Shown: positions 1 to 64,000 of the stretch, in pieces
Layout of the letters: the number at the start of each line of letters is the position of its first letter
Numbering within the stretch: position 1 is the stretch's first letter
From: Oscillospiraceae bacterium
Lineage (GTDB): Bacteria > Bacillota > Clostridia > Oscillospirales > UBA929
DNA: 64,000 nt
Reading direction: 5' to 3'
Assembly: GCA_009780275.1 (NCBI GenBank)
Contig: WRAI01000002.1
Coordinates: forward strand, 1 to 64,000
Translations under genes and position numbers: made by a program
The notes under the pieces: model-generated
Told to the model about the DNA's origin: nothing
Databases searched by the model: none
The model's input: only the letters and a program-made list of their open reading frames with translations

Positions 1-74
1 AGACCCCTCTCTGTCGAGTGATGATTAAATGTAGTGTTCTGGCGGGTTTGCGGGGCGCGGCTGGCTTTGATTAT

Positions 75-370
75 TTATATTAACTGGCGTATGTAATTAG
101 TACACTTTGGGCACAAGGTTATTGTGCTGTTTTTATTGACCTGTACAGGCTCTTCATTGCTGTATGGGCTTATGTTATTTGTTCGTCCGAGTAAATAATC
201 AATGCTTGTCTTGTAATAATCTGCAAGTATTATCAGCTTAGAAGACGGAGGTATTATTTCTCCGTGTTTCATACCTTGCATAGGTCGCTTGTTTTATATT
301 AAGCAATCTAGCCAACACTTCTTATTTCAAATCGTTATCCACTCTTAAATCTCCGAATACGGAGACGCAT
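75..370 (-). pseudogene. Degenerate XRE-family transcriptional regulator
   Basis: Three reading frames joined end to end spell a typical small XRE regulator. ATG at 370 begins MRLRIR. After one extra base the frame continues DLRVDNDLK, followed by an in-frame TAA and then EVLARLLNIKQATYARYE. A second frameshift near 279 leads into GEIIPPSSKLIILADYY and the family hallmark SIDYLLGRT. The C-terminal part up to 75 is open. Two frameshifts and one nonsense codon in about 300 bp make a functional product unlikely. Its likely operators (422-484) are still intact just upstream, which suggests recent decay or a sequencing problem. Confidence 0.8.
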
Positions 371-421
371 TTTTACCACCCCGAAGTGGATATTAACAGC
401 AATTTTTCAAAATATGTCGAT

Positions 422-440
422 TTATACGCAAGACGTATAA
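422..440. promoter_or_regulatory. Palindromic operator 1 (TTATACG-N5-CGTATAA)
   Basis: Perfect 7+5+7 inverted repeat between the XRE pseudogene and the recombinase genes. It shares the core TATACG-N5-CGTATA with a second palindrome 42 bp away (centre to centre), about four helical turns. Such paired dyads are typical binding sites of XRE repressors. The assignment to the neighbouring pseudogene is inferred from position. Confidence 0.65.
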
Positions 441-461
441 TTTTCTTTTCAAAATCTATCT

Positions 462-484
462 TTATATACGCCTAACGTATATAA
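462..484. promoter_or_regulatory. Palindromic operator 2 (TTATATACG-N5-CGTATATAA)
   Basis: Perfect 9+5+9 inverted repeat with the same core as the dyad at 422-440. It lies just upstream of an extended -10 element (TGCTACAAT, 506-514) that could serve the gene at 599. Because it is in the -35 region of that promoter, binding would most simply repress. Confidence 0.65.
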
Positions 485-499
485 CATCAAGTCTACATA

Positions 500-546
500 A
501 AATCCTGCTACAATTAAAGGTACAACCTTTTTAAGTAGCAGGATTT
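500..546. other. Long perfect hairpin upstream of the recombinase module
   Basis: AAATCCTGCTAC (500-511) pairs perfectly with GTAGCAGGATTT (535-546), and inside the loop AAAGG pairs with CCTTT. No T-run follows on the plus strand, so it is not a plain terminator for rightward transcription. A possible 14-codon ORF (551-595) follows it and its end overlaps the ribosome binding site of the next gene. Possible roles are a protein-binding dyad, a recombination site or a leader structure. Confidence 0.5.
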
Positions 547-598
547 GCATATGCAACTCCTAGACATCATAGGCTCAACAAGAAACGAGGTGTAGCTT

Positions 599-802
599 AT
601 GACAAAAATAGAAACACCAATTGAAAAAGCCAAGAGAACGGCAAAGAATGTACATATAGATAAATTACATGACGGCAAGCGAGAATTTACAGTCATAAAT
701 ATATCCCCCGATTACTGCGACAAGAACGCACGAGCAATAGAGAAAGGGCTATATGAAGTGTTCAAAAAACATAAAGAAGAACAAGCCAAGCAAAGCGAAT
801 AA
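599..802 (+). CDS. Small hypothetical protein upstream of serine recombinase
   Basis: A 67-residue, lysine-rich soluble protein with no recognised domain. ATG at 599 is preceded by GAGGTG at 587-592. It lies 92 bp ahead of the recombinase, which has its own promoter in between. Small charged proteins in this position are common in Firmicute serine-recombinase elements and may be accessory or directionality factors, but nothing in the sequence proves that. Confidence 0.65.
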   Translation: MTKIETPIEKAKRTAKNVHIDKLHDGKREFTVINISPDYCDKNARAIEKGLYEVFKKHKEEQAKQSE

Positions 803-818
803 TATAGGCAAAAATGCC

Positions 819-847
819 TTGAAAACCTTGATAAAACGGTGTATAAT
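819..847 (+). promoter_or_regulatory. Sigma-A promoter of the serine recombinase
   Basis: TTGAAA at 819-824, a 17-bp spacer and TATAAT at 842-847. This lies 48 bp ahead of the recombinase ATG, which also has a strong AGGAGGT ribosome binding site at 884-890. Confidence 0.75.
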
Positions 848-894
848 AGCCACTAGCGGTATGTTATTTTTATACATCGTGATAGGAGGTAACG

Positions 895-2391
895 ATGTAT
901 GATGCAATATATGCAAGACAATCCGTAGACAAAGAAGATAGTATATCAATAGAAAGCCAAATTGCCATGTGTGAGCATGAAACACGAGGTAACAACTTCA
1001 AAGTCTATTCCGACAAGGGTTACAGTGGAAAGAACTTAGACAGACCAGATTTTGAGCGTTTAGTAGAGGATATTAAGCAAGGGCTAATAAGACGAGTAAT
1101 CGTTTACAAGCTAGACCGTATAAGTCGCTCGATACTAGACTTTGCAGGGCTTATACAGTTCTTTGAACAGCACAAAGTAGAGTTTGTTTCTGTCACAGAA
1201 AAGTTTGATACCAGTACCCCCGTTGGACGTGCTATGCTCAATATTTGTATTGTTTTTGCACAGTTAGAAAGGGAGACAATACAACAAAGAGTAAAAGATG
1301 CTTTCGACTCTCGAAGTAGACGAGGCTTTTTCATGGGTGGGACTGCTCCGTATGGTTTTAGAAAAGCCAAAACGACCATAGACGGAAAGAAAACTTCGAA
1401 GTTTGTTATTCACAAAGAAGAAGCCGAACACGTTAAGTTGATTTTTTCACTGTATGCAGATAGTAACAACTCATTAAATGATGTGTTGCGCTATTTATTA
1501 GACAATGGGATTAGCCAGCTAAATGATAAAGCATGGAGTACGTCAAGACTTAGTGAAATACTTCGCCACCCTGTATATGTACAATCCGACTTATCGATTT
1601 ATGAGTTTTACAAAAGCCATGGGGCAACTATTCATAGCGATGTATCGGAGTTTGACGGCAGAGGTTGCTACTTATACACAGGGACTGCTTCTAGCAATGG
1701 AAAACGCTCTGACGTTATTGGCAGGGAAATTGTAATAGCACCACATAAGGGCTTTATATCTTCCGAGGAATGGCTGAAATGCAGGCTACGCTCTATAAAC
1801 AGTAAATACTCTACAAAAACACAAAGAGGTACAAGCTCTTGGCTATTAGGTAAACTCAAATGTGGTAACTGTGGATATGCTCTTGCGGTTAGAAAATCAG
1901 GTAAAAATAGGCTCGGCGTTTGTAGCAACTACTCAACCATGATGCTTTGCAAGGGTACTGGTGGCAGGGTAGACATTAACGCATTAGAAAACTATGTCTT
2001 AGACGCAATGAGGGATAAGTTGGCAAAGTTCAAAACACTATCGGGCAATACAAAAAACGAAACTCCCCCAAAAGTGAGGGAGAACGACATCAAAATTGCC
2101 AAGCTAGACACCGAAATAGCCGACTTGTTGACCAAAGTCACGGGCGCAAATACTATCTTAATGGACTACATAAACGAAAAGGTTGAGGAACTCGACCACA
2201 GCCGAAAAGAACTCCAACAGGAGAACATATCTATACGCCAAACGGTAAAAGCGGACAAGTTAGCCACAATCTACGACCATGTAGAAGACTGGGAAAACAC
2301 CTCTTTTGAAAACAAAAAATCGGCGTTAGATATGTTGGCAAAAGCCATTCACATATCCAACGCCGAAATTGCCATCAGCTGGAACTTTTAA
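895..2391 (+). CDS. Large serine recombinase (site-specific integrase)
   Basis: A 498-residue large serine recombinase that excises or integrates a mobile element. The N-terminal resolvase domain has the catalytic serine in YARQS (S10) and the arginine-rich YKLDRISRS motif (71-79). The Recombinase domain follows (about 150-300). A zinc-ribbon has Cys 323, 326, 343 and 352, and the C-terminus is a predicted coiled coil (about 390-470). The length is normal for the family. It reads towards the chromosome at 2.4 kb, so the rest of the element probably lies left of the window and one att site near 2391-2450; that placement is inferred. Confidence 0.95.
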   Translation: MYDAIYARQSVDKEDSISIESQIAMCEHETRGNNFKVYSDKGYSGKNLDRPDFERLVEDIKQGLIRRVIVYKLDRISRSILDFAGLIQFFEQHKVEFVSVTEKFDTSTPVGRAMLNICIVFAQLERETIQQRVKDAFDSRSRRGFFMGGTAPYGFRKAKTTIDGKKTSKFVIHKEEAEHVKLIFSLYADSNNSLNDVLRYLLDNGISQLNDKAWSTSRLSEILRHPVYVQSDLSIYEFYKSHGATIHSDVSEFDGRGCYLYTGTASSNGKRSDVIGREIVIAPHKGFISSEEWLKCRLRSINSKYSTKTQRGTSSWLLGKLKCGNCGYALAVRKSGKNRLGVCSNYSTMMLCKGTGGRVDINALENYVLDAMRDKLAKFKTLSGNTKNETPPKVRENDIKIAKLDTEIADLLTKVTGANTILMDYINEKVEELDHSRKELQQENISIRQTVKADKLATIYDHVEDWENTSFENKKSALDMLAKAIHISNAEIAISWNF

Positions 2392-2448
2392 GACGTACTG
2401 TTCTTTATGCCAATCTGTACGCTTCGGTTTCCCGCGCCCTTTTTAGCA

Positions 2449-3216
2449 CTACTGCTCGTTGTCATCGCCTTGATAGTCTTGATGATTATACACTCTGCTA
2501 CTCACATTGCCTTCTTCAAGCCGTTGTTCCCAGTCGGGAGTATTATGTTGCCAGTTTTCCCAATGCTCCTCAAAAGCTTCTTCCCCAAACTCGCTGATAA
2601 TCGCTTCAGCAGATAAACCACTATTATCGTGCACAATTTCGAATGGGTCATTCAACTCAAGTAATGATTGCGTTGCATTGACTATACCAACAAAATCGCT
2701 ATATCCATCTAGTTCAATTCTTAGGTCGAGTACAGCAAACAAATAGGTTTCACCCATCTCTAACGGATAGAGTCCCACCTCAATGGGAATGCGGTAAACG
2801 CCATCCCAATAGTGTGCGCCTGCTTCTTGTATAAGGGCCAATTGCTCCTCTTCTCGATAACCTTTGATGCCTCCGTCAACAGTGACACGCATAACGTCTC
2901 TCTCCGCACCTTTGTAGGCGGTAAGAACAGTGACATAGTAGGTTCTGCCCAGCGACAAACGCTCGGGATTGCACTCAGGTGTAGGTGCTCTACCTGTTTC
3001 AGTGCTTATTACATTAAAAGACATATCGGTTACCGTGCCAACGAAAACATGATCGACGCGTGTAACTAGATCTTCTACCGTGCTGAAATAGTAATCTTCT
3101 CCGTGTATATATGTGAATTCTACTTCGGGAGGGTCTTGCGGAGATGAACAAGCCATTAACGCCAGCATGAGTGTGAGACATAATAGTATGGATATTTTTT
3201 TCATAATTTTATTCAT
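2449..3216 (-). CDS. Putative lipoprotein, unknown function
   Basis: A 255-residue secreted lipoprotein. The chosen start (MNKIMKK) has GAGG six bases upstream, and a hydrophobic signal ends in a lipobox with the acylated cysteine at residue 23 (LMAC). The mature part is acidic, with no recognised catalytic motif. A longer frame starts at 3300 but lacks a signal at its N-terminus. The start codon overlaps the stop of the lectin-like remnant to its right. It is convergent with the serine recombinase. Confidence 0.8.
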   Translation of the reverse strand: MNKIMKKISILLCLTLMLALMACSSPQDPPEVEFTYIHGEDYYFSTVEDLVTRVDHVFVGTVTDMSFNVISTETGRAPTPECNPERLSLGRTYYVTVLTAYKGAERDVMRVTVDGGIKGYREEEQLALIQEAGAHYWDGVYRIPIEVGLYPLEMGETYLFAVLDLRIELDGYSDFVGIVNATQSLLELNDPFEIVHDNSGLSAEAIISEFGEEAFEEHWENWQHNTPDWEQRLEEGNVSSRVYNHQDYQGDDNEQ

Positions 3217-3779
3217 TTCTAGCCTCGAATTGATGAGGTAATGACGCATCAGCACTTCCTGTTCTTGTCGCAATACTGCCACCCATATCGCGCCCGCCAT
3301 CTCTTCTGTTCCAAGCTAAAATACCATCCCGAACAGCCGTCTCCCAGCCTCCCAAATTGGGGCGCAAGAATACAGAAAATGTTGGTGAGATCGCTCTCCA
3401 CGGATATGGGCGATTGGATTGATGATGTAGAAAGCTCGCCACATTTCGAACATACCATCTCTGACGCGGTGTATTTGGCCCACGCATAACGAGACTTGCA
3501 GCAGCACCGGTTGTAGATGCCCCGGTAAGCGCGGCTGTCCAGCCATTTAAGCCTGCTTGTCTGCTGATAATACGATAGGCATTGCCATCTCGTTGAAACC
3601 GCCATAATGTCCGATCAACTTGAGCTGCACTCGGAGCAGATATCATACTAAGCGTAGCGTTGCCGGAGGTAAATGCTGCAGTTGCTAAAAACAAATTGCC
3701 TTGTCTAAGTTGATAAAAACGATGCCCACTAGCAGCTAAGGGTTTTGTCGAAATAGCTTTTGACGCATGGTTGTTAAAT
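3209..3779 (-). pseudogene. Remnant of a ricin-lectin / matrixin-like secreted protein
   Basis: An open frame of about 190 codons follows an in-frame TAA just beyond 3779 and has no ATG or GTG, only a TTG at 3694. The first part resembles a ricin-type beta-trefoil repeat (RFYQLRQGN, TLWRFQRDGN, QRWYVRN). The second part (WETAVRDGILAWN) resembles the opening of matrixin-like metalloproteases, but the frame stops before any HExxH site. Both ends therefore look missing. The domain names rest on pattern recognition only. Confidence 0.5.
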
Positions 3780-3913
3780 CGTTACGTATACGATATCATA
3801 GTTGGAAATGTTTGTCAATCGGTTGAATAAGATAAAACAAGATGAAATTTTAGAAAATTTTTGTGTACGGTTGACTGTTCTTGATAAACAGTTGTAAGTT
3901 GAAATGCATAGAC

Positions 3914-3942
3914 TTGCACAATCTCACCGTCTGCATTATAAT
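3914..3942 (+). promoter_or_regulatory. Sigma-A promoter of ygiQ
   Basis: TTGCAC at 3914-3919, a 17-bp spacer and a perfect TATAAT at 3937-3942. The ygiQ start at 3970 gives a short leader of about 20 nt. This promoter rules out the upstream in-frame ATG at 3904, which would lie before the transcription start. Confidence 0.8.
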
Positions 3943-3969
3943 GGTCTCATCAACCGAAAGGACATGCTC

Positions 3970-5751
3970 ATGCACCAAGACTTCCTCCCCATCTCACGTG
4001 ATGATATGCTTGCTCGTGATTGGCATTACTATGATTTTCTGCTCGTGACGGGTGACGCATATGTTGATCACCCATCATTTGGCGCGGCTGTCATCGGGCG
4101 CGTGTTGGAACGTGAGGGCTATCGTATCGCCATTCTGCCACAGCCACAAGGGGCAGAAGATTTGCGTGCTATTGGCAAACCACGCTATGGCGTTCTCGTC
4201 ACGGCGGGCAATCTTGACTCAATGGTAGCGCATTACACTGCAGCTAAGAAGCGACGCAGCGAGGATTACTATTCGCCGGACAAACGAGCGGGACTGCGCC
4301 CTGACCGAGCTTGCATTGTGTACTCGCAGTGGGCGCGGGAGGCATTTTCTAATGTGCCGATTGTTTTGGGCGGCTTGGAGGCCAGTTTACGGCGGTTTGC
4401 ACATTACGATTATTGGCAGAATCGCGTACGGCGCAGTATTTTGTTTGACGCTAAGGCTGATTTGCTGGTGTATGGCATGGGTGAACGGTCGATCTGCGAA
4501 GTTGCGGCAAGACTAAAAAGCGGCACAGCCATGGATGGCATTGCAGGCACGGCATACATTACGAAGTCTGTGCCCGACAGCGCAATCACATGCGCAAGTT
4601 ACGAAGATGTTTGTGTCGATAAATTTGCGTATGCGCAGGCTGTTAAGGTGCAAGTTGATGAATGTGACCCGGTGCGCGGACGTGTTGTTGCGCAAGCGCA
4701 TGGCGACCGCTTCTTAATTGTTAACCCCTTTGCCCTGCCGTTGACAGGACGAGATTTGGACGCGACGTACGAGCTGCCATATACACGACTAGTTCATCCA
4801 AGCTACGCGGCGACTGGTATGCCTGTAGCGGCATTAGAAGAGGTACAATTCTCGGTGACACATAACCGCGGATGTTTTGGCGATTGTAATTTTTGCGCGC
4901 TGAGTTTTCACCAGGGCAAAATGGTAGGCAGCCGCACGCATGAGTCGATAACGCGCGAAGTGGAGATGTTTACACAGCATCCACAATGGAAAGGCTATGT
5001 GCATGACGTCGGCGGCCCGACGGCGAATTTTCGGCGACCGTCTTGTCAGCAGCAATTGAATGTTGGCTTATGCCGTTCTAAGAAGTGCCTCGTGCCCGAA
5101 CCTTGCAAGCACCTGGACGCCGACCACAGCGATTATTTACAGCTGCTGCGAAAGCTGCGTGGCATTGACGGCGTAAAGAAAGTTTTTATCCGCAGCGGTA
5201 TTCGGTTTGACTACTTAATGCAAGATAAAAGCGGCGAATGTTTTGCCGAACTACTCAAATATCACATTTCAGGACAACTCAAAGTAGCACCCGAGCACTG
5301 CGTCGACAGCGTGCTGGCCGCGATGGGCAAACCGCGGCATGAGGTGTACGAGAAATTCGCCGAAAAATACAAGCGGCTCAACCAAAAATACGGCAAGGAG
5401 CAGTACCTTGTGCCGTATTTAATGAGCGGGCATCCAGGCACGACGCTGCAAGACGCCGTGGCGTTGGCATTGTATCTACACAAGGCGGGCAAGCACCCCG
5501 AGCAGGTGCAAGATTTTTACCCCACACCGGGCACAATATCAACGTGTATGTATTACACGGGACTTAACCCATTGACCATGCAGCAAGTACACGTACCGGA
5601 TGGACGTGAGCGCAGCTTACAGCGCGCATTGCTGCAATGGCGGCGGCCGGAAAAGCGAAAACTGGTGATTGCGGCACTGCGGGAAGTCGGACGCGAAGAT
5701 TTGATTGGCTTTAGCAAGGGGTGTTTGGTGCGGCCATTAAGTCGGAAGTAA
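3970..5751 (+). CDS. ygiQ: YgiQ-family radical SAM protein
   Basis: A 593-residue member of the YgiQ (UPF0313) family. The radical-SAM cluster motif CxxxCxxC is at C302, C306 and C309 (GCFGDCNFC). The N-terminal half carries the family-specific cobalamin-type domain region (LPISRDDM near the start). The ATG at 3970 has AAAGG eight bases upstream; the ATG at 3964 is too close to it. The gene is transcribed alone between its own promoter and a terminator. The family's reaction is not established, so none is assigned. Confidence 0.93.
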   Translation: MHQDFLPISRDDMLARDWHYYDFLLVTGDAYVDHPSFGAAVIGRVLEREGYRIAILPQPQGAEDLRAIGKPRYGVLVTAGNLDSMVAHYTAAKKRRSEDYYSPDKRAGLRPDRACIVYSQWAREAFSNVPIVLGGLEASLRRFAHYDYWQNRVRRSILFDAKADLLVYGMGERSICEVAARLKSGTAMDGIAGTAYITKSVPDSAITCASYEDVCVDKFAYAQAVKVQVDECDPVRGRVVAQAHGDRFLIVNPFALPLTGRDLDATYELPYTRLVHPSYAATGMPVAALEEVQFSVTHNRGCFGDCNFCALSFHQGKMVGSRTHESITREVEMFTQHPQWKGYVHDVGGPTANFRRPSCQQQLNVGLCRSKKCLVPEPCKHLDADHSDYLQLLRKLRGIDGVKKVFIRSGIRFDYLMQDKSGECFAELLKYHISGQLKVAPEHCVDSVLAAMGKPRHEVYEKFAEKYKRLNQKYGKEQYLVPYLMSGHPGTTLQDAVALALYLHKAGKHPEQVQDFYPTPGTISTCMYYTGLNPLTMQQVHVPDGRERSLQRALLQWRRPEKRKLVIAALREVGREDLIGFSKGCLVRPLSRK

Positions 5752-5787
5752 GGAGCAAGGGCTTGCTCTTATGTATGTTAGTGTAGT

Positions 5788-5810
5788 AAAACCCGCAGAA
5801 GGGGTTTTTA
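5788..5810 (+). terminator. Rho-independent terminator after ygiQ
   Basis: AAAACCC (5788-5794) pairs with GGGTTTT (5802-5808), followed by more T, 36 bp past the ygiQ stop. Confidence 0.75.
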
Positions 5811-5880
5811 TTAGCAGAGAGGGATACTTGCACCCTGCATATAAAAAAGGGTAGATATCCGCCCCTTATGCTCTAAATAG

Positions 5881-6171
5881 CCATCATTAAATATTCCCAA
5901 TCGCCTGATTCCACCACTTTTTGAAATCCGAACGTTTGCGACACCTTTGACGATTGACTGCCCTTTCCTTGCGGCGATGCAGCGCGAAAATCCATATAGT
6001 TTCACTACGGCGAAATACAAAGGCAAAGATGTAAAGTTGTGCCATGTGTACAAGGCGATTGAAACACGCAGCGGGTATCATAGGGAATTTAGGTTTGATA
6101 TAGACGATAACATATTGAGTGATATATTAGATTTATATGCTTATTTTGAGGGTAATCTTGCGGTGGTGTGA
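5881..6171 (+). pseudogene. Probable gene remnant, no clear start
   Basis: An open frame of about 96 codons follows a TAG at 5878-5880 and ends at 6171. Only a TTG (5947) could start it, and no ribosome binding site precedes that codon. The peptide (for example ENPYSFTTAKYKGKDVKL, FDIDDNILSDILDLYAYF) has natural-looking composition but matches no family I recognise. It sits between two terminators in an otherwise gene-free stretch (5811-6363), so it may be a decayed gene fragment. Confidence 0.3.
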
Positions 6172-6209
6172 TGGTTGCGGCGAACAAGCAATTTTATATT
6201 ATCAACATC

Positions 6210-6250
6210 AAAACCTTGCAGAAACTTTTTTATTTTGCAAGGTTTTTTGT
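6210..6250 (+). terminator. Rho-independent terminator
   Basis: AAACCTTGCA (6211-6220) and TGCAAGGTTT (6236-6245) form a 10-bp stem followed by a T-run. No intact gene ends just before it, which supports an older gene having occupied 5881-6171. Confidence 0.75.
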
Positions 6251-6303
6251 TTTGATTTGTGCTATGATAGTTTTGTAAAAACAATGTGCATTGTGATGCA
6301 TGA

Positions 6304-6341
6304 TGCTCCTGTGCGAAAAGCGTGGTTTCCGCTACGGAGCA
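6304..6341 (+). promoter_or_regulatory. Leader hairpin before the AraC-acetyltransferase gene
   Basis: TGCTCC (6304-6309) pairs with GGAGCA (6336-6341), and inside it AGCG pairs with CGCT. It ends nine bases before the GGAGGT ribosome binding site (6351-6356). It could be an operator or an RNA control element; there is no direct evidence for either. Confidence 0.35.
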
Positions 6342-6363
6342 CCAACATTTGGAGGTAAAAGAA

Positions 6364-7311
6364 ATGGAAATGATAGCAGGACTAAATAAAGCTATTGACT
6401 ACATTGAAGAACACTTGCGGGGCGAGGTTGACTACAACGAAGTTTGTAAAATCTGCGCCTGTTCGTTGCCAAAGTTTCAGCAAATGTTTTCGATGACTTG
6501 CGGCATTCCCGTTTCGGAATACGTCCGAAATAGGCGCATGACAATCGCGGCACATGAGATAGTCAATAGCGACATTAAAATTTTAGACTTGGCTCTCATG
6601 CTTGGATACGATTCGCCCGAAGCCTTTACAAGGGCGTATCAATCGTTTCATGGTGTGCCGCCGTCCACAACCCGAAAAGAAAAAACGTATGAAGAATATC
6701 ATCGCGCTTCTGTGCAAATTCAAGTATACGGAGGAAAATTCAAAATGGGAACTAAATCAATCATGAAAATCGAAACAGAGCGAATTATTATCAGAAAAAT
6801 ACAAGCTGACGATTGGAAAGACTTACAAGAAATCGCCATATCAAAGGAAAGTTCTCCGTTTGCAGCTTGCGACCACGCATGGCCGACTGATGATGACGGA
6901 ATCAAAGGAATGTGCAACTATTTCGCCGGAGAAAATCAATTTTGGGTTGTCGAAGCAAAAGACTTGAAAAAAGTTGTGTGCTTCATTAACTTCAATGGCA
7001 TAGACGAAAATCAAAAATTGGATATTGGTCATGTGATGAATTCTACTTATAGCGAGCAGGGCTATGAATACGAAGCCTTAAAAGCCCTATATAATTACGC
7101 TTTCCTCGAACTCGGCGCGTTGAGTATCATAGCATATTGGGCGTTAGATGATGAGGAAAAACTTGCGCCGCTGTACAAGCTCGGAATGAAAGTTACAGAC
7201 AAGTGGATGGAAAATAAATTTAGCCCCGACGCTGACGGCACGACATCGCAATTTGAGGGCGGCACATTTACAGTAACAAGGGACGAATGGATAACAAATC
7301 CGGCAGAATGA
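6364..7311 (+). CDS. AraC-type HTH fused to GNAT acetyltransferase
   Basis: A 315-residue fusion. Residues about 2-105 form an AraC/XylS DNA-binding domain with two HTH motifs (YNEVCKICACSLPKFQQMF; LDLALMLGYDSPEAFTRAY and the closing FHGVPPS). From about residue 134 a GNAT N-acetyltransferase of the RimJ type follows (IETERIIIRKIQADDW, YEALKALYNYAF, LGMKVTDKW). The ATG at 6364 has GGAGGT at the right distance. The AraC half resembles that of the protein at 43642, while the second domain differs. The substrate is unknown; it probably couples ligand sensing or modification to transcription. Confidence 0.88.
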   Translation: MEMIAGLNKAIDYIEEHLRGEVDYNEVCKICACSLPKFQQMFSMTCGIPVSEYVRNRRMTIAAHEIVNSDIKILDLALMLGYDSPEAFTRAYQSFHGVPPSTTRKEKTYEEYHRASVQIQVYGGKFKMGTKSIMKIETERIIIRKIQADDWKDLQEIAISKESSPFAACDHAWPTDDDGIKGMCNYFAGENQFWVVEAKDLKKVVCFINFNGIDENQKLDIGHVMNSTYSEQGYEYEALKALYNYAFLELGALSIIAYWALDDEEKLAPLYKLGMKVTDKWMENKFSPDADGTTSQFEGGTFTVTRDEWITNPAE

Positions 7312-7318
7312 GCAATTT

Positions 7319-7348
7319 TTGCAATGATTGCTGTAAATGTGGTATAAT
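7319..7348 (+). promoter_or_regulatory. Promoter of the 7379 gene
   Basis: TTGCAA (7319-7324), an 18-bp spacer and TATAAT (7343-7348), 31 bp ahead of the ATG, which has GAGGTG upstream. Confidence 0.65.
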
Positions 7349-7378
7349 ATATAGGAGCGTTACAAATGAGGTGATACT

Positions 7379-8338
7379 ATGCCGGAAACATTAGCACAAG
7401 AGCAAAGACGAACCAAACCCAAATTAGAAAATGTAATCGCATCGAGGGAGTGCATGGGTGACAAATCAAAACAAGTCGCGTATGCGTTCTTGGATTATTG
7501 CAATGCGCGGAATATCACATACAAATGGAGCTCAACGAACCGATGGAATCTGAATATAAAGGGCAAAAGCATTGGATATATTGGTATTGGCGCAAGAAAA
7601 CGTGACGACAATTCGTGGAATATTCTGATGAATGAGAAAGAGCTTGTCCAATATCAAGACTTCATCGAACGAGAGGGTTTGCTGGAAACCATACATAATA
7701 ATATAGGTTATTGTATAAAATGTCACGGAAATTGTACGCCAAAATCTGCAACGATACTCGGAAAAACATTTAACAATGTGTGCAGTGGCTTATGTTTCAA
7801 AAATCCCGATGCTGACACGTTAGAGAGTATTCAAAAAATATTGGATTTTAGATTGCAATTAACACACGGCACGGCAAGCCGTCCTATCCTCGACCCTGCA
7901 ACCGATGGGTTGACACGCATTAATAATAAACTGCGTGTAAGTGGCGTATCAGACTTGCACGGCAACGCCAACGATAATATCAGCAATTTATTCAATGGGA
8001 AATGCGGCGATTATTTCTATGCCGGCCCATATGATTATCAATCAAATAGCGGCAGTCATGACATTTTGTTTGAAATGGACAAGCCTGTTGAATTAAAAAT
8101 GTACGGATTGTTTACGGGCTTGCGGCTTGATGTGCCGAATGGTTGGGCTTTATATGGAGCGGAAAGCAAGGGCGGAGAGTGGATTTTACTTGACGCACAG
8201 AATGAGTTCCCAAAGCCTGTTACGCTTTATACTGAAAAAGCATTTAGCATTGACAAACCAAAAATCTATCAGTATTATAAGATTACACTTGACGGTTCAT
8301 ATTTTGTGTTGTCGCAGGTGCATTTGTATACGAAGTAG
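7379..8338 (+). CDS. Cys-rich family protein with C-terminal discoidin-like domain
   Basis: A 319-residue, two-part protein. Residues 1-157 match the uncharacterised family also seen at 41284, 41887 and 42439: an N-terminal RRTKPKLENV block, a W-rich core (YKWSSTNRWNLNIKGKSIGYI), a cysteine knuckle (C112, C115, C119), then ILGKTFNNVC and FKNPDADTLESIQKIL. Residues about 175-319 look like an F5/8 type C (discoidin) beta-sandwich (NLFNGKCGDYFYAG, VELKMYGLFTG, GWALYGAESKGGEWILLD). No signal peptide is visible, so it should be cytoplasmic. Its function is unknown; the discoidin call is by pattern only. Confidence 0.75.
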   Translation: MPETLAQEQRRTKPKLENVIASRECMGDKSKQVAYAFLDYCNARNITYKWSSTNRWNLNIKGKSIGYIGIGARKRDDNSWNILMNEKELVQYQDFIEREGLLETIHNNIGYCIKCHGNCTPKSATILGKTFNNVCSGLCFKNPDADTLESIQKILDFRLQLTHGTASRPILDPATDGLTRINNKLRVSGVSDLHGNANDNISNLFNGKCGDYFYAGPYDYQSNSGSHDILFEMDKPVELKMYGLFTGLRLDVPNGWALYGAESKGGEWILLDAQNEFPKPVTLYTEKAFSIDKPKIYQYYKITLDGSYFVLSQVHLYTK

Positions 8339-8424
8339 GTAAATTTATATTTTGAGCAACGCAGTGCAGTCTGAACTCCATACAACGCCGCTATCGGACA
8401 CCCACGGAACTTGCACCACACAAG

Positions 8425-8461
8425 AAAAATCCGCAGATGCAGCGTAATGCTACATCTGCGG
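8425..8461 (-). terminator. Terminator of the glycolytic operon
   Basis: CCGCAGATG (8431-8439) pairs with CATCTGCGG (8453-8461), with an inner AGC/GCT extension. Read on the minus strand it is followed by ATTTTT. It lies 64 bp past the enolase stop. Confidence 0.85.
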
Positions 8462-8525
8462 CGAAAACAACAAATGCTGTTTTATGGGTGGCTGCCATTA
8501 CGCCGTCCCTTTTGATATTGCAGAT

Positions 8526-9872
<1,347 letters not shown>

Positions 9873-9913
9873 TTATTGTGTCAACAGGAAAAACAGACAG
9901 CCATGGATTGTCC

Positions 9914-11458
9914 CTACACGATCAAGTTTTCACCCGTCATGTCTGCCGGTTTCTCAATCCCCAACAACGCCAACATCGTCGGCGCAATATCACCGAGTTT
10001 GCCGCCCGCACGTAATTTTGTATTCGCATATCTACATTCTGCAGTCGTTACAAGTATCAACGGCACCGGGCTGGTCGTGTGCGCCGTAAACGGGGTGACG
10101 CCATCATCATCCAACATTTTATCGGCATTGCCGTGGTCGGCTGTCACTAATGAAATGCCGCCCATCGAACGCACGGCGTCCACCACGCGACCGACGCATT
10201 CGTCTGTCACCTCAACGGCCTTGACCGTCGCGTCAAAATTACCACTATGCCCCACCATGTCCGGGTTTGCAAAATTGAGGACCACCACATCATAATTGCC
10301 CTGCAAAATCAACTCAACAGCCTTGTCGCACACCTCATACGCACTCATTTCAGGCTTTAAGTCAAATGTGGCAACGTCGGGCGTATCAATCAACACACGA
10401 TCTTCGCCGGGGTATGTTTTCTCCTCGCCGCCGTTAAAAAAGAAGGTCACATGGGCATACTTTGTCGTTTCGGCAATGCGCAACTGCGTCAAGCCATGAT
10501 TGCTGATGACTTCACCCAGCAGGTCTTTCAGCACTTTTGGCTCGTACGCAACCGTCACGTTAGGCATATCCTGCTCGTATTCCGTCATGCACACAAATGT
10601 TAACCCCAAATCATCCTGCTGTCGTTTGAACCCGTCAAATTTCGGGTTGCACAGCGCATGGGTAATTTCACGCGCACGATCAGGGCGGAAATTGAAGAAA
10701 ATCACCGAATCGCCGGCTGCAATCACACCATCTTGGTCAATGACCGTCGGCACAAAAAATTCATCGGTAATATCTTTATCATACGAATTTTGCACGGCTT
10801 GTACAGGCTGACTGTTCATCAGCACACCGTTTCCGTATACCATGGCAGCATAGGCCAATTCGAGGCGTTCCCACTGCTTGTCTCTGTCCATAGCGTAATA
10901 GCGACCTGACAGCGTGGCAATTTTACCAACGCCGATTTCGGCACATTTTGTCGTGCATTCTTCTACATACGCCTTACCCGAACGCGGCGGCACATCCCGC
11001 CCGTCGAGGAAACCGTGGATATACACACGCTCTAAACCCTGTCGCTTGCAAAGTTCCAACAATGCCCACAAGTGCGTGTTGTGGCTGTGAACACCGCCAT
11101 CCGACAACAGCCCCATCAGATGGAGCGACTTTCCTTTTGTTTTGGCGTCAGCGACGGCCTGCAAAAAAGCGGGATTGTCAAAAAAATCACCATCGTCAAT
11201 GCTTTTGGAAATGCGCGGCAAGTCTTGAAAGACAACACGTCCCGCGCCAATGTTGGTATGCCCCACCTCGCTGTTGCCCATCTGTCCGGCGGGCAAGCCG
11301 ACATCATAGCCCGATGCCGCCAACTCCGTATGCGGATAAGATGCGAATAAGTCATCCAAGCGCGGTGTATAGGCGGCAGCGACGGCGTTATTTTGCGCCG
11401 CGGGCGGCAAGATGCCGTAGCCGTCCATGATGATTAGGGTAAGGGGTTGTTTTAACAT
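9914..11458 (-). CDS. gpmI: 2,3-bisphosphoglycerate-independent phosphoglycerate mutase
   Basis: A 514-residue cofactor-independent mutase of the alkaline-phosphatase superfamily that interconverts 3- and 2-phosphoglycerate using two manganese ions. Visible are the N-terminal metal site MDGYGI, the phosphoserine motif GNSEVGHTNIGAGR, HGFLDGRDVPP, NFRPDRAREIT, and the C-terminal metal motifs NFANPDMVGHSG and TADHGNADKM. ATG at 11458 has GAGG upstream; the in-frame GTG at 11470 overlaps that site. It lies 86 bp upstream of eno. Confidence 0.98.
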   Translation of the reverse strand: MLKQPLTLIIMDGYGILPPAAQNNAVAAAYTPRLDDLFASYPHTELAASGYDVGLPAGQMGNSEVGHTNIGAGRVVFQDLPRISKSIDDGDFFDNPAFLQAVADAKTKGKSLHLMGLLSDGGVHSHNTHLWALLELCKRQGLERVYIHGFLDGRDVPPRSGKAYVEECTTKCAEIGVGKIATLSGRYYAMDRDKQWERLELAYAAMVYGNGVLMNSQPVQAVQNSYDKDITDEFFVPTVIDQDGVIAAGDSVIFFNFRPDRAREITHALCNPKFDGFKRQQDDLGLTFVCMTEYEQDMPNVTVAYEPKVLKDLLGEVISNHGLTQLRIAETTKYAHVTFFFNGGEEKTYPGEDRVLIDTPDVATFDLKPEMSAYEVCDKAVELILQGNYDVVVLNFANPDMVGHSGNFDATVKAVEVTDECVGRVVDAVRSMGGISLVTADHGNADKMLDDDGVTPFTAHTTSPVPLILVTTAECRYANTKLRAGGKLGDIAPTMLALLGIEKPADMTGENLIV

Positions 11459-11499
11459 AGGTTTCCTCACTTCTAAAATTTTCGTTAATTACTCACAAA

Positions 11500-11534
11500 T
11501 GCGTAGGGGCGGGTTCCATGCCCGCCCCTACGCA
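11500..11534. repeat. REP-like palindrome (GTAGGGGCGGG family)
   Basis: TGCGTAGGGGCGGG (11500-11513) and its exact complement (11521-11534) form a 14-bp perfect stem with a 7-nt loop in the tpiA-gpmI gap. Degenerate relatives lie at 30649-30677 and about 34344-34367. There is no T-run, so it is more likely a dispersed palindromic repeat than a terminator. It may stabilise or process the operon mRNA. Confidence 0.7.
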
Positions 11535-11544
11535 ATACATACAA

Positions 11545-12321
11545 TTACGTCGGTTGATTTGCAGCATTAACAATTGCCGCGAAGTCTTCGGCTTTGAGGG
11601 ACGCGCCGCCGATAAGCCCACCGTCAATATCAGGTTGTGCCAGCAACTCGTAAGCGTTTTTAGCGTTCATTGAGCCACCGTATAGAATTGACACCGAACG
11701 CGATACACGTGCGCCAAACTCTTTACGAATAACAACACGGATATGTGTGTTGACTTCACCGGCCTGCTCGACCGTAGCCGTTTTGCCTGTTCCAATCGCC
11801 CAAATCGGCTCATATGCCACGGCGACGCGGCGTAATTTCTCAGCCGGCACGCCCGCCAATGCCGCACGCAGCTGCAGAGTAATGACATCAAGTGTTAAAC
11901 CCATCTCGCGTTCTTCAAGGCTCTCTCCCACGCACACAATGGGGCGCAAACCAACTTCTAGCGCTCGCTTAACTTTTTGATTGACACTACTGTCGGTTTC
12001 GTTAAAATACTGCCGGCGCTCACTGTGTCCGATAATCACATACTTAGCACCTGCGTCTTTGAGCATGGCGGCACTAACTTCGCCGGTATACGCGCCCGAC
12101 TCCTGCTCATGCATATTCTGCGCGCCCACAGCCATACGGCTGTCGCGCAAATAACGTTGCACCGGCACCAATATCACTGATGGTACGCATAATGTGATGT
12201 CACACCATTTTGCCTTACCTACCAATGGTTTTAGTTCCTCAATCATGGCTTTTGCCTCGGTGGCGGTTTTGTTCATTTTCCAGTTGCCGGCGATAATAGT
12301 TTTTCGATATCTTCTGTTCAT
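11545..12321 (-). CDS. tpiA: Triosephosphate isomerase
   Basis: A 258-residue TIM barrel that interconverts dihydroxyacetone phosphate and glyceraldehyde 3-phosphate. Key motifs are AGNWKMNKT near the N-terminus (catalytic Lys), IIGHSERRQYF (catalytic His), AYEPIWAIGTGKTA (catalytic Glu and flexible loop) and the phosphate-binding LYGGSM and GGLIGGASL. ATG at 12321 has AGGAGG ten bases upstream; the longer frame to 12429 has no family-like sequence. The gap to pgk (161 bp) holds no recognisable gene or terminator. Confidence 0.98.
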   Translation of the reverse strand: MNRRYRKTIIAGNWKMNKTATEAKAMIEELKPLVGKAKWCDITLCVPSVILVPVQRYLRDSRMAVGAQNMHEQESGAYTGEVSAAMLKDAGAKYVIIGHSERRQYFNETDSSVNQKVKRALEVGLRPIVCVGESLEEREMGLTLDVITLQLRAALAGVPAEKLRRVAVAYEPIWAIGTGKTATVEQAGEVNTHIRVVIRKEFGARVSRSVSILYGGSMNAKNAYELLAQPDIDGGLIGGASLKAEDFAAIVNAANQPT

Positions 12322-12482
12322 TTGGATATTTCCTCCTATGTTGCATTTATGAAATGATATAGTGCGTCTGCTCAAAAGCGCTAAGCCATCACGCCTCTTA
12401 TACAGCGACTCTTCGGTCAGCCAAGTCACACCACGCTGAAAATGAAGTGCGCCTTAGACAACCGGCCGCCTGCTCGGCAGTT

Positions 12483-13673
12483 CTATTTATCTAGCAGACA
12501 AGCAATGCCGGGCAGCACCAGGCCTTCCATGAATTCTAGCGACGCACCGCCACCGGTGGAAATGTGCGTCATTTGTTCAGCATAACCGAGCTGCTCAACG
12601 GCTGCCGCGCTGTCGCCGCCGCCGATGATGGAAACGCAATCGCTTTCGGCTAACGCTTTGGCAATGGCGCGCGTGCCGGCGGCAAATTTGTCGAACTCAA
12701 ATACACCCATCGGGCCGTTCCAAATGACTGTACCCGCATCTTTGACGGCGACTGAGAATGCCGCAATGGTCTTTGGTCCGATATCCATGCCCTCACGGCC
12801 ATCGGGAATGCAACCGCAATCGAAGGTTTCAGCCTCGGCTGTCGCCGAAAATTCCGTTGTCGTCACATTGTCCAGCGGCAGAAGCAATTTTACGCCTTTT
12901 GCCTCGGCCTTTGCCATCATTTCACGTGCATAGTCGATTTTATCATCTTCGCACAGGCTGTTTCCGATATTGCCGCCTCTGGCTTTGATAAAGGTATACG
13001 CCATGCCGCCGCCAAGGATAATGGTATCGCATTTGTCGAGCAGGTTATTGATGACGCCAATTTTGTCCGACACTTTTGCGCCGCCAAGAATGGCCACCAA
13101 TGGACGCTTTGGAGCTTCCAACGCGCCGCCGATGATGCCGAGTTCCTTGCCAATTAAGTAGCCGCTAACGGCGGGCAAATAGTCGGCCACACCCGCTGTT
13201 GAAGCGTGCGCGCGGTGGGCGGTGCCAAATGCGTCATTAACATAAATGTCCGCCATAGATGCCAACTCTTTGGCAAATGCCGGATCATTTTTCTCCTCTT
13301 CTGCATGGAAACGCACGTTTTCAAGCAGCATAACTTGTCCGGGCTGCAATGCCGCAGCTTTTGCCTTGGCGTCAGCACCGACAACATCTGTTGCCATTAC
13401 GACGTCTTTCCCAAGCAGCTCACTCAACCGTTTTGCCACGGGCGTCAGCGAAAATTTGTCATTAAATTGTCCTTTGGGACGACCTAAGTGCGAGCAAAGT
13501 ATCACTGCCGCGCCTTTGTCCAGCAATGCCTTAATGGTCGGCAGCGCCTGCACAATACGGTTGTCGTTGGTGATTTTGCCCGTGCTGTCCTGCGGCACAT
13601 TAAAATCGCACCGGGCGAGAATCTTCTTGCCATTTACGCTAATGTCATCAATCGATTTCTTATGATAGGTCAT
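12483..13673 (-). CDS. pgk: Phosphoglycerate kinase
   Basis: A 396-residue kinase that makes ATP from 1,3-bisphosphoglycerate and ADP. It shows the N-terminal [37 protein letters not shown] and the C-terminal nucleotide-site motifs WNGPMGVFE and [13 protein letters not shown] at 13673 has GAGGAGG six bases upstream. It is the first gene of the operon behind the promoter at 13709-13737. No gap gene is adjacent, so glyceraldehyde-3-phosphate dehydrogenase must be encoded elsewhere. Confidence 0.99.
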
Positions 13674-13708
13674 ACTATTCCTCCTCTTTGTTCCTTTTTG
13701 CAAGGGGT

Positions 13709-13737
13709 ATTATATACGACAATTGCGAACTTTGCAA
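13709..13737 (-). promoter_or_regulatory. Sigma-A promoter of pgk-tpiA-gpmI-eno
   Basis: On the minus strand, TTGCAA (13732-13737), a 17-bp spacer and a perfect TATAAT (13709-13714), 36 bp ahead of the pgk ATG. No clear operator overlaps it. Confidence 0.85.
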
Positions 13738-13780
13738 GGGGTTTTTCGTAATTTTCTACGATTTTTTTGCGTTTCAGCGC

Positions 13781-13814
13781 AAAAAAATGAACACACCACA
13801 TGACGCTGTGTTCA
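13781..13814 (-). terminator. Terminator after dusB
   Basis: TGAACACA (13788-13795) pairs with TGTGTTCA (13807-13814), and seven T follow on the minus strand. A second small inverted repeat (TTTTTTGCG/CGCAAAAAA) lies directly downstream. Together they separate the dusB operon from the pgk promoter. Confidence 0.8.
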
Positions 13815-13822
13815 CATTTTTG

Positions 13823-14818
13823 TTACAACTTCTTGGCGATGGCGTAAAAGTCCTCGGCCGACTGCATAGCATTTATCTTGCGCTTAACTTCCTGCATATA
13901 CGGGCGGCCGTGCAAATACCAAGCAAAATGTTTGCGCATTTCGAGAATGGCGACTTTGTCGCCTCGATGCTGGCGTGCCATTTCAAATTGCTGAGATACA
14001 GTGTTTGCAATTTCTTGTATGCTCGGCAGCGAAGGCGCGACTTCACCCGCCAACGCCGCTTTGATTTCGGCAAAAAGCCACGGATTGCCAAATGCGGCGC
14101 GACCAATCATCAATCCGTCACAGCGGCTGATGGCCAAAGCGCGCTTGGCCGTTGTTCCGTCACGGATATCACCATTGCACCAAACAGGGACGCTGACAGC
14201 CTCTTTGACCAAGCGAATGGTATCGTGGTCTGCGATGCCACTATATTGCATGCTGCGTGTGCGCCCGTGCACAGCAAGGGCTGACGCACCCGCCTGCTCC
14301 AACATTTTTGCAAACTCTACGCAATTGATGCTGCCCTTGTCCCAACCAAGGCGAATTTTGACTGTCACGGGTTGCTTGACGGCTCGGACGACGTGTTCGA
14401 CAATATCTCGCGCCAATTCGGGTGCTTTCATCAACGCACTGCCGTCGCCGTTGTTGACGATTTTTGGCGTGGGACAACCCATGTTAATATCGATAATGTT
14501 GGCAGCCGATAACGCCAATGCCTTGTCGGCCGCTTCAGCCATACAGGACGGATCGCTGCCAAAGATTTGCACGGCGCAGGGGTGCTCGCCGTCGTTGATG
14601 CCCAATAAATTGACGGTTTTTTTGTCCTGATAGACCAACGCCTTGGCACTCACCATCTCGGTGATGGTATAGTCGCAGCCATGTTGCTTACATAATGCGC
14701 GGAATGCCTTGTCGCTGACGCCTGCCATAGGAGCAAGCGCAAGCGGCGGCAACAAGCCGCTATCGGCAATTCCGAGAAACTTTGCCAACTTATTTACGCT
14801 TTGCCCGCTATTTTTCAT
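13823..14818 (-). CDS. dusB: tRNA-dihydrouridine synthase (DusB type)
   Basis: A 331-residue flavin enzyme that reduces uridines in tRNA. Motifs are LAPMAGVSDKAFR, the catalytic cysteine in NMGCPTPKIV (C115), VTVKIRLGW, VHGRTR, WCNGDI and GLMIGRAAFGNPW. Its ATG overlaps the stop of the PAP2 gene (ATGA), with AAGGAG nine bases upstream, so the two are translationally coupled. It is the last gene of the spoIID-like/queA/tgt run. Confidence 0.95.
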   Translation of the reverse strand: MKNSGQSVNKLAKFLGIADSGLLPPLALAPMAGVSDKAFRALCKQHGCDYTITEMVSAKALVYQDKKTVNLLGINDGEHPCAVQIFGSDPSCMAEAADKALALSAANIIDINMGCPTPKIVNNGDGSALMKAPELARDIVEHVVRAVKQPVTVKIRLGWDKGSINCVEFAKMLEQAGASALAVHGRTRSMQYSGIADHDTIRLVKEAVSVPVWCNGDIRDGTTAKRALAISRCDGLMIGRAAFGNPWLFAEIKAALAGEVAPSLPSIQEIANTVSQQFEMARQHRGDKVAILEMRKHFAWYLHGRPYMQEVKRKINAMQSAEDFYAIAKKL

Positions 14819-15372
14819 GCATGTCTACTCCTTCTATAGCGTTCCAGCCATTTGCGTACCAGTAGCGACACCAGTAAGCCGATGCCGAACCCCAACGCTA
14901 TGCCTGCCAGCACATCGGTAACGTAATGCATTTTTAAGTAGACACGTGATACAGCGACCAACCACGCAAAGACAATCAACCCGTAGCGCAAATTACTTTT
15001 ACTCAGCCGAAAAAATGTCACTGCCGCCGCTACCGCACCGGTGGTGTGCCCTGACGGAAAGCTCGACGTGTCGCGCGTTGCAACAAGTAAATTGAGATTC
15101 TCTATCACATTGTAAGGACGCGGACGCTCAATAAGCGGCTTGATGACATCTTGGACAAGCACAAAGGCAATGATTAAGCTACACACCATCGCAATGGCGG
15201 GGATTTTGTTGCGCGTGAAGACAAACACAATCGCAGCAAAGACAAGCCAAATGGCGACCTCGTAAGCGATTCTGCTCACAAGCTGAAACAAGCTGTCTAT
15301 GACAGGCGGAAAAGAAATGGAGTCCACCCATCGGATGATTGATTTATCGAAACTGTCAATGGCAGTCAGCAT
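14815..15372 (-). CDS. PAP2-family membrane phosphatase
   Basis: A 185-residue membrane protein with about five hydrophobic helices. All three PAP2 phosphatase motifs are present: KPLIERPRP, SFPSGHTT and SRVYLKMHYVTD. Such proteins usually dephosphorylate undecaprenyl pyrophosphate or phosphatidylglycerophosphate at the membrane. The substrate cannot be told from sequence. It lies between tgt and dusB and overlaps dusB by four bases. Confidence 0.9.
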   Translation of the reverse strand: MLTAIDSFDKSIIRWVDSISFPPVIDSLFQLVSRIAYEVAIWLVFAAIVFVFTRNKIPAIAMVCSLIIAFVLVQDVIKPLIERPRPYNVIENLNLLVATRDTSSFPSGHTTGAVAAAVTFFRLSKSNLRYGLIVFAWLVAVSRVYLKMHYVTDVLAGIALGFGIGLLVSLLVRKWLERYRRSRHA

Positions 15373-15420
15373 GAAAATTCTCCTTTTTTCTCAAGATACA
15401 TAGGGGCGCTTTCTCCACAA

Positions 15421-16560
15421 TTAAATGCGTTCATCAAGCAGCGGCACGTATTGTCTGCGGAATTTCTCGAATGTGCCGCTCTCAATTTCAGCCCGCATAC
15501 GCGCCATCAAGTGATTGTAAAAATACAGATTGTGTGCCGCACAAAGCCGCATGCCCAACATTTCACCGCTCACAAGCAAGTGCCGCAAATAGGCGCGGCT
15601 GTGGGTTTGGCAGACAAAGCATTGGCAATTGCCTTCAATGGGACTTGCATCCAATTTATATTTTTCATTGCGCAGGTTCATGCGCCCTTGCCATGTTTGC
15701 ACATGACCGTGACGTCCATTGCGGGCGGGCATGACACAGTCGAACATATCAATACCGCGGGCAACGGCCTCAATGAGATTGCACGGCGTGCCGACACCCA
15801 TGAGATAACGTGGTTTGTTAACCGGCATATACGGCATAACGGTTTCGATGATATGATACATCACCTCAGCTGGCTCACCGACGGCCAAGCCGCCGATGGC
15901 ATAGCCGGGCAAGTTGAATTCGGCGATGGTTTTCATGTGATCAATGCGCAGGTCGTCATATGTGCCGCCTTGATTTATTCCAAACAGCATGGTATTCTGT
16001 GAGACGTCTTGGTGTGTGTCCCCTGCGTGTTCACTCCATCTTGTTTTGCAACGTTCTAGCCAACGCGTTGTGCGTCGGCAAGATTGCGCTACGTATTCAC
16101 GTGTGGCAGGGTTTCCTACACATTCATCGAAGGCCATGATGATATCGGCACCCAAGTCCATTTGAATGTCGATGCTCTCTTCGGGGCCCATAAAAATCTT
16201 ACGTCCGTCGATGTGTGAGTTGAACGTCACGCCCCCTTCGGTGATTTTGCGCAGCCCTGCCAACGAGAAGACTTGAAAGCCGCCGCTGTCGGTCAAGATA
16301 GGCTTTTGCCAATTCATGAAGCCGTGCAATCCGCCTAAATCTTTGATGATTTTTTCGCTCGGGCGCAGATGTAGATGATAGGCGTTACACAACGCCACTT
16401 GGCAACCGACTTGCTCTAAATCGTACGCCGAAAGGCCGCCTTTGATGGCGGCCTGTGTTGCCACATTCATAAAGAACGGCGTTTGTATTGCACCGTGCGC
16501 GGTGATAAATGCACCGCGGCGGGCGTTTTTGTCTTGTGAAAGGAGTGTAAAGTTGTTCAT
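15421..16560 (-). CDS. tgt: tRNA-guanine transglycosylase
   Basis: A 379-residue enzyme that exchanges guanine 34 of GUN-anticodon tRNAs for preQ1. It has TPFFMNVATQAAIK, the active-site TDSGGFQVFSL (D91), FDECVG, GGLAVGE, LMGVGTP, FDCVMPARNGRHG (second catalytic Asp) and the zinc motif CQCFVC with the downstream AAHN. Its start overlaps the stop of the methyltransferase gene (TAATG). It works directly with QueA, encoded one gene upstream. Confidence 0.98.
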   Translation of the reverse strand: MNNFTLLSQDKNARRGAFITAHGAIQTPFFMNVATQAAIKGGLSAYDLEQVGCQVALCNAYHLHLRPSEKIIKDLGGLHGFMNWQKPILTDSGGFQVFSLAGLRKITEGGVTFNSHIDGRKIFMGPEESIDIQMDLGADIIMAFDECVGNPATREYVAQSCRRTTRWLERCKTRWSEHAGDTHQDVSQNTMLFGINQGGTYDDLRIDHMKTIAEFNLPGYAIGGLAVGEPAEVMYHIIETVMPYMPVNKPRYLMGVGTPCNLIEAVARGIDMFDCVMPARNGRHGHVQTWQGRMNLRNEKYKLDASPIEGNCQCFVCQTHSRAYLRHLLVSGEMLGMRLCAAHNLYFYNHLMARMRAEIESGTFEKFRRQYVPLLDERI

Positions 16561-17351
16561 TACCGTTTCCTTAGTATATATGCCTTGCTGACGACAGCGA
16601 TTTCAAGTCCAAATGATGCCGCTGCGTCACCCAAATCCCAATCGTTATCAACACTGCGTGAACGCCACGTTTCCTCTTCGACAACAAACCCCGCCTGCTT
16701 AAAGCGCTGTACCCACGTCAATTTGTCGTTGCCGAACCAATTTTCTTTGCCCCATAGGTCAAATGTTTTTTGCACGATGTCGTTATCTTCAAATTCGCCT
16801 TCAATCGCAAAAATATAGCCGCCCGGTTTGAGGACGCGGTAGGCTTCGCCGATGCCGTCCATTTGGTCTACGCCGGCATAACGCAACGAGCCGAATCCGA
16901 TACTGCTTGTGATTGTATCAACCGAATTGTCGCGGATAGGCATATCGGCGGCGTTGAAACAAGCTAACTCGATGTTGACCTCCGGGGCATTGGTTCGCAA
17001 GAATTCATGCCACTTTTCGATTAGAATGGGGCAAGCATCAGTGGCTAAAGCTTGTATATTGGGATTAATGGCAATAATATCGGGCAACAGCCCAAGATTT
17101 GGGCCGCAAGCAATATCCATCAGCGGCAAATTTAAGGCAGCGGCCTTGCGGCATAAGTTCATGTAGACATCGTTGCGAAACTCGTTTGCTTGCCCTTTAT
17201 CACGCCAACGGCGGGCAAAATGACCGCCGGTCGTCCATTTTTCGATATCAGAGTCGCGGAATTGATCGCCCTCGCGCTCGCTGCCATAGTGCGGGACACC
17301 ATCCTTGATAAACAAGGGAGCTTTGTCGCGAATTTTGTCGAATAGAGCCAC
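16560..17351 (-). CDS. Class I SAM-dependent methyltransferase, unknown substrate
   Basis: A 263-residue protein with a methyltransferase fold: LMDIACGPNLGLLPDI (SAM loop), LATDACPIL (acidic loop), ADMPIRDNSVDTITSS and YRVLKPGGYIFAIEGEF. It starts with GTG at 17351 behind GGAGGTGG. It is coupled between queA and tgt, the queuosine genes, and overlaps tgt by one base, so a role in RNA modification is plausible but not shown. No extra RNA-binding domain is visible. Confidence 0.82.
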   Translation of the reverse strand: MALFDKIRDKAPLFIKDGVPHYGSEREGDQFRDSDIEKWTTGGHFARRWRDKGQANEFRNDVYMNLCRKAAALNLPLMDIACGPNLGLLPDIIAINPNIQALATDACPILIEKWHEFLRTNAPEVNIELACFNAADMPIRDNSVDTITSSIGFGSLRYAGVDQMDGIGEAYRVLKPGGYIFAIEGEFEDNDIVQKTFDLWGKENWFGNDKLTWVQRFKQAGFVVEEETWRSRSVDNDWDLGDAAASFGLEIAVVSKAYILRKR

Positions 17352-17364
17352 GCTGCCACCTCCA

Positions 17365-18399
17365 TTATATCATCAACATGGCGTCGCCAAATGAAAAGAA
17401 TCGATACTTTTCGTCTACGGCTTGCTTGTATGCATTTAGGATATACTCACGGCTAGAAAACGCCGAAACAAGCATAAGCAGCGTGCTTTCCGGCAGATGG
17501 AAATTAGTAATCAGACCATCGAGTACTTTGAATTGATAGCCGGGATGAATAAAGAGTTGTGTATCCATTTCGCCGGCTTTTAATTCACCCTCAGCGGCGA
17601 AAGATTCAAGTAAGCGGCAGACCGTTGTGCCGACGGCAATGATGCGGCCACCCTTTTGGCGACAAGTTTGGATGGCCGTGACCGTTTCCTGTGGTAAAAT
17701 GGCGTGTTCACTGTGCATGATATGGTCGCTGACATCATCAGCCTTAACGGGACGGAATGTTCCGAGACCGACATGCAACGTTACATCGGCAATCGTCACG
17801 CCGTTGTCAGCAATTTCTTGGAGCAATCGTTCGGTAAAATGTAAACCCGCGGTCGGCGCAGCGGCTGAGCCGCTTTCTTTAGCATAGACCGTCTGATAGC
17901 GGTCGTTGTCTTCCAATCGCTCTTTAATATACGGCGGCAGGGGCATTTGTCCTAACGCATCCAGCGTCTCGTAAAATGGCGTGGCGCACTCAAAGCGCGC
18001 AAGGCGCGTGCCATCCACGCCGAAGCCTTCGATTTCAGCTGTCAGTTGCCCGTTGCCAAAAACCACGCGCTTGCCGGGCTGTAATTTCTTGCCGGGTCGC
18101 GCAAGACATTCCCAACGCAATACGCCGTCAAGGGACTTGTCATTGAGCAGCAATAACTCACATGCGCCGCCGCCCTCCATTTGTCCGAGCAGTCGCGCAG
18201 GCAAGACTTTGGAAGTGTTGCGCACCAAGCAATCGTTGGGGCGCAGCAATTTCGGCAGATTAGCGAACATATTGTGTTCGACTGCGCCCGTGCGACGATC
18301 GAGGACAAGTAAACGTGAACCGTCACGGTTGGCCAACGGCGTCTGCGCAATGAGTTCTTCAGGTAAATCGTATTTATAATCGGATGTTTTAGTAGACAC
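17365..18399 (-). CDS. queA: S-adenosylmethionine:tRNA ribosyltransferase-isomerase
   Basis: A 344-residue enzyme that transfers and rearranges the ribosyl part of SAM onto preQ1-tRNA to make epoxyqueuosine. It shows YDLPEELIAQTPLANRDGSR, LPARLLGQ, QTVYAKESGSAAAPTAGLHF, DVTLHVGLGTFRPV, HSEHA and NFHLPESTLLMLVSAF. It starts with GTG directly after the TGA of the SpoIID-like gene, so translation is coupled. Confidence 0.98.
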   Translation of the reverse strand: MSTKTSDYKYDLPEELIAQTPLANRDGSRLLVLDRRTGAVEHNMFANLPKLLRPNDCLVRNTSKVLPARLLGQMEGGGACELLLLNDKSLDGVLRWECLARPGKKLQPGKRVVFGNGQLTAEIEGFGVDGTRLARFECATPFYETLDALGQMPLPPYIKERLEDNDRYQTVYAKESGSAAAPTAGLHFTERLLQEIADNGVTIADVTLHVGLGTFRPVKADDVSDHIMHSEHAILPQETVTAIQTCRQKGGRIIAVGTTVCRLLESFAAEGELKAGEMDTQLFIHPGYQFKVLDGLITNFHLPESTLLMLVSAFSSREYILNAYKQAVDEKYRFFSFGDAMLMI

Positions 18400-19917
18400 T
18401 CAGCTCACCGTCCTTATCTCCACGCCGGGATAGAAGAATTGTAAAATGGCGCGGTGGCTGTTGCCTGCAAGCGCCATACCCTGCGCGCCGTATTGACTCA
18501 TACCGATATTGTTGCCCCAACCGGAGCCATGCAGAATATATTCACCCGTATTGTCGCCTGCACCGATAGCCTGTAACCCACCACTCGTCAAAACGTACAA
18601 ATCGGCATCGGCGGCAATAACATGCGGCGTTCCGTCGATGCCGATAACATACATACCGGCGGGCGATGACGGTGCGCTCTGCCCGGTTTCACTCTGCGTC
18701 GTAATATCAGCCAACTGTCCGCCGACAGGGTCAATCCAAAAGCGCTGACTGCGCGGTGGTGCACCTAAAACAGTCCGCGCACGTTCGCGCCTAAAACGGA
18801 AGTGCTGCCCATTTTCATTGACAAACGTCAACGTCAGCACATTGTCCGACGGCGTACGTTCCTCAATGAAAGCGTTGACAATGTTGCCAGCAACCGTATT
18901 GCCGTCTGTGTCACGCAAGCCGCGTAAGCGTTCGGTAAACTGCTCGTTGGTAAACGTCCGTGTCCAGTTGAGATTATTTCTCGCAAATTCATACGGCGCA
19001 GCGGCTGTCGACTCATATGTATAAAAGTTTCGCGCCGCCGGCATGAGGTACGGGTGCGTCAAGTGGTTTCCGGGAACCCAGACATTACTGACATTTTCAT
19101 TCATGCCGCCGCTCATGGCATGATAGGTTGTCATGGCAACACGATTGTTGTTGGCATTGAACATGTATACACCAATGGTTTCGTCAACAGCTCTGTCAGT
19201 ATTTGCCGTGGCGCGGCCGCGGCCGCGGTAAACTTGACAACAAGTTGTAGCGCATTTGTCAAAGCCATGTTCTCTGCCAGGCCCTCTGTGCGGCGAGAAC
19301 AGCTCCGTACGAAAGGGACGCGCAAATGCAAAACTTCGTGCCGCAATGGCTTGTGCTCTCAGCGCGTCAATATGCCAGTGGTTCATCATCTCCCACTGCA
19401 CAACGCCGCGCAAATACTCTTGCATCGGCAAAACATTTACCACGCGCATATTACCGCCGCTGATGCGCAGAAACTCAAAACCGCCGTTGAAGCGCCGATA
19501 AGCGCCGTCATCACGGAATGAACTATGCACAAATCGAGTTTCGGCTGTTCCCGTGCTGATAGGACGGATACCCAAGCCGTGTATGGCATGATCGTATTGT
19601 GCAAGCACCGCTCCTGTGTTAGCGTTAGTAATGGTGATGCCCGTTGCCGAACCACTGCGGGGCGCGATGATAATAGCGGTAGCAGTAACAGACTGCTGGC
19701 GCGTAAAGATACGCCCATTGCTGTATGTACCAATTTCAAAGCCGCTGCCCACAACGTTCTCCAAGCGCACTTGAGATAATAAGCCTGAGCCATGCGCCAA
19801 GCCGATACGCATAATGGGATTAGATGTAACCGTCGTCGCTTGCGTTGTTGAAGGCGCAAGCAACGGAATTATGGCGACAACCAGCAATAAGGGAATTAGT
19901 TTTTTGAGTCGTTTCAT
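18400..19917 (-). CDS. SpoIID/LytB-domain secreted protein
   Basis: A 505-residue exported protein. A Lys-rich, hydrophobic signal peptide covers residues 1-28. The central SpoIID/LytB domain has PMQEYLRGVVQWEM, LRAQAIAARSFA, TTYHAMSGG and the closing GWGNNIGMSQYGAQGMA. SpoIID of Bacillus is a peptidoglycan lytic transglycosylase needed for engulfment. This protein is longer than SpoIID and lacks its neighbours, so a general wall-remodelling role is equally likely. It is the first gene of the queA-tgt run, with GGGAGG upstream. Confidence 0.88.
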   Translation of the reverse strand: MKRLKKLIPLLLVVAIIPLLAPSTTQATTVTSNPIMRIGLAHGSGLLSQVRLENVVGSGFEIGTYSNGRIFTRQQSVTATAIIIAPRSGSATGITITNANTGAVLAQYDHAIHGLGIRPISTGTAETRFVHSSFRDDGAYRRFNGGFEFLRISGGNMRVVNVLPMQEYLRGVVQWEMMNHWHIDALRAQAIAARSFAFARPFRTELFSPHRGPGREHGFDKCATTCCQVYRGRGRATANTDRAVDETIGVYMFNANNNRVAMTTYHAMSGGMNENVSNVWVPGNHLTHPYLMPAARNFYTYESTAAAPYEFARNNLNWTRTFTNEQFTERLRGLRDTDGNTVAGNIVNAFIEERTPSDNVLTLTFVNENGQHFRFRRERARTVLGAPPRSQRFWIDPVGGQLADITTQSETGQSAPSSPAGMYVIGIDGTPHVIAADADLYVLTSGGLQAIGAGDNTGEYILHGSGWGNNIGMSQYGAQGMALAGNSHRAILQFFYPGVEIRTVS

Positions 19918-20192
19918 TATTTTTATATCCTCCCAGGCTTGACATTATGCGCTGATGTCTTTATAATGGGTCGGTGACAGATGAAGTTTCATTAAAGTAG
20001 ACATAATGCAGTATACAACAAATCTTTCGCAATTTCAAGCACCTTTTGTAAAATCAAGGCATTTTGGTGTCGATACGGGGATATGCTACTAGATATTGTG
20101 GTGTAAGCAGTGAGTCGTTTCCGTGCAACGTATGCCCTTACACTTCCTGTACTATTTATTTTACATTTATAAACACATGGAGGACAAATCAC

Positions 20193-21314
20193 ATGAATAT
20201 ATATGATGTTGGCGGCACGCGCTATCGCGTTGGTATCTTGGGCGCAACTGGCATGGTCGGGCAGCGGCTGTTGCTGCTGCTTGCCGAACATCCATGGTTC
20301 AACGTTACTACACTTGCCGCGAGCAGCCGTAGCGCGGGGCAAACTTATCAAGCCGCTACCGACGGTCGTTGGGTGATGCCAACAGCCATTCCGGCACGAT
20401 TTTGCGATATGCCCGTCCGTGACGCAAGCGCCGACTTCGACTTTATTGTCGGAGAAGTTGACTTTGTCTTCTGCGCAGTGGATATGGATAAAGAATCGAC
20501 ACGGCTTCTCGAAGAAAAATACGCAGCGGCAGGCATTGGCGTCATCAGCAATAACAGCGCGACACGCGGATTCGACGATGTGCCGATGCTGATTCCCGAA
20601 CTCAATGCCGACCACGCTAAAGTCATTGACGCACAACGCGTGCGTTTGGGTACGAGAACCGGCTTTATCGCCGTCAAATCCAACTGTTCGATTCAAAGCT
20701 ATGTGCCGTTACTTTTCCCATTGCGTGATTATCAGCCCATTGCCGTTTCGGTTTGTACATATCAGGCCATCAGCGGCGCAGGCAAGACGTTTGACACCTG
20801 GCCGGAAATGGTTGACAATATGATCCCCTTTATCGGTGGCGAAGAGGAAAAAAGCGAGAAGGAGCCGCTGAAAATTTTTGGTGAAGTGCAAGACGGCAGA
20901 ATTGTCAACGCTAAACGCCCGATTGTTACGGCGCAATGCGTACGCGTGCCGGTCAGTGACGGACATTTGGCAGCTGTAAGTGTAAAATTCCAAGAAAAAC
21001 CATCACGCGAAGAGATGATTGCCCGTTGGCAAGATACCAAAGGCTATCCGCAAATTTTAGGCTTGCCCTCAGCGCCGCGGCAACTCATTCATTATTTCGA
21101 AGAAGATGACGTGTTGCAAGTGGCGACGCACCGCGATTTGGAAAATGGTATGGCAATCAGCGTCGGTCGTTTGCGCGATGATCCGGTCTTTGACTATAAG
21201 TTTATCGGGCTGTCGCACAACACCTTGCGTGGCGCAGCTGGCGGTGCGGTATTGATGGCAGAGCTGCTGGCGGAACAGGGGTATATTGCCACGAAGCCGC
21301 AAAGCGGTTTGTAA
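20193..21314 (+). CDS. asd: Aspartate-semialdehyde dehydrogenase (archaeal/fungal-type)
   Basis: A 373-residue enzyme that reduces aspartyl phosphate to aspartate semialdehyde, the branch point to lysine, threonine and methionine. It has the NADP-binding GILGATGMVGQRLLLLL and the catalytic cysteine in KSNCSIQSY (C165). The SNCS context and the length fit the archaeal/fungal branch of the family, not the usual bacterial enzyme. ATG at 20193 has GGAGGA upstream; an in-frame extension to 20064 is not needed. It leads asd-dapA-dapB. Confidence 0.95.
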   Translation: MNIYDVGGTRYRVGILGATGMVGQRLLLLLAEHPWFNVTTLAASSRSAGQTYQAATDGRWVMPTAIPARFCDMPVRDASADFDFIVGEVDFVFCAVDMDKESTRLLEEKYAAAGIGVISNNSATRGFDDVPMLIPELNADHAKVIDAQRVRLGTRTGFIAVKSNCSIQSYVPLLFPLRDYQPIAVSVCTYQAISGAGKTFDTWPEMVDNMIPFIGGEEEKSEKEPLKIFGEVQDGRIVNAKRPIVTAQCVRVPVSDGHLAAVSVKFQEKPSREEMIARWQDTKGYPQILGLPSAPRQLIHYFEEDDVLQVATHRDLENGMAISVGRLRDDPVFDYKFIGLSHNTLRGAAGGAVLMAELLAEQGYIATKPQSGL

Positions 21315-21332
21315 AGAGTGGAGAGTAGAGTT

Positions 21333-22217
21333 ATGAAAACACCAATATTTACAGGCTCGGGCGTTGCCATTGTTACGCCGTTTGAGGGCGATTGTATCAA
21401 CTTCAAATTATTTGGACAGTTGATTGATTGGCACATCGACAACGGCACAAATGCCATCATCGTTTGCGGTACAACGGGCGAAGCGTCTACATTGAGCATT
21501 CCCGAGCATTTGTCGGCCGTTGAGTTTGCTGTCAAACACACGGCAAAACGCATGCCTGTCGTTGCCGGCACGGGCAGCAACGACACCAATGACGCGTTGC
21601 ATATGAGCCAATCGGCGCAAAAGCTGGGCGCCGACGGTCTGTTGGTTGTGACGCCATACTACAACAAAACCAGTCAGCGCGGGCTTGTCAAGCATTTTGA
21701 AACCATTGCTGACGCAGTAAATATTCCCATCATGCTTTACAATATCCCCTATCGTGCCGGCATGGGTTTTCAGCCCGATACATATAAAATATTAAGTAAG
21801 CATCCCAACATCAACGGGGTCAAAGAGGCAAGCGGCGACTTTACTTTAATTTCGCGAACACGCGCACTATGCGGCAACAATTTGCACATTTGGTCGGGCA
21901 ATGACGACAACACGTTGCCTATTCTTTCCATGGGCGGCCAAGGCGTAGTCAGCACCACGGCCAATGTTGCGCCGCGTATGATGAGCGACTTATGCCGTCT
22001 ATGCTTTGAAGGGAAATTCTCCGAGGCACGGGCGATGGCGATGGCACATCAAGCATTATTTGACGCGCTGTTTGTTGAAGTCAACCCCATCCCGGTCAAG
22101 ACAGCGTTAAGTCTGATGGGTTGGAACGTTGGGCCTTTGCGCATGCCGCTATGCGATATGTATGACGAGCAAGTTGCGATATTGCGACTCGTGTTAGCAG
22201 GCTATGATTTGGTATAA
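21333..22217 (+). CDS. dapA: 4-hydroxy-tetrahydrodipicolinate synthase
   Basis: A 294-residue TIM-barrel aldolase that condenses pyruvate with aspartate semialdehyde. Motifs are GSGVAIVTPF, CGTTGEASTLS, VVTPYYNKTSQRG (catalytic Tyr), LYNIPYRAG and the Schiff-base lysine in NGVKEASGDF. ATG at 21333 lies 18 bp after asd, with GGAG upstream. The gap to dapB is 176 bp. Confidence 0.98.
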   Translation: MKTPIFTGSGVAIVTPFEGDCINFKLFGQLIDWHIDNGTNAIIVCGTTGEASTLSIPEHLSAVEFAVKHTAKRMPVVAGTGSNDTNDALHMSQSAQKLGADGLLVVTPYYNKTSQRGLVKHFETIADAVNIPIMLYNIPYRAGMGFQPDTYKILSKHPNINGVKEASGDFTLISRTRALCGNNLHIWSGNDDNTLPILSMGGQGVVSTTANVAPRMMSDLCRLCFEGKFSEARAMAMAHQALFDALFVEVNPIPVKTALSLMGWNVGPLRMPLCDMYDEQVAILRLVLAGYDLV

Positions 22218-22359
22218 TCTTTCGGTGGCTAATCTAGTGTTAATTGCGAAGCAATTAGGTAAGTGCGGCTTTGGTCTTCTGTAGACAGCAAATTGATATA
22301 GTTGGAGCTTAAGTTGCATGTCATGCAATGATATGCCCGCCGCTAAAATCAAAGAGGGG

Positions 22360-22383
22360 CCCCACGGCGCCCGCTCCGTGGGG
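22360..22383 (+). promoter_or_regulatory. Hairpin covering the dapB ribosome binding site
   Basis: CCCCACGG (22360-22367) pairs perfectly with CCGTGGGG (22376-22383) across an 8-nt loop. The second arm shares GGGG with the GGGGAGA ribosome binding site of dapB (22380-22386). When folded it should lower dapB initiation. No lysine riboswitch core is recognisable in the 176-bp gap. Confidence 0.5.
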
Positions 22384-22393
22384 AGATAAACAT

Positions 22394-23149
22394 ATGTTGA
22401 ATATTCTATTATCAGGTTGCAACGGACGCATGGGACAAGCCGTGAGTCGCGTTGTTTCTGTGCGTGACAATGCCCATATTGCGGCGGGTGTCGATGTTAC
22501 TGCAGCACAAGGCAGCGATTATCCCGTATACGCCAATTTATCCGATTTTGACGGTGTAATCGATGTCGTCATTGATTTTTCGCACGTTGATAATGTGGAC
22601 AAAGTGCTGGCATATTGCTTGGAACGCAAGTTACCTGTTGTGCTTGCCGTGACAGGTTATGACGAAGCAGCATTGAAGAAAATTCACGAGGCCGCGCAGT
22701 CAATTCCGGTATTTCAGTCGGCAAATATGTCGTTGGGCGCGAATTTATTGATGGATTTGGCTGAGAAAGCGGCCGCTGTACTGGGCGGACAATTTGACGT
22801 AGAGATTGTCGAGCGTCATCACCGCAACAAGCTGGACTCGCCCAGCGGCACAGCATTGAGCATTTATAACAGCATCGCCAAAGCCCTTCCCTACCAACCG
22901 CACCCGCAGTACGACCGCTCGCAAACACGCCAAACCCGACCGCACAATGAAATCGGCCTGCACGCAGTCCGCGGCGGCACAATTGTCGGCGATCATGATG
23001 TGGTTTTCGCCGGGCATGATGAGGTCATCGAAATCCGCCACAGCGCGGCAAGCCGTGAGATTTTCGCAGTAGGGGCGGTAAGCGCAGCGAATTTCATTGC
23101 AGAGAAACCGCCGGGGCTATATGGCATGGGACATCTAATTAACGATTGA
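22394..23149 (+). CDS. dapB: 4-hydroxy-tetrahydrodipicolinate reductase
   Basis: A 251-residue NAD(P)H reductase of the diaminopimelate pathway. It has LSGCNGRMGQAVSR (dinucleotide fold), VIDFSHVD, the catalytic ERHHRNKLDSPSGTA (His pair and Lys) and EIGLHAVRGGTIVGDH. ATG at 22394 follows GGGGAGA; the longer frame starting at 22328 would include the hairpin. The C-terminal IND and stop end eight bases before the YhcG-like fragment begins on the other strand. Confidence 0.98.
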   Translation: MLNILLSGCNGRMGQAVSRVVSVRDNAHIAAGVDVTAAQGSDYPVYANLSDFDGVIDVVIDFSHVDNVDKVLAYCLERKLPVVLAVTGYDEAALKKIHEAAQSIPVFQSANMSLGANLLMDLAEKAAAVLGGQFDVEIVERHHRNKLDSPSGTALSIYNSIAKALPYQPHPQYDRSQTRQTRPHNEIGLHAVRGGTIVGDHDVVFAGHDEVIEIRHSAASREIFAVGAVSAANFIAEKPPGLYGMGHLIND

Positions 23150-23157
23150 GAAAATGG

Positions 23158-23415
23158 GCGCATGGCTTGCAAATTGCGAACAGTAAACCCCGACCCAAAT
23201 TCAGCGGTTAATTCTTTGGACAAATAAGTCAATAACCCTTTGCCATATTCGGCGCGCTCGCCAATAGCCTCAGCTATTTCTTTGCCTATTTCCCAATATG
23301 CCTCAACCATTGCAAAATTGACAGCGGCATAGACTTTATTTTTAGCAGTCAACAGCGTTTCGCGGACTTTGCCGTAGGTGTTGCCGTGTAGCGTTGTTAG
23401 CTCATGGTTCATCAT
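23158..23415 (-). pseudogene. 5' fragment of a YhcG/DUF1016 nuclease-family gene
   Basis: The first 86 codons match the N-terminal domain of YhcG-type (DUF1016) proteins: VYAAVNFAMVEAYWEIGKEI, RAEYGKGLLTYLSKELTAEF and GFTVRNLQAMR. The normal ATG and a GGGGA site are intact at 23415. The homology stops at 23158 and the PD-(D/E)XK nuclease half is absent; the frame then runs antisense into the 3' end of dapB. It is best read as a truncated gene left by a deletion or insertion at the dapB border. Confidence 0.75.
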
Positions 23416-23554
23416 TTATCCCCAACTTTCAGTTTTGCACACGCTGTGTGCAAAATTCAATCATACAGAATACAAGCATATTGTACCACACTTTGGCGGG
23501 ATTTTCAACCGCCAATGAGCAAAAAGAGGTAGACATTGCCCCGCCGTTGTGATA

Positions 23555-23588
23555 TACCCATGTCATGGGTAGAAACATTCGGTATACT
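23555..23588 (+). promoter_or_regulatory. Palindromic operator and -10 box ahead of Nudix gene
   Basis: TACCCATGTCATGGGTA (23555-23571) is a perfect 17-bp palindrome. A TATACT box (23583-23588) follows at -10 spacing, so the palindrome covers the -35 position. It resembles an operator for a dimeric repressor. The Nudix ATG is at 23642. Confidence 0.5.
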
Positions 23589-23641
23589 ACGCACACACGC
23601 ACCCATCGGCGCGTGAAGTTTATATTATCAGAGGTGTCGGC

Positions 23642-24139
23642 ATGATTTTCTATAACGCAAGAGCCATTATAATCAAAAACGAAAATGACAATGAAATGGT
23701 TTTAGTCCAACGATGTTTCAGAACAGGTATTCCAAAGCACTTTGAGTTTCCTGGAGGTTGTAACGAATGGGGTGAATCCATCATAGACACGTTGAAGCGT
23801 GAAGTGATGGAAGAAGTAGGGTTGACGGTGACAAAAATCTACGGGGTAGAACATCATAGCGATACAAACGATGTAGAAACATTTATGCCATATTCGGTTT
23901 ATTTCGGAAAACAAGGTTGGACTTTTAAGTCTGGTGAGCTTGAAGGAGAGCGTGGAAAATCGGTAGGGGTGCATTTTAAGTGCGAAGCGATTGGCACTCC
24001 GCTTGAAAACGGTGATAAAACAGTAGACATTCAATGGGTGACGCCAAAAGAACTGAGAGCGTTGCTTGACGAGCCGAATATGTTTGGGGCAATTGACAGG
24101 GGTGCGGCAGAGTTATATTGCTTGGAGCGCGGAGTATAA
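23642..24139 (+). CDS. Nudix hydrolase
   Basis: A 165-residue single-domain Nudix protein. The Nudix box is complete: G, five residues, E, seven residues, REVMEEVG (GCNEWGESIIDTLKREVMEE, residues about 40-60), which coordinates magnesium for hydrolysis of a nucleoside diphosphate derivative. The substrate is unknown. It is transcribed alone, has GAGG upstream and is followed by a terminator. It is not closely similar to the second Nudix protein at 40734. Confidence 0.88.
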   Translation: MIFYNARAIIIKNENDNEMVLVQRCFRTGIPKHFEFPGGCNEWGESIIDTLKREVMEEVGLTVTKIYGVEHHSDTNDVETFMPYSVYFGKQGWTFKSGELEGERGKSVGVHFKCEAIGTPLENGDKTVDIQWVTPKELRALLDEPNMFGAIDRGAAELYCLERGV

Positions 24140-24201
24140 GCATTTCCACCACTAACGCTTAACCCCCGACCCACGCCGTGAATAGGCACATTCTGAACAA
24201 T

Positions 24202-24241
24202 AAATCCCGCAGGATAGGCAAGCCCTATTTTGTGGGATTTT
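24202..24241 (+). terminator. Terminator after the Nudix gene
   Basis: AAATCCCGCA (24202-24211) pairs with TGTGGGATTT (24231-24240), followed by T. The stem can extend inward through ATAGG/CCTAT. Confidence 0.65.
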
Positions 24242-24366
24242 GGCGTTTGTATAAAAAAGTCCTTGACAAGTGGTTACAGGCCCTTGACGCGAATATTTGG
24301 GCACAAATGTCTTTCCAATAAACGAGTTGAAAAAAACAATCTATACTGTTTTATGCGCCCATTTGT

Positions 24367-25056
24367 TTAACACCGATGCAACGTCGTCGCCCTTTGTCCA
24401 ATGCCCACAGTCCGCATTGTCACCGCCCGCCAAGTGTTGCAGCCCACAATACCGTCGGCAACCAGCCCAAATTGCCGCTGAAATTCCCGTACCATACCGT
24501 CGGTACGCGGTCCAAAGACACCATCTAAGGCACTGCCGGTAAAACCCAACGTCGTTAAAGCATCTTGCAAGACAAGAACATACACGCCGCGGCTGCCTTG
24601 CCGTACTGTCGGATAACCCGCGCCGCCCGCGCATGCCGGCACGCCGAACCGCCTGTCAACGTGCACCCATGTCGGCGTTTGCCACAATGGGTCAACGTGA
24701 CCCCATGCCCGCGACTGCATGGCCAGCGCATGAATACGATTGCGTTGCGCTTGCGTCATACCTTGCCCGATATCAAGGGCTGTGCCCGCGTAATGCTGCG
24801 ACTGCGCAGCATGCCGCCCCTCCCAAATGCGCCGAAACGCCGCCCCAACACGAATGGGCGTGTTAAACGCCGCGCGCAAATTATTCCAAGCTTCCATTGT
24901 CTGCCGCGTTGTCCAAATAAAATTAGAGCAACTGTTGGCGCGGAATTCACGCACCGACAGCGTACGCCCCATGCTATATGGCATCGGATCGTTCAGCCCG
25001 CGCCAAAGTCGTTCGATAATATTATTGTTTGTGTTGTGTACAAAAATGGTTGGCAT
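24367..25056 (-). CDS. M15-type D-Ala-D-Ala peptidase with peptidoglycan-binding domain
   Basis: A 229-residue wall-active protein. The N-terminal half has the M15/VanY-type zinc motif QSQHYAGTALDIG (SxHxxGxAxD) and the later WVHVD ligand. The C-terminal half (about 155-220) is a PG_binding_1 domain (VRQGSRGVYVLVLQ, LDGVFGPRTDGMVREFQRQF, ADGIVGCNTWRAV). No signal peptide is evident, so export may use another route, or it may act as an endolysin-like enzyme. Confidence 0.82.
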   Translation of the reverse strand: MPTIFVHNTNNNIIERLWRGLNDPMPYSMGRTLSVREFRANSCSNFIWTTRQTMEAWNNLRAAFNTPIRVGAAFRRIWEGRHAAQSQHYAGTALDIGQGMTQAQRNRIHALAMQSRAWGHVDPLWQTPTWVHVDRRFGVPACAGGAGYPTVRQGSRGVYVLVLQDALTTLGFTGSALDGVFGPRTDGMVREFQRQFGLVADGIVGCNTWRAVTMRTVGIGQRATTLHRC

Positions 25057-25069
25057 GATTTTGCTCCTT

Positions 25070-25540
25070 TCAGTCGCAGGGTGTCGTTTGGAGAGTTGAG
25101 AGCGGCGTTACGAGATTGTGTAATGTTTCATATGGCAACATAAAATCATGATTATCCGCCGTGAATACGTGCAACCCATCATCGGAAAGATAGAATTTCT
25201 CTTCATCAATGCAGTGCTCCAATCGTTTTTTGACGGCTTTATCGGCATTTAATTGAGCCTGCAACGCCTTGATAATTCTGCGCTTTATGCCGCGTTTACG
25301 CTTAAACAGCCTATATAATGGCACTTGCCACCCGTTTTTCCTATCCCATGTGTCGGCGGTGCGAACTTCACCGTGATATCGCCCATTGCCGTAGTGAAAG
25401 TCTAGCACATATGATACAAAATGTTCGCCATCAAACGTTTGCTTGTGCGTGACACTTGCATCACCTATTTTTTCCAAGTAATGCCCAAGTTTGGCGTAGT
25501 ATTTGGCAATGCGCTTGTTGTCCGATGACGGTAAATTCAT
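25070..25540 (-). CDS. Hypothetical protein, DUF3298/RsiV-like pattern
   Basis: A 156-residue soluble protein. The pattern of a conserved aromatic strand (FVSYVLDFHYGNGRYHGEV), a turn, WQVPLYRLFK, a helical stretch and a closing FYLSDDGLHVF plus LPYETL is reminiscent of the DUF3298 beta-grasp domains found in RsiV-like proteins. No transmembrane anchor is present. The start at 25540 has AAGGGGTG upstream; earlier ATGs (25558, 25567) lie before that site. The function is unknown. Confidence 0.6.
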   Translation of the reverse strand: MNLPSSDNKRIAKYYAKLGHYLEKIGDASVTHKQTFDGEHFVSYVLDFHYGNGRYHGEVRTADTWDRKNGWQVPLYRLFKRKRGIKRRIIKALQAQLNADKAVKKRLEHCIDEEKFYLSDDGLHVFTADNHDFMLPYETLHNLVTPLSTLQTTPCD

Positions 25541-25551
25541 GACTTCACCCC

Positions 25552-25580
25552 TTGCCATGTTATGCATTTTGCGCTATACT
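25552..25580 (+). promoter_or_regulatory. Promoter giving a leaderless methyltransferase mRNA
   Basis: TTGCCA (25552-25557), a 17-bp spacer and TATACT (25575-25580). The ATG at 25587 begins seven bases after the -10 box, where transcription should start. No ribosome binding site is present between them. The promoter overlaps the 5' end of the divergent gene at 25540. Confidence 0.7.
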
Positions 25581-25586
25581 TGTTAC

Positions 25587-26285
25587 ATGGAATTATACGA
25601 TATTTTAGCTGAGCATTACGATGAACTTATGTCCCACTTCGATTACGCGGCGTGGAGCGATGTTTTTGTGCATTTGACTGCCGGACACGAGATAACATCA
25701 GTCGTGGATTTGGCGTGTGGTACGGGCGCGTTGACGGCAGAACTTGTCCGGCGCGGATACGACACCATCGGTGTAGATGCCAATGCCGATATGTTGTCAC
25801 GTGCCTACGAGCGCGAGTTGGACACATTATGGCTCATGCAGCCGCTTGAAGAACTCGACTTATACGGCACCGTCGATGCCGCCGTTTGCTGTTTGGACGG
25901 TTTTAATCATTTTCCTGATTTGCGAGCTGTCGAGCAAGCACTGTCACGCGTAAAATTATTTCTTAACCCGCAGGGCATACTTCTTTTTGATATGCTTGCC
26001 CCACAGCACTTTGACAACATTGACGGACAGGCGTTTATCAACCAAAACCAAGATTGTTTCACGGCGTGGGAGTGCCGCATTGACGGCGCACATTGCCATT
26101 ACGATTTTACGGTATTCAAACGTTTGGGAGAGCAGTGGCGCAAATTTAACTGTACACACCGGCAATTGATGATTGCCCCGAATGACATTGAAAAAATGTT
26201 GCAGCAGTTGGGTTTCACTGTGTTGTGGCATGACTTTCAGGGTGGCGGCCCCAAGCGAATGTTTTGTTTGGCAAAATTACCGTAA
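25587..26285 (+). CDS. SAM-dependent methyltransferase
   Basis: A 232-residue class I methyltransferase with VVDLACGTGALTAEL (SAM-binding loop), TIGVDANADML (acidic loop), AAVCCLDGFNHF and LFLNPQGILLFDML. The family fold begins directly at the ATG (MELYDILAEHYDELM), which supports this start and a leaderless mRNA. The substrate cannot be named. An upstream in-frame start (25503) would overlap the divergent gene and lacks homology. Confidence 0.88.
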   Translation: MELYDILAEHYDELMSHFDYAAWSDVFVHLTAGHEITSVVDLACGTGALTAELVRRGYDTIGVDANADMLSRAYERELDTLWLMQPLEELDLYGTVDAAVCCLDGFNHFPDLRAVEQALSRVKLFLNPQGILLFDMLAPQHFDNIDGQAFINQNQDCFTAWECRIDGAHCHYDFTVFKRLGEQWRKFNCTHRQLMIAPNDIEKMLQQLGFTVLWHDFQGGGPKRMFCLAKLP

Positions 26286-26295
26286 CAAATACAAT

Positions 26296-26317
26296 GGCGC
26301 GTTGGAGATAACGCGCC
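26296..26317. repeat. Short perfect palindrome between genes
   Basis: GGCGCGTT (26296-26303) and AACGCGCC (26310-26317) form an 8-bp stem. It lies 11 bp after the methyltransferase stop and just before the M28 ribosome binding site. There is no T-run; it may be a small dispersed repeat like those at 11500 and 30649. Confidence 0.45.
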
Positions 26318-26333
26318 CTACACAGGAGCATAT

Positions 26334-27290
26334 ATGCACGATTTATATACTTTGGCAGAGACTTTTTTTAACCAATTCCCCACTCGATTTCGACGCAAGG
26401 CAAAACAAGCATTCTTAGTGCATTGCGGCGAAGAATTCCGAAAATTTGGCTATGGTAATGCCGATATTGTCATCCAAAAGAACAAAGGCTTGGGCGGCGA
26501 AAACTTCATCGTTTGGCCGCCGGAGCGCACCGATGCCGAAATTTTCATTACCGCTCATTACGACACGCCGCCGCGTAGCGGTTTTTTTGTCTTAGCAGCC
26601 CCACTCGTAGGGCAGGCTTGGAGCATGGCCATTATGCCGATTATCGGCCTGATTTCCGGCTTTCCTCTTGCGCTACTGCTCAACCTCTTTTTTTCCCAAG
26701 TGCTGGGGCTGTCCGGCCTGCTCTCATTTCTTCTCCTCAACGTTGTGTTAGCTATTCCGACCATAGTGTGTCTCAACCTGGCAAACAAGCATAATCACAA
26801 CGACAACGGCAGCGGCCTGCTGGGCGTTTTCCACATTGCGGCGCAGGTGGCACGTGACCCTAAACTCAAAAGCAAAGTCGCTTTTGTGCTGTTCGACAAC
26901 GAAGAATGGGGCCTGTTCGGTGCGCGTGCTTTTGCCAAATGTCGGTACAAGCAAAATTGCTCCGCCAACGCGCCCGTTATCAACCTCGACTGCATTGGCA
27001 ACGGTGATACAGTCTTGCTTACCGCCAAAACGAAACATAACATCTGGCAGGCGCTCGGCATACACTTGCAAGACCAAGGCTTCAACGTCACACAAAAGAA
27101 GAGTTTTCTCACCTTTCCTAGCGACCATTTATGCTTCCCGCGCGGGGTCATGTTAGCGTTTGCCAGGAAATCAAAATTTGGATCCTTGTATTTGCCACGT
27201 ATTCACAGCGGGCGTGATACTGTTTGCGACATTGATACTGTGGCACGGTTGGGTGACGCGGTAGTTGAGTATATGGGCACACTGCCGTAG
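26334..27290 (+). CDS. M28-family metallopeptidase with inserted membrane helices
   Basis: A 318-residue di-zinc peptidase. The M28 ligand set can be traced: H75 (TAHYDTP), D157 (NDNGSG), E190/E191 (DNEEWGLFG), D219 (NLDCIGNGD) and H265 (PSDHLCF). Between H75 and D157 lie two to three hydrophobic helices (about 84-150), a region that is normally a short soluble loop. The enzyme is therefore probably membrane-embedded, with its active site near the bilayer. AGGAG precedes the ATG. The substrate is unknown. Confidence 0.85.
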   Translation: MHDLYTLAETFFNQFPTRFRRKAKQAFLVHCGEEFRKFGYGNADIVIQKNKGLGGENFIVWPPERTDAEIFITAHYDTPPRSGFFVLAAPLVGQAWSMAIMPIIGLISGFPLALLLNLFFSQVLGLSGLLSFLLLNVVLAIPTIVCLNLANKHNHNDNGSGLLGVFHIAAQVARDPKLKSKVAFVLFDNEEWGLFGARAFAKCRYKQNCSANAPVINLDCIGNGDTVLLTAKTKHNIWQALGIHLQDQGFNVTQKKSFLTFPSDHLCFPRGVMLAFARKSKFGSLYLPRIHSGRDTVCDIDTVARLGDAVVEYMGTLP

Positions 27291-27302
27291 AAGCAATTCA
27301 TG

Positions 27303-27333
27303 AAAAAAAAACGGGCGGTAATTTACCGACCGT
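27303..27333 (-). terminator. Terminator of the arg-ars operon
   Basis: On the minus strand an imperfect stem (27311-27333, ACGGTCGGTAA/TTACCGCCCGT) is followed by eight T. It lies about 165 bp past the arsC stop; the stretch between holds no visible gene. Confidence 0.75.
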
Positions 27334-27496
27334 TATAGCCCTATATTCTCTTTCAATCCCATATAACTCTCTGATAATTACATCGTCCAGCCGCCCTTCC
27401 CGCTTCAACACGGTCGCCCGGAAGTGACCAATCTCTACCCGTCAACCAAGATACCAGCCACTTGGATTTGAAGCGCATAGTTATTCTTGAGTCATT

Positions 27497-27898
27497 TCAC
27501 GCTTCTCCACCGGCGATCCGCCGTGCCAAATCTTCCACCCGCCGCACAATCTCCGCCATCGTTTCCAAAAACACCGCGTCACTCTGCCCTGTGGGATCGT
27601 CCAGTCCCCAATCTTCACGATGTTTACAAGGCAACAGCGGACAATCGACATTACAGCCCATCGTAATCACCACATCGAGCGAGGGAATGTCGGCCAGTAA
27701 TTTCGGGCGTTGTGTTGACGCCATATCAATGCCGTATTCCTGCTTAACAAGCCGCACGGCATCGGGATTGATGTTATCCTTTTTGTACGTGCCTGCGCTG
27801 TAGCTTTCAAACACGTCACTCGCCAAATGTTTACCCAGCGCCTCGGCCATTTGGCTGCGGCAAGAGTTGTGAACGCAGATAAAACCTACTTTTTTCAT
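27497..27898 (-). CDS. arsC: Arsenate reductase (low-molecular-weight phosphatase type)
   Basis: A 133-residue thioredoxin-coupled arsenate reductase. The CX5R phosphate loop is at C8-R14 (CVHNSCR), followed by the family pattern FESYSAGT, the cysteine pair region VVITMGCNVDCPLLPC and the general-acid WGLDDPTG. It converts arsenate to arsenite. The start at 27898 has AGGAG upstream. It follows an aquaporin-like channel gene with no gap; no arsR or arsB is present. Confidence 0.92.
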   Translation of the reverse strand: MKKVGFICVHNSCRSQMAEALGKHLASDVFESYSAGTYKKDNINPDAVRLVKQEYGIDMASTQRPKLLADIPSLDVVITMGCNVDCPLLPCKHREDWGLDDPTGQSDAVFLETMAEIVRRVEDLARRIAGGEA

Positions 27899-27899
27899 C

Positions 27900-28577
27900 T
27901 CAACTCTCCTTTTCTTTGGCAAACGCAAACTGATATACCGCATATGCCAGTACCGCACCAATGACTTGCATGGCAATAAAGACAAGCGCGTCTGTCGGCC
28001 TTATCCCCGAAGTTGTTGCGGTCAACATCCGCGCAATGGTGACTTGCGGATTGGCAAACATAGTCGAAGATGTCGCTATCAACTGTCCGCCAACCAAAAA
28101 AGCAACCATCATGGGGATATGCGTCGATTTCGCTTTGATCAACATTAAAATCGCGAGAATTAAAATAAATGTGCCGATGACTTCTCCAAAATATGCGTGA
28201 CTACGCACATTTTGCGAAACGGCAAAGACAACACCAACTTCATCCCAAAACATCAAGTGCGTCACGGCTGTGCCAGCTAGGCCGCCCGCCATTTGAGCCA
28301 AAATAAAGAAAACGGCTTTCTTCGCGCCAATCCGCTTGTCCAATGTCATAATGATTGTCACAACCGGGTTAAAGTGTGCGCCGGAAATCGCACTAAACAT
28401 TTCAATAAGTGCCATCAACACAAAGGCAACAGCAATGGCATTGGCGAGAAGCGCGATGCTCTTGTGACTGTCCAGCACATAAACAAAGAAAATCATGGAC
28501 GCCACCGCCGCCATGACCAAAGACATTGAGCCTAAAAATTCGGCTGTCAGCTCGGTACGTGTCGTGCGTTGGTTCAT
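27900..28577 (-). CDS. MIP/aquaporin-family channel, probable arsenite exporter
   Basis: A 225-residue membrane protein with six predicted helices. The two pore motifs are NPV (70-72, SGAHFNPVV) and NPQ (176-178, FANPQVTIAR), both changed from the canonical NPA, and the second change is unusual. Known AqpS-type channels paired with ArsC let arsenite leave the cell, so arsenate would be reduced and then released through this protein. The stop and the arsC start are nearly contiguous, and argF ends four bases upstream. Confidence 0.87.
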   Translation of the reverse strand: MNQRTTRTELTAEFLGSMSLVMAAVASMIFFVYVLDSHKSIALLANAIAVAFVLMALIEMFSAISGAHFNPVVTIIMTLDKRIGAKKAVFFILAQMAGGLAGTAVTHLMFWDEVGVVFAVSQNVRSHAYFGEVIGTFILILAILMLIKAKSTHIPMMVAFLVGGQLIATSSTMFANPQVTIARMLTATTSGIRPTDALVFIAMQVIGAVLAYAVYQFAFAKEKES

Positions 28578-28581
28578 GTCT

Positions 28582-29493
28582 CTATTGCTCCCCCATCAGC
28601 AACGTCATAACAGCCTTCTGCACGTGCATACGGTTCTCTGCCTCGTCATAAATCTCGCTCGCATGCGCGTCAAACGTCTCTTGGTCAATCTCCTCGCCGC
28701 AATGCGCGGGCAAGCAGTGCAACACCAACGCATTCGGCTTGGCATATTGCATTAATTTTGCATTAACTTGATAGTCGGCAAACGCTCGCCGCCGTAATGC
28801 CGCCTCATCTTCCTGTCCCATGCTCGTCCATACATCTGTGACCACAACATCAGCACCGTCTGCCGCTTCTTTTGGGCTTTCGGTCAGCATAAATTTAGAG
28901 TTATCTTGCACAAAATCCATCACTAACGGGTGCGGCTTATAATTCTTAGGTGACGCCACCGCTACCTCCATATTGCACTTCAATGCGCCGACAATTAGCG
29001 AATTGCAAACGTTATCGGCACCATCACCAATGAAGCAAATTTTCAGTTTATCCAACGTATGCAGCCGCTCGCGAATGGTCATCAAATCGGCCAGCACTTG
29101 ACAGGGATGCCACACATCGGTTAGCCCGTTGATCACAGGAACAGACGCATGCTGTGCCAACTCTTCCACATCATTGTGCTTATACGTACGAATCATAATG
29201 CCGTCAACGTAACGACTCAATACCTGCGCCGTATGCTCAATCGGCTCGCCGCGCCCAAGCTGCAACTCATTGCCGCTCAGAAACAAGGCGTGACCGCCCA
29301 GATGGAACATGCCCGCTTCAAACGACACCCGCGTGCGCGTCGATGACTTGGTGAAAATCATCCCCAATGTCTTGCCCTGCAGTGTTTTGTGTGGCAATCC
29401 GTGCTTGTGATTGTATTTCATCTGATCACCGAGATTGAGAATTGTCTCAATCTCGGCGGGGGTAATGTCGAGTAGTTTCAATAAGTGTTTCAT
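28582..29493 (-). CDS. argF: Ornithine carbamoyltransferase
   Basis: A 303-residue enzyme that makes citrulline from ornithine and carbamoyl phosphate. It shows the carbamoyl-phosphate site SSTRTR (50-55), the HPCQVLADL motif, the TDVWTSMG loop and the ornithine-binding HCLPAH near the C-terminus. Its ATG overlaps the argD stop (ATGA). It is the last arginine gene of the run. Confidence 0.98.
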   Translation of the reverse strand: MKHLLKLLDITPAEIETILNLGDQMKYNHKHGLPHKTLQGKTLGMIFTKSSTRTRVSFEAGMFHLGGHALFLSGNELQLGRGEPIEHTAQVLSRYVDGIMIRTYKHNDVEELAQHASVPVINGLTDVWHPCQVLADLMTIRERLHTLDKLKICFIGDGADNVCNSLIVGALKCNMEVAVASPKNYKPHPLVMDFVQDNSKFMLTESPKEAADGADVVVTDVWTSMGQEDEAALRRRAFADYQVNAKLMQYAKPNALVLHCLPAHCGEEIDQETFDAHASEIYDEAENRMHVQKAVMTLLMGEQ

Positions 29494-30632
29494 AGTATTT
29501 TCCAGCCTTTCTGTAATCTTTCTATGCCTTGTGTCAATTCATCTTGCCTAATTGTCAATGGCGGCAACAATCGCAACTGGTCAGTTCCGCTCGTCAAGGT
29601 CACTACGCCGTTTTTCAGGCAATTTTCGACCAATTTTCGCACGTCAGATCCGATAGTCATGCCAATCATAAGCCCAGTGCCATGCAACTTTCCGGCGAAT
29701 GGCATACTTATCAATGCTTTTCGTAATATTTGCGCCTTTTCCGGAATATTCGGCAATTCTGCCTCAATAATCTCTAATGTCGCCAACGCCGCCACCGCAC
29801 AAATAGGATTGCCACCAAACGTTGTGCCGTGCGTGCCGGGCGACAATACATCACTACATTTTTCATTGGCCAAAATGCCGCCCAGCGGCAACCCGCCCGC
29901 CACACCTTTGGCAAATGTAATTACGTCCGGCATTGCACCCAAAGCTTGACAAGCAAACCACTCACCCGTTCGCCCGATGCCGCATTGCACCTCATCGGCA
30001 ATCAGCAACCAATCGTTTTTGTCGCACAATTGGCGCAATGTTTTCCAGTATTCCGGCTGCAACGGCAAAATACCACCTTCACCTTGGATTGGCTCGACTA
30101 AAATGGCGCATGCATTGTCTTGCAACCCTTCCAATGCTTGCATATCGTTGGCGGGAATATGTACAAAACCCTCAACAAACGGCATAAAATGTTGATGAAA
30201 TTTCGGCTGCCCCGTTGCCGACAATGCCGCCATCGTGCGCCCATGGAAAGAGTTTTCTAACGTAACAATCACATGTCGTCCTGCGCCGTACTTATCGTGC
30301 GAATACTTTCGCGCCAACTTAATGGCTGCCTCATTCGCCTCTGCGCCCGAATTGCAAAAAAAAGCTTTGTCCATGCCGGAGATGGCCGTCAACTTCTCGG
30401 CCAGTTTGGCCGCCGGAAGTGTGCCGTACAAATTGCTGACGTGCGCCAGCGTTGCGGCTTGTTGACTAACAGCTTGTGCCCACTTCGGATGTGCGTGGCC
30501 AACAGAGCTGACGGCAATGCCGGACGCAAAGTCAATGTAGTCTTTGCCGTTGCTGTCGTACAGTCGCGAGCCTTCCCCTTTGACGAACGTGACATCAAAA
30601 CGTCCGCCGTAGTTGTTCATTAAATGTGACAT
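29490..30632 (-). CDS. argD: Acetylornithine aminotransferase
   Basis: A 380-residue PLP-dependent class III aminotransferase. It has FASGIAVSSVGHAHP, FCNSGAEANEAAIKLARK, the substrate loop ENSFHGRTMAALS, EPIQGEGGI, LLIADEVQCGIGRTG and the PLP lysine in VITFAKGVAGGLPLG. ATG at 30632 has AAGGAG upstream. It overlaps argF by four bases. Confidence 0.97.
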   Translation of the reverse strand: MSHLMNNYGGRFDVTFVKGEGSRLYDSNGKDYIDFASGIAVSSVGHAHPKWAQAVSQQAATLAHVSNLYGTLPAAKLAEKLTAISGMDKAFFCNSGAEANEAAIKLARKYSHDKYGAGRHVIVTLENSFHGRTMAALSATGQPKFHQHFMPFVEGFVHIPANDMQALEGLQDNACAILVEPIQGEGGILPLQPEYWKTLRQLCDKNDWLLIADEVQCGIGRTGEWFACQALGAMPDVITFAKGVAGGLPLGGILANEKCSDVLSPGTHGTTFGGNPICAVAALATLEIIEAELPNIPEKAQILRKALISMPFAGKLHGTGLMIGMTIGSDVRKLVENCLKNGVVTLTSGTDQLRLLPPLTIRQDELTQGIERLQKGWKIL

Positions 30633-30648
30633 ATTATATCTCCTTGTG

Positions 30649-30677
30649 TGTAGGGGCAACTTGCATTCGCCTCTACA
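30649..30677. repeat. REP-like palindrome, degenerate copy
   Basis: TGTAGGGGC (30649-30657) pairs with GCCTCTACA (30669-30677) with one mismatch-type pair, in the argB-argD gap and overlapping the argB stop. It belongs with the perfect copy at 11500-11534. Confidence 0.55.
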
Positions 30678-31527
30678 GAATCATCGTCCCAACGCCGCTA
30701 TCGCTCAACAACTCCACCAAAATCGCGTGCGGCATCCGTCCGTCCAAAATATGCGTACGGCTTACGCCCTCGCGCACGGCTTGCACGCAACAATCAACTT
30801 TTGGCTTCATACCGCCCGAAATCACGCCCTCCTTAACTAGTAACGGCACTTCGTGCAACGGCACGACGGGCATTAAGCTGCCCGAGTCATTTGGGTCGCG
30901 CAGGAGACCGCGCACATCGGTGAGCAGCATTAACTTCTTGGCTTTGAGCGCAATGGCAAGCCGCGAGGCGGCAATATCGGCGTTGATATTATAGCTTTCG
31001 CCGTTTTCGCCACCTGCAACTGTTGATATAACAGGGATATAGCCTTTGTCAATTGCATCCAGCACAGGTTGTGCATCAATGTTATTTAGTTCGCCGACGA
31101 AACCTAGTTCGGCGTTAAGCTGTTTCGCCATCATCATACCGCCGTCTAAGCCCGACAGACTCAACGCCTGCCCGCCACGTCCGGCAATTAATGCCGCCAA
31201 CTCCTTGCCAATCTTACCGCATAGCACCATTTGCACAACATCCATCGTTTCCCGGTCAGTGTAACGCAATCCGTTGACAAACTTCGGCTCTTTCCCAATT
31301 TTTTTGAGATGCTCGTTGATTTCCGGCCCGCCGCCATGGACCAACACGACTTTAATGCCCACAAGTTGCAGCAACACAATGTCACTGATAACATTGCGTT
31401 TCAATACCTCGCTCGCCATCGCCGCGCCGCCATACTTGATGACGATAATATCGTCCTTGTATTCCTGAATGTACGGCAGGGCTTCGCTAATAATTTCGGC
31501 CCTGCGTAGATTTTCTTGTTCTGTCAT
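30673..31527 (-). CDS. argB: Acetylglutamate kinase
   Basis: A 284-residue amino-acid kinase that phosphorylates N-acetylglutamate. It shows IVIKYGGAAM, VLVHGGGPEI, GLRYTDRETMDVVQMVL, AGGENGESYNINADIAA and LLTDVRGLL. The N-terminal helix (TEQENLRRAEIISEAL) is typical of arginine-sensitive hexameric forms, so feedback inhibition is likely. A 140-bp gap without a recognisable gene separates it from argJ. Confidence 0.98.
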   Translation of the reverse strand: MTEQENLRRAEIISEALPYIQEYKDDIIVIKYGGAAMASEVLKRNVISDIVLLQLVGIKVVLVHGGGPEINEHLKKIGKEPKFVNGLRYTDRETMDVVQMVLCGKIGKELAALIAGRGGQALSLSGLDGGMMMAKQLNAELGFVGELNNIDAQPVLDAIDKGYIPVISTVAGGENGESYNINADIAASRLAIALKAKKLMLLTDVRGLLRDPNDSGSLMPVVPLHEVPLLVKEGVISGGMKPKVDCCVQAVREGVSRTHILDGRMPHAILVELLSDSGVGTMIL

Positions 31528-31667
31528 AGTTGATTCCTTTCAGTCACGCCTCACGCCGCCGCCTTATCGGCAAAACTTCGACTTTACAACTTCCAACTTC
31601 ATTGCCTGCAGCAATTACGCGAAAATTTTCAGGCATTCCATTTTTTCCGGGCAGCTGTTCGGCAGCT

Positions 31668-32882
31668 CTAACTCCTATACTCCCCATTTATTTTGACATA
31701 CTCATAGGTCAAATCGCACCCATACGCCTCGCCGTAGGCCGCACCTTCGTTGAGTTGGATGTCAATATCAATGTCATCGTGTTCGAGGATTTTCCGTGCC
31801 AACTCCTCATCAAAATTCAAACCTTTCCCATTTTGACACACAACGATTGTCTGTATATCATCTGAAAAAGCAACTTCCACGCCATTTTGGTCGAAATGCA
31901 CGCCCGCGTAGCCCATAGCACACAACACACGCCCCCAGTTGGCATCACTACCGAAGATAGCTGCCTTGACCAACGATGAATCCACCACACTCTTTGCCAA
32001 TGTCAAAGCATCATGCTCGTTCGCCGCGCCGCCTACCTTTGCCGTAATAAGCTTTGTCGCACCCTCCCCATCGGCCGCCATCATGCGCGCCAGCTTGCGG
32101 CACAGGGCTTGCAGGGCTTCGACAAACCGCGCGTAATCCTCGTTTTCGCTTTCAATACACGCGTTGTCGGCGCGGCCATTTGATAGCAGTATCACCATAT
32201 CATTGGTCGACGTGTCGCCGTCAACGCTGACACAGTTAAATGTCCTATCCACCACATGACGCAAAGCATTTTGCAGCATTTTCCGTGATATGGCGCAATC
32301 GGTGGCAATAAATGCCAGCATTGTCGCCATGTTGGGTTTCATCATGCCTACACCCTTGGCAATCGCGCCGATGGTGACTCTTTTGCCACCAATACTCACG
32401 ATCACAGCGTTTTGCTTGGGAATTGTGTCGGTCGTCATAATGGCCTGTGCCGCGTCAATGCTGCCGTAGGGCGATAATTTTTCCGCCAATGGCGACAGTG
32501 CTGCCACAATTTTTTCAACCGGCAATCGCTGGCCAATGACGCCTGTCGACGCTACCGCAATGTCCTCCGGTGCAATGCCCAGCACTTCGGCGGTCATTTG
32601 GCAGACCATGGTGGCATTCATCATGCCATCGGGTGCACAGGCGTTGGCATTGCCGCTATTGACAACAATCGCACGTGCTGTGCCGTTGGCAAGATTCTTT
32701 TGGGTAAGCTTAACAGGGTCGGCCTTGACAACGTTTTGTGTGTACGTTGCCGCAGCAACACATGGCGTGTCGGACACAATCAGTGCAAGGTCGAGTTTGC
32801 TCGAGTCTTTATAGATTCCGGCATGAATACCAGCAGTTTGAAAGCCTGTGACAGCAGTGATCCCACCATTGATGAAATTCAT
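31668..32882 (-). CDS. argJ: Bifunctional glutamate/ornithine N-acetyltransferase
   Basis: A 404-residue ArgJ. The self-cleavage site with the nucleophilic threonine is T187 in KPNMATMLAFIATD. Other motifs are VNSGNANAC, STGVIGQRLP and VDGDTSTNDM. It recycles the acetyl group from acetylornithine to glutamate; no argA or argE is seen nearby, consistent with the cyclic pathway. The start overlaps the argC stop by four bases. Confidence 0.97.
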   Translation of the reverse strand: MNFINGGITAVTGFQTAGIHAGIYKDSSKLDLALIVSDTPCVAAATYTQNVVKADPVKLTQKNLANGTARAIVVNSGNANACAPDGMMNATMVCQMTAEVLGIAPEDIAVASTGVIGQRLPVEKIVAALSPLAEKLSPYGSIDAAQAIMTTDTIPKQNAVIVSIGGKRVTIGAIAKGVGMMKPNMATMLAFIATDCAISRKMLQNALRHVVDRTFNCVSVDGDTSTNDMVILLSNGRADNACIESENEDYARFVEALQALCRKLARMMAADGEGATKLITAKVGGAANEHDALTLAKSVVDSSLVKAAIFGSDANWGRVLCAMGYAGVHFDQNGVEVAFSDDIQTIVVCQNGKGLNFDEELARKILEHDDIDIDIQLNEGAAYGEAYGCDLTYEYVKINGEYRS

Positions 32883-33850
32883 AAACCCATCCTCATTTTC
32901 AAAATCTGCACCGCCGCGCCCGATGCGCCTTTGCCGAGATTATCCAGCCGCGCGGCCAGCATCATGTGTTGGTCATTGCCGTACGTCAAAATCTCCATGC
33001 CGTCATTGCCTGCCATAATAGTTGGGTCGAGCTGTCCGCCATCATCGCCGTGACTGACAGGAAATACGTCAATAATTGATTCCAATTCGTAATATTTTTC
33101 GTAAAAATTGCGAACATCGTTCAGTGCCATCGACTTTGTCATTTGTGCAGGTGTAAGTGGCACGGTAACAAGCAAGCCTTGCGGAAAATCGCCCAACACG
33201 GGCATAAACCATGGCGGTGCGTTGAGTCCGCACACGGCTTGTATTTCCGGCAAATGTTTGTGTTGTAACTCCAGCGCATATGGACGCGGTGCTTTTAGCT
33301 TGTCATTGGTGGCTCGATTATTCTCATACTCGGCAATCATTGCCTTGCCGCCGCCGGTGTATCCGGTGATCGAAACACATTGCAACGCAGCATTTTTATC
33401 CAAAATCCCGTTTGCAATCAGCGGATAAATCAAGGCGCAAAACCCACTGGCATGGCACCCCGGCACAGCAATGCGGTTGCTTGTCAGCACGGCTTCACGG
33501 TGCGCCGGTGAAAGTTCGGGAAGTCCATACGCCCACCCCGGCGTTGTACGATGTGCCGTTGAGGCGTCTATGATAAGTAGTTCGGAATTTTCTGCCAACG
33601 CCACAGCCTCCCGCGCCGCTACATCAGGCAAACACAGAAACGCCACATCCGCCGCTTGCAATGCCTCGCGCCGCGCGTTGACGTCTTTGCGTTTGTCTTC
33701 GTCTAAGATAATCAACTCCATACTTCTGACGTTCCGCGACGTTGCCTGCGGCAACTCTGCGAAAGTCGACAGTTCGCCTTGCAAGGCTTCGAGCCGTTGT
33801 TGAATTTGTAAGCCGGTTGTGCCTTCGCGGCCGTCTATAAAAATTTTCAT
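32879..33850 (-). CDS. argC: N-acetyl-gamma-glutamyl-phosphate reductase (short type)
   Basis: A 323-residue reductase of the shorter type-2 branch. It shows FIDGREGTTGLQIQQRL, the catalytic cysteine in VPGCHASGF, ITGYTGGGKAMI and LDNLGKGASGAAVQ near the C-terminus. It acts between ArgB and ArgD. It is followed directly by argJ with an ATGA overlap. Confidence 0.96.
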   Translation of the reverse strand: MKIFIDGREGTTGLQIQQRLEALQGELSTFAELPQATSRNVRSMELIILDEDKRKDVNARREALQAADVAFLCLPDVAAREAVALAENSELLIIDASTAHRTTPGWAYGLPELSPAHREAVLTSNRIAVPGCHASGFCALIYPLIANGILDKNAALQCVSITGYTGGGKAMIAEYENNRATNDKLKAPRPYALELQHKHLPEIQAVCGLNAPPWFMPVLGDFPQGLLVTVPLTPAQMTKSMALNDVRNFYEKYYELESIIDVFPVSHGDDGGQLDPTIMAGNDGMEILTYGNDQHMMLAARLDNLGKGASGAAVQILKMRMGL

Positions 33851-33864
33851 GGTGTACTCCTGTT

Positions 33865-33883
33865 TGTAGAAATTGCTTATTCG
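33865..33883. repeat. Stop-codon-linked motif GTAGAAA-TGCTTATT (copy A)
   Basis: In the lipoprotein-argC gap, GTAGAAATTGCTTATTC includes the lipoprotein stop codon (TAA in AATAAGCA on the minus strand). The same AATAAGCA box, linked to stop codons, recurs at 35743-35763 and in the repeats of 40.7-43.6 kb. Confidence 0.5.
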
Positions 33884-34320
33884 CCGTACCGCCTCATGTC
33901 ATAAGAAAACCCAGTTGACCATTGCCGCTCGGCTAATGTGATATACACTTTTTCTAATCCTAAAATATCAGTCGTTAGGGTAATCATTTCATTATCTAGC
34001 GTTACTTCAAACGGCACGTTGGATTCAGCGATGGAAATTGCTGCGTACAACTCGGCAATATCATATTGAGAAATAAAATGCAACCTAGCTTGAGGTGCAA
34101 CTGAACCTACCCAACAGCTTTCTACGTAGATACGCAAATAAACACTTGAATCGTATGCCCACACCTCAAATGCCGCATTGCGTGTTGAATTACCCGGTGC
34201 TTGTTCAAGGTTTCGATGGTCTGCTCCACAGATGTCACAATGGTAATCAACAAACTCGGTTTGCCCACACGCGACTAATAGAAAAATCATTGCTACAACG
34301 AGTGCAAAATATCTTTTCAT
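33877..34320 (-). CDS. Putative lipoprotein
   Basis: A 147-residue secreted protein with an N-terminal signal and a lipobox ending at C18 (LLVACGQ). The mature part contains a CxxC pair (YHCDICGADH) and no known domain. It sits between argH and argC, in an otherwise contiguous arginine operon, and its stop carries the AATAAGCA box. It looks like an insertion into the operon; its function is unknown. Confidence 0.75.
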   Translation of the reverse strand: MKRYFALVVAMIFLLVACGQTEFVDYHCDICGADHRNLEQAPGNSTRNAAFEVWAYDSSVYLRIYVESCWVGSVAPQARLHFISQYDIAELYAAISIAESNVPFEVTLDNEMITLTTDILGLEKVYITLAERQWSTGFSYDMRRYGE

Positions 34321-34358
34321 GATTTTGTTCTCCTATTCGCAAAATAAAATTCCCGCCC

Positions 34359-35729
34359 CTACAACACCCCGCGCACTGCCTTAATATGCCTCTCCACCGC
34401 CTCCGGTGCAGGCCCGCCCGGCGCATTCCGCCCGGCAACGCATTGTTCCGGCGTAATCGCTTGCACCAAGCTTTCGTCAAATAGCGGACTAGCCGCTTGA
34501 TATTCCGCCAACGGCAAATTATCCAACGTAACATCTAACTCAATGCACTTAGCCACCAATTCGCCGACAATTTTATAAGCATCGCGGAACGGTAAACCCT
34601 TGCGAACCAAGAAATCGGCGCAGTCCGTAGCGTTCATATAACCTTTGTCACAAGCAGCGCGCATGACTTCAACATTGACGCGCATCGTCGCCAACATCGG
34701 CGCAAAGACTTCCAGGCACAACATTGTGGTGTCGATGGCGTCAAAAGTCGCCTCTTTGTCCTCTTGCATATCCTTGTTATAGGCCAGCGGCAGGGCTTTC
34801 ATCATAGTTAACAATGCCATCAAATCGCCGTAAACGCGCCCGCTTTTGCCGCGGATTAACTCCGCCATGTCGGGGTTTTTCTTCTGCGGCATGATAGACG
34901 AGCCGGTGCTGTATGCATCATCAAGCTCGATATAGCTAAATTCGGAGCTGCACCACAAAATAATCTCCTCGCAGAACCGCGACAAGTGCATCATAACAAT
35001 TGACAAGCACGCGCAAAGTTCAATGCAATAATCACGGTCACTAACGGCATCTTGCGAGTTTTGCGAAATTTTTGCAAAGCCCAGTTCCGCCGCCGTGGCC
35101 ACGCGGTCTATGGGATAAGTCGTAGTTGCCATCGCACCGGAACCCAGCGGGCAGACATCAACACGTTTGCGGCAATCTTGCAACCGTTCGATGTCGCGGC
35201 GAAACATCTCGGCATACGCCATCAAATGGTGTGCAAATGTTACCGGCTGTGCGTGCTGTAAGTGCGTAAAACCCGGCATAAGCGTATGCAAATGTTGTTC
35301 TGCCTTATTGCACAAAGCGCTCAATAATGCCTTCAACTGCCCATCCAACTCATCAATCGCCGTTTTAACATACTTACGCGTGTCGGTGGCAACTTGGTCG
35401 TTGCGGCTGCGTGCCGTGTGCAACCGCTTGCCTGCATCGCCGATACGTTGTGTTAACAGCGTTTCGACGTTCATGTGAATATCCTCGGCATCGGGTGAGA
35501 ACTCTATTTTGCCATTTTCAATGTCGGCAAGCAGCTCACATAATCCGTTGACGATTGCCTCAACATCATCTTGTGCAAGAATGCCTTGCTTGCCCAACAT
35601 TTTTGCGTGGGCAATACTGCCTTGAATATCTTGGCGGTACAGCCGCGCATCAAAGCGAATGGATGAATGAAAATCGTTGGCGGTTTTGTCGGTTGCACCG
35701 ACTGTGCGGCCTGCCCAAAGTTTGCTCAT
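34359..35729 (-). CDS. argH: Argininosuccinate lyase
   Basis: A 456-residue member of the fumarase/aspartase superfamily that releases arginine and fumarate. It begins WAGRTVGATDKTANDFHSSI and has the DQVATDTR substrate loop, TVG-type HLQHAQPVTFAHH and the family signature GSSIMPQKKNPD. AGGAGG precedes the ATG. It lies downstream of an ABC transporter and a small inserted gene. Confidence 0.98.
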   Translation of the reverse strand: MSKLWAGRTVGATDKTANDFHSSIRFDARLYRQDIQGSIAHAKMLGKQGILAQDDVEAIVNGLCELLADIENGKIEFSPDAEDIHMNVETLLTQRIGDAGKRLHTARSRNDQVATDTRKYVKTAIDELDGQLKALLSALCNKAEQHLHTLMPGFTHLQHAQPVTFAHHLMAYAEMFRRDIERLQDCRKRVDVCPLGSGAMATTTYPIDRVATAAELGFAKISQNSQDAVSDRDYCIELCACLSIVMMHLSRFCEEIILWCSSEFSYIELDDAYSTGSSIMPQKKNPDMAELIRGKSGRVYGDLMALLTMMKALPLAYNKDMQEDKEATFDAIDTTMLCLEVFAPMLATMRVNVEVMRAACDKGYMNATDCADFLVRKGLPFRDAYKIVGELVAKCIELDVTLDNLPLAEYQAASPLFDESLVQAITPEQCVAGRNAPGGPAPEAVERHIKAVRGVL

Positions 35730-35742
35730 GGGGATTCCTCCT

Positions 35743-35763
35743 AAGTAGAAAAGTGCTTATTAG
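35743..35763. repeat. Stop-codon-linked motif (copy B) and inverted repeat arm
   Basis: AAGTAGAAAAGTGCTTATTAG in the gap before argH contains AATAAGCA (minus strand) right at the stop of the 35760 gene. AAGTAGAAAA (35743-35752) is repeated inverted as TTTTCTACTT at 36366-36375, so the gene is bracketed by a 10-bp perfect inverted repeat. Confidence 0.55.
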
Positions 35764-36344
35764 GTACAATGTAAATTATCTATTTGCATAATACGAATAT
35801 CTATCAAACGCTTCAACATTTCAATATCTTTATCGTTATAAATAGTGTCTTTGCCATAGCGATATTTGCTAATTGAGCTGGCAATGCAGGACAGGCGCTT
35901 AACCCCTCGAATATCTATCCAATAATAACCGCAACTTTTCTTAATGCCTTTCTTTTTATCCCTTTCCCGGCTTGCGACATTGGCGGCACAACCATCGCAA
36001 ATAGCAATGTTGTCTTGGATATATTCAATAAGCGAATCGGAATCGGCTTGCTCCTCTACAATCTCTAAAAATCTTTCGAAATTATTGGGAGTATCCTTTA
36101 ACCCGTATGGAATGCTTATGCGGGTGGGATTGGTGCACAGCACAAGAGAGTATAACTTTTTATAAGTGTATCGAACATATATCGGGCTTGCGGTTGGTTT
36201 TTCAATTTTAATTTTCATACCTTTGGCTATGGCGTATTCGTGTAATTCTATAAAATACGCTCTTTCTGCATCTGATAATGGAATTAGCAAGTCATCAAAT
36301 GTAGGTTTAGCGACTTTGGCTGTTTGGTTTGGTTTTGTGTTCAT
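35760..36344 (-). CDS. Uncharacterised Cys-containing protein, possible distant family member
   Basis: A 194-residue soluble protein. The layout resembles the Cys-rich family at 41-43 kb: a KPTFDDLL start, a W/Y-rich core, a CxxC element (ICDGCAANVASRERDKK) and a closing helix MLKRLIDIRIM. The similarity is weak and it lacks the GKEF and NPDA boxes, so membership is uncertain. The gene is flanked by inverted repeats (35743, 36366) and separates argH from the ABC permease, as if inserted. Its leader (TTTTGTGAGGT) resembles that of the Nudix gene at 41216. Confidence 0.65.
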   Translation of the reverse strand: MNTKPNQTAKVAKPTFDDLLIPLSDAERAYFIELHEYAIAKGMKIKIEKPTASPIYVRYTYKKLYSLVLCTNPTRISIPYGLKDTPNNFERFLEIVEEQADSDSLIEYIQDNIAICDGCAANVASRERDKKKGIKKSCGYYWIDIRGVKRLSCIASSISKYRYGKDTIYNDKDIEMLKRLIDIRIMQIDNLHCT

Positions 36345-36378
36345 AGCAACCTCACAAAATATACATTTTCTACTTCAC

Positions 36379-37146
36379 CTACACCTTTTTCCGATTAAAC
36401 ACAAAAACAGCCCCTGCAACCAACACAACAATCAAACCAATGCAAATCAAAAACGCAGGGATGAATTCCGATGGTCGGCTTTCGCCGCTCAACAACGAAA
36501 GCGTCGAACCAGCAAGACTTACAGGGTTATATCGCGCTACGCTTGGCACGATACCAATAAGATTTAATACAATCACCGCACCGAGGCAACTGAACAAACT
36601 GCCGTACAGATTACCAAACAGTGTGCCGCCGAAGAGGAGCAGTGCCAACATCAAGATACCGAACAGCCACAGGCCGGCGAAAGCAAGGGTGGCGTGAGGC
36701 ATCGCGCCAATCTCCCAAAAATACGCTGTATAGCCGATACACACCGCCAAGGATAACGCATAACTGACCGTCCACAGCAAGCTTGCACTCAGGAATTTAG
36801 CGAGGATAACTGTGCGGCGCTTCAACCCTTTGGTCAGCAGATTGGTAAGCGTACCGCGGCTCAATTCGTTGGACATAATGCCGCAAAAAACAATCACCAG
36901 CGCCAGCATGCCCAACTGTCCGATATTACTAAAAAATTGCGTCCACGCGTCCATTGCCGACGGTTCGGGCAAAGTCATCGTAATGCCTGTGTCCGCCATC
37001 GCACTTTCTAAAATGGTCGGCATCAAATGCGCAATCAACGGGCTCATCATGCCGAAAATCAAGAACGCTGCAAGCAAAATATAGAGCCTAAACGTTGCCG
37101 TGCTCTCAAAGAACTCTTTTTTTGTCATTGCTATAAACTGCCTCAT
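36379..37146 (-). CDS. ABC-2 type transporter permease
   Basis: A 255-residue membrane protein with about six hydrophobic helices and the ABC-2 pattern (IVFCGIMSNELSRGTLTNLL, TKGLKRRTVILAKFL). It is coupled to the ATPase gene by a four-base overlap. The substrate is unknown; the set with PLDc_N resembles peptide or antibiotic exporters. Confidence 0.88.
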   Translation of the reverse strand: MRQFIAMTKKEFFESTATFRLYILLAAFLIFGMMSPLIAHLMPTILESAMADTGITMTLPEPSAMDAWTQFFSNIGQLGMLALVIVFCGIMSNELSRGTLTNLLTKGLKRRTVILAKFLSASLLWTVSYALSLAVCIGYTAYFWEIGAMPHATLAFAGLWLFGILMLALLLFGGTLFGNLYGSLFSCLGAVIVLNLIGIVPSVARYNPVSLAGSTLSLLSGESRPSEFIPAFLICIGLIVVLVAGAVFVFNRKKV

Positions 37147-37958
37147 TGCGACACCTCCAACAACAGGCTCTCAATTGACGTTTCCGCTGTTTCGACCCGC
37201 GCCGGCAACATATTGTGTTCTCCCAGTAACCGCACCACTTCGCTTGCATCAATTTCCTGCTCAAATTCCAGCGTAATAGCCTTAGATTTGCGCTGAAACT
37301 TCAAATCATCAATAGCAACATCCAGCACGATTTTACCTTTATTCAGCACTGCCACATGGTCGCACACCCGCTCGACATCAGACAAAATATGCGTCGAAAA
37401 CACGACTGTCGTTTTGCCTTTAATGGCTTGCAAGATATCCAGCACCTCTTTGCGACCCACTGGGTCTAAAGCAGAGGTCGGCTCATCGCAAATCAGTAGT
37501 TTCGGCTCACTGAGTAAGGCTTGCGCCATGCCCAGACGTTGCTTCATGCCGCGCGAAAATCCACCGATTTTCTTATTGGCATCAGACAATCCAACCAGTT
37601 CCAACAATTCGGTCGAACGGGCTTTAATGGCCTTGCGGTCCAACCCCACAATCTCACCGCATAATTTCAAATATTCTTTCGGACGCATATAATTGTAGAA
37701 CTCCGGCACATCGGGCAAATAGCCAATCAGTCGATTGGTGTTCGTCGCCCCAAAACGCACCTGTTCGCCACAAACTTTGACGCTGCCGCCATCTGCTTTC
37801 AATAACCCCAAAATGATTTTCATTGTCGTCGTCTTACCCGCACCATTCGCGCCGATAAAACCAAAGATACTGCCCGACGGCACAGAAAACGATACACCGT
37901 CCAGCACATCACGCACGCCAAAACGCTTTGACAGCCCCTGAATTTCCAAAGCGTTCAT
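37143..37958 (-). CDS. ABC transporter ATP-binding protein
   Basis: A 271-residue ABC ATPase with Walker A GANGAGKTTTM, Q-loop, signature GGFSRGMKQRL, Walker B LLICDEPTSALD and the switch histidine in VFSTHIL. The preferred ATG (37958) has GAGGGG nine bases upstream and follows the stop of the PLDc_N gene. A C-terminal domain of about 70 residues is typical of ABC-2 exporters. Confidence 0.93.
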   Translation of the reverse strand: MNALEIQGLSKRFGVRDVLDGVSFSVPSGSIFGFIGANGAGKTTTMKIILGLLKADGGSVKVCGEQVRFGATNTNRLIGYLPDVPEFYNYMRPKEYLKLCGEIVGLDRKAIKARSTELLELVGLSDANKKIGGFSRGMKQRLGMAQALLSEPKLLICDEPTSALDPVGRKEVLDILQAIKGKTTVVFSTHILSDVERVCDHVAVLNKGKIVLDVAIDDLKFQRKSKAITLEFEQEIDASEVVRLLGEHNMLPARVETAETSIESLLLEVSQ

Positions 37959-37959
37959 G

Positions 37960-38160
37960 CTACTCATCCCCTCGCCCAATCGCAAAATATAAAATCGGCC
38001 CGATGATATTTACCAACAGGCAAATCACAAGCCACATAACGCGGTTTCCAATCCGATATGTATTATGTCTGAGAATGTGGACAACAGCGGCAATCATTAG
38101 GGCAAGCTGAACGAGAAATAGCGGGATAAGAAACGGCAAGAGTTCCATAAGTTGGTCCAT
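37960..38160 (-). CDS. PLDc_N-domain small membrane protein
   Basis: A 66-residue protein with two transmembrane helices and the cytoplasmic motif of the phospholipase D nuclease N-terminal family (RIGNRVMWLVICLLVNIIGP, ILYFAIGRGDE). Such proteins often precede ABC-2 exporters. ATG at 38160 has GGAGG upstream. Confidence 0.8.
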   Translation of the reverse strand: MDQLMELLPFLIPLFLVQLALMIAAVVHILRHNTYRIGNRVMWLVICLLVNIIGPILYFAIGRGDE

Positions 38161-38234
38161 GGTTTTTTCCTCCAATTATTGTTTTTTAGTTTCATTGTAC
38201 ACTTAGCTTTTATAAAGTCGCAGATGACGTGCAA

Positions 38235-38789
38235 TTACTTCCGTAATTGCAAAACAATTCCCTTCTTATCAGCCATTGCTTGGAGCAGGCGCGCAACAGC
38301 AGTGGCTTTTTCTTTCAAAGGAGCCTGTTTATCAACTTCTCGTTCAATTTGCGCTATGACTGCATTGACATCGGCCAATTCAAGCAAGTTGACTGCTACG
38401 CAATAGAAACTCTTGCGACGACCGTCGTCGTAGTGTTTAAGCAGGTTTTGCAAGATTTCAACTTTGTTATTTAATTCAGCGCCATAAGCTTCAACGCCGA
38501 CTTTCTGCGCCTTTTCCATATCACGGAATTGGTTTTTATGTGTGATGAACGAATCAGACGTATCTACGCCGTCATATTTCTTGCAAGGAAATTCCTCACA
38601 CTGAAAGCAGTATTCCAATCCCTTGCGCTGGCAACATGACAACATACTGCACGAGCAATGCACTTTGGAAAACCCCTCACCCGCGCATCCGGGGCATCGC
38701 GAGTCCCCAACCGTATGGTAGCGCGGACATAAGCCACAGTTCAAGCCACAAACTGAAAAGAGAGGATTTTTTCTGACTTTGTATTGCAT
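38235..38789 (-). CDS. DUF3795-family Cys-rich protein
   Basis: A 184-residue protein whose N-terminal half is a dense cysteine region (VCGLNCGLCPRYHTVG, CPGCAGEGFSKVHCSCSM, CCQRKGLEYCFQC, FPCKKYD), typical of DUF3795 proteins that probably bind zinc or a metal cluster. The C-terminal half is helical. The start at 38789 has GAGG upstream; the longer frame to 38915 overlaps the next gene. Its function is unknown. Confidence 0.8.
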   Translation of the reverse strand: MQYKVRKNPLFSVCGLNCGLCPRYHTVGDSRCPGCAGEGFSKVHCSCSMLSCCQRKGLEYCFQCEEFPCKKYDGVDTSDSFITHKNQFRDMEKAQKVGVEAYGAELNNKVEILQNLLKHYDDGRRKSFYCVAVNLLELADVNAVIAQIEREVDKQAPLKEKATAVARLLQAMADKKGIVLQLRK

Positions 38790-38814
38790 ATTTTTCCTCA
38801 TCGTATATTCTATC

Positions 38815-39096
38815 CTAATACTGGTGCTTACAAAACGGACATTTCGGATAGTCAAAATCGTGCGTTTTGGCACACGTAGGGCATGTTTTTTTCGGTACAC
38901 CATCAAACACATCACTCATATTTGCATAAAATTCAACTTTGCTGCATGTCGAGCATACATAAACTTCCATCTCTATAGAGCCATGCAGTAAGTTTGACCA
39001 TGACCCCGAAAAAAAGCCCGTTTGCCCAAGTTGAAATTTTTTATCGCCGATAGACGACATCTTTCCACTACAACGCAAACAAAGCGTTTTATCCAT
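38815..39096 (-). CDS. Small double zinc-ribbon protein
   Basis: A 93-residue protein with cysteine pairs near both ends (LCLRCSGKM; VCSTCSK; CPTCAKTHDFDYPKCPFC), predicted to bind two zinc ions. It starts two bases after the argG stop, so it is translated with argG. Its function is unknown. Confidence 0.8.
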   Translation of the reverse strand: MDKTLCLRCSGKMSSIGDKKFQLGQTGFFSGSWSNLLHGSIEMEVYVCSTCSKVEFYANMSDVFDGVPKKTCPTCAKTHDFDYPKCPFCKHQY

Positions 39097-39098
39097 TG

Positions 39099-40301
39099 CT
39101 ACATCCCGTCCCGCAACGCCTTCACCACAACCGGCAGCCCAAACAAGTTGATAAAGCCCTCGGCATCCTTTTGGTTGTAGCTGCTTTCATCAAACGTTGC
39201 CATTTCTTCGCTGTACAGTGAATGTGGCGAACTTACGCCGGCATTGATGACGTTTCCTTTATACAACAGGAGCTTGACTTGCCCCGTGACAGTGCGTTGT
39301 GTATTATTAACAAACGCACTCAATGCCTCACGTAGCGGCGTGAACCACTGCCCGTTATAAACCAAGTCGGCGAATTTCTGCGCCAGCTGCGCCTTAATGC
39401 GCGCCGTCTCTTTATCTAGCGTAATGGTTTCTAGAATGGCGTGGGCACGATACAAAATCGCACCGCCCGGCGTTTCGTACACACCGCGGCTCTTCATGCC
39501 GACCAATCGATTTTCCACTAAATCGACAATACCGACGCCATTTTTCCCGCCAATCGCATTTAGCTTCGCAAGCAATGCCACACTATCCATTTTTTGCCCG
39601 TTGAGTGCGGTGGGTGTGCCTTGCTCAAAGTCGATTATCACTGTTTCTTGCTCGTCGGGAGCTTTCATGGGTGACACGCCAAGCTGCAAGAGCGAATCGA
39701 AATCAGGCTGTTGCGCGGGATCTTCCAAATCCAATCCCTCATGGCTCAAATGCCATAGGTTTTTATCGCGCGAATAGCTGGTTTCTTTAGTAAATCGCAA
39801 CGGAATATTGTTTGCCTCAGCATAATCGATTGCCTCCTCACGCGAGCTGATGCTCCATTCACGCCATGGCGCGATAATGGCCATTTTCGGCGCAAATGCC
39901 TTGATGGTCAATTCAAAGCGCACTTGATCATTGCCCTTTCCGGTACAACCGTGGGCAATGGCATCCGCGCCCTCTTTCTTGGCAATCTCGGCAATGCGTC
40001 GCGCCATAACGGGGCGCGCAAACGAGGTGCCTAGCAAATAGCCATTCTCGTAAACGGCACCGGCTTTGAGTGTGGGAATGACGAACTCATCGACAAACTC
40101 CTGCCGCAAGTCTTCAACATACAATTTACTTGCACCGCTCGCCAACGCCTTAGCCTCTAAGCCATCCAACTCCGCACCCTGCCCCACATCTGCCGTCACG
40201 GCAATGACTTCACAGTCGTAACTTTCTTTCAGCCACGGGATAATAATAGATGTGTCCAGTCCGCCGGAATAGGCTAAAACGACTTTTTTGATTTGTTTCA
40301 T
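39099..40301 (-). CDS. argG: Argininosuccinate synthase
   Basis: A 400-residue ATP pyrophosphatase that joins citrulline and aspartate. It shows the P-loop AYSGGLDTS (residues 10-18), [21 protein letters not shown]-type [10 protein letters not shown] and [24 protein letters not shown] at 40301 has AAGGAG seven bases upstream. It is the first gene of the minus-strand arginine run and has its own strong promoter. Confidence 0.98.
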
Positions 40302-40353
40302 AGCAGCTCCTTTCAGACGAGCAAAGCCCACCCTTACGTCCATTCGATGGTAT

Positions 40354-40382
40354 ATTATAACACAGCCTAATTGGTATTGCAA
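40354..40382 (-). promoter_or_regulatory. Sigma-A promoter of argG and the arginine run
   Basis: On the minus strand, TTGCAA (40377-40382), a 17-bp spacer and TATAAT (40354-40359), 53 bp ahead of the argG start. Confidence 0.85.
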
Positions 40383-40390
40383 CCCCTTTC

Positions 40391-40404
40391 TGTATATTTA
40401 TTCA
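40391..40404. promoter_or_regulatory. Possible ARG box upstream of argG
   Basis: On the minus strand TGAATAAATATACA lies eight bases above the -35 box. It has the AT-rich inverted form of ArgR/AhrC boxes (TGAAT...ATTCA) with one mismatch in the second arm. Repression by arginine would fit, but a single weak box is not proof. Confidence 0.4.
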
Positions 40405-40528
40405 AAAAATTTGCGTTTTTATTCGTCCATATAGCAAGATATAATCGGCAGCGCGTTCGGGTCATCGCACCTTACGTTTGCATATACTGGGCTATACAGC
40501 TTGGCGCCTGCGTTGAGCTGTTGATATA

Positions 40529-40563
40529 AAAAAGCCCCCGCCTGTGAAGGTAGGGGCTTTATT
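40529..40563. terminator. Bidirectional terminator
   Basis: AAAGCCCCC (40531-40539) pairs with GGGGCTTT (40553-40560), with A-runs on one side and T on the other. It isolates the argG promoter from the cassette-like region. Confidence 0.75.
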
Positions 40564-40607
40564 TCATCAGAAAATTTATGCTGAATATATCAAGTTTCCG
40601 CACAAGG

Positions 40608-40640
40608 AAAACCGCCTAACGCGCATGGCTAGACGGTTTT
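40608..40640. terminator. Second terminator hairpin
   Basis: AAAACCG (40608-40614) pairs with CGGTTTT (40634-40640), with a further CTA/TAG pairing inside. It lies downstream of the Nudix gene at 40734. Confidence 0.6.
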
Positions 40641-40682
40641 GTGTTTGGCTACAAAGATAACCTTTCATAGAATCAGCCGCTA

Positions 40683-40728
40683 CATCATAAAATTCGCTAA
40701 TTTTATGTTACTGATAATGCTTATTCTG
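40683..40728. repeat. Cassette-border repeat E0
   Basis: On the minus strand it starts with AATAAGCA five bases after the Nudix stop and ends AGCGAATTTTATGATG. It contains the perfect palindrome CATAAAATT-CGCT-AATTTTATG. It shares the outer boxes with E1, E2, E4 and E5 but lacks their central part, as an end copy might. Confidence 0.55.
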
Positions 40729-40733
40729 TGTAC

Positions 40734-41216
40734 TTAAATATATCTATCTGATAAAACTTGAAACTTTGATTTTGTTACATAAGAGCTATAACAAATATTT
40801 TCGTTAAAACTCAACACTTTTTTGAAACGAAACTGCATAGCAGGTGTTGTAATATATTGCATTACTTCTGATTTATGAACCCATTTGACCTCACTTGTTT
40901 CGTCAGATGGTGTAGGCTGTCCGTCTACATAGTCACAAATAAAATCAAGCATCACTTTTGTAGGCACATGAGTAACACCATCATGCCAAACATATTCCCC
41001 GACATTTGAATACACTCCTACTAAGCGTCGGACAGTGACCGTTATACCACTTTCTTCGAGAATTTCGCGCAAAACACCTTCTTCAATGTTCTCGCCAACT
41101 TCAATTTGACCACCCGGTGTATCCCAACCCCTGTGGTGGGTTTTAACAAGAAGCATATTCCCATTTTTATCTTCGATATAACCGGCAGCTGCCACGATAT
41201 GTGTTGGAAACGCCAT
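40734..41216 (-). CDS. Nudix hydrolase
   Basis: A 160-residue Nudix protein with the complete box GGQIEVGENIEEGVLREILE plus ESG (residues about 35-57) and a typical MutT-like N-terminus (VAAAGYIEDKNGNMLLVKT). It is the last gene of the same-strand cassette-like series and is bordered by repeat elements on both sides. The substrate is unknown. Confidence 0.88.
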   Translation of the reverse strand: MAFPTHIVAAAGYIEDKNGNMLLVKTHHRGWDTPGGQIEVGENIEEGVLREILEESGITVTVRRLVGVYSNVGEYVWHDGVTHVPTKVMLDFICDYVDGQPTPSDETSEVKWVHKSEVMQYITTPAMQFRFKKVLSFNENICYSSYVTKSKFQVLSDRYI

Positions 41217-41227
41217 TGCTACACCTC

Positions 41228-41291
41228 ACAAAATACAAACTTTCGCTGTTATGTTGACAGACCGCGAACGCAGGCGAGTTTGCTTATTTTG
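41228..41291. repeat. Cassette-border repeat E1
   Basis: Lies between the 41284 gene (whose TAA is inside it) and the Nudix gene. Ends CAAAATACAAACTTTCGC and GCGAGTTTGCTTATTTTG are near-perfect complements with a few unpaired bases. Compared with E2 and E4 the arm bases change together (CAAACT/AGTTTG instead of CAAAA/TTTT), which points to selection on pairing. Confidence 0.6.
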
Positions 41292-41808
41292 TCGCCCTTG
41301 CTTGTCTTTCAAACTGCAATAACTTTTTTATAACTTCGATTGTCGCTACATCTGGATTCATAAAACTTACTCTCTTGTATATTGTCGGACATAATCCAGA
41401 AAATTCTTTCCCAAGAATAGTCGCCGTCATTCCCGGATTGCACCCATAAGGGCAGTTAGGCTTTCTGCAATAATGCAAATCGTCCCATATAGTGTATTGC
41501 CAGTTTTCATCCAAAATTTTATCCGCATACTCGTCCATATGGTCTAAATAAAGAAATATAACCCATTTCACATTTTCCGTATCTCTTACCCAATCCTTGC
41601 CCAGCCTAACATAACAAAGAGGTTTGCCTTTGCTGTTGGCTCTCCATGCGTTATGAACCGACCATCCGGGATTCATCTTTTCTGTTCTTAGATATGCAAC
41701 AAATTCCAATGCAGAATTTAACATTTCACCGTCAAGATAATAAGGTAAAACCTCTTCAATTTTCGGTTTGGTAGTTCGTTGTATTTTTGATGTTGTGATG
41801 TCTGACAT
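41284..41808 (-). CDS. Uncharacterised Cys-rich family protein, copy 1
   Basis: A 174-residue protein without signal or membrane segments. Family blocks in order: QRTTKPKIEEV, LEFVAYLRTEKMNPGWSVHN with WRANSKGKPLCYVRLG, a cysteine knuckle (YCRKPNCPYGCNP), ATILGKEFSGLC, and NPDVATIEVIKKLLQFE. About 30-40 percent of positions appear shared with copies 2 and 3. The knuckle may bind zinc. Function is unknown; see also 7379. Confidence 0.78.
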   Translation of the reverse strand: MSDITTSKIQRTTKPKIEEVLPYYLDGEMLNSALEFVAYLRTEKMNPGWSVHNAWRANSKGKPLCYVRLGKDWVRDTENVKWVIFLYLDHMDEYADKILDENWQYTIWDDLHYCRKPNCPYGCNPGMTATILGKEFSGLCPTIYKRVSFMNPDVATIEVIKKLLQFERQARATK

Positions 41809-41829
41809 TTACTTATCCACTTTCGTAAA

Positions 41830-41886
41830 GTATAAAATTTCGCTATTGATTGATACGCTATCGGCGTGGTCGGTTTTGCTTATTTG
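41830..41886. repeat. Cassette-border repeat E2
   Basis: A 57-bp element nearly identical to E4 (about six differences in 56 positions): TATAAAATTTCG at one end, a central ACGC/GCGT stem, CGGTTTTGCTTATTTG at the other. It directly abuts the original TAG stop (41887) of copy 2. Confidence 0.7.
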
Positions 41887-42405
41887 CTACGTTTTCTCTT
41901 TTGCTACCATATCTGCAATCGCTTCTTTATGTACCAATATCAGTTTTTTGATTTACTCAATCATTTCGGCATCGGGATTGTCAAATATAGCCCGCCCATG
42001 TGTGTTGCACATCCCTTTGAATTCTTTGCCGTATACAATGAGTGTATGACCACGAGGCGTACATTTATTGCAACAATCTGTACAAACAGAGCGGCCATTC
42101 CATGCAAGTTCTTTTATCCACTCGTCAAAGGAAACATCATTGACTCTGCCGATTAAGTCATCACGAACAGGAACAATAATACGATATGACCCAATATCTA
42201 AACCATGACCTGCTCCTTTGCCAAGACCGCGCATGAAAATATGACAAATTAGTTTTCCTTTATAATTACAACGCCATTTATTCGTGACTTGCCATGAAGG
42301 GGACGTTTTGTTTTCTCTCAGCCATGCAATAAACTCTAATGCAATTTTTTGTTTTTCATCATCAAGTGCTTCTTTGAATATGATTTCTGGTGTTGGTTTC
42401 GACAT
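41887..42405 (-). pseudogene. Cys-rich family protein, copy 2, with premature stop
   Basis: The intact frame runs 150 codons (LEFIAWLRENKTSPSWQVTN, CNYKGKLICHI, VCTDCCNKCTP, VYGKEFKGMC, FDNPDAEMIE) to a TAA at 41953. The same frame then continues IKKLILVHKEAI and on to a TAG at 41887, which matches the C-terminal helix of the other copies. The TAA therefore replaced one sense codon. The product lacks about 22 residues and may still fold, so it is damaged but not certainly dead. Confidence 0.7.
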
Positions 42406-42438
42406 TTATGTTCCCTCGTTTCGGCAAATATAAATTCA

Positions 42439-42963
42439 TTATTTTTCGGGCGTAAACCGTTTATTCGCTACAACCAATTTTTTCAAAATCTCTAATCCTT
42501 TAGCATCAGGATTTACCACTAAAAAAGCACAACTTTCAGGAAAAAGCTTACCCACATATGTTCTATCGAGTTTTGGACCACTACAGCTACATCTGTTACA
42601 AGGTTTAATATTTTTCCAAATAAATTCCTTAGTTTCATCGCAATCTATAAATTCATCCAAATATTTACGGTCGTGACCTTCTAATTCGGTTACTTGCCAA
42701 TCTCCAACTGTAAAATGACGATGCCATGGATGTTTATTTCCGCCAAGGTCTATTCTACATGCTGCTTTACCTTTTTTGCCTGAAATTGACCAAGAATTTC
42801 CGGAAACCCAGCGAGGGTTCATATTATTTTCTCTTAAAAACTTGATGAAATCCATAGCATTTTGAAATGTATCTCCTTCAAGAAAACTGCCGACTACATC
42901 TTCGATAAGTGGCTTGGTTGCTCGTTGTTCCTTGATTAAAGCAACATAATCTATTGCTGACAT
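42439..42963 (-). CDS. Uncharacterised Cys-rich family protein, copy 3
   Basis: A 174-residue family member: KEQRATKPLIEDVVGSFLEG, MDFIKFLRENNMNPRWVSGN, SISGKKGKAACRIDLGG, knuckle PCNRCSCSGPK, TYVGKLFPESC and NPDAKGLEILKKLV. It is separated from copy 2 by only 33 bp without a repeat element, so these two may have moved or duplicated together. Its function is unknown. Confidence 0.78.
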   Translation of the reverse strand: MSAIDYVALIKEQRATKPLIEDVVGSFLEGDTFQNAMDFIKFLRENNMNPRWVSGNSWSISGKKGKAACRIDLGGNKHPWHRHFTVGDWQVTELEGHDRKYLDEFIDCDETKEFIWKNIKPCNRCSCSGPKLDRTYVGKLFPESCAFLVVNPDAKGLEILKKLVVANKRFTPEK

Positions 42964-42978
42964 AACTTTTTCCTCCGT

Positions 42979-43037
42979 TAATATAAAATTTCGTTATTGC
43001 TTGATACGCCATCGGCATTGTCGATTTTGCTTATTTT
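42979..43037. repeat. Cassette-border repeat E4
   Basis: A 59-bp element nearly identical to E2: TAATATAAAATTTCG at one end and ATTTTGCTTATTTT at the other, with central GCC-GAT-GGC. It ends eight bases before the stop of the GyrI-like gene and runs into the leader of copy 3. Confidence 0.7.
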
Positions 43038-43045
43038 GTGCATTA

Positions 43046-43564
43046 TTACTCAATAGGTGTCAATGTGTACATTGACGGATATTCTGCTTGAAATTCTTGT
43101 TTAGGGTAGACTTGAATAGACTGCGTTGGCGATTCGGACATATACACAATTTTATAACCACTTTCATCTGCCCATTGCTTAACTTTTTCGTTGCTATCGG
43201 ACAACACAACATCAATTAGCTTGCCGAAATCATCAGAATTAAATGAGTGTTTAATATATCTCCGAGCAGGTATGGTAAATGTAACTAAATTTTCATCAAC
43301 ATTATCAAAATCCGAAACATGACCGCCAATAAAATAATTATATCCATCAGCATCAGCGGGGTCATTATACCAAAACCAATAGCCAACGAAAGGATCAATC
43401 ACACTTTTCACTTGCGGCAGATATTCCGCTTGATATTTCTCCCACATTTTAGCATAAATTCCGCCATCTCCATGTTTTTGCCAGCCAAGTTTACCCAGTG
43501 TCAATCCTACAAGTTTGATTTCGCCAAGGGTTACGATTTCCATATTGTCTTTTTCAACAAACAT
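43046..43564 (-). CDS. GyrI-like / integron-associated effector-binding domain protein
   Basis: A 172-residue protein with the stand-alone GyrI-like (SHS2 duplication) pattern of AraC effector-binding domains: a LGEIKLVGLTLG strand, GIYAKMWEKY, FVGYWFWYNDPADADGYNYF, FTIPARRYIKHSF and the closing IQVYPKQEF. The same fold includes Cass2 proteins from integron cassettes. It probably binds a small ligand. AGGAG lies upstream. It follows the AraC-fusion gene, which could be its partner. Confidence 0.75.
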   Translation of the reverse strand: MFVEKDNMEIVTLGEIKLVGLTLGKLGWQKHGDGGIYAKMWEKYQAEYLPQVKSVIDPFVGYWFWYNDPADADGYNYFIGGHVSDFDNVDENLVTFTIPARRYIKHSFNSDDFGKLIDVVLSDSNEKVKQWADESGYKIVYMSESPTQSIQVYPKQEFQAEYPSMYTLTPIE

Positions 43565-43576
43565 TTTTTGCTCTCC

Positions 43577-43636
43577 TAATATAAAATTTATTTGAAATTG
43601 ATTGCCGAGCCGTTGCTACGGCGGGTTACTTATTCG
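43577..43636. repeat. Cassette-border repeat E5
   Basis: A diverged element between the AraC fusion (stop at 43642) and the GyrI-like gene. It keeps the outer boxes (TAATATAAAATTTATT and TTACTTATTCGC) but has a different centre, with a GCCGT-TGCT-ACGGC type stem. Confidence 0.55.
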
Positions 43637-43641
43637 CTACT

Positions 43642-45060
43642 CTAAACTCCTTCTTTCTCCAATATCCTCACAAACTGCTCAATGGCTTCTGCCTCTTTCC
43701 CCATTGCCCTGCGCCCCTCATCTGCGAGAACCTTCCGCACAGCAGGGTCACGGAATGTTTCTCCGCCGGTTACCCCGGGGACGTGTTTCCATATAAACCC
43801 GCCGTAATCGGCGCACTCATCCAACGCTTCAATGGCTATCATCAACTCACTTTGCCATTCGGGAAACTTTTCTGCCAGTGAGCGATAATAAGGCAATGCT
43901 TCCTTGCGACCATATATTTGACATAAGCCATCACAATAGACACCCATTCTTCCTTCTATACCTACTTCGTCAGCAGATAATGCCGAAAAGTCTGCCGATT
44001 CTAAATCGTGCAAATACGCTTGCCATGCGTTAAATCCAATTTTCTTGCCGTTGATTTCGTCAGTCTTGCAGGCAAGAGATACCACCAATTTGAACAAGTC
44101 GAGCGCGCGTTCACGTTCGGGGGCGAGTTCGCGTTTTTCTTTCAACAATACATATTCAAGTATAGAATTTTCCCAATCATCGTGTACCACCGTTTCGGAA
44201 TCAACATGAACCGCTGTTGTTTCAACCGCTTCCTTGCAAATGATTTTTCGTCCGCTATCTTCGTAACCAATTACGATATTGTATCGGTGCGTTCCGGCAG
44301 CAAGGTACAACACAGGATAACCTTTGTCAATGGCGGCAACGAAATCTTGACGGATTTGTTCGTTGTCCATATTTAACAGGTTGCCATCTTTGTCACGGTG
44401 AATGATTATAAATTTTGCCGCCCAACCTATGGCTTTTAGCAACCGCACTTCTGCCTCATAAGGTGCTTCGTTGATGCTGTTCATTGATTCATTGCCCCTC
44501 GTCCAAACGCCGGGTTGCCAAACAAAACGGTTTCCCATGCCGCTGTATGCCGATAGTTCCGCCTTATCAGTTTTTTCACCCGTAACGGCGAAGGTCGCTT
44601 CTAATATATTGATGATATAGTCCACTTCATTACCGTAATAATCAATAACGGGTATGTTGGGGATAATCTTACGGCTCATGTTAAAGCCGCCTCGAATATC
44701 CACATTGATAGCAAGAGGTGCAAAATACGATGCGTTAGCGTTTCGGCGCATGACATCGGACGGCGTTGCCCCGTGAAAACGAGAAAAGGCTTTGGTAAAA
44801 CTCTCGGCGGTTTCGTAGCCATACTTCAAGGCAATATCTAATGCTTTGCGTTCCGACTTTATCATCTCTTGCGCGGCTAGTGATAATCGCCGTGAGCGGA
44901 TATATTCACCGACTGTCATACCTGTAATAATCGAAAAAATTCGTTGAAAATTAGCCAATGACGAATTAGCACTTTTTGCAATGTCCTCAATATCCAATTC
45001 GTCGAGCAGCCTATTTTCAATATACCCGATGGCATTTTGCATTTCTTTTATCCAGTGCAT
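43642..45060 (-). CDS. AraC-type HTH fused to a large C-terminal sensor-like domain
   Basis: A 472-residue protein. Residues 1-105 are an AraC DNA-binding domain (IEDIAKSANSSLANFQRIF, ALDIALKYGYETAESFTKAF, FHGATPSDV). The rest (about 120-472) contains a stretch like BtrH-N/C39-type cysteine-peptidase folds (DYIINILEATF, GYPVLYLAAGTHRYNIVIGY) and a helical C-terminus. No catalytic Cys-His pair can be assigned with confidence. ATG at 45060 follows GGAGGT. It heads the same-strand series at 40.7-45 kb. Confidence 0.8.
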   Translation of the reverse strand: MHWIKEMQNAIGYIENRLLDELDIEDIAKSANSSLANFQRIFSIITGMTVGEYIRSRRLSLAAQEMIKSERKALDIALKYGYETAESFTKAFSRFHGATPSDVMRRNANASYFAPLAINVDIRGGFNMSRKIIPNIPVIDYYGNEVDYIINILEATFAVTGEKTDKAELSAYSGMGNRFVWQPGVWTRGNESMNSINEAPYEAEVRLLKAIGWAAKFIIIHRDKDGNLLNMDNEQIRQDFVAAIDKGYPVLYLAAGTHRYNIVIGYEDSGRKIICKEAVETTAVHVDSETVVHDDWENSILEYVLLKEKRELAPERERALDLFKLVVSLACKTDEINGKKIGFNAWQAYLHDLESADFSALSADEVGIEGRMGVYCDGLCQIYGRKEALPYYRSLAEKFPEWQSELMIAIEALDECADYGGFIWKHVPGVTGGETFRDPAVRKVLADEGRRAMGKEAEAIEQFVRILEKEGV

Positions 45061-45157
45061 ATTTGCACCTCCAATCATTTATCAATGCAATCATACTACA
45101 AGGGCGTAATCTTATCTTGTCCTATAATGCTCGATTTTGTCCGAAATACAAAAATGT

Positions 45158-45177
45158 CCGTGTTGCTTAGAACACGG
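45158..45177. promoter_or_regulatory. Perfect palindrome upstream of the AraC fusion gene
   Basis: CCGTGTT (45158-45164) and AACACGG (45171-45177) form a 7-bp stem with a 6-nt loop about 100 bp before the gene. On the minus strand an ATTTTT run follows three bases later, so it could be an attenuator, an operator or an old terminator. Confidence 0.4.
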
Positions 45178-45185
45178 TATAAAAT

Positions 45186-45591
45186 ATAAATACTGCCGCC
45201 ATGGCAATTCTTTCGGAATGGGCAGTTGACATTCTTGCACCATCACTATATCACATCTTTTGCGAAATTACCAACCCTCACTCGGCGAATATAGTAAATA
45301 TGCAGCATAGCGGCGAATGGCTTCGATAGGTGTAGTTTTGCTTGAAAATACAGAGAGGGGGGGCAGGGGGCGATTTCCGGGCGGTTTTGCCACGCTTGTG
45401 CAGATTGGCTGTTTTGTCGCAATTTCGAGGACATTCTACTAATCGTTTTGGCAGTTATCGAAAATCAGAAAAATGACGCAAACTGCTTGACAGCGTGGCC
45501 TTTCAGAGGTTCGTGCAGAGCAAAAATCGCCCCAGTCCAACCTGCAATTTTCTTAGGGAGGGTGGAATTTTCACTAAGCAACGGTCTAAAC
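45186..45591. other. Gene-free stretch between AraC fusion and subtilase
   Basis: No gene with a ribosome binding site is visible. One minus-strand open frame (45246-45434) has no start context, and its peptide (AWQNRPEIAPCPPSLYFQ) looks like a translated non-coding repeat. The stretch may be a decayed mobile or dispersed repeat sequence. Confidence 0.35.
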
Positions 45592-45626
45592 AAAAAGCCA
45601 TGATGTACAATACACCATGGCTTTTT
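45592..45626. terminator. Terminator after the subtilase gene
   Basis: AAAAAGCCATG (45592-45602) pairs perfectly with CATGGCTTTTT (45616-45626). On the minus strand it follows the subtilase stop by 9 bp. Confidence 0.88.
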
Positions 45627-45634
45627 ATGCACCT

Positions 45635-48600
45635 CTACATTACATTATTTAATATCCTCACCATACCTGTCACCACTTGCTGTGCCTGAAACGCCATGTT
45701 TGAACGGAATAAGTACCCGCCGTGACTACACGTATTGCCCATGATTCTATGCTGGTACAACAAATGCAACGGGTCACGTGCCCAACTCGGAATGGTGTCG
45801 GTAAACGGCAAATCCTCGGGACGCACACCCGTTGGAATTTCATGCTCAAACAAACTAAGCAGCCGCCCCAACATAACCGCCGCACTCTGACGATCAACCG
45901 GCTCAAATGGACGGAACTTCAAGCCCTGCCACTGATACGACTCCATGCCCAAAATCACGCCCAGCTGCGCCAAGTACAGCACGTCAGGGTCGGTCGAGTC
46001 GGTAAACTGAACCGGATGCAGCGTTGACGGGTCACGGGACGCCACGAACTCCGAAATACTCATGCTGCTGACTTCCTCGATAAACCGAGCCGCTATGTCA
46101 GCGATATACTGACGCTTCATACCCTCCTGCCACTGGCTGCCCCGGCGCGCACGATAACTGACAATGCCGCGCTCGTAACCGTTGTAAAGATACGGGCGCG
46201 CCCAGCCCGTCGGCAGATGGTCGTACCGCCACAACGGATGCGCTGCACTCACGTTCTGCGGGAAGAATTGGAACGATGTATTCGGTGCCCACTGGTCGCC
46301 GTACCAGCCGCCAACAATAATCCGCGGATTGTGCCACCAGCCCGTCACGCTCGCCGGCGAACGCATATTGTTGCCATAAACCATCAAAAAGGATAGCAAA
46401 GGGTTGCGGACTACATCCAATTGCGTGAGTTTGTTGTTATAGACCCGCAAACTCATTAAGTGCCGATTATGCGACACATCCAGCTGCGTAAGGTCGTTGC
46501 CGGGAAGATTAAGCCCTGCCAAACTCGTAAAATGCTGCAACCCCGCCACGCTGGTAAGACTTTGTTCGGGCAACCACAAATCGAGTATATATGCTACGGC
46601 TGTGTCCATAACAGCACCCGTACCAACGATTTCCTCGGCACGAAGCGCACTGAGAAATCCGGGGTCGAAATCAGCCGTAATGTCACGCGGCGGCCGAATG
46701 ACTATCGACAGCGGCATCAATCGCTCGCCAAACCCGTCTTCGACCCGCAATGTAAAGTTAAACGTGCCGTTTTGCGTCGGCATGCCTCTGAACGGAATCC
46801 CAAAGCCCCAAAGCTCCCCCATCGTTATGCCAGGCGGCAATTGCCCGCTGTGAAACGCGACAGTCGGCAGAAACCCCGGCAGACTGAACGGCAACTCAAA
46901 ATTATACTCCCAACCAATCGACCCGTGCGGCATTGTCGTGTCTAAAAAACGCCCCGTTTCCAGTTCCCAAACCTCAATGTAATCGGACACATACAGAGTT
47001 CCCAGCTCGGTTTCTATGCGGTAGGTGAAATAAAATACGCCGACCTCGGTTGGTATGCCGTCAAATCGAATATGCCAAATATCAAAGATTCCCGGGAACA
47101 ATTCGTCCGTTATCCCCGGTGGCAAACGTCCGTCGACTAAGCTAACATCAACAATCGGCGCCTCGGCACGGAAATTAAAACCGGGTCTTACAGGAGGTGA
47201 CATATCAACAAACATACCCCGTGTCAGCATTGACATAACATACGGCGGGCGAACCGTTCGCGCCACATAGGCAAAAGGCATCCGCGCGACCACTGTGCCG
47301 TCGGTTCGTACATAAATATGCCCATCGTAAATTGTCCATGGCGCGGCTTCGGTGAGTTGAATCTCGGCATGAAACGCCGCCGTGTCGCCCGCGGCAACGG
47401 TTACCGTTTGCGTGTCAAGCGTCAGATGTGCCGCATTGTCCGGATTGTGCGTAAAGACGTAGGTAATATCGTATGTACGCGCCGTGTCGCTTGTATTGTT
47501 TATGTCGACTTGCATGGCACTCAACGCCGTCACAGTTTCATCCTCCGGCGTAAAGCTGCCGCCGAAACTAAGCGAACCTGTCTGCATGGTGCCGAATGTT
47601 TGTTGCCCCATGTTCGCCCATGGAATCAGCGGCACTCTTTCGTAAACCGCCGACACAACGGTATCGGCTTGCACCGCCGCCAACACGTCGATGTAGCCTG
47701 CACCGACGTCAAATACGCTGTATGCGACAGCTGTTCCGGGGCGTGGCGACAGTTGCGCTGCCGTGTTCATCATACGGGTTTTAATTTCTTGCGAATTCCA
47801 TTCGTCAGCGGCGTTGGCACGGCTGTATTGTTTCATCAACGCCACGGCACCGGCAAGATGCGGCGACGACATTGACGTGCCGCTCATGTAGTCATACAAC
47901 TGACCGGGATAGTCGTTTGCCGGATGCCACGGAGGCACGGCGGAAAAGACTTCGTACCCGTGTCCGACGATATCCGGCTTGATTTCAAAGCTGTCCCCAA
48001 CCGGTCCGCGTGACGACCATTGCGTCAGCCAAACGGTATCGCCGTCAATGCCCGCGGCACCCACCGTCAGCGACATACTCGACGTGCCGGGAACACCTAC
48101 GCTGAAATCAGCGGATTCATCACCGGCGTTACCGGCAGCAATGACAAAAGTCATATTCGGATAGGTCAGCATGAGGTTGTTGATTGCCACGGTATCCATT
48201 TCAACTGCGGTGTTCAATGCCGCGCCCAGCGACAAATTGACGACATCGGGTTGATCGTAAGCGGTCTGCTCAATGCCTGCCAGCACGCTGTCTTGCGTCG
48301 CCCAGCCGCCGGCTCCCAGCACGCGGTAGGCTATCACTTGTGCACCCGGCGCGACACCGAGAATTGAGTTGGCACCGTTGCCGGTATCGCGTCCGACAAT
48401 CGTGCCGGAAACATGGGTACCGTGGTCGGTCATGCCGCGCTCGTCCATGTCGGGATGCGTCATGGGCGATGTTTCCATCGGGTCGTTGGTCGATTGGTTT
48501 TCGTCAAAGATAAAATTACGCCCGTAAAACGTGCCGTTGATGGCGTCGGCGGCGGTGATGTCGGGGTTGCGCGCTTGCATTTCGGCAAGCGTCGGGAATG

Positions 48601-49312
48601 CGCTGTCGAACGCGGGGTGGTTATAGTCAATGCCGGTGTCCAGCACGGCGACGAGTATGCCTTCGCCACGGTAGCCCATGGCGTGCAGATCGTCGACACG
48701 CATGGTGCGCCGTCCGTCAGCCATGCCGTAGGGCGTAGAGTTTGGTGTAATATTCAGCGGGTCAAGGGTATCGTCCCGTTGCGGAGGTATAAGCTGTCGG
48801 CGTTGGTTAGGGAGCACGACACGTACGCTGTCAAAGCCGGGCAGCAGCGCCACCATATTCGACGGCAGGGTAAGGCTTACGCCGTTGAGGGCTTGGCGAT
48901 ACTCCCAGCGAATTTCGTAAGTCGCGCTCGCCATGCGTGACTGTTCGCCGAACAGCACAGACAATTCGGCACGGAAGAGCTGATGCTCCTCCTCAACTCT
49001 CCGCTCAGCAGTATGCAGTGACAGCATGCGTCCTTGGGTTTGTGCGTCGATGACTTGCACCCCGGCGGGGTCGTGTTCGAATAATACAATGACGCTGACG
49101 GGCGTGTCATCGTCCGTCAATTCGTAATCACCCTCAAAGCCGATGAGTCCTTGATAGACTTGTCGTGCCGCGCGAATAGATTGTAATGCGTCCATTTGTT
49201 CGGGCGGCAGTAGAATCGGCAGTTCGCCGGGGGCTTGCACGGCATTTGCCGGCAGGATGGTTAAGAATAGGAGCAAGGTTAGAAGTAGGCTGAGTGATTT
49301 TTTGAATTTCAT
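45635..49312 (-). CDS. Subtilisin-like cell-surface protease with Ig-like, LRR and SLH-like regions
   Basis: A 1225-residue exported S8 protease. A signal peptide (1-25, ending PANAVQA) is followed by a prodomain. The catalytic triad is D225 (VLDTGID), H297 (DHGTHVSG) and S480 (SGTSMSSPH). A beta-sandwich region follows (about 570-690), then two putative Ig-like segments with LPPGI motifs. A short leucine-rich stretch (LTSVAGLQHFTSLAGLNLPG, LTQLDVSHNRHL) follows. The final 150 residues resemble SLH wall-anchoring domains (FTDTIPSWARD, FRPFEPVDRQSAAVMLGRL). AAAGGA precedes the ATG. It is transcribed alone; substrates are unknown. Confidence 0.93.
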   Translation of the reverse strand: MKFKKSLSLLLTLLLFLTILPANAVQAPGELPILLPPEQMDALQSIRAARQVYQGLIGFEGDYELTDDDTPVSVIVLFEHDPAGVQVIDAQTQGRMLSLHTAERRVEEEHQLFRAELSVLFGEQSRMASATYEIRWEYRQALNGVSLTLPSNMVALLPGFDSVRVVLPNQRRQLIPPQRDDTLDPLNITPNSTPYGMADGRRTMRVDDLHAMGYRGEGILVAVLDTGIDYNHPAFDSAFPTLAEMQARNPDITAADAINGTFYGRNFIFDENQSTNDPMETSPMTHPDMDERGMTDHGTHVSGTIVGRDTGNGANSILGVAPGAQVIAYRVLGAGGWATQDSVLAGIEQTAYDQPDVVNLSLGAALNTAVEMDTVAINNLMLTYPNMTFVIAAGNAGDESADFSVGVPGTSSMSLTVGAAGIDGDTVWLTQWSSRGPVGDSFEIKPDIVGHGYEVFSAVPPWHPANDYPGQLYDYMSGTSMSSPHLAGAVALMKQYSRANAADEWNSQEIKTRMMNTAAQLSPRPGTAVAYSVFDVGAGYIDVLAAVQADTVVSAVYERVPLIPWANMGQQTFGTMQTGSLSFGGSFTPEDETVTALSAMQVDINNTSDTARTYDITYVFTHNPDNAAHLTLDTQTVTVAAGDTAAFHAEIQLTEAAPWTIYDGHIYVRTDGTVVARMPFAYVARTVRPPYVMSMLTRGMFVDMSPPVRPGFNFRAEAPIVDVSLVDGRLPPGITDELFPGIFDIWHIRFDGIPTEVGVFYFTYRIETELGTLYVSDYIEVWELETGRFLDTTMPHGSIGWEYNFELPFSLPGFLPTVAFHSGQLPPGITMGELWGFGIPFRGMPTQNGTFNFTLRVEDGFGERLMPLSIVIRPPRDITADFDPGFLSALRAEEIVGTGAVMDTAVAYILDLWLPEQSLTSVAGLQHFTSLAGLNLPGNDLTQLDVSHNRHLMSLRVYNNKLTQLDVVRNPLLSFLMVYGNNMRSPASVTGWWHNPRIIVGGWYGDQWAPNTSFQFFPQNVSAAHPLWRYDHLPTGWARPYLYNGYERGIVSYRARRGSQWQEGMKRQYIADIAARFIEEVSSMSISEFVASRDPSTLHPVQFTDSTDPDVLYLAQLGVILGMESYQWQGLKFRPFEPVDRQSAAVMLGRLLSLFEHEIPTGVRPEDLPFTDTIPSWARDPLHLLYQHRIMGNTCSHGGYLFRSNMAFQAQQVVTGMVRILNNVM

Positions 49313-49785
49313 TTTTTCAGTGTCCTTTCTTACGTGATGTGAACGTGACCGGAATTTTGAGCGAATGTATTGGCCGCAGGCAGTCGAAAAACGCACTGCA
49401 AATGCAGTTGCGCTAGACTAAAAAAACCATGGTGGCAGATTATTTCCTGCCCATGCATTAAAATAACACACACGAACCGGGCAAAGTATCAGGTAGATTT
49501 GAAAGGAATTTTTTGCTATGGCTTTCGTACGCATGGCGGGCATTTACTAATACAATAATAATGGCGGCGCATTGGGGTAAAATGTTTTAACTTACTATAT
49601 AACATATTGAGTGAAAAAGCAATCATTAGTCTTTGGAATTTTTGGCGACGGCTCAGTAAATTGCGACTAATCCATAAACCTCGACAATCATAAACCAACC
49701 GCAATCTCGCAGTATCACCACCCTGTCTTTACGTCCGATACGCCAAACAAAGACTTTCAAGAGTTTTTAATCCAAGATACATCCT
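49313..49785. other. Intergenic stretch upstream of the subtilase
   Basis: No gene is supported here. It contains a near-perfect palindrome around ACTGCAAATGCAGT (49395-49408), about 85 bp before the subtilase start, which could be an operator. The rest is AT-rich sequence with only short, start-less frames. Confidence 0.4.
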
Positions 49786-49992
49786 TTGCCTTTGCAAACA
49801 AAAATATCTTCCACTACAAAAAATACAGCCATTATGGCTGGTGGCAATATCGGTGGCGTAGCGATGTCCGGAATAGCAGCATTCACTATGACAGGCGGCA
49901 CAATCAGCAACAACACAGCAGAAATCAATGGCAACGGCGTGTTTGTGCCATCAACGAATTATCGGCAAGCAAAAACCCCACCAAACCGTTGA
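49786..49992 (+). pseudogene. Fragment of a beta-helix adhesin-like repeat
   Basis: A 68-codon frame includes MTGGTISNNTAEINGNGVFV, which is the repeat style of right-handed beta-helix surface proteins (GGTIS.N.A...G.GV). A single repeat remains, without signal, anchor or ribosome binding site, and its end runs into the terminator beside the tRNA fragment. It is best seen as debris next to an integration hot spot. Confidence 0.4.
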
Positions 49993-50018
49993 AAATGCAA
50001 CAGTTAGGCGGGGTTTAC
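49971..50018 (-). terminator. Terminator downstream of the tRNA-Gly 3' end
   Basis: AAACCCCACC (49973-49982) pairs with GGCGGGGTTT (50007-50016), with one mismatch; on the minus strand a TTTTT run follows. It would have ended transcription of the original tRNA gene. Confidence 0.7.
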
Positions 50019-50022
50019 GTTT

Positions 50023-50072
50023 TGGAGCGGGTGATGGGGATCGAACCCACGCGGCCAGCTTGGAAGGCTGAG
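50023..50072 (-). other. Displaced 3' half of tRNA-Gly(UCC): attachment site of the element
   Basis: On the minus strand this reads as the 3' part of a glycine tRNA: anticodon arm CAGCC-TTCCAAG-CTGG (anticodon TCC), T-arm GTGGG-TTCGATC-CCCAT, acceptor CACCCGC and the encoded TCCA end. The 5' acceptor strand and D-arm are missing; element DNA begins at about 50073, next to the integrase gene. This is the displaced fragment left by integration into the tRNA 3' end. The intact tRNA should lie at the far end of the element, beyond 64 kb. Confidence 0.82.
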
Positions 50073-50105
50073 AAGCGAAATGTTGCATTCGCTGCAACGC
50101 AATTG

Positions 50106-51230
50106 TTACGAGGATTTCAAGACATTATTGTCCTCTGTTTTGTCTGCTGATTGGTGGGCATTTATTTTATTTGCTGCGGCTTCTATCACATACTCGCTGG
50201 TGTCTGTATAGATGTTAGCCGTCACCTTGACATCGGAATGTCCCATCAAATACTTAGCGACGTTGAGCGGCACTCCGGCATCTTGTAAGTCAGTACCATA
50301 TGTATGGCGCAAACAATACGGAACGAGGTCATCATCAACAACACTTATAATAATCTTATTCCGATATACAGTTGCGCCCATCGCTATATTTAACTCACGC
50401 TTGAAATTAGTCCAAAGACAACGCCCGCTAGAACCTGTATGTCTTTTTTTAGTAGTGGGTTGTGTAAAAATGGGTTGAAATGGACTACTACGCACGACTT
50501 TGAAATCATCAAGCAACTTTGATGGGATAGGAATAGAGCGAATGCCGGCCACACTTTTGGGCTCTTTTATTTCGTTTGAGCCTGACTCCTTAGCACGGCT
50601 GATATTGATACGAGCCTTGTCAAAATCAATATCACGCCAATCTAGTGCAAAAGTTTCACCAGGGCGTAGTCCGCAGTATAACATAGTTTTAATCCAAAGT
50701 CCGGCCCTATGAGTTTCGCAAAGGGCAAGAATATACTTGCGCTCGTGCGGGGTTATGCTCCTGTACGAGCCTTTTGTCGTTTTTGGCATAGTTAAAGCCT
50801 CGGCAGGGTCATAAATTATTATACGACTGATACGCGCTTGCTTAAACATAGCTTTTAACAAATTACGAACCTTAGAAGTATCATCAAAACTATATCCAGC
50901 ACGCTTGTTTAATACTTGCTGCAAGTGCATATCGGTAACATCTTTGAGCCGAAATGTTCCTATGGCGGGAAGTATGTGATTTTTGAATTTAGATAAATAG
51001 TCTTTATATACCTTATCCGTCACATTTCCTTTTTTGTATGTTTCTAGCCATTCCATCGCCCAACGATTAACTGTCATGTGCTTGCTAATGCCAATGTCAC
51101 CATTTTCGAGCGCACGGATTTTATGCAATTTTTTTTCAATGGCCTCTTCAAGTGATTTGCCGCGTGTACGATATTTTTTTCCATTGTGAGTAAAATTCAC
51201 AATATGATAATCGTATTTTTTCTCTTGCAC
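50106..51230 (-). CDS. int: Tyrosine recombinase (integrase of the conjugative element)
   Basis: A 374-residue phage/ICE-type integrase: N-terminal Arm-binding region, a SAM-like core-binding domain (about 50-160) and a catalytic domain with the first Arg in LYCGLRPGE, YCLRHTYGT (here Tyr replaces the usual His of HxxR), LMGHSDVKVT and the nucleophile in ANIYTD. It starts with GTG behind GGGAGG. The stop is 34 bp from the tRNA fragment, the usual position next to the att site. Confidence 0.95.
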   Translation of the reverse strand: MQEKKYDYHIVNFTHNGKKYRTRGKSLEEAIEKKLHKIRALENGDIGISKHMTVNRWAMEWLETYKKGNVTDKVYKDYLSKFKNHILPAIGTFRLKDVTDMHLQQVLNKRAGYSFDDTSKVRNLLKAMFKQARISRIIIYDPAEALTMPKTTKGSYRSITPHERKYILALCETHRAGLWIKTMLYCGLRPGETFALDWRDIDFDKARINISRAKESGSNEIKEPKSVAGIRSIPIPSKLLDDFKVVRSSPFQPIFTQPTTKKRHTGSSGRCLWTNFKRELNIAMGATVYRNKIIISVVDDDLVPYCLRHTYGTDLQDAGVPLNVAKYLMGHSDVKVTANIYTDTSEYVIEAAANKINAHQSADKTEDNNVLKSS

Positions 51231-51274
51231 AAATAACCTCCCACACCTAACCGTTTAATCGACTTTATAAAACA

Positions 51275-51880
51275 CTATCCTTTTGCCTTTCCAATTATAC
51301 GTCCACAAGTGAAGAAAGTATCATATTCTCCGATTGTAATAGGCTCGTATTCATCGTTAAGCGATATAAGTCTATTGCCTTGCAGCATTTTGAGATAACC
51401 CTCACCATTTAAGAAGAACACCCCAAACTGCCCACTTTCCACTTGTACACAAGTTTTCACAAAAACAATGTCGTCGTTAAAATACATCGGCTCCATACTA
51501 TCACCGCGAACTTTCAACGCAAAGTCTGCGTTTTTTGGTGCATCCTCAAAATCGTAATGCTCATAATCATTTCCTTCCGCAAGCCATTGCCCGTCACCGG
51601 CTGAAACAGGAACATTATATAACGGTAGCTTTGATACTATTTTTTCAAATTTAGTCTTTTCATGCGTTGTCAAAACGGCATCAGCTTCGCCCATAAGTAA
51701 ATAGTCAATCGTTGTATTCAATTCAGCCGCAAGCAAAACGAGTGTTTCGTGAGATGGTCGCGTGCCTGTGCGCTCATATTTATTGTACAAATCTCTACCA
51801 ACACCTATACGTCTTGCCAATTCAGCTTGTGTGAGTCCGCGTTCTTTGCGTTTGGCTTTCAATCTTTCACTAAACATCAT
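51275..51880 (-). CDS. LexA-like repressor with XRE HTH and S24 peptidase domain (repressor 1)
   Basis: A 201-residue CI/LexA-type repressor. The HTH (LTQAELARRIGVGRDLYNKY) is followed by a linker with the cleavable Ala-Gly pair (VPVSAGDGQ, about 94-95) and an S24 domain with catalytic Ser about 128 (RGDSMEP) and Lys about 164 (GYLKML). The damage response should trigger self-cleavage and release the element. Three consecutive ATGs make the exact start uncertain. It follows repressor 2 by 33 bp. Confidence 0.92.
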   Translation of the reverse strand: MMFSERLKAKRKERGLTQAELARRIGVGRDLYNKYERTGTRPSHETLVLLAAELNTTIDYLLMGEADAVLTTHEKTKFEKIVSKLPLYNVPVSAGDGQWLAEGNDYEHYDFEDAPKNADFALKVRGDSMEPMYFNDDIVFVKTCVQVESGQFGVFFLNGEGYLKMLQGNRLISLNDEYEPITIGEYDTFFTCGRIIGKAKG

Positions 51881-51913
51881 CATCACCGCCTCTTACGCTA
51901 AGCCTATCGCAAC

Positions 51914-52516
51914 TTATTGCTCTCTTTTACCAAGCACTCTACCACAAATGAAAAAAGTATCATACTCTCCGATTGTAATAGGTTCATACTTACGGTTAAG
52001 AGACACAAGCCTATTTCCTTGCAACATTTTAAGATAACCTTCCCCATTTAAGAAGAACGCCCCAATTTGTCCACTTTCCACTTGTACACAAGTTTTCACA
52101 AAAACAATGTCGTCGTTAAAATACATCGGCTCCATACTATCACCGCGAACTTTCAACGCAAAGTCCGTATCTTTTGGCGCACCTGCAAAGTCAACGTACT
52201 CATATTCGTTTCCCTCTGCCAGCCATTGTCCATCGCCGGCTGAAACAGGGATGTTGTATAACGGTAGCTTCGATATTATTTTTTCATATTTAGTCTTTTC
52301 TTTCGGCAAAGTGGGAGTATCTGAACGACAAAGTAAATAATCAGTGGTAACATTAAAGAAATTAGTTAATGTTATAATCGTGTCCGCTGTAAGGGGGACA
52401 TCCTCGGATTCATATTTTGAAACAACCGAGCGATTGATATTCAAAATTTTTGCTAAATCTTCTTGCGTCATCTCTTTTTCTTTTCTTAACTGCTGTATCC
52501 TGTTCACGTTTTGCAC
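51914..52516 (-). CDS. LexA-like repressor with XRE HTH and S24 peptidase domain (repressor 2)
   Basis: A 200-residue paralogue of the downstream repressor. From residue about 73 onward it is almost identical to it (cleavage pair A93-G94, Ser127, Lys163), including about 85 bp of identical DNA. The HTH half (MTQEDLAKILNINRSVVSKY) is clearly different, so the two should bind different operators but react to the same signal. It faces the divergent regulator at 52688 across an operator-rich gap. Confidence 0.93.
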   Translation of the reverse strand: MQNVNRIQQLRKEKEMTQEDLAKILNINRSVVSKYESEDVPLTADTIITLTNFFNVTTDYLLCRSDTPTLPKEKTKYEKIISKLPLYNIPVSAGDGQWLAEGNEYEYVDFAGAPKDTDFALKVRGDSMEPMYFNDDIVFVKTCVQVESGQIGAFFLNGEGYLKMLQGNRLVSLNRKYEPITIGEYDTFFICGRVLGKREQ

Positions 52517-52541
52517 CTCCTAGTCTAGAAAAATAATATCA

Positions 52542-52558
52542 TGTTCCTGTTGGGAACA
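52542..52558. promoter_or_regulatory. Operator O1 (TGTTCC-N5-GGAACA)
   Basis: A perfect 17-bp dyad lying between the -35-like TTGTGT and -10-like TATTAT of the leftward repressor 2 promoter, so repressor 2 probably controls itself. Confidence 0.7.
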
Positions 52559-52566
52559 CAACGAAT

Positions 52567-52583
52567 TGTTCAATATAGGAACA
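52567..52583. promoter_or_regulatory. Operator O2 (TGTTC-N7-GAACA)
   Basis: The same half-sites and the same 17-bp span as O1, centred 25 bp away. Together with O1 and O3 it forms a phage-like operator set. Confidence 0.65.
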
Positions 52584-52621
52584 TTTAGCGAAATTATTTT
52601 TATTTATTTTCAAAATAGTGC

Positions 52622-52650
52622 TTGACACGAACATTTTTATGTGCTAGAAT
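52622..52650 (+). promoter_or_regulatory. Rightward promoter of the divergent XRE gene
   Basis: Consensus TTGACA (52622-52627), a 17-bp spacer and TAGAAT (52645-52650) with an extended TGC. A GAACA half-site lies in the spacer and O3 begins at the last base of the -10 box. Confidence 0.8.
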
Positions 52651-52666
52651 GTGCACATCGTGAACA
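52650..52666. promoter_or_regulatory. Operator O3 (TGTGC-N7-GAACA)
   Basis: A 17-bp site with the same layout as O1 and O2 and one mismatch in the left arm. It covers the start point of the rightward promoter, so binding should block it. Confidence 0.55.
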
Positions 52667-52687
52667 TTGGAGGTGTGGTAGTAGATT

Positions 52688-52948
52688 ATGAATATCGCAG
52701 ACGCAAGAAAAGCTGCTGGTTTTTCAACACAGGAACAACTCGCCAATTACATCAAGGTTTCGAGGTCAACAATAGCTAAATTAGAGGCAGGGATATGTGT
52801 TCCTAGGTGGAAAACATTAAAATTGATAGCCAACGCATTAAATTGTTCAGTTGACGATTTACTATCTGATACGGCAAATCAAGAAGATGAGATTAAGAGC
52901 AAAGTCGCCAACGAAATAGAAAAAGGTGTGAACTTCACCAATGAATAA
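52688..52948 (+). CDS. Small XRE regulator, divergent from repressor 2 (Cro-like position)
   Basis: An 86-residue protein that is almost only an XRE HTH (FSTQEQLANYIKVSRSTIAKL, LIANALNCSVDDLLSD) with a short charged tail. It has no S24 domain. GGAGGTG lies 12 bases before the ATG, a long spacing; a TAG just upstream excludes a longer frame. Position and size suit a Cro-like antagonist of the repressors or an activator of transfer. Confidence 0.85.
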   Translation: MNIADARKAAGFSTQEQLANYIKVSRSTIAKLEAGICVPRWKTLKLIANALNCSVDDLLSDTANQEDEIKSKVANEIEKGVNFTNE

Positions 52949-52954
52949 GCTAAC

Positions 52955-53031
52955 AAGAGTGCCGGGCATACAGCTTTCATACGAGGCCTCCATCCTCTTC
53001 ACAGCACATTACCAATGCCTGGCACTCTTTC
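52955..53031 (+). terminator. Long-stem terminator or structured RNA
   Basis: AAGAGTGCCGGGCAT (52955-52969) pairs with ATGCCTGGCACTCTT (53015-53029) through 15 positions, followed by TTTCTATAT. The 45-nt loop is longer than usual, so a small structured RNA is also possible. Confidence 0.6.
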
Positions 53032-53138
53032 TATATAATTATTTCACTTCAAATATAAATGCCAAATGCCATTCATTAAATTTTTTTCTCTCAACACCCA
53101 AACAAACGTTTTTTCATTAAGCAGGAGGACGTGCGACC

Positions 53139-53366
53139 ATGACAGATAAACAAGAACTTGAACGGCGACTGATGTCGCACAAAAACGGCGCGGCCGCTTT
53201 ATCAAAAACAGATGTAGGTAATTTCTTCGGACAAGGCAAAGACTGGACAAATAGCTTTTTGCACGGGCTTGCGTTCTTATCTCTTGGTCGGCAAAAGCTC
53301 TACCTCGCCACTGACATAGCCGGCCGTTGGATGGAACTCAGAACAATTAGCCAACCAAATCACTAA
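53139..53366 (+). CDS. Excisionase-like small DNA-binding protein
   Basis: A 75-residue protein with the layout of Firmicute element HTH proteins: ELERRLMSHKNGAAALSKTD (first helices), VGNFFGQGKDWTNSFLHGL and a closing YLATDIAGRWME. GCAGGAGG precedes the ATG. Its position early in the transfer region and its size suggest an excisionase or transfer regulator; this is inferred. Confidence 0.6.
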   Translation: MTDKQELERRLMSHKNGAAALSKTDVGNFFGQGKDWTNSFLHGLAFLSLGRQKLYLATDIAGRWMELRTISQPNH

Positions 53367-53389
53367 AACACATAGGAGGAAAACCCCAT

Positions 53390-54181
53390 ATGTCAAAAGA
53401 TAACATTGGAGAACACACCGCCGAAATAGCTATCGAATATGGCGAGAAGTTACTTCGTGCGCTCTTCGCCGCAATTCAAAAAGCTGCCCATAGCATAACC
53501 CACGGATATAGTAATCTCAAACAACAAATTGAGCTACGAGAGCAAGAAGTCGCAGCATCAAAAAAAGATTTCAAAGGATATGACAAATCCGAACACCCTG
53601 AGCATAAAGGCGAACCGCAAATCAAGCTCAAACAACATATTGAACTTCCGGAAAAAGACGCCGAGTCATTAAAAGCACAGCTACAAGAGGCTGATGTTCA
53701 ATGCAGACTAGAAATGCAACCCGGCACAGACTTATTTGGCAAAACACCTATATACAATGTTTGGTTCAACGGTCGGGATTACCCAAAAGTCCAAGAATGC
53801 CTACAACAAATCGCACCGGAATGGTTAAAAGAGAACAAAATGCCAGCCGCTCCCGAAGCCCCAGCACCGCCCACCGCAAAAGCCTTTACGCTTCCGGAAC
53901 AGGACGCTATTGCCCTCAACCGCTACCTTAAAGACACCGGCATAGATTATACCGTTAAAGAGCGGACTATCGGCACGGATGGTAAACCAACAAGCGTTAC
54001 ATTCTATTTTAAGGCAGAAGATTACCCCACTATCTCAAAAGGGCTAGGGAAAGCGTGCGAGCGTTGGCAGTCCGAACAAAAGAAAGAGCTGACCTACCAA
54101 AAACGCAGAGATATGGCAAATCAAAAAGCTCATAGTCAAGCTAAAACGCCAAAGGTCACTGAAAAAGGTGTTGAGCGATGA
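53390..54181 (+). CDS. PcfB-like (DUF3801) protein with duplicated domain
   Basis: A 263-residue protein. The N-terminus (EIAIEYGEKLLRALFAAIQK) and two copies of a DUF3801-like unit match the PcfB family: IELPEKDAESLKAQLQ...YNVWFNGRDYPKVQ (about 83-145) and FTLPEQDAIALNRYLK...VTFYFKAEDYPTIS (about 165-230). PcfB of Enterococcus helps dock relaxosome DNA to the VirD4-like coupling protein, and here the virD4 gene follows with an ATGA overlap. Family members usually carry one unit. Confidence 0.8.
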   Translation: MSKDNIGEHTAEIAIEYGEKLLRALFAAIQKAAHSITHGYSNLKQQIELREQEVAASKKDFKGYDKSEHPEHKGEPQIKLKQHIELPEKDAESLKAQLQEADVQCRLEMQPGTDLFGKTPIYNVWFNGRDYPKVQECLQQIAPEWLKENKMPAAPEAPAPPTAKAFTLPEQDAIALNRYLKDTGIDYTVKERTIGTDGKPTSVTFYFKAEDYPTISKGLGKACERWQSEQKKELTYQKRRDMANQKAHSQAKTPKVTEKGVER

Positions 54182-56067
54182 AGACAGTTAGAGCTAAAAG
54201 CACCAAGCCAAAATTTATCGTTACCGCCATCTTTTCACTAATTGTTGCATATTTCGGCAATCGTCTAGGTGAAATCTTCGCTTACTCTTACGGCGACATC
54301 TTATATCGCATCGAAGCAAGTATAGGAGTATTCCACACTATTACAGATAATCCGCTTCATATTTCATTTCATGAAACAGCACTTATTGTAACAGCCATTG
54401 GATTTTCCGTCGTATGGCTAGGCTTTATATCCCTTACATTCTCAGCCAAAAAATATATGCGCGGGGTAGAGCATGGCTCATCCGAATGGGGTACATCGCA
54501 CAGCATCAAAGGTTTCGTCGATACTAAACCAACAAACAATCTCATCCTAACCTCTACGGAAAGCCTGTCACTGTCCGGCCGGATGAAAAATCCTACTTAC
54601 AACCGGAATAAAAATGTATTGATTGTCGGCGGTTCGGGTACAGGCAAGACACGATTTTACGTCAAGCCGAACCTCATGCAAATGCACAGTTCCTATGTCG
54701 TTACAGACCCCAAAGGCAGCTTGTTTCACGAAACAGGCAAAATGTTTGCCGATGCCGATTACAAAATCAAGGTTTTCAATCTCAAGGATATGGACGCATC
54801 AGATTTCTACAATCCTTTTGAGTACATCGAAACCGAGGACGACATCCTCAAACTCATCAATAATCTCATCGCCAACACAAACCCGGACAAAAAAGGCGGC
54901 GGCGACCCGTTTTGGGAAAAATCGGAAACAGCCCTACTGATGGCAATTTTCAGCTACCTAGTCTTCGAGTGTCCACCAAGCGACCGCACTTTTTCGGAAG
55001 TGTTAAACCTCATCCGTATGGCAGAAGTCAGAGAGGACGATGACACCTTCCAAAGCCCACTTGACCTACTCTTTGAAGAACTAAAACAGGAAAAACCTCA
55101 TTGTTTCGCAGTCAAAGAGTATCAGCTTTTCAAACAAGCGGCCGGCAAGACAGCCAAAGGGATTTTGATTTCTGTCGGTGTACGCCTCGCCCCCTTCGAC
55201 ATTGAACGTGTCGGCAAACTACTTTCCAAAGACACGTTGGAGCTTTATAGCCTCGGTGATGAGCGCACAATCCTCTACATTATCTTGCCGGACACGGATA
55301 AGACCTTTAATTTCATTGCGGCCATGATGTATCAACAGCTATTCGATATTCTCGTCCGTGTCGCTGATAAACAAAAAGGCGCAAGGCTCAAACATCATGT
55401 ACGGTTTATCTTAGACGAATTTTCAAATATCGGACAAATCCCCGGCTTTGAAATTCTAGTCAGTACCATCCGTAGCCGCGAAATGTCGGTCAGTATCATT
55501 TTGCAAACCATTTCCCAACTCAAAAGCCTATACCGTGACGATAAGTGGGAAACCATCGCCGGCAACTGTGACACATGGCTCTTCCTTGGCGGTTCTGAGC
55601 AGTCCACGTTGGAGCTAATAAGTAAGAAATGCGGCAAAACCACAATTGACCATCGCAACATAAACGAAAGTCACGGTCAAACGCGCTCATACTCAAAGAA
55701 TTATCAAGTCTTAGGGCGTGAACTGTTATTGCCGGATGAAGTTGCACGAATTGAGCGCACCGAATGTATCTTGTTAATTAGTGGTTGCAATCCATGGTTA
55801 AGTCAGAAATACGACATCGAGTTACATCCAAACTACCGTCGTCTGCTCGACTACAATGACGATAATTGGTATGACATAAGCTTGCGAGATGCAGAGCGAC
55901 ACCAAAAGAAGGAGGAACAAACTATATTATTCTTTGATAATGTCATTGAACGGCGACGGCTCGATGAAATACTCGACCCCCGCGACTTCGACGACATACC
56001 AACAATCGAACTCGCCCCGGACGGCGTCCCACCAACTACACGCACCTACGAACAACAAACCATATAA
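54178..56067 (+). CDS. virD4: Type IV secretion coupling protein (VirD4/TraG family)
   Basis: A 629-residue coupling ATPase. Two N-terminal membrane helices (about 12-30 and 60-85) precede the motor domain with Walker A VGGSGTGKTRFY (about 150), TDPKGSLFHE and Walker B RFILDEFSNIGQ (about 410), followed by the TraG hallmark QTISQLKSLY. It feeds the relaxase-DNA complex into the channel. It overlaps the PcfB-like gene by four bases. Confidence 0.97.
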   Translation: MKTVRAKSTKPKFIVTAIFSLIVAYFGNRLGEIFAYSYGDILYRIEASIGVFHTITDNPLHISFHETALIVTAIGFSVVWLGFISLTFSAKKYMRGVEHGSSEWGTSHSIKGFVDTKPTNNLILTSTESLSLSGRMKNPTYNRNKNVLIVGGSGTGKTRFYVKPNLMQMHSSYVVTDPKGSLFHETGKMFADADYKIKVFNLKDMDASDFYNPFEYIETEDDILKLINNLIANTNPDKKGGGDPFWEKSETALLMAIFSYLVFECPPSDRTFSEVLNLIRMAEVREDDDTFQSPLDLLFEELKQEKPHCFAVKEYQLFKQAAGKTAKGILISVGVRLAPFDIERVGKLLSKDTLELYSLGDERTILYIILPDTDKTFNFIAAMMYQQLFDILVRVADKQKGARLKHHVRFILDEFSNIGQIPGFEILVSTIRSREMSVSIILQTISQLKSLYRDDKWETIAGNCDTWLFLGGSEQSTLELISKKCGKTTIDHRNINESHGQTRSYSKNYQVLGRELLLPDEVARIERTECILLISGCNPWLSQKYDIELHPNYRRLLDYNDDNWYDISLRDAERHQKKEEQTILFFDNVIERRRLDEILDPRDFDDIPTIELAPDGVPPTTRTYEQQTI

Positions 56068-56083
56068 AAAAGGAGTTAAAACA

Positions 56084-56293
56084 ATGAATATTTTTAATGA
56101 TGTTATCAGCCTAATCATGAGTATCCTAACATTTGGCGGCGGCTTTATGATAATTTGGGGGCTTGTTGGGATTTTCTCAAATATCCGTGAGAAAAACGGC
56201 CCGGAAATTACAAAAGGCGTATGGACATCCGTTGGCGGCCTCGGCATTATTTTAGCCGCACAAATTTTCGCAAATCTCGCAGTCCCCGGCTAA
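56084..56293 (+). CDS. Maff2-like small membrane protein (VirB2-like position)
   Basis: A 69-residue protein with two hydrophobic helices (about 5-30 and 48-66) separated by a charged loop containing GPEITKGVW. The pattern matches Maff2 proteins found next to virD4 in Tn1549-like elements, which may serve as the channel pilin. AAGGAG precedes the ATG at 56084; longer upstream frames overlap virD4. Confidence 0.8.
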   Translation: MNIFNDVISLIMSILTFGGGFMIIWGLVGIFSNIREKNGPEITKGVWTSVGGLGIILAAQIFANLAVPG

Positions 56294-56316
56294 AAAGAAA
56301 AGGAGAGTGATTGCTA

Positions 56317-57150
56317 ATGCTTAGAAGTGGCATCCGTAATATGCTCCGTGACATCGTTGAGCTACTATACGGCGTAAACGAGTCATCGGGGCTAAATCAA
56401 TCGTTAAGTAATTTTAATGATATTCTTTTCGACGCTTGTATGAGAATTTTAAACTATGTCATGCTGCCAGCAGCGTTTGTAATTCTCTCCTTGTTTTTCC
56501 TGTTGGAGCTACAAAAACTAACTACGCGCGTTGAAGCCGTGGGCGGCAGTCAGCTAGGCGTTGAGCCTGTAATAAAAATCCTAGTCAAAATGGCAATTTG
56601 CGTTTTAGTTGTAACTAACGTGAGTACCATCTTAGAGTCTATTTACGACACGTCGGTTTATCTTATCAACCAAACCGACGCCTTGCTCGCCACTGACGCC
56701 AACGCACAAATTGATATGGTGCAATTGGAGCGGCTAGTCAACAACATGGGGCTTGGCGAACAAATTGTAGCACTGTTGGTATCATTCGTCGTGTGGTTAG
56801 TCGTTGTCGTTGCTGTACTTCTCGTTACGCTCATTGTCATCGGCCGCTTTATTGAACTATTCCTATTGATAACTATATCACCGTTGCCAATTGCAACCAT
56901 CCCACACGAAGAACATAGTGCCATCGCCAAAAACTTTTTCCGGAGATTTGCTGCCGTGAGTATACAAGGCATTCTCCTATTTTTGGTACTACGTTTCTAT
57001 CCATTTATCATAACGCACCAATTAAATATGGCTGATGATGGCGGCAACTTTTTGATGATGCTGATGTCATTAGCCGGCTTCGCCGTAGTACTAATTATCG
57101 CCATTTTGGGGACAAACGCCATGGCGAAGAGTATCGCATCGGCGCAATAG
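56317..57150 (+). CDS. VirB6/TrbL-like membrane protein of the mating channel
   Basis: A 277-residue polytopic protein with about six helices and the TrbL/VirB6-type region GRFIELFLLITISPLPIATI, followed by a conserved-looking FFRRFAAVSIQG. It is the expected inner-membrane channel component between the Maff2-like and PrgI genes. A TTG six bases upstream is an alternative start. Confidence 0.87.
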   Translation: MLRSGIRNMLRDIVELLYGVNESSGLNQSLSNFNDILFDACMRILNYVMLPAAFVILSLFFLLELQKLTTRVEAVGGSQLGVEPVIKILVKMAICVLVVTNVSTILESIYDTSVYLINQTDALLATDANAQIDMVQLERLVNNMGLGEQIVALLVSFVVWLVVVVAVLLVTLIVIGRFIELFLLITISPLPIATIPHEEHSAIAKNFFRRFAAVSIQGILLFLVLRFYPFIITHQLNMADDGGNFLMMLMSLAGFAVVLIIAILGTNAMAKSIASAQ

Positions 57151-57161
57151 GGAGAAAGAGT

Positions 57162-57401
57162 ATGAGCGAATTATCACCAACACAAGAATTATCACTAATG
57201 GTTTATATGTTGTCCGCGCTAATAGGGTTTACCTTTTTCTTATGGGATTATGCGACTTATTACGAAAAGTTTAATATTCTTAGGGGCATCAAAATTAGCT
57301 TTACAGTATTATTTTCTACATTCGCCCTCATTAACCTGTTGATTTTCTCCGGTATATTCCCTGACTTTTGGCTCTACATCTTCCCAGAGCTTAGGCCTTA
57401 G
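57162..57401 (+). CDS. Small membrane protein in the transfer operon
   Basis: A 79-residue protein with two predicted membrane helices, GGAGAAAG upstream and an 11-bp gap to the VirB6-like gene. Its last 93 bp overlap the 3' end of the opposite-strand gene at 57309. No family is recognised. Confidence 0.7.
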   Translation: MSELSPTQELSLMVYMLSALIGFTFFLWDYATYYEKFNILRGIKISFTVLFSTFALINLLIFSGIFPDFWLYIFPELRP

Positions 57402-57977
57402 AAGCTTGAAATCTTCCAAAGCCCGAACAAAAGTAACTAACCCCATTATAAAAGCTACCGTTGCCGTTACACTTAATAAAATTGAATTAAATGTCGGTGC
57501 TGTTATTCCTATACGCCATGATGTAATGACAAAAGCGACAAACGCCAGCAACAGAAACCCTATTACCCACAGAACAGCCCATTGCAACTTTGACGGTTCG
57601 GCCGGATAGCCCAAACTTCTTCTTATTTGATTAAATTCCATCCTAATACGATTGGCTAAATGCTGTTTTCTTATATAAGAAGATTCCTTTTTAAGATACT
57701 TTCTCAGCCTTATAATGATGTTTTGCGAAAACAGCATATTAAAATCTAAGTCGCTTGAAAGCCTGTTACTAAAATCCCTCAAATATTGACGCGCTCTATC
57801 CCTATCAATTTTTTGGTGCAAATTGTCTTCAACCACGTTGTAGTAAAGTTCTTTATAAACTTCAAATTGTTTTTCTAACACGCTTAGGTTTTTCTTCCCC
57901 TCAATCAACTTCAACAGCAAGGCCAACATAAAAGGAAACAAAACAGCGGTTATAAACGGCATCCAAAGATTATCCAT
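57309..57977 (-). CDS. Membrane-anchored coiled-coil protein, reversed cargo gene inside the transfer operon
   Basis: A 222-residue protein: one N-terminal membrane helix (about 6-24), a long charged helical middle (about 30-130) and two C-terminal helices (about 134-190). No known domain is recognised. It reads against the transfer genes, has its own consensus promoter (58011-58039) and AAGGAAGG upstream, and its 3' end overlaps the 57162 gene. Possible roles are entry exclusion, host interaction or defence; all are guesses from context. Confidence 0.75.
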   Translation of the reverse strand: MDNLWMPFITAVLFPFMLALLLKLIEGKKNLSVLEKQFEVYKELYYNVVEDNLHQKIDRDRARQYLRDFSNRLSSDLDFNMLFSQNIIIRLRKYLKKESSYIRKQHLANRIRMEFNQIRRSLGYPAEPSKLQWAVLWVIGFLLLAFVAFVITSWRIGITAPTFNSILLSVTATVAFIMGLVTFVRALEDFKLLRPKLWEDVEPKVREYTGENQQVNEGECRK

Positions 57978-58010
57978 AAGCAAACCTTCCTTTTAAGGCA
58001 AAATCTTTTA

Positions 58011-58039
58011 ATTATACACCATTCCACAATTTTTATCAA
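58011..58039 (-). promoter_or_regulatory. Sigma-A promoter of the reversed gene at 57309
   Basis: On the minus strand, TTGATA (58034-58039), a 17-bp spacer and a perfect TATAAT (58011-58016), 33 bp before the ATG. Confidence 0.82.
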
Positions 58040-58066
58040 CTAAAAATGAAAGGATAGCTACGAAGT

Positions 58067-58591
58067 ATGTCTAATGCACTTGCAACTTATGTGCCAAAAG
58101 AGATTACAGAATACAAGCCTAAACTGGTGCTTGGCCTCACACTCCGGCAAGCAATCGGGTTGTTGTGCGCCATCGTATGCGGCGCGGCAGTTTTCTTCCT
58201 CTTCCGGCAAATTCTCGACTTTCCGATGGACATAGCCAGCTACATCACAATGGCAGCGGCGTTCCCGGCATTAAGCGTAGGTTTTCTACGTCCCGGTGGC
58301 CTCAACTTCGAGCAGTACGCTCGAAACCGTTATAGCCATTACATATGTGTAAAAAAGCGGACACATAAAAACATAAAAATATTAGATAAGGAGGCAACAC
58401 GACGCAATGAAATTATTTCAAAAACAGCCCAAGCAAGAGGCAAGCAACGACTCTTCGAGTGCGACGACGAAACAATCCAGAACTGGGTTCAAGAGCAAGG
58501 TGCAAACGCACATGGCTCGCGCAAAGCAACTCGACAAAAACGAAGCGCGGCGAAGAAAAGAACTGGCAAAAAAACTTCAACGTCCCGGTAA
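58067..58591 (+). CDS. prgI: PrgI-family protein (VirB3-like) with basic tail
   Basis: A 174-residue protein. The first 115 residues match PrgI: TYVPKEITEYKPKLVLGLTL, two membrane helices and FLRPGGLNFEQYARNRY. The remaining tail is very basic (RKATRQKRSAAKKRTGKK) and is read in a different frame from the first 185 bases of virB4. The domain is complete without the tail. Confidence 0.87.
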   Translation: MSNALATYVPKEITEYKPKLVLGLTLRQAIGLLCAIVCGAAVFFLFRQILDFPMDIASYITMAAAFPALSVGFLRPGGLNFEQYARNRYSHYICVKKRTHKNIKILDKEATRRNEIISKTAQARGKQRLFECDDETIQNWVQEQGANAHGSRKATRQKRSAAKKRTGKKTSTSR

Positions 58592-60905
58592 GATAAACAC
58601 TACCGCAGAAACCATCCGCTACACACGGATGATTGAAAATGGCATCTGCGAAATTGTGCCGGGTGTATATTCAAAAACAATCAAATTTTCAGACATCAAC
58701 TATTCCCTTGCCAAAGAGGAGCGCAAAATTGCCCTTTGGACAAAATATTGTGAATTACTCAACAGCCTGCCATCGTCAATTTCAGCACAAATCAATACCA
58801 TCAACCGCCGCACTGACCGCCAAGTATTCGTTGACTCGGTGATGATACCGGCCGCAAGCGACGGCAACCAAGAGTACCGGGACGAAATAAATGAACTTGT
58901 TGCGTCCAACATGTGCGAGGGTGACAACTCCATCGTTATTACTAAATACCTCACATTCACCGTCTATACCGAAGAATATGATGATGCCGTCAAGGAGTTA
59001 GCTCGTGTCGAAGCTGAGATAGAGAACAACTTTAAGAGTCTAGGCTGTGAAACGCAAGTCCTTGACGGAATTGAGCGGTTAGAATTACTCAACTACATCA
59101 TGAAACCCAACGAGACATTTACTTTCCGCTACGAACAGCTGCTAGGCGAAAGTTTAACAACGAAAGACTTTATTGCGCCGTCTAGCTTTGACTTCTCAGA
59201 AAAATCATTTTTTGAGGTCGAAGACCAAATCGGTCAAGTGATGTTATTGGAAATTACAACAACGGAATTACCTGACGACTTATTGAGCCAGCTCACCACA
59301 TTAAACGGCAGCTTAGTCACATCAATGCACATACAATCGGAAGAGCAGGACATCGCCATCGAGCGTGTCAAAGTGAAAATTGGCATGATGGAGGGCGCAA
59401 AATCCGATGTTGAGCGCAAAGCTGCCATCAAGAACCTGCCAGCGCATATTCCCTATGAACTCCAACGCAGCCTTGACGAAGCCTACAAGCTTCAAGACCT
59501 GTTGCTCAATAAAAAACAACGTATGTTTAAGGTAACGATTTTATTGTACACCTATGATAATGACGTTGAATCCTTTACAAACAACGTCCATTCGTTAATG
59601 ACAACGGCACGTGTCGCGGGCTGCAAACTCCAAAAGCTAGATTTCGCACAAGAAGAAGCATTTAATTCCTGTCTACCACTAGGCATGAATTATATCGACC
59701 GCATCCGCACACTCACGACCGCCAGCACAGCTATCTTTATTCCCTTTACAACGCAAGACCTTGTGCATAAAGGCGGCATCAGCTACGGCATTAACGCTTT
59801 GAGCCATAATATTATCATGTTGGACAGAACCCAACTCGTCAACGGCAGCGGCTTTATTTTAGGCATCCCCGGCGGCGGCAAGTCGATGATGGCCAAATGG
59901 AACATCGGCTGCCTACGTTTCATACGTCCTGACGACGACATCATCGCTATCGACCCCGAACGGGAATATAAAAATCTCGCTGATGCGACAGGCGGTGAGG
60001 TCATCAATATCTCAGAGGGCAGTAAAACCTTTATTAACCCCTTTGACATTACAGATGATTATGACAAAGATAATCCGTTGGCGTTCAAAACAGACTTCAT
60101 CACATCAATGTGCGAAGTCATTATGCACACCCACGAAGGTATGTCACCGCAGCAGAAGTCTGTTATATCGCGCGTTTGTGATTTGACATACGAAAGCTAC
60201 TTTAATGCAAAAAAGCACGGCGACGATGCACCAATGCCAACGATGAAAGATTTTTACGACATTCTCCGAGAACAAGAAGAACCCGAAGCACGAAGCATCG
60301 CATTGGCATTAGAGCGTTTCGTCAACGGCAGTTTGAATGTTTTTGCGAACAGAACAAACGTGGAAACCGACAACCGCTTTATTGTCTTCGACATCAAGGA
60401 CTTGGGTAAACAACTCAAAACATTGGGAATGTTGGTTGTGTTAGACCAAATTTGGAATCGTATCACTGCCAACCGCGCCAAAGGGCGCAGGACTTGGGTA
60501 TTCATCGACGAAATCCATCTCCTTTTTGCTAACGAATACGCCGCGCTTTACTGTCGTGATTTATGGAAACGCGCAAGAAAATGGGGCGCAATTCCAACCG
60601 GCATCACTCAAAACGTCGAAGACCTCATCACATCAGACATCGCCCGGACAATGCTATCTAATAGTGAGGTTATCGCCTTGTTGGCACAAAGTCATACCGA
60701 CCGCGTAGAGCTTGCCGAGCTGCTTGACATCAGCCCCGAGCAGATGGAATACGTTATCAATCCAAAGCCGGGCGAAGGATTGTTACGCGCCGGGGAAACA
60801 ATCATCCCATTCAAAAACAAGATACCAAACCATCTAAAAATCTACCAGTTAATGACCACAAAGCCCGAAGATGTAGCAGCACAGCAAGACGACAAATCCG
60901 GATAA
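58407..60905 (+). CDS. virB4: Type IV secretion ATPase (VirB4/TraE family)
   Basis: An 832-residue conjugation ATPase. The N-terminal VirB4 domain (about 80-400) is followed by the motor with Walker A GIPGGGKSMMAKW (about 486) and Walker B WVFIDEIHLLF (about 698), then GITQNVEDL. It powers assembly and transfer. ATG at 58407 has AGGAGG twelve bases upstream, and the gene overlaps prgI by 185 bp; a start further in is possible because the first 60 residues are low in complexity and not conserved-looking. Confidence 0.97.
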   Translation: MKLFQKQPKQEASNDSSSATTKQSRTGFKSKVQTHMARAKQLDKNEARRRKELAKKLQRPGKINTTAETIRYTRMIENGICEIVPGVYSKTIKFSDINYSLAKEERKIALWTKYCELLNSLPSSISAQINTINRRTDRQVFVDSVMIPAASDGNQEYRDEINELVASNMCEGDNSIVITKYLTFTVYTEEYDDAVKELARVEAEIENNFKSLGCETQVLDGIERLELLNYIMKPNETFTFRYEQLLGESLTTKDFIAPSSFDFSEKSFFEVEDQIGQVMLLEITTTELPDDLLSQLTTLNGSLVTSMHIQSEEQDIAIERVKVKIGMMEGAKSDVERKAAIKNLPAHIPYELQRSLDEAYKLQDLLLNKKQRMFKVTILLYTYDNDVESFTNNVHSLMTTARVAGCKLQKLDFAQEEAFNSCLPLGMNYIDRIRTLTTASTAIFIPFTTQDLVHKGGISYGINALSHNIIMLDRTQLVNGSGFILGIPGGGKSMMAKWNIGCLRFIRPDDDIIAIDPEREYKNLADATGGEVINISEGSKTFINPFDITDDYDKDNPLAFKTDFITSMCEVIMHTHEGMSPQQKSVISRVCDLTYESYFNAKKHGDDAPMPTMKDFYDILREQEEPEARSIALALERFVNGSLNVFANRTNVETDNRFIVFDIKDLGKQLKTLGMLVVLDQIWNRITANRAKGRRTWVFIDEIHLLFANEYAALYCRDLWKRARKWGAIPTGITQNVEDLITSDIARTMLSNSEVIALLAQSHTDRVELAELLDISPEQMEYVINPKPGEGLLRAGETIIPFKNKIPNHLKIYQLMTTKPEDVAAQQDDKSG

Positions 60906-60933
60906 ATAAATCGGTTCGAGAGAGGAGCTTATC

Positions 60934-63186
60934 ATGCGTGAACCAGCTTACAAAACACAGCGCGAACAACGGCGCGAACAGGCTAAATCTGAATACGCTG
61001 ACTCGCTCCTCCAACGTCGTGATGACTCAGCCGCCCATCAATCAATGTTGTCGGACAATGATGCTGCCAAAGTCGCCCGTTCGACACTCACTACACACAA
61101 CGCGGCTGACTCTCTCAATCTTGACGTAACGGCAGCGATGACTGCACCTAATATATCACGAGCATCAAGTTCGGTCAAGACTGCCGGAAAAACGGCAGTG
61201 AAGCCAAGCGGCAGTGATACAGTCTACAAAATAAGTCAAAACATGGGGCAGAAGCGCACTGTGTACAAACCCAAACGCATACGCAAAAACCTTGCGAAAA
61301 GGGGCGAAGGCGTTGTCGGTTCAGCGGCCAATACCTTAGGACAAAGTGATGACATCGGCGCAAAGACAATCGGCACAGGCTATCGCGGTGTAAAAACAGG
61401 TGTACACACGACTACCATTGCAGCAAAAGGTGTTGGTGGTGTTATCACGGCCGAAGGTAAAATGCTCCGCGACCTCGCTGCGAAAAAATACGGGGAAGCG
61501 GCAAAAGATGTCGCCAAAGGCGCGGGTGGCGTTGTAAAAAGCGGTGCGGGTCTTGCATCTGCCGGTATTAAAAATGCCGGGCAATCCACTACGAGTTTAC
61601 TCCGTCGTAGTGATGATTTAGGCGCAAAGGCAGCCGGTGCAAGCTATTCCGCTGTATCAAAGGCGCGAAGGACAACAAGAGCAGCGCGCCGCACCGCCGG
61701 CACGACGATACGAACAACCCGCCGTGTCGCCCGTGGCGGTATCAGAGTAGCCGCCTTAGCAATTAAATCGATAGGATTGCTCTTGCCCCTAATTGCTATT
61801 ATTGCGCCCATTATCTTAGTTGTCGGCATTATTCCCACGTTCTCGCTAACAAATACAGATTGGGAACTGAGCATCACATATAAGTATATTGTCCGGCGCG
61901 ATGTGCGTTTCCAACAAGACATAAATAGAACTATCAACGCGACTCCTGATGATTGGCAAACTCACTTTTATCTAAACGGTCAATCATCTACACGCATGGC
62001 TATGCGCATCGAAACCAACGCCGATAATATGCTTAATTATTTCGACACCCGTTATGGCGAATATCAGCTCAACAGCACAATCCTGTTTTGGACAGACGAT
62101 ACAACCGTACGGCAGCGAATCAATAATATCCATAACGCAATGCACAATTTCTCCCACTACGATTGGACAGAAACCATAACAGTTTATCCCGAATACCCCA
62201 ACGAATACGGCGAATACCCCGAGCCTGAAACAATTACCATTCGGCATCGTAACATTATGCTGGAAACAATGACGTTTGACCAATATGTAGACCAGACACT
62301 TATCGCCCGGCTGGACGAAGAGCAGCGCGAAAGATACGAGGCCATCCGTGAAGTGGGAACATACACCTTCCGAAACATATTGTCATCGCCATTCCCTGAT
62401 ATAAATTGGCACTGGCATAAAACACAGCGTTTCGGTTGGCGATTGCTTGCAGATAACACTATCCAAGAATACAACGCTATCGGCGTGACTGTTCCGCCCG
62501 GCACGGCTACCCACGCGCCAACCTTTGGTACAGTCCGGGAAGTAACCCGTCAAGCCGACGGCACATATCACGTTGTTTTCTCAAACGCTGAGGAGCGCAT
62601 CCGCTTCTCCGGCCTAACATCCACAACATTATCCGAAGGCGACGCAGTGCATAATCGTGAACAGATTGGCATCGCCGGTGGTTACACTTCTATCGCGTTC
62701 CGGCTTAATGGCCAAAGGCTTAACCCATTGTTCTATATGGAGAACGACCTCGCTACGTCGGACGAACGACAATCTTACGGCAACGCCGGCTACCCGTTGA
62801 CACTCGATGAGGCAGAACGCTTACGAACTGTTGCAGAACGCTACCTAGGTTTCCCGTACCAATGGGGCGGTTCAGCTCCACCAGCCTTTGATTGTTCCGG
62901 GTTCGTCATATGGGTGCTGCGCCAAGCCGGTATTGCAAATATGAGCCGCGTCGGTTCGACTTCCATGTACATCAATTACACCATCCGAATACCGCCTGAC
63001 CATGCAATGCCCGGCGACTTGATTTTCTTTCATAGCACATTCCCAACTGACCGTATGACATCCCATGTCGGACTCTACATGGGCGGCGGTTATATGATAC
63101 ACGCCGGTAGCCCCATACACTACGCCAATATCCATACTCCATACTGGACAAGACATTTCTTTGGGTTCGGGCGGGTCATTCGATAA
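60934..63186 (+). CDS. NlpC/P60 cell-wall hydrolase of the conjugation system
   Basis: A 750-residue protein. A basic, Ala/Gly/Thr-rich N-terminal region of about 270 residues with repeated RSDDLGAKAAGASYSAV-like segments precedes one membrane helix (about 280-305, LLLPLIAIIAPIILVVG). An extracellular middle part follows, and a C-terminal NlpC/P60 peptidase has the catalytic Cys in FDCSGF (about 652) and His in SHVGLYMG (about 709). It opens peptidoglycan for the mating channel. AGAGGAG precedes the ATG. Confidence 0.93.
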   Translation: MREPAYKTQREQRREQAKSEYADSLLQRRDDSAAHQSMLSDNDAAKVARSTLTTHNAADSLNLDVTAAMTAPNISRASSSVKTAGKTAVKPSGSDTVYKISQNMGQKRTVYKPKRIRKNLAKRGEGVVGSAANTLGQSDDIGAKTIGTGYRGVKTGVHTTTIAAKGVGGVITAEGKMLRDLAAKKYGEAAKDVAKGAGGVVKSGAGLASAGIKNAGQSTTSLLRRSDDLGAKAAGASYSAVSKARRTTRAARRTAGTTIRTTRRVARGGIRVAALAIKSIGLLLPLIAIIAPIILVVGIIPTFSLTNTDWELSITYKYIVRRDVRFQQDINRTINATPDDWQTHFYLNGQSSTRMAMRIETNADNMLNYFDTRYGEYQLNSTILFWTDDTTVRQRINNIHNAMHNFSHYDWTETITVYPEYPNEYGEYPEPETITIRHRNIMLETMTFDQYVDQTLIARLDEEQRERYEAIREVGTYTFRNILSSPFPDINWHWHKTQRFGWRLLADNTIQEYNAIGVTVPPGTATHAPTFGTVREVTRQADGTYHVVFSNAEERIRFSGLTSTTLSEGDAVHNREQIGIAGGYTSIAFRLNGQRLNPLFYMENDLATSDERQSYGNAGYPLTLDEAERLRTVAERYLGFPYQWGGSAPPAFDCSGFVIWVLRQAGIANMSRVGSTSMYINYTIRIPPDHAMPGDLIFFHSTFPTDRMTSHVGLYMGGGYMIHAGSPIHYANIHTPYWTRHFFGFGRVIR

Positions 63187-63211
63187 CACTATGTTTGAAA
63201 GTAGGTACAAG

Positions 63212-63433
63212 ATGATGAATTTGCCAAAACGTCTACTTGCAGAAATCGAAGCACGGAGAAAAGCTGCCATCCGTTGGAATAGTGCTGATATTTATATTAC
63301 ACAATGGTGTAAGCAGAAAGGTATTGAAATTGAATATATGAGCGGATGTGTCGGGTCTATCTGTGAGCCATATGCCGCAAACCATTACACAATTGAACAA
63401 ATTAAGGAAGCATTAAATAACGAAATGAGGTGA
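63212..63433 (+). CDS. Small hypothetical protein of the transfer operon
   Basis: A 73-residue soluble protein (start MMNLPKRLLAEIEARRKAAI). The frame extends upstream into the NlpC/P60 gene, but the GTAGGT seven bases before 63212 favours this start; 63191 and 63215 are alternatives. Small proteins in this place are common in Tn1549-like elements. Its function is unknown. Confidence 0.6.
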   Translation: MMNLPKRLLAEIEARRKAAIRWNSADIYITQWCKQKGIEIEYMSGCVGSICEPYAANHYTIEQIKEALNNEMR

Positions 63434-63437
63434 AGAT

Positions 63438-64000
63438 ATGGCTACCGTAGCCACCAACAACGTAACAAAAGCCCAAATCGAAGCTGCCCGTAACATCGAC
63501 ATACTCACATATTTACAGGTCTATGAACCGGACAACCTTCGCAAAGTTGGCAACGAGTACCGCCTCCGCGACCATGACAGCATTACTATCAGCAACGGCA
63601 AGTGGTATAGGCACTCTCAGGATATTGGCGGCGCAAATGCACTTGATTTTCTCGTTAAAGTCCGGGGCGTACATTTTGTGGATGCAGTACAAAGCCTAGT
63701 TGGTAAAAACACACCGACCATGTCACCGACACTAACAACGGCATCAAGGCCACCACCGCCAAAACCTTTTAAGCTCCCATTGCCTAACGCCGACAACCAG
63801 CGCGTTTTCGATTATCTTGCCAGTGAGCGCGGCATTGATGTAGGAGTTATCGGAAATTGCGTCCGTGATGGTCTCATTTACGAAAATGAATACGGTGCTT
63901 GTGTCTTTGTGGGAAAGGATAAAGACGGCCAACCACGTCATGCCAGCGTCCGCGCTACCAAAGGCAATTTTAAGCAAGACGTCGCCGGCAGTAATAAAGC
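63438..64000 (+). CDS. Primase-like protein (DUF3991/TOPRIM type), cut by window end
   Basis: The first 187 codons of a longer gene. The visible part has IDILTYLQVYEPDNLRKVG, a zinc-finger-like replacement region YRLRDHDSITISNGKWYRHS, DIGGANALDFLVKVRG and, after a proline-rich linker, NQRVFDYLASERGIDVGVIG, the opening of the DUF3991 part of element primases. A TOPRIM domain would be expected beyond 64 kb. GAGGTGAAG precedes the ATG. It probably primes the transferred strand. Confidence 0.82.
   Translation, partial: MATVATNNVTKAQIEAARNIDILTYLQVYEPDNLRKVGNEYRLRDHDSITISNGKWYRHSQDIGGANALDFLVKVRGVHFVDAVQSLVGKNTPTMSPTLTTASRPPPPKPFKLPLPNADNQRVFDYLASERGIDVGVIGNCVRDGLIYENEYGACVFVGKDKDGQPRHASVRATKGNFKQDVAGSNK

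Follow-up and report, generated by a model that had tools for sequence, protein, structure and literature searches.

Two repressor genes in the switch region of an ICE

Two adjacent genes on one strand of the window (the whole 64,000-nucleotide stretch of DNA that was analyzed), here called repressor A and repressor B (Table 1), encode proteins with the domains of a LexA/CI-type repressor, an N-terminal HTH (Pfam HTH_3, 5.7e-15 for A and 2.8e-13 for B) and a C-terminal Peptidase_S24 (1e-18 for A and 4.7e-19 for B). The Ala-Gly cleavage site (Ala96-Gly97 in the numbering of A) and the catalytic Ser130 and Lys166, which an earlier note on this DNA had correctly read as kept in both proteins, are present in A, B and their best S24 relative, C, and are invariant across an alignment of 26 sequences. 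The AF2 model of A has a pLDDT of 87.6, and its best Foldseek matches are LexA, indicating a LexA-like fold. From the conserved cleavage site, the Ser/Lys pair and this fold, it may fairly be inferred that, after DNA damage, RecA stimulates A and B to cleave and so inactivate themselves, which would release the transfer genes. Because both proteins carry an S24 domain, they do not constitute an ImmR/ImmA pair of the ICEBs1 type, and no metalloprotease domain was found among the neighboring ORFs that were scanned.

The pair sits in a 36.6-kb ICE at a tRNA-Gly gene. The 111-bp repeat of attL at the far end of the element (C2:86449-86559) overlaps the 3' part of tRNA-Gly(TCC) (C2:86512-86585). 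In addition to the tyrosine integrase, the ICE codes for a coupling protein (T4SS-DNA_transf, 7.3e-70) and a TraG-type ATPase (TraG P-loop, 6.7e-18), which are of the VirD4/VirB4 type, and for a MobA/MobL relaxase (MobA_MobL, 1.3e-70). It also carries a RepA_N protein, a topoisomerase, an NlpC/P60 protein, a SpaA-type surface protein of 1409 aa with a thioester domain and SpaA repeats (L081:1828-6057, which is C2:65828-70057) and a sortase (L081:19092-19868, which is C2:83092-83868). Within the transfer-gene block, a 224-aa ORF lies on the opposite strand (window 57309-57983, minus strand). An integrase that is 54% identical to that of the window (L075:1495-3657, genome G010) is preceded by a HicA/HicB-like pair and a fragment of S24, and its flank resembles the tRNA-derived att site of the window.

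The genes of B, A and the integrase share a strand, separated by 27 and 44 bp, and are probably one operon, divergent from the transfer genes, which begin on the opposite strand; judged by gene order, the arrangement is that of an ICE switch. In domain order, Ala-Gly site, Ser/Lys residues and fold, and in lying across from a Cro-like gene and next to int, A and B are like the CI/LexA-type repressors of phages and ICEs, of which SetR of SXT (HTH_3 plus Peptidase S24) is an autocleavable ICE example, but they differ in being two in tandem, with related S24 domains and unrelated HTH domains. In phage records, such proteins occur nearly always once per record (887 matches in 874 records), extra copies being rare.

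Table 1. Positions in the window of the genes, domains and sites discussed in the text
Feature	Coordinates	Strand	Description
attL	49960..50070	.	111-bp direct repeat (98%) of contig C2:86449-86559
Tyrosine integrase	50106..51230	-	44 bp downstream of A, same strand
Repressor A	51275..51886	-	203 aa; HTH_3 ~5-66, linker, S24 ~88-199
95-bp tract in A	51432..51526	-	identical to 52071-52165; includes catalytic Ser region
HTH domain of A	51689..51874	-	relatives mainly other S24 or other long HTH proteins
Repressor B	51914..52516	-	200 aa; different HTH_3, related S24 domain
95-bp tract in B	52071..52165	-	identical to 51432-51526 in A
HTH domain of B	52310..52513	-	nearest relative L186, from another genome, with HTH but no S24
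Operator O1 (predicted)	52542..52558	.	TGTTCCTGTTGGGAACA, exact TGTTC-N7-GAACA
Operator O2 (predicted)	52567..52583	.	TGTTCAATATAGGAACA, exact TGTTC-N7-GAACA
Rightward promoter-like site	52622..52650	+	TTGACA-17-TAGAAT, 11/12 matches; consensus match alone
Second palindrome	52640..52657	.	TGTGC-N8-GCACA; covers -10 box of rightward promoter; candidate A site
Operator-like O3	52650..52666	.	TGTGCACATCGTGAACA, 1 mismatch; beside -10 of rightward promoter
Divergent HTH protein	52688..52948	+	86 aa; Cro-like by position

Uneven divergence of A and B

The identity of A and B is 31% in the HTH half (20 of 64 residues, columns 1-66; 34% in a larger alignment) versus 83% in the S24 half (100 of 120 residues; 86% in the larger alignment), so that the two genes do combine differing HTH halves with similar S24 halves, as the earlier note had described them. 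Similarity climbs within the linker, ahead of Ala96-Gly97, from approximately codon 75 of A (EKTK). The S24 halves had been called almost identical, with about 85 bp of identical DNA; the identical tract exists and is slightly longer, at 95 bp (with a start-to-start spacing of 639 between A and B), and the description fits the residues but not the DNA outside the tract, where only 38 of 67 degenerate conserved codons of the S24 half are the same (57%, compared to a random expectation of 40%, or ~27). Inside the tract, the same codon is used at 29 of 29 positions that encode the same amino acid. None of 20,000 codon shuffles within the S24 half reached an identical tract of 95 bp (95th percentile 41, maximum 88), and the run of 31 identical silent codons has a permutation p of 5e-5. 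By the NG86 method, dN and dS are both zero inside the tract; in the S24 half outside it, dN is 0.115 and dS is ~1.27 (about 1.3), for a dN/dS of ~0.09 that averages both lineages and much of which may predate the tandem; the HTH half is saturated.

These codon counts and rates indicate that the divergence of the two S24 halves is old and took place under purifying selection, with one recently homogenized patch of 95 bp. The suggestion of gene conversion in the earlier note is upheld to the extent of a recent conversion-like event confined to this patch. An assembly artefact was rejected as the source of the tandem, because the unique sequence between the two 95-bp copies permits only one linear order.

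Probable replacement of the HTH half

Relatives were sought in genome_contigs, viral_contigs, phages and plasmids, where none was close to the pair in both domains; genomes of the same bacterial family gave no match at 1e-25, and the tandem pair is known from one genome. The single S24-close outgroup found, C (L039), comes from a different genome of the same order, where it is the only repressor of its locus, with a small gene and then an integrase behind it. C is 66-67% identical to both A and B in the S24 half and 31-37% identical to both in the HTH half; A and B are closest to each other in the S24 half, but in the HTH half they are no closer to each other than either is to C. The S24 tree places A, B and C in one clade (SH-aLRT 99). 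In the HTH tree, which was built on 62 columns and has many unsupported forks, B groups with L186 (97/92), C groups with the viral protein of L096 (99/92), and A groups with neither. C and L096 are 55% identical in the HTH half and 37% identical in the S24 half. The nearest solved structure to the HTH domain of A is P22 C2, and the nearest to that of B is the ICEBs1 regulator 7t8i; the relatives of HTH-B other than L186 are mostly HTH-only regulators of 70-120 aa.

A common S24 lineage has probably been joined to HTH domains of different origin, with the junction in the linker at approximately residue 75 of A. The domain swapping proposed in the earlier note, to be checked by looking for exchanged HTH halves at the same breakpoint in related elements, is borne out by this comparison, in which relatives replace the HTH half in the same linker region; instead of even divergence along the length of the two genes, which the earlier note had set against its proposal, the HTH and S24 halves have different relationships. 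Simple duplication in tandem, after which the HTH halves diverged fast under selection for new operators and without domain replacement, is an unlikely explanation. It would account for two adjacent genes on the same strand that align end to end, and a constraint that makes A and B sisters in the HTH tree, at a cost of 56 log units, is not formally rejected (p-AU 0.09) because there are only 62 columns; but the HTH domain of B pairs, with support of 97/92, with a protein that lacks S24 and has the matching operator motif at the equivalent position, and the HTH identity between A and B does not exceed that of either with C despite the closer relationship of their S24 halves.

Among the non-viral pairs gathered, exactly three (A/B, A/C and B/C) combine S24 identity of at least 65% with HTH identity below 45%. 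Among pairs from viral contigs whose S24 halves are 90-100% identical, with fully identical pairs counted separately, HTH identity is below 40% in 27 of 34; swapping of HTH halves is thus ordinary among phage-type repressors, which A, B and C resemble in this. The unusual part is the retention of two swapped versions in one operon: between related temperate phages, where the S24 half is likewise kept and the HTH half differs, the versions are alternative alleles in separate phages, whereas here both products of module exchange reside in one element.

Operators, control of the switch and the role of A

The 36.6-kb ICE contains two exact copies of TGTTC-N7-GAACA, O1 and O2, both between B and the divergent gene; with one mismatch allowed, there are three sites near O1 and O2 and one elsewhere in the ICE. 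The locus of the closest HTH-B relative (L186, in which the true start of the gene is probably L186:1501) has exact sites at 1404 and 1463 in a divergent promoter and, like the window, a small HTH gene reading the other way; the loci of HTH-A relatives, 58.5 kb in all, contain no site. By these occurrences the TGTTC-N7-GAACA operators most likely belong to HTH-B, and since they go with this domain, B is strongly suggested to repress the divergent switch. Relatives of HTH-B that are further removed than L186 lack the motif at the corresponding place. The linkage of operator motif to HTH type by way of a relative is a means of assigning operators to repressors from sequence. A short phage-like switch on another contig (L205:6866-7623; genome G072, contig C91), with an HTH-B-type repressor that lacks S24, also combines TGTTC-N7-GAACA operators with a small HTH gene in divergent orientation, and is useful for comparison in assigning operators.

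The element shows a single evident operator family, which a relative ties to HTH-B, and none is tied to A; a palindrome search upstream of HTH-A relatives gave no motif in common with the window. The palindrome at 52640 may serve A, the Cro-like protein or neither. The earlier note envisaged one damage signal acting on two operator sets, which for this element are conjectural, and escape from the immunity of related elements, which would be a plausible reason for such swaps. O3, unlike O1 and O2, consists of a TGTGC half and a GAACA half and may be a hybrid operator. Its likeness to operator-like sites of C and L096 (with TTCACA/TGTGAA halves) was judged too weak and was set aside.

A hybrid site would suit an improbable explanation in which A and B have long been co-resident and repeated conversion keeps their S24 halves alike for joint work. 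Closely related S24 halves would allow A and B to pair as heterodimers, or to form mixed oligomers, whose two DNA-reading heads would read hybrid sites such as O3; one RecA signal would destroy homodimers and heterodimers together, and occasional conversion of the S24 region would keep the partners compatible. The recent conversion-like tract and the partly unsaturated silent sites elsewhere in the S24 half (57% versus 40% at random) are consistent with this, as are the two dissimilar halves of O3; but a single recent tract requires no selection, a dS of ~1.27 over the remaining S24 half implies that homogenization has not been frequent, and the hybrid-site reading depends on one site.

The favored explanation, which is held to be probable, is that A and B are ICE repressors derived from recombination between modules, one S24 lineage having been combined with HTH domains of differing origin, and that B runs the switch while A contributes a second specificity. 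B would control an operon of its own gene, A and int, and A, a repressor of a sibling immunity type, would have come to lie behind B through recombination in the S24 region, adding a second DNA-binding specificity to the element; the tandem may have originated by duplication followed by an HTH swap, or by the joining of two elements. If A works, one ICE can have two immunity specificities that answer to a single damage signal. There is some chance, though not a large one, that A is instead a leftover or captured passenger with no role in the switch of this element, possibly conferring only immunity against elements with A-type operators. Neither a promoter nor an operator belonging to A was found in the element, and its position between B and int in the probable operon of B would fit such a passenger; its ORF is nevertheless intact with all catalytic residues, and the S24 dN/dS of ~0.09 for the pair also points away from a passenger, although this value is averaged over both lineages and may in large part predate the tandem.

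Word searches of the literature turned up no described case of tandem S24 repressors, which, given their limited coverage, is weak evidence. Two repressors in one ICE have a precedent in ICESt1 and ICESt3, which respond to mitomycin C and have a module of arp1 (cI), arp2 (ImmR) and the orfQ protease (PMC3234194), but those repressors differ in class (cI, and ImmR with a metalloprotease), whereas A and B both have S24 domains of common ancestry. A near-tandem pair comparable to A and B is found in Marinitoga camini virus 1 (KP836355), in which UF08_60 and UF08_59 (L078:1469-2125 and 2986-3597) are HTH-S24 proteins encoded on one strand with 35% identity in the HTH half (20 of 57) and 47% in the S24 half (55 of 116); unlike A and B, they are ~0.86 kb apart and far more diverged in S24.
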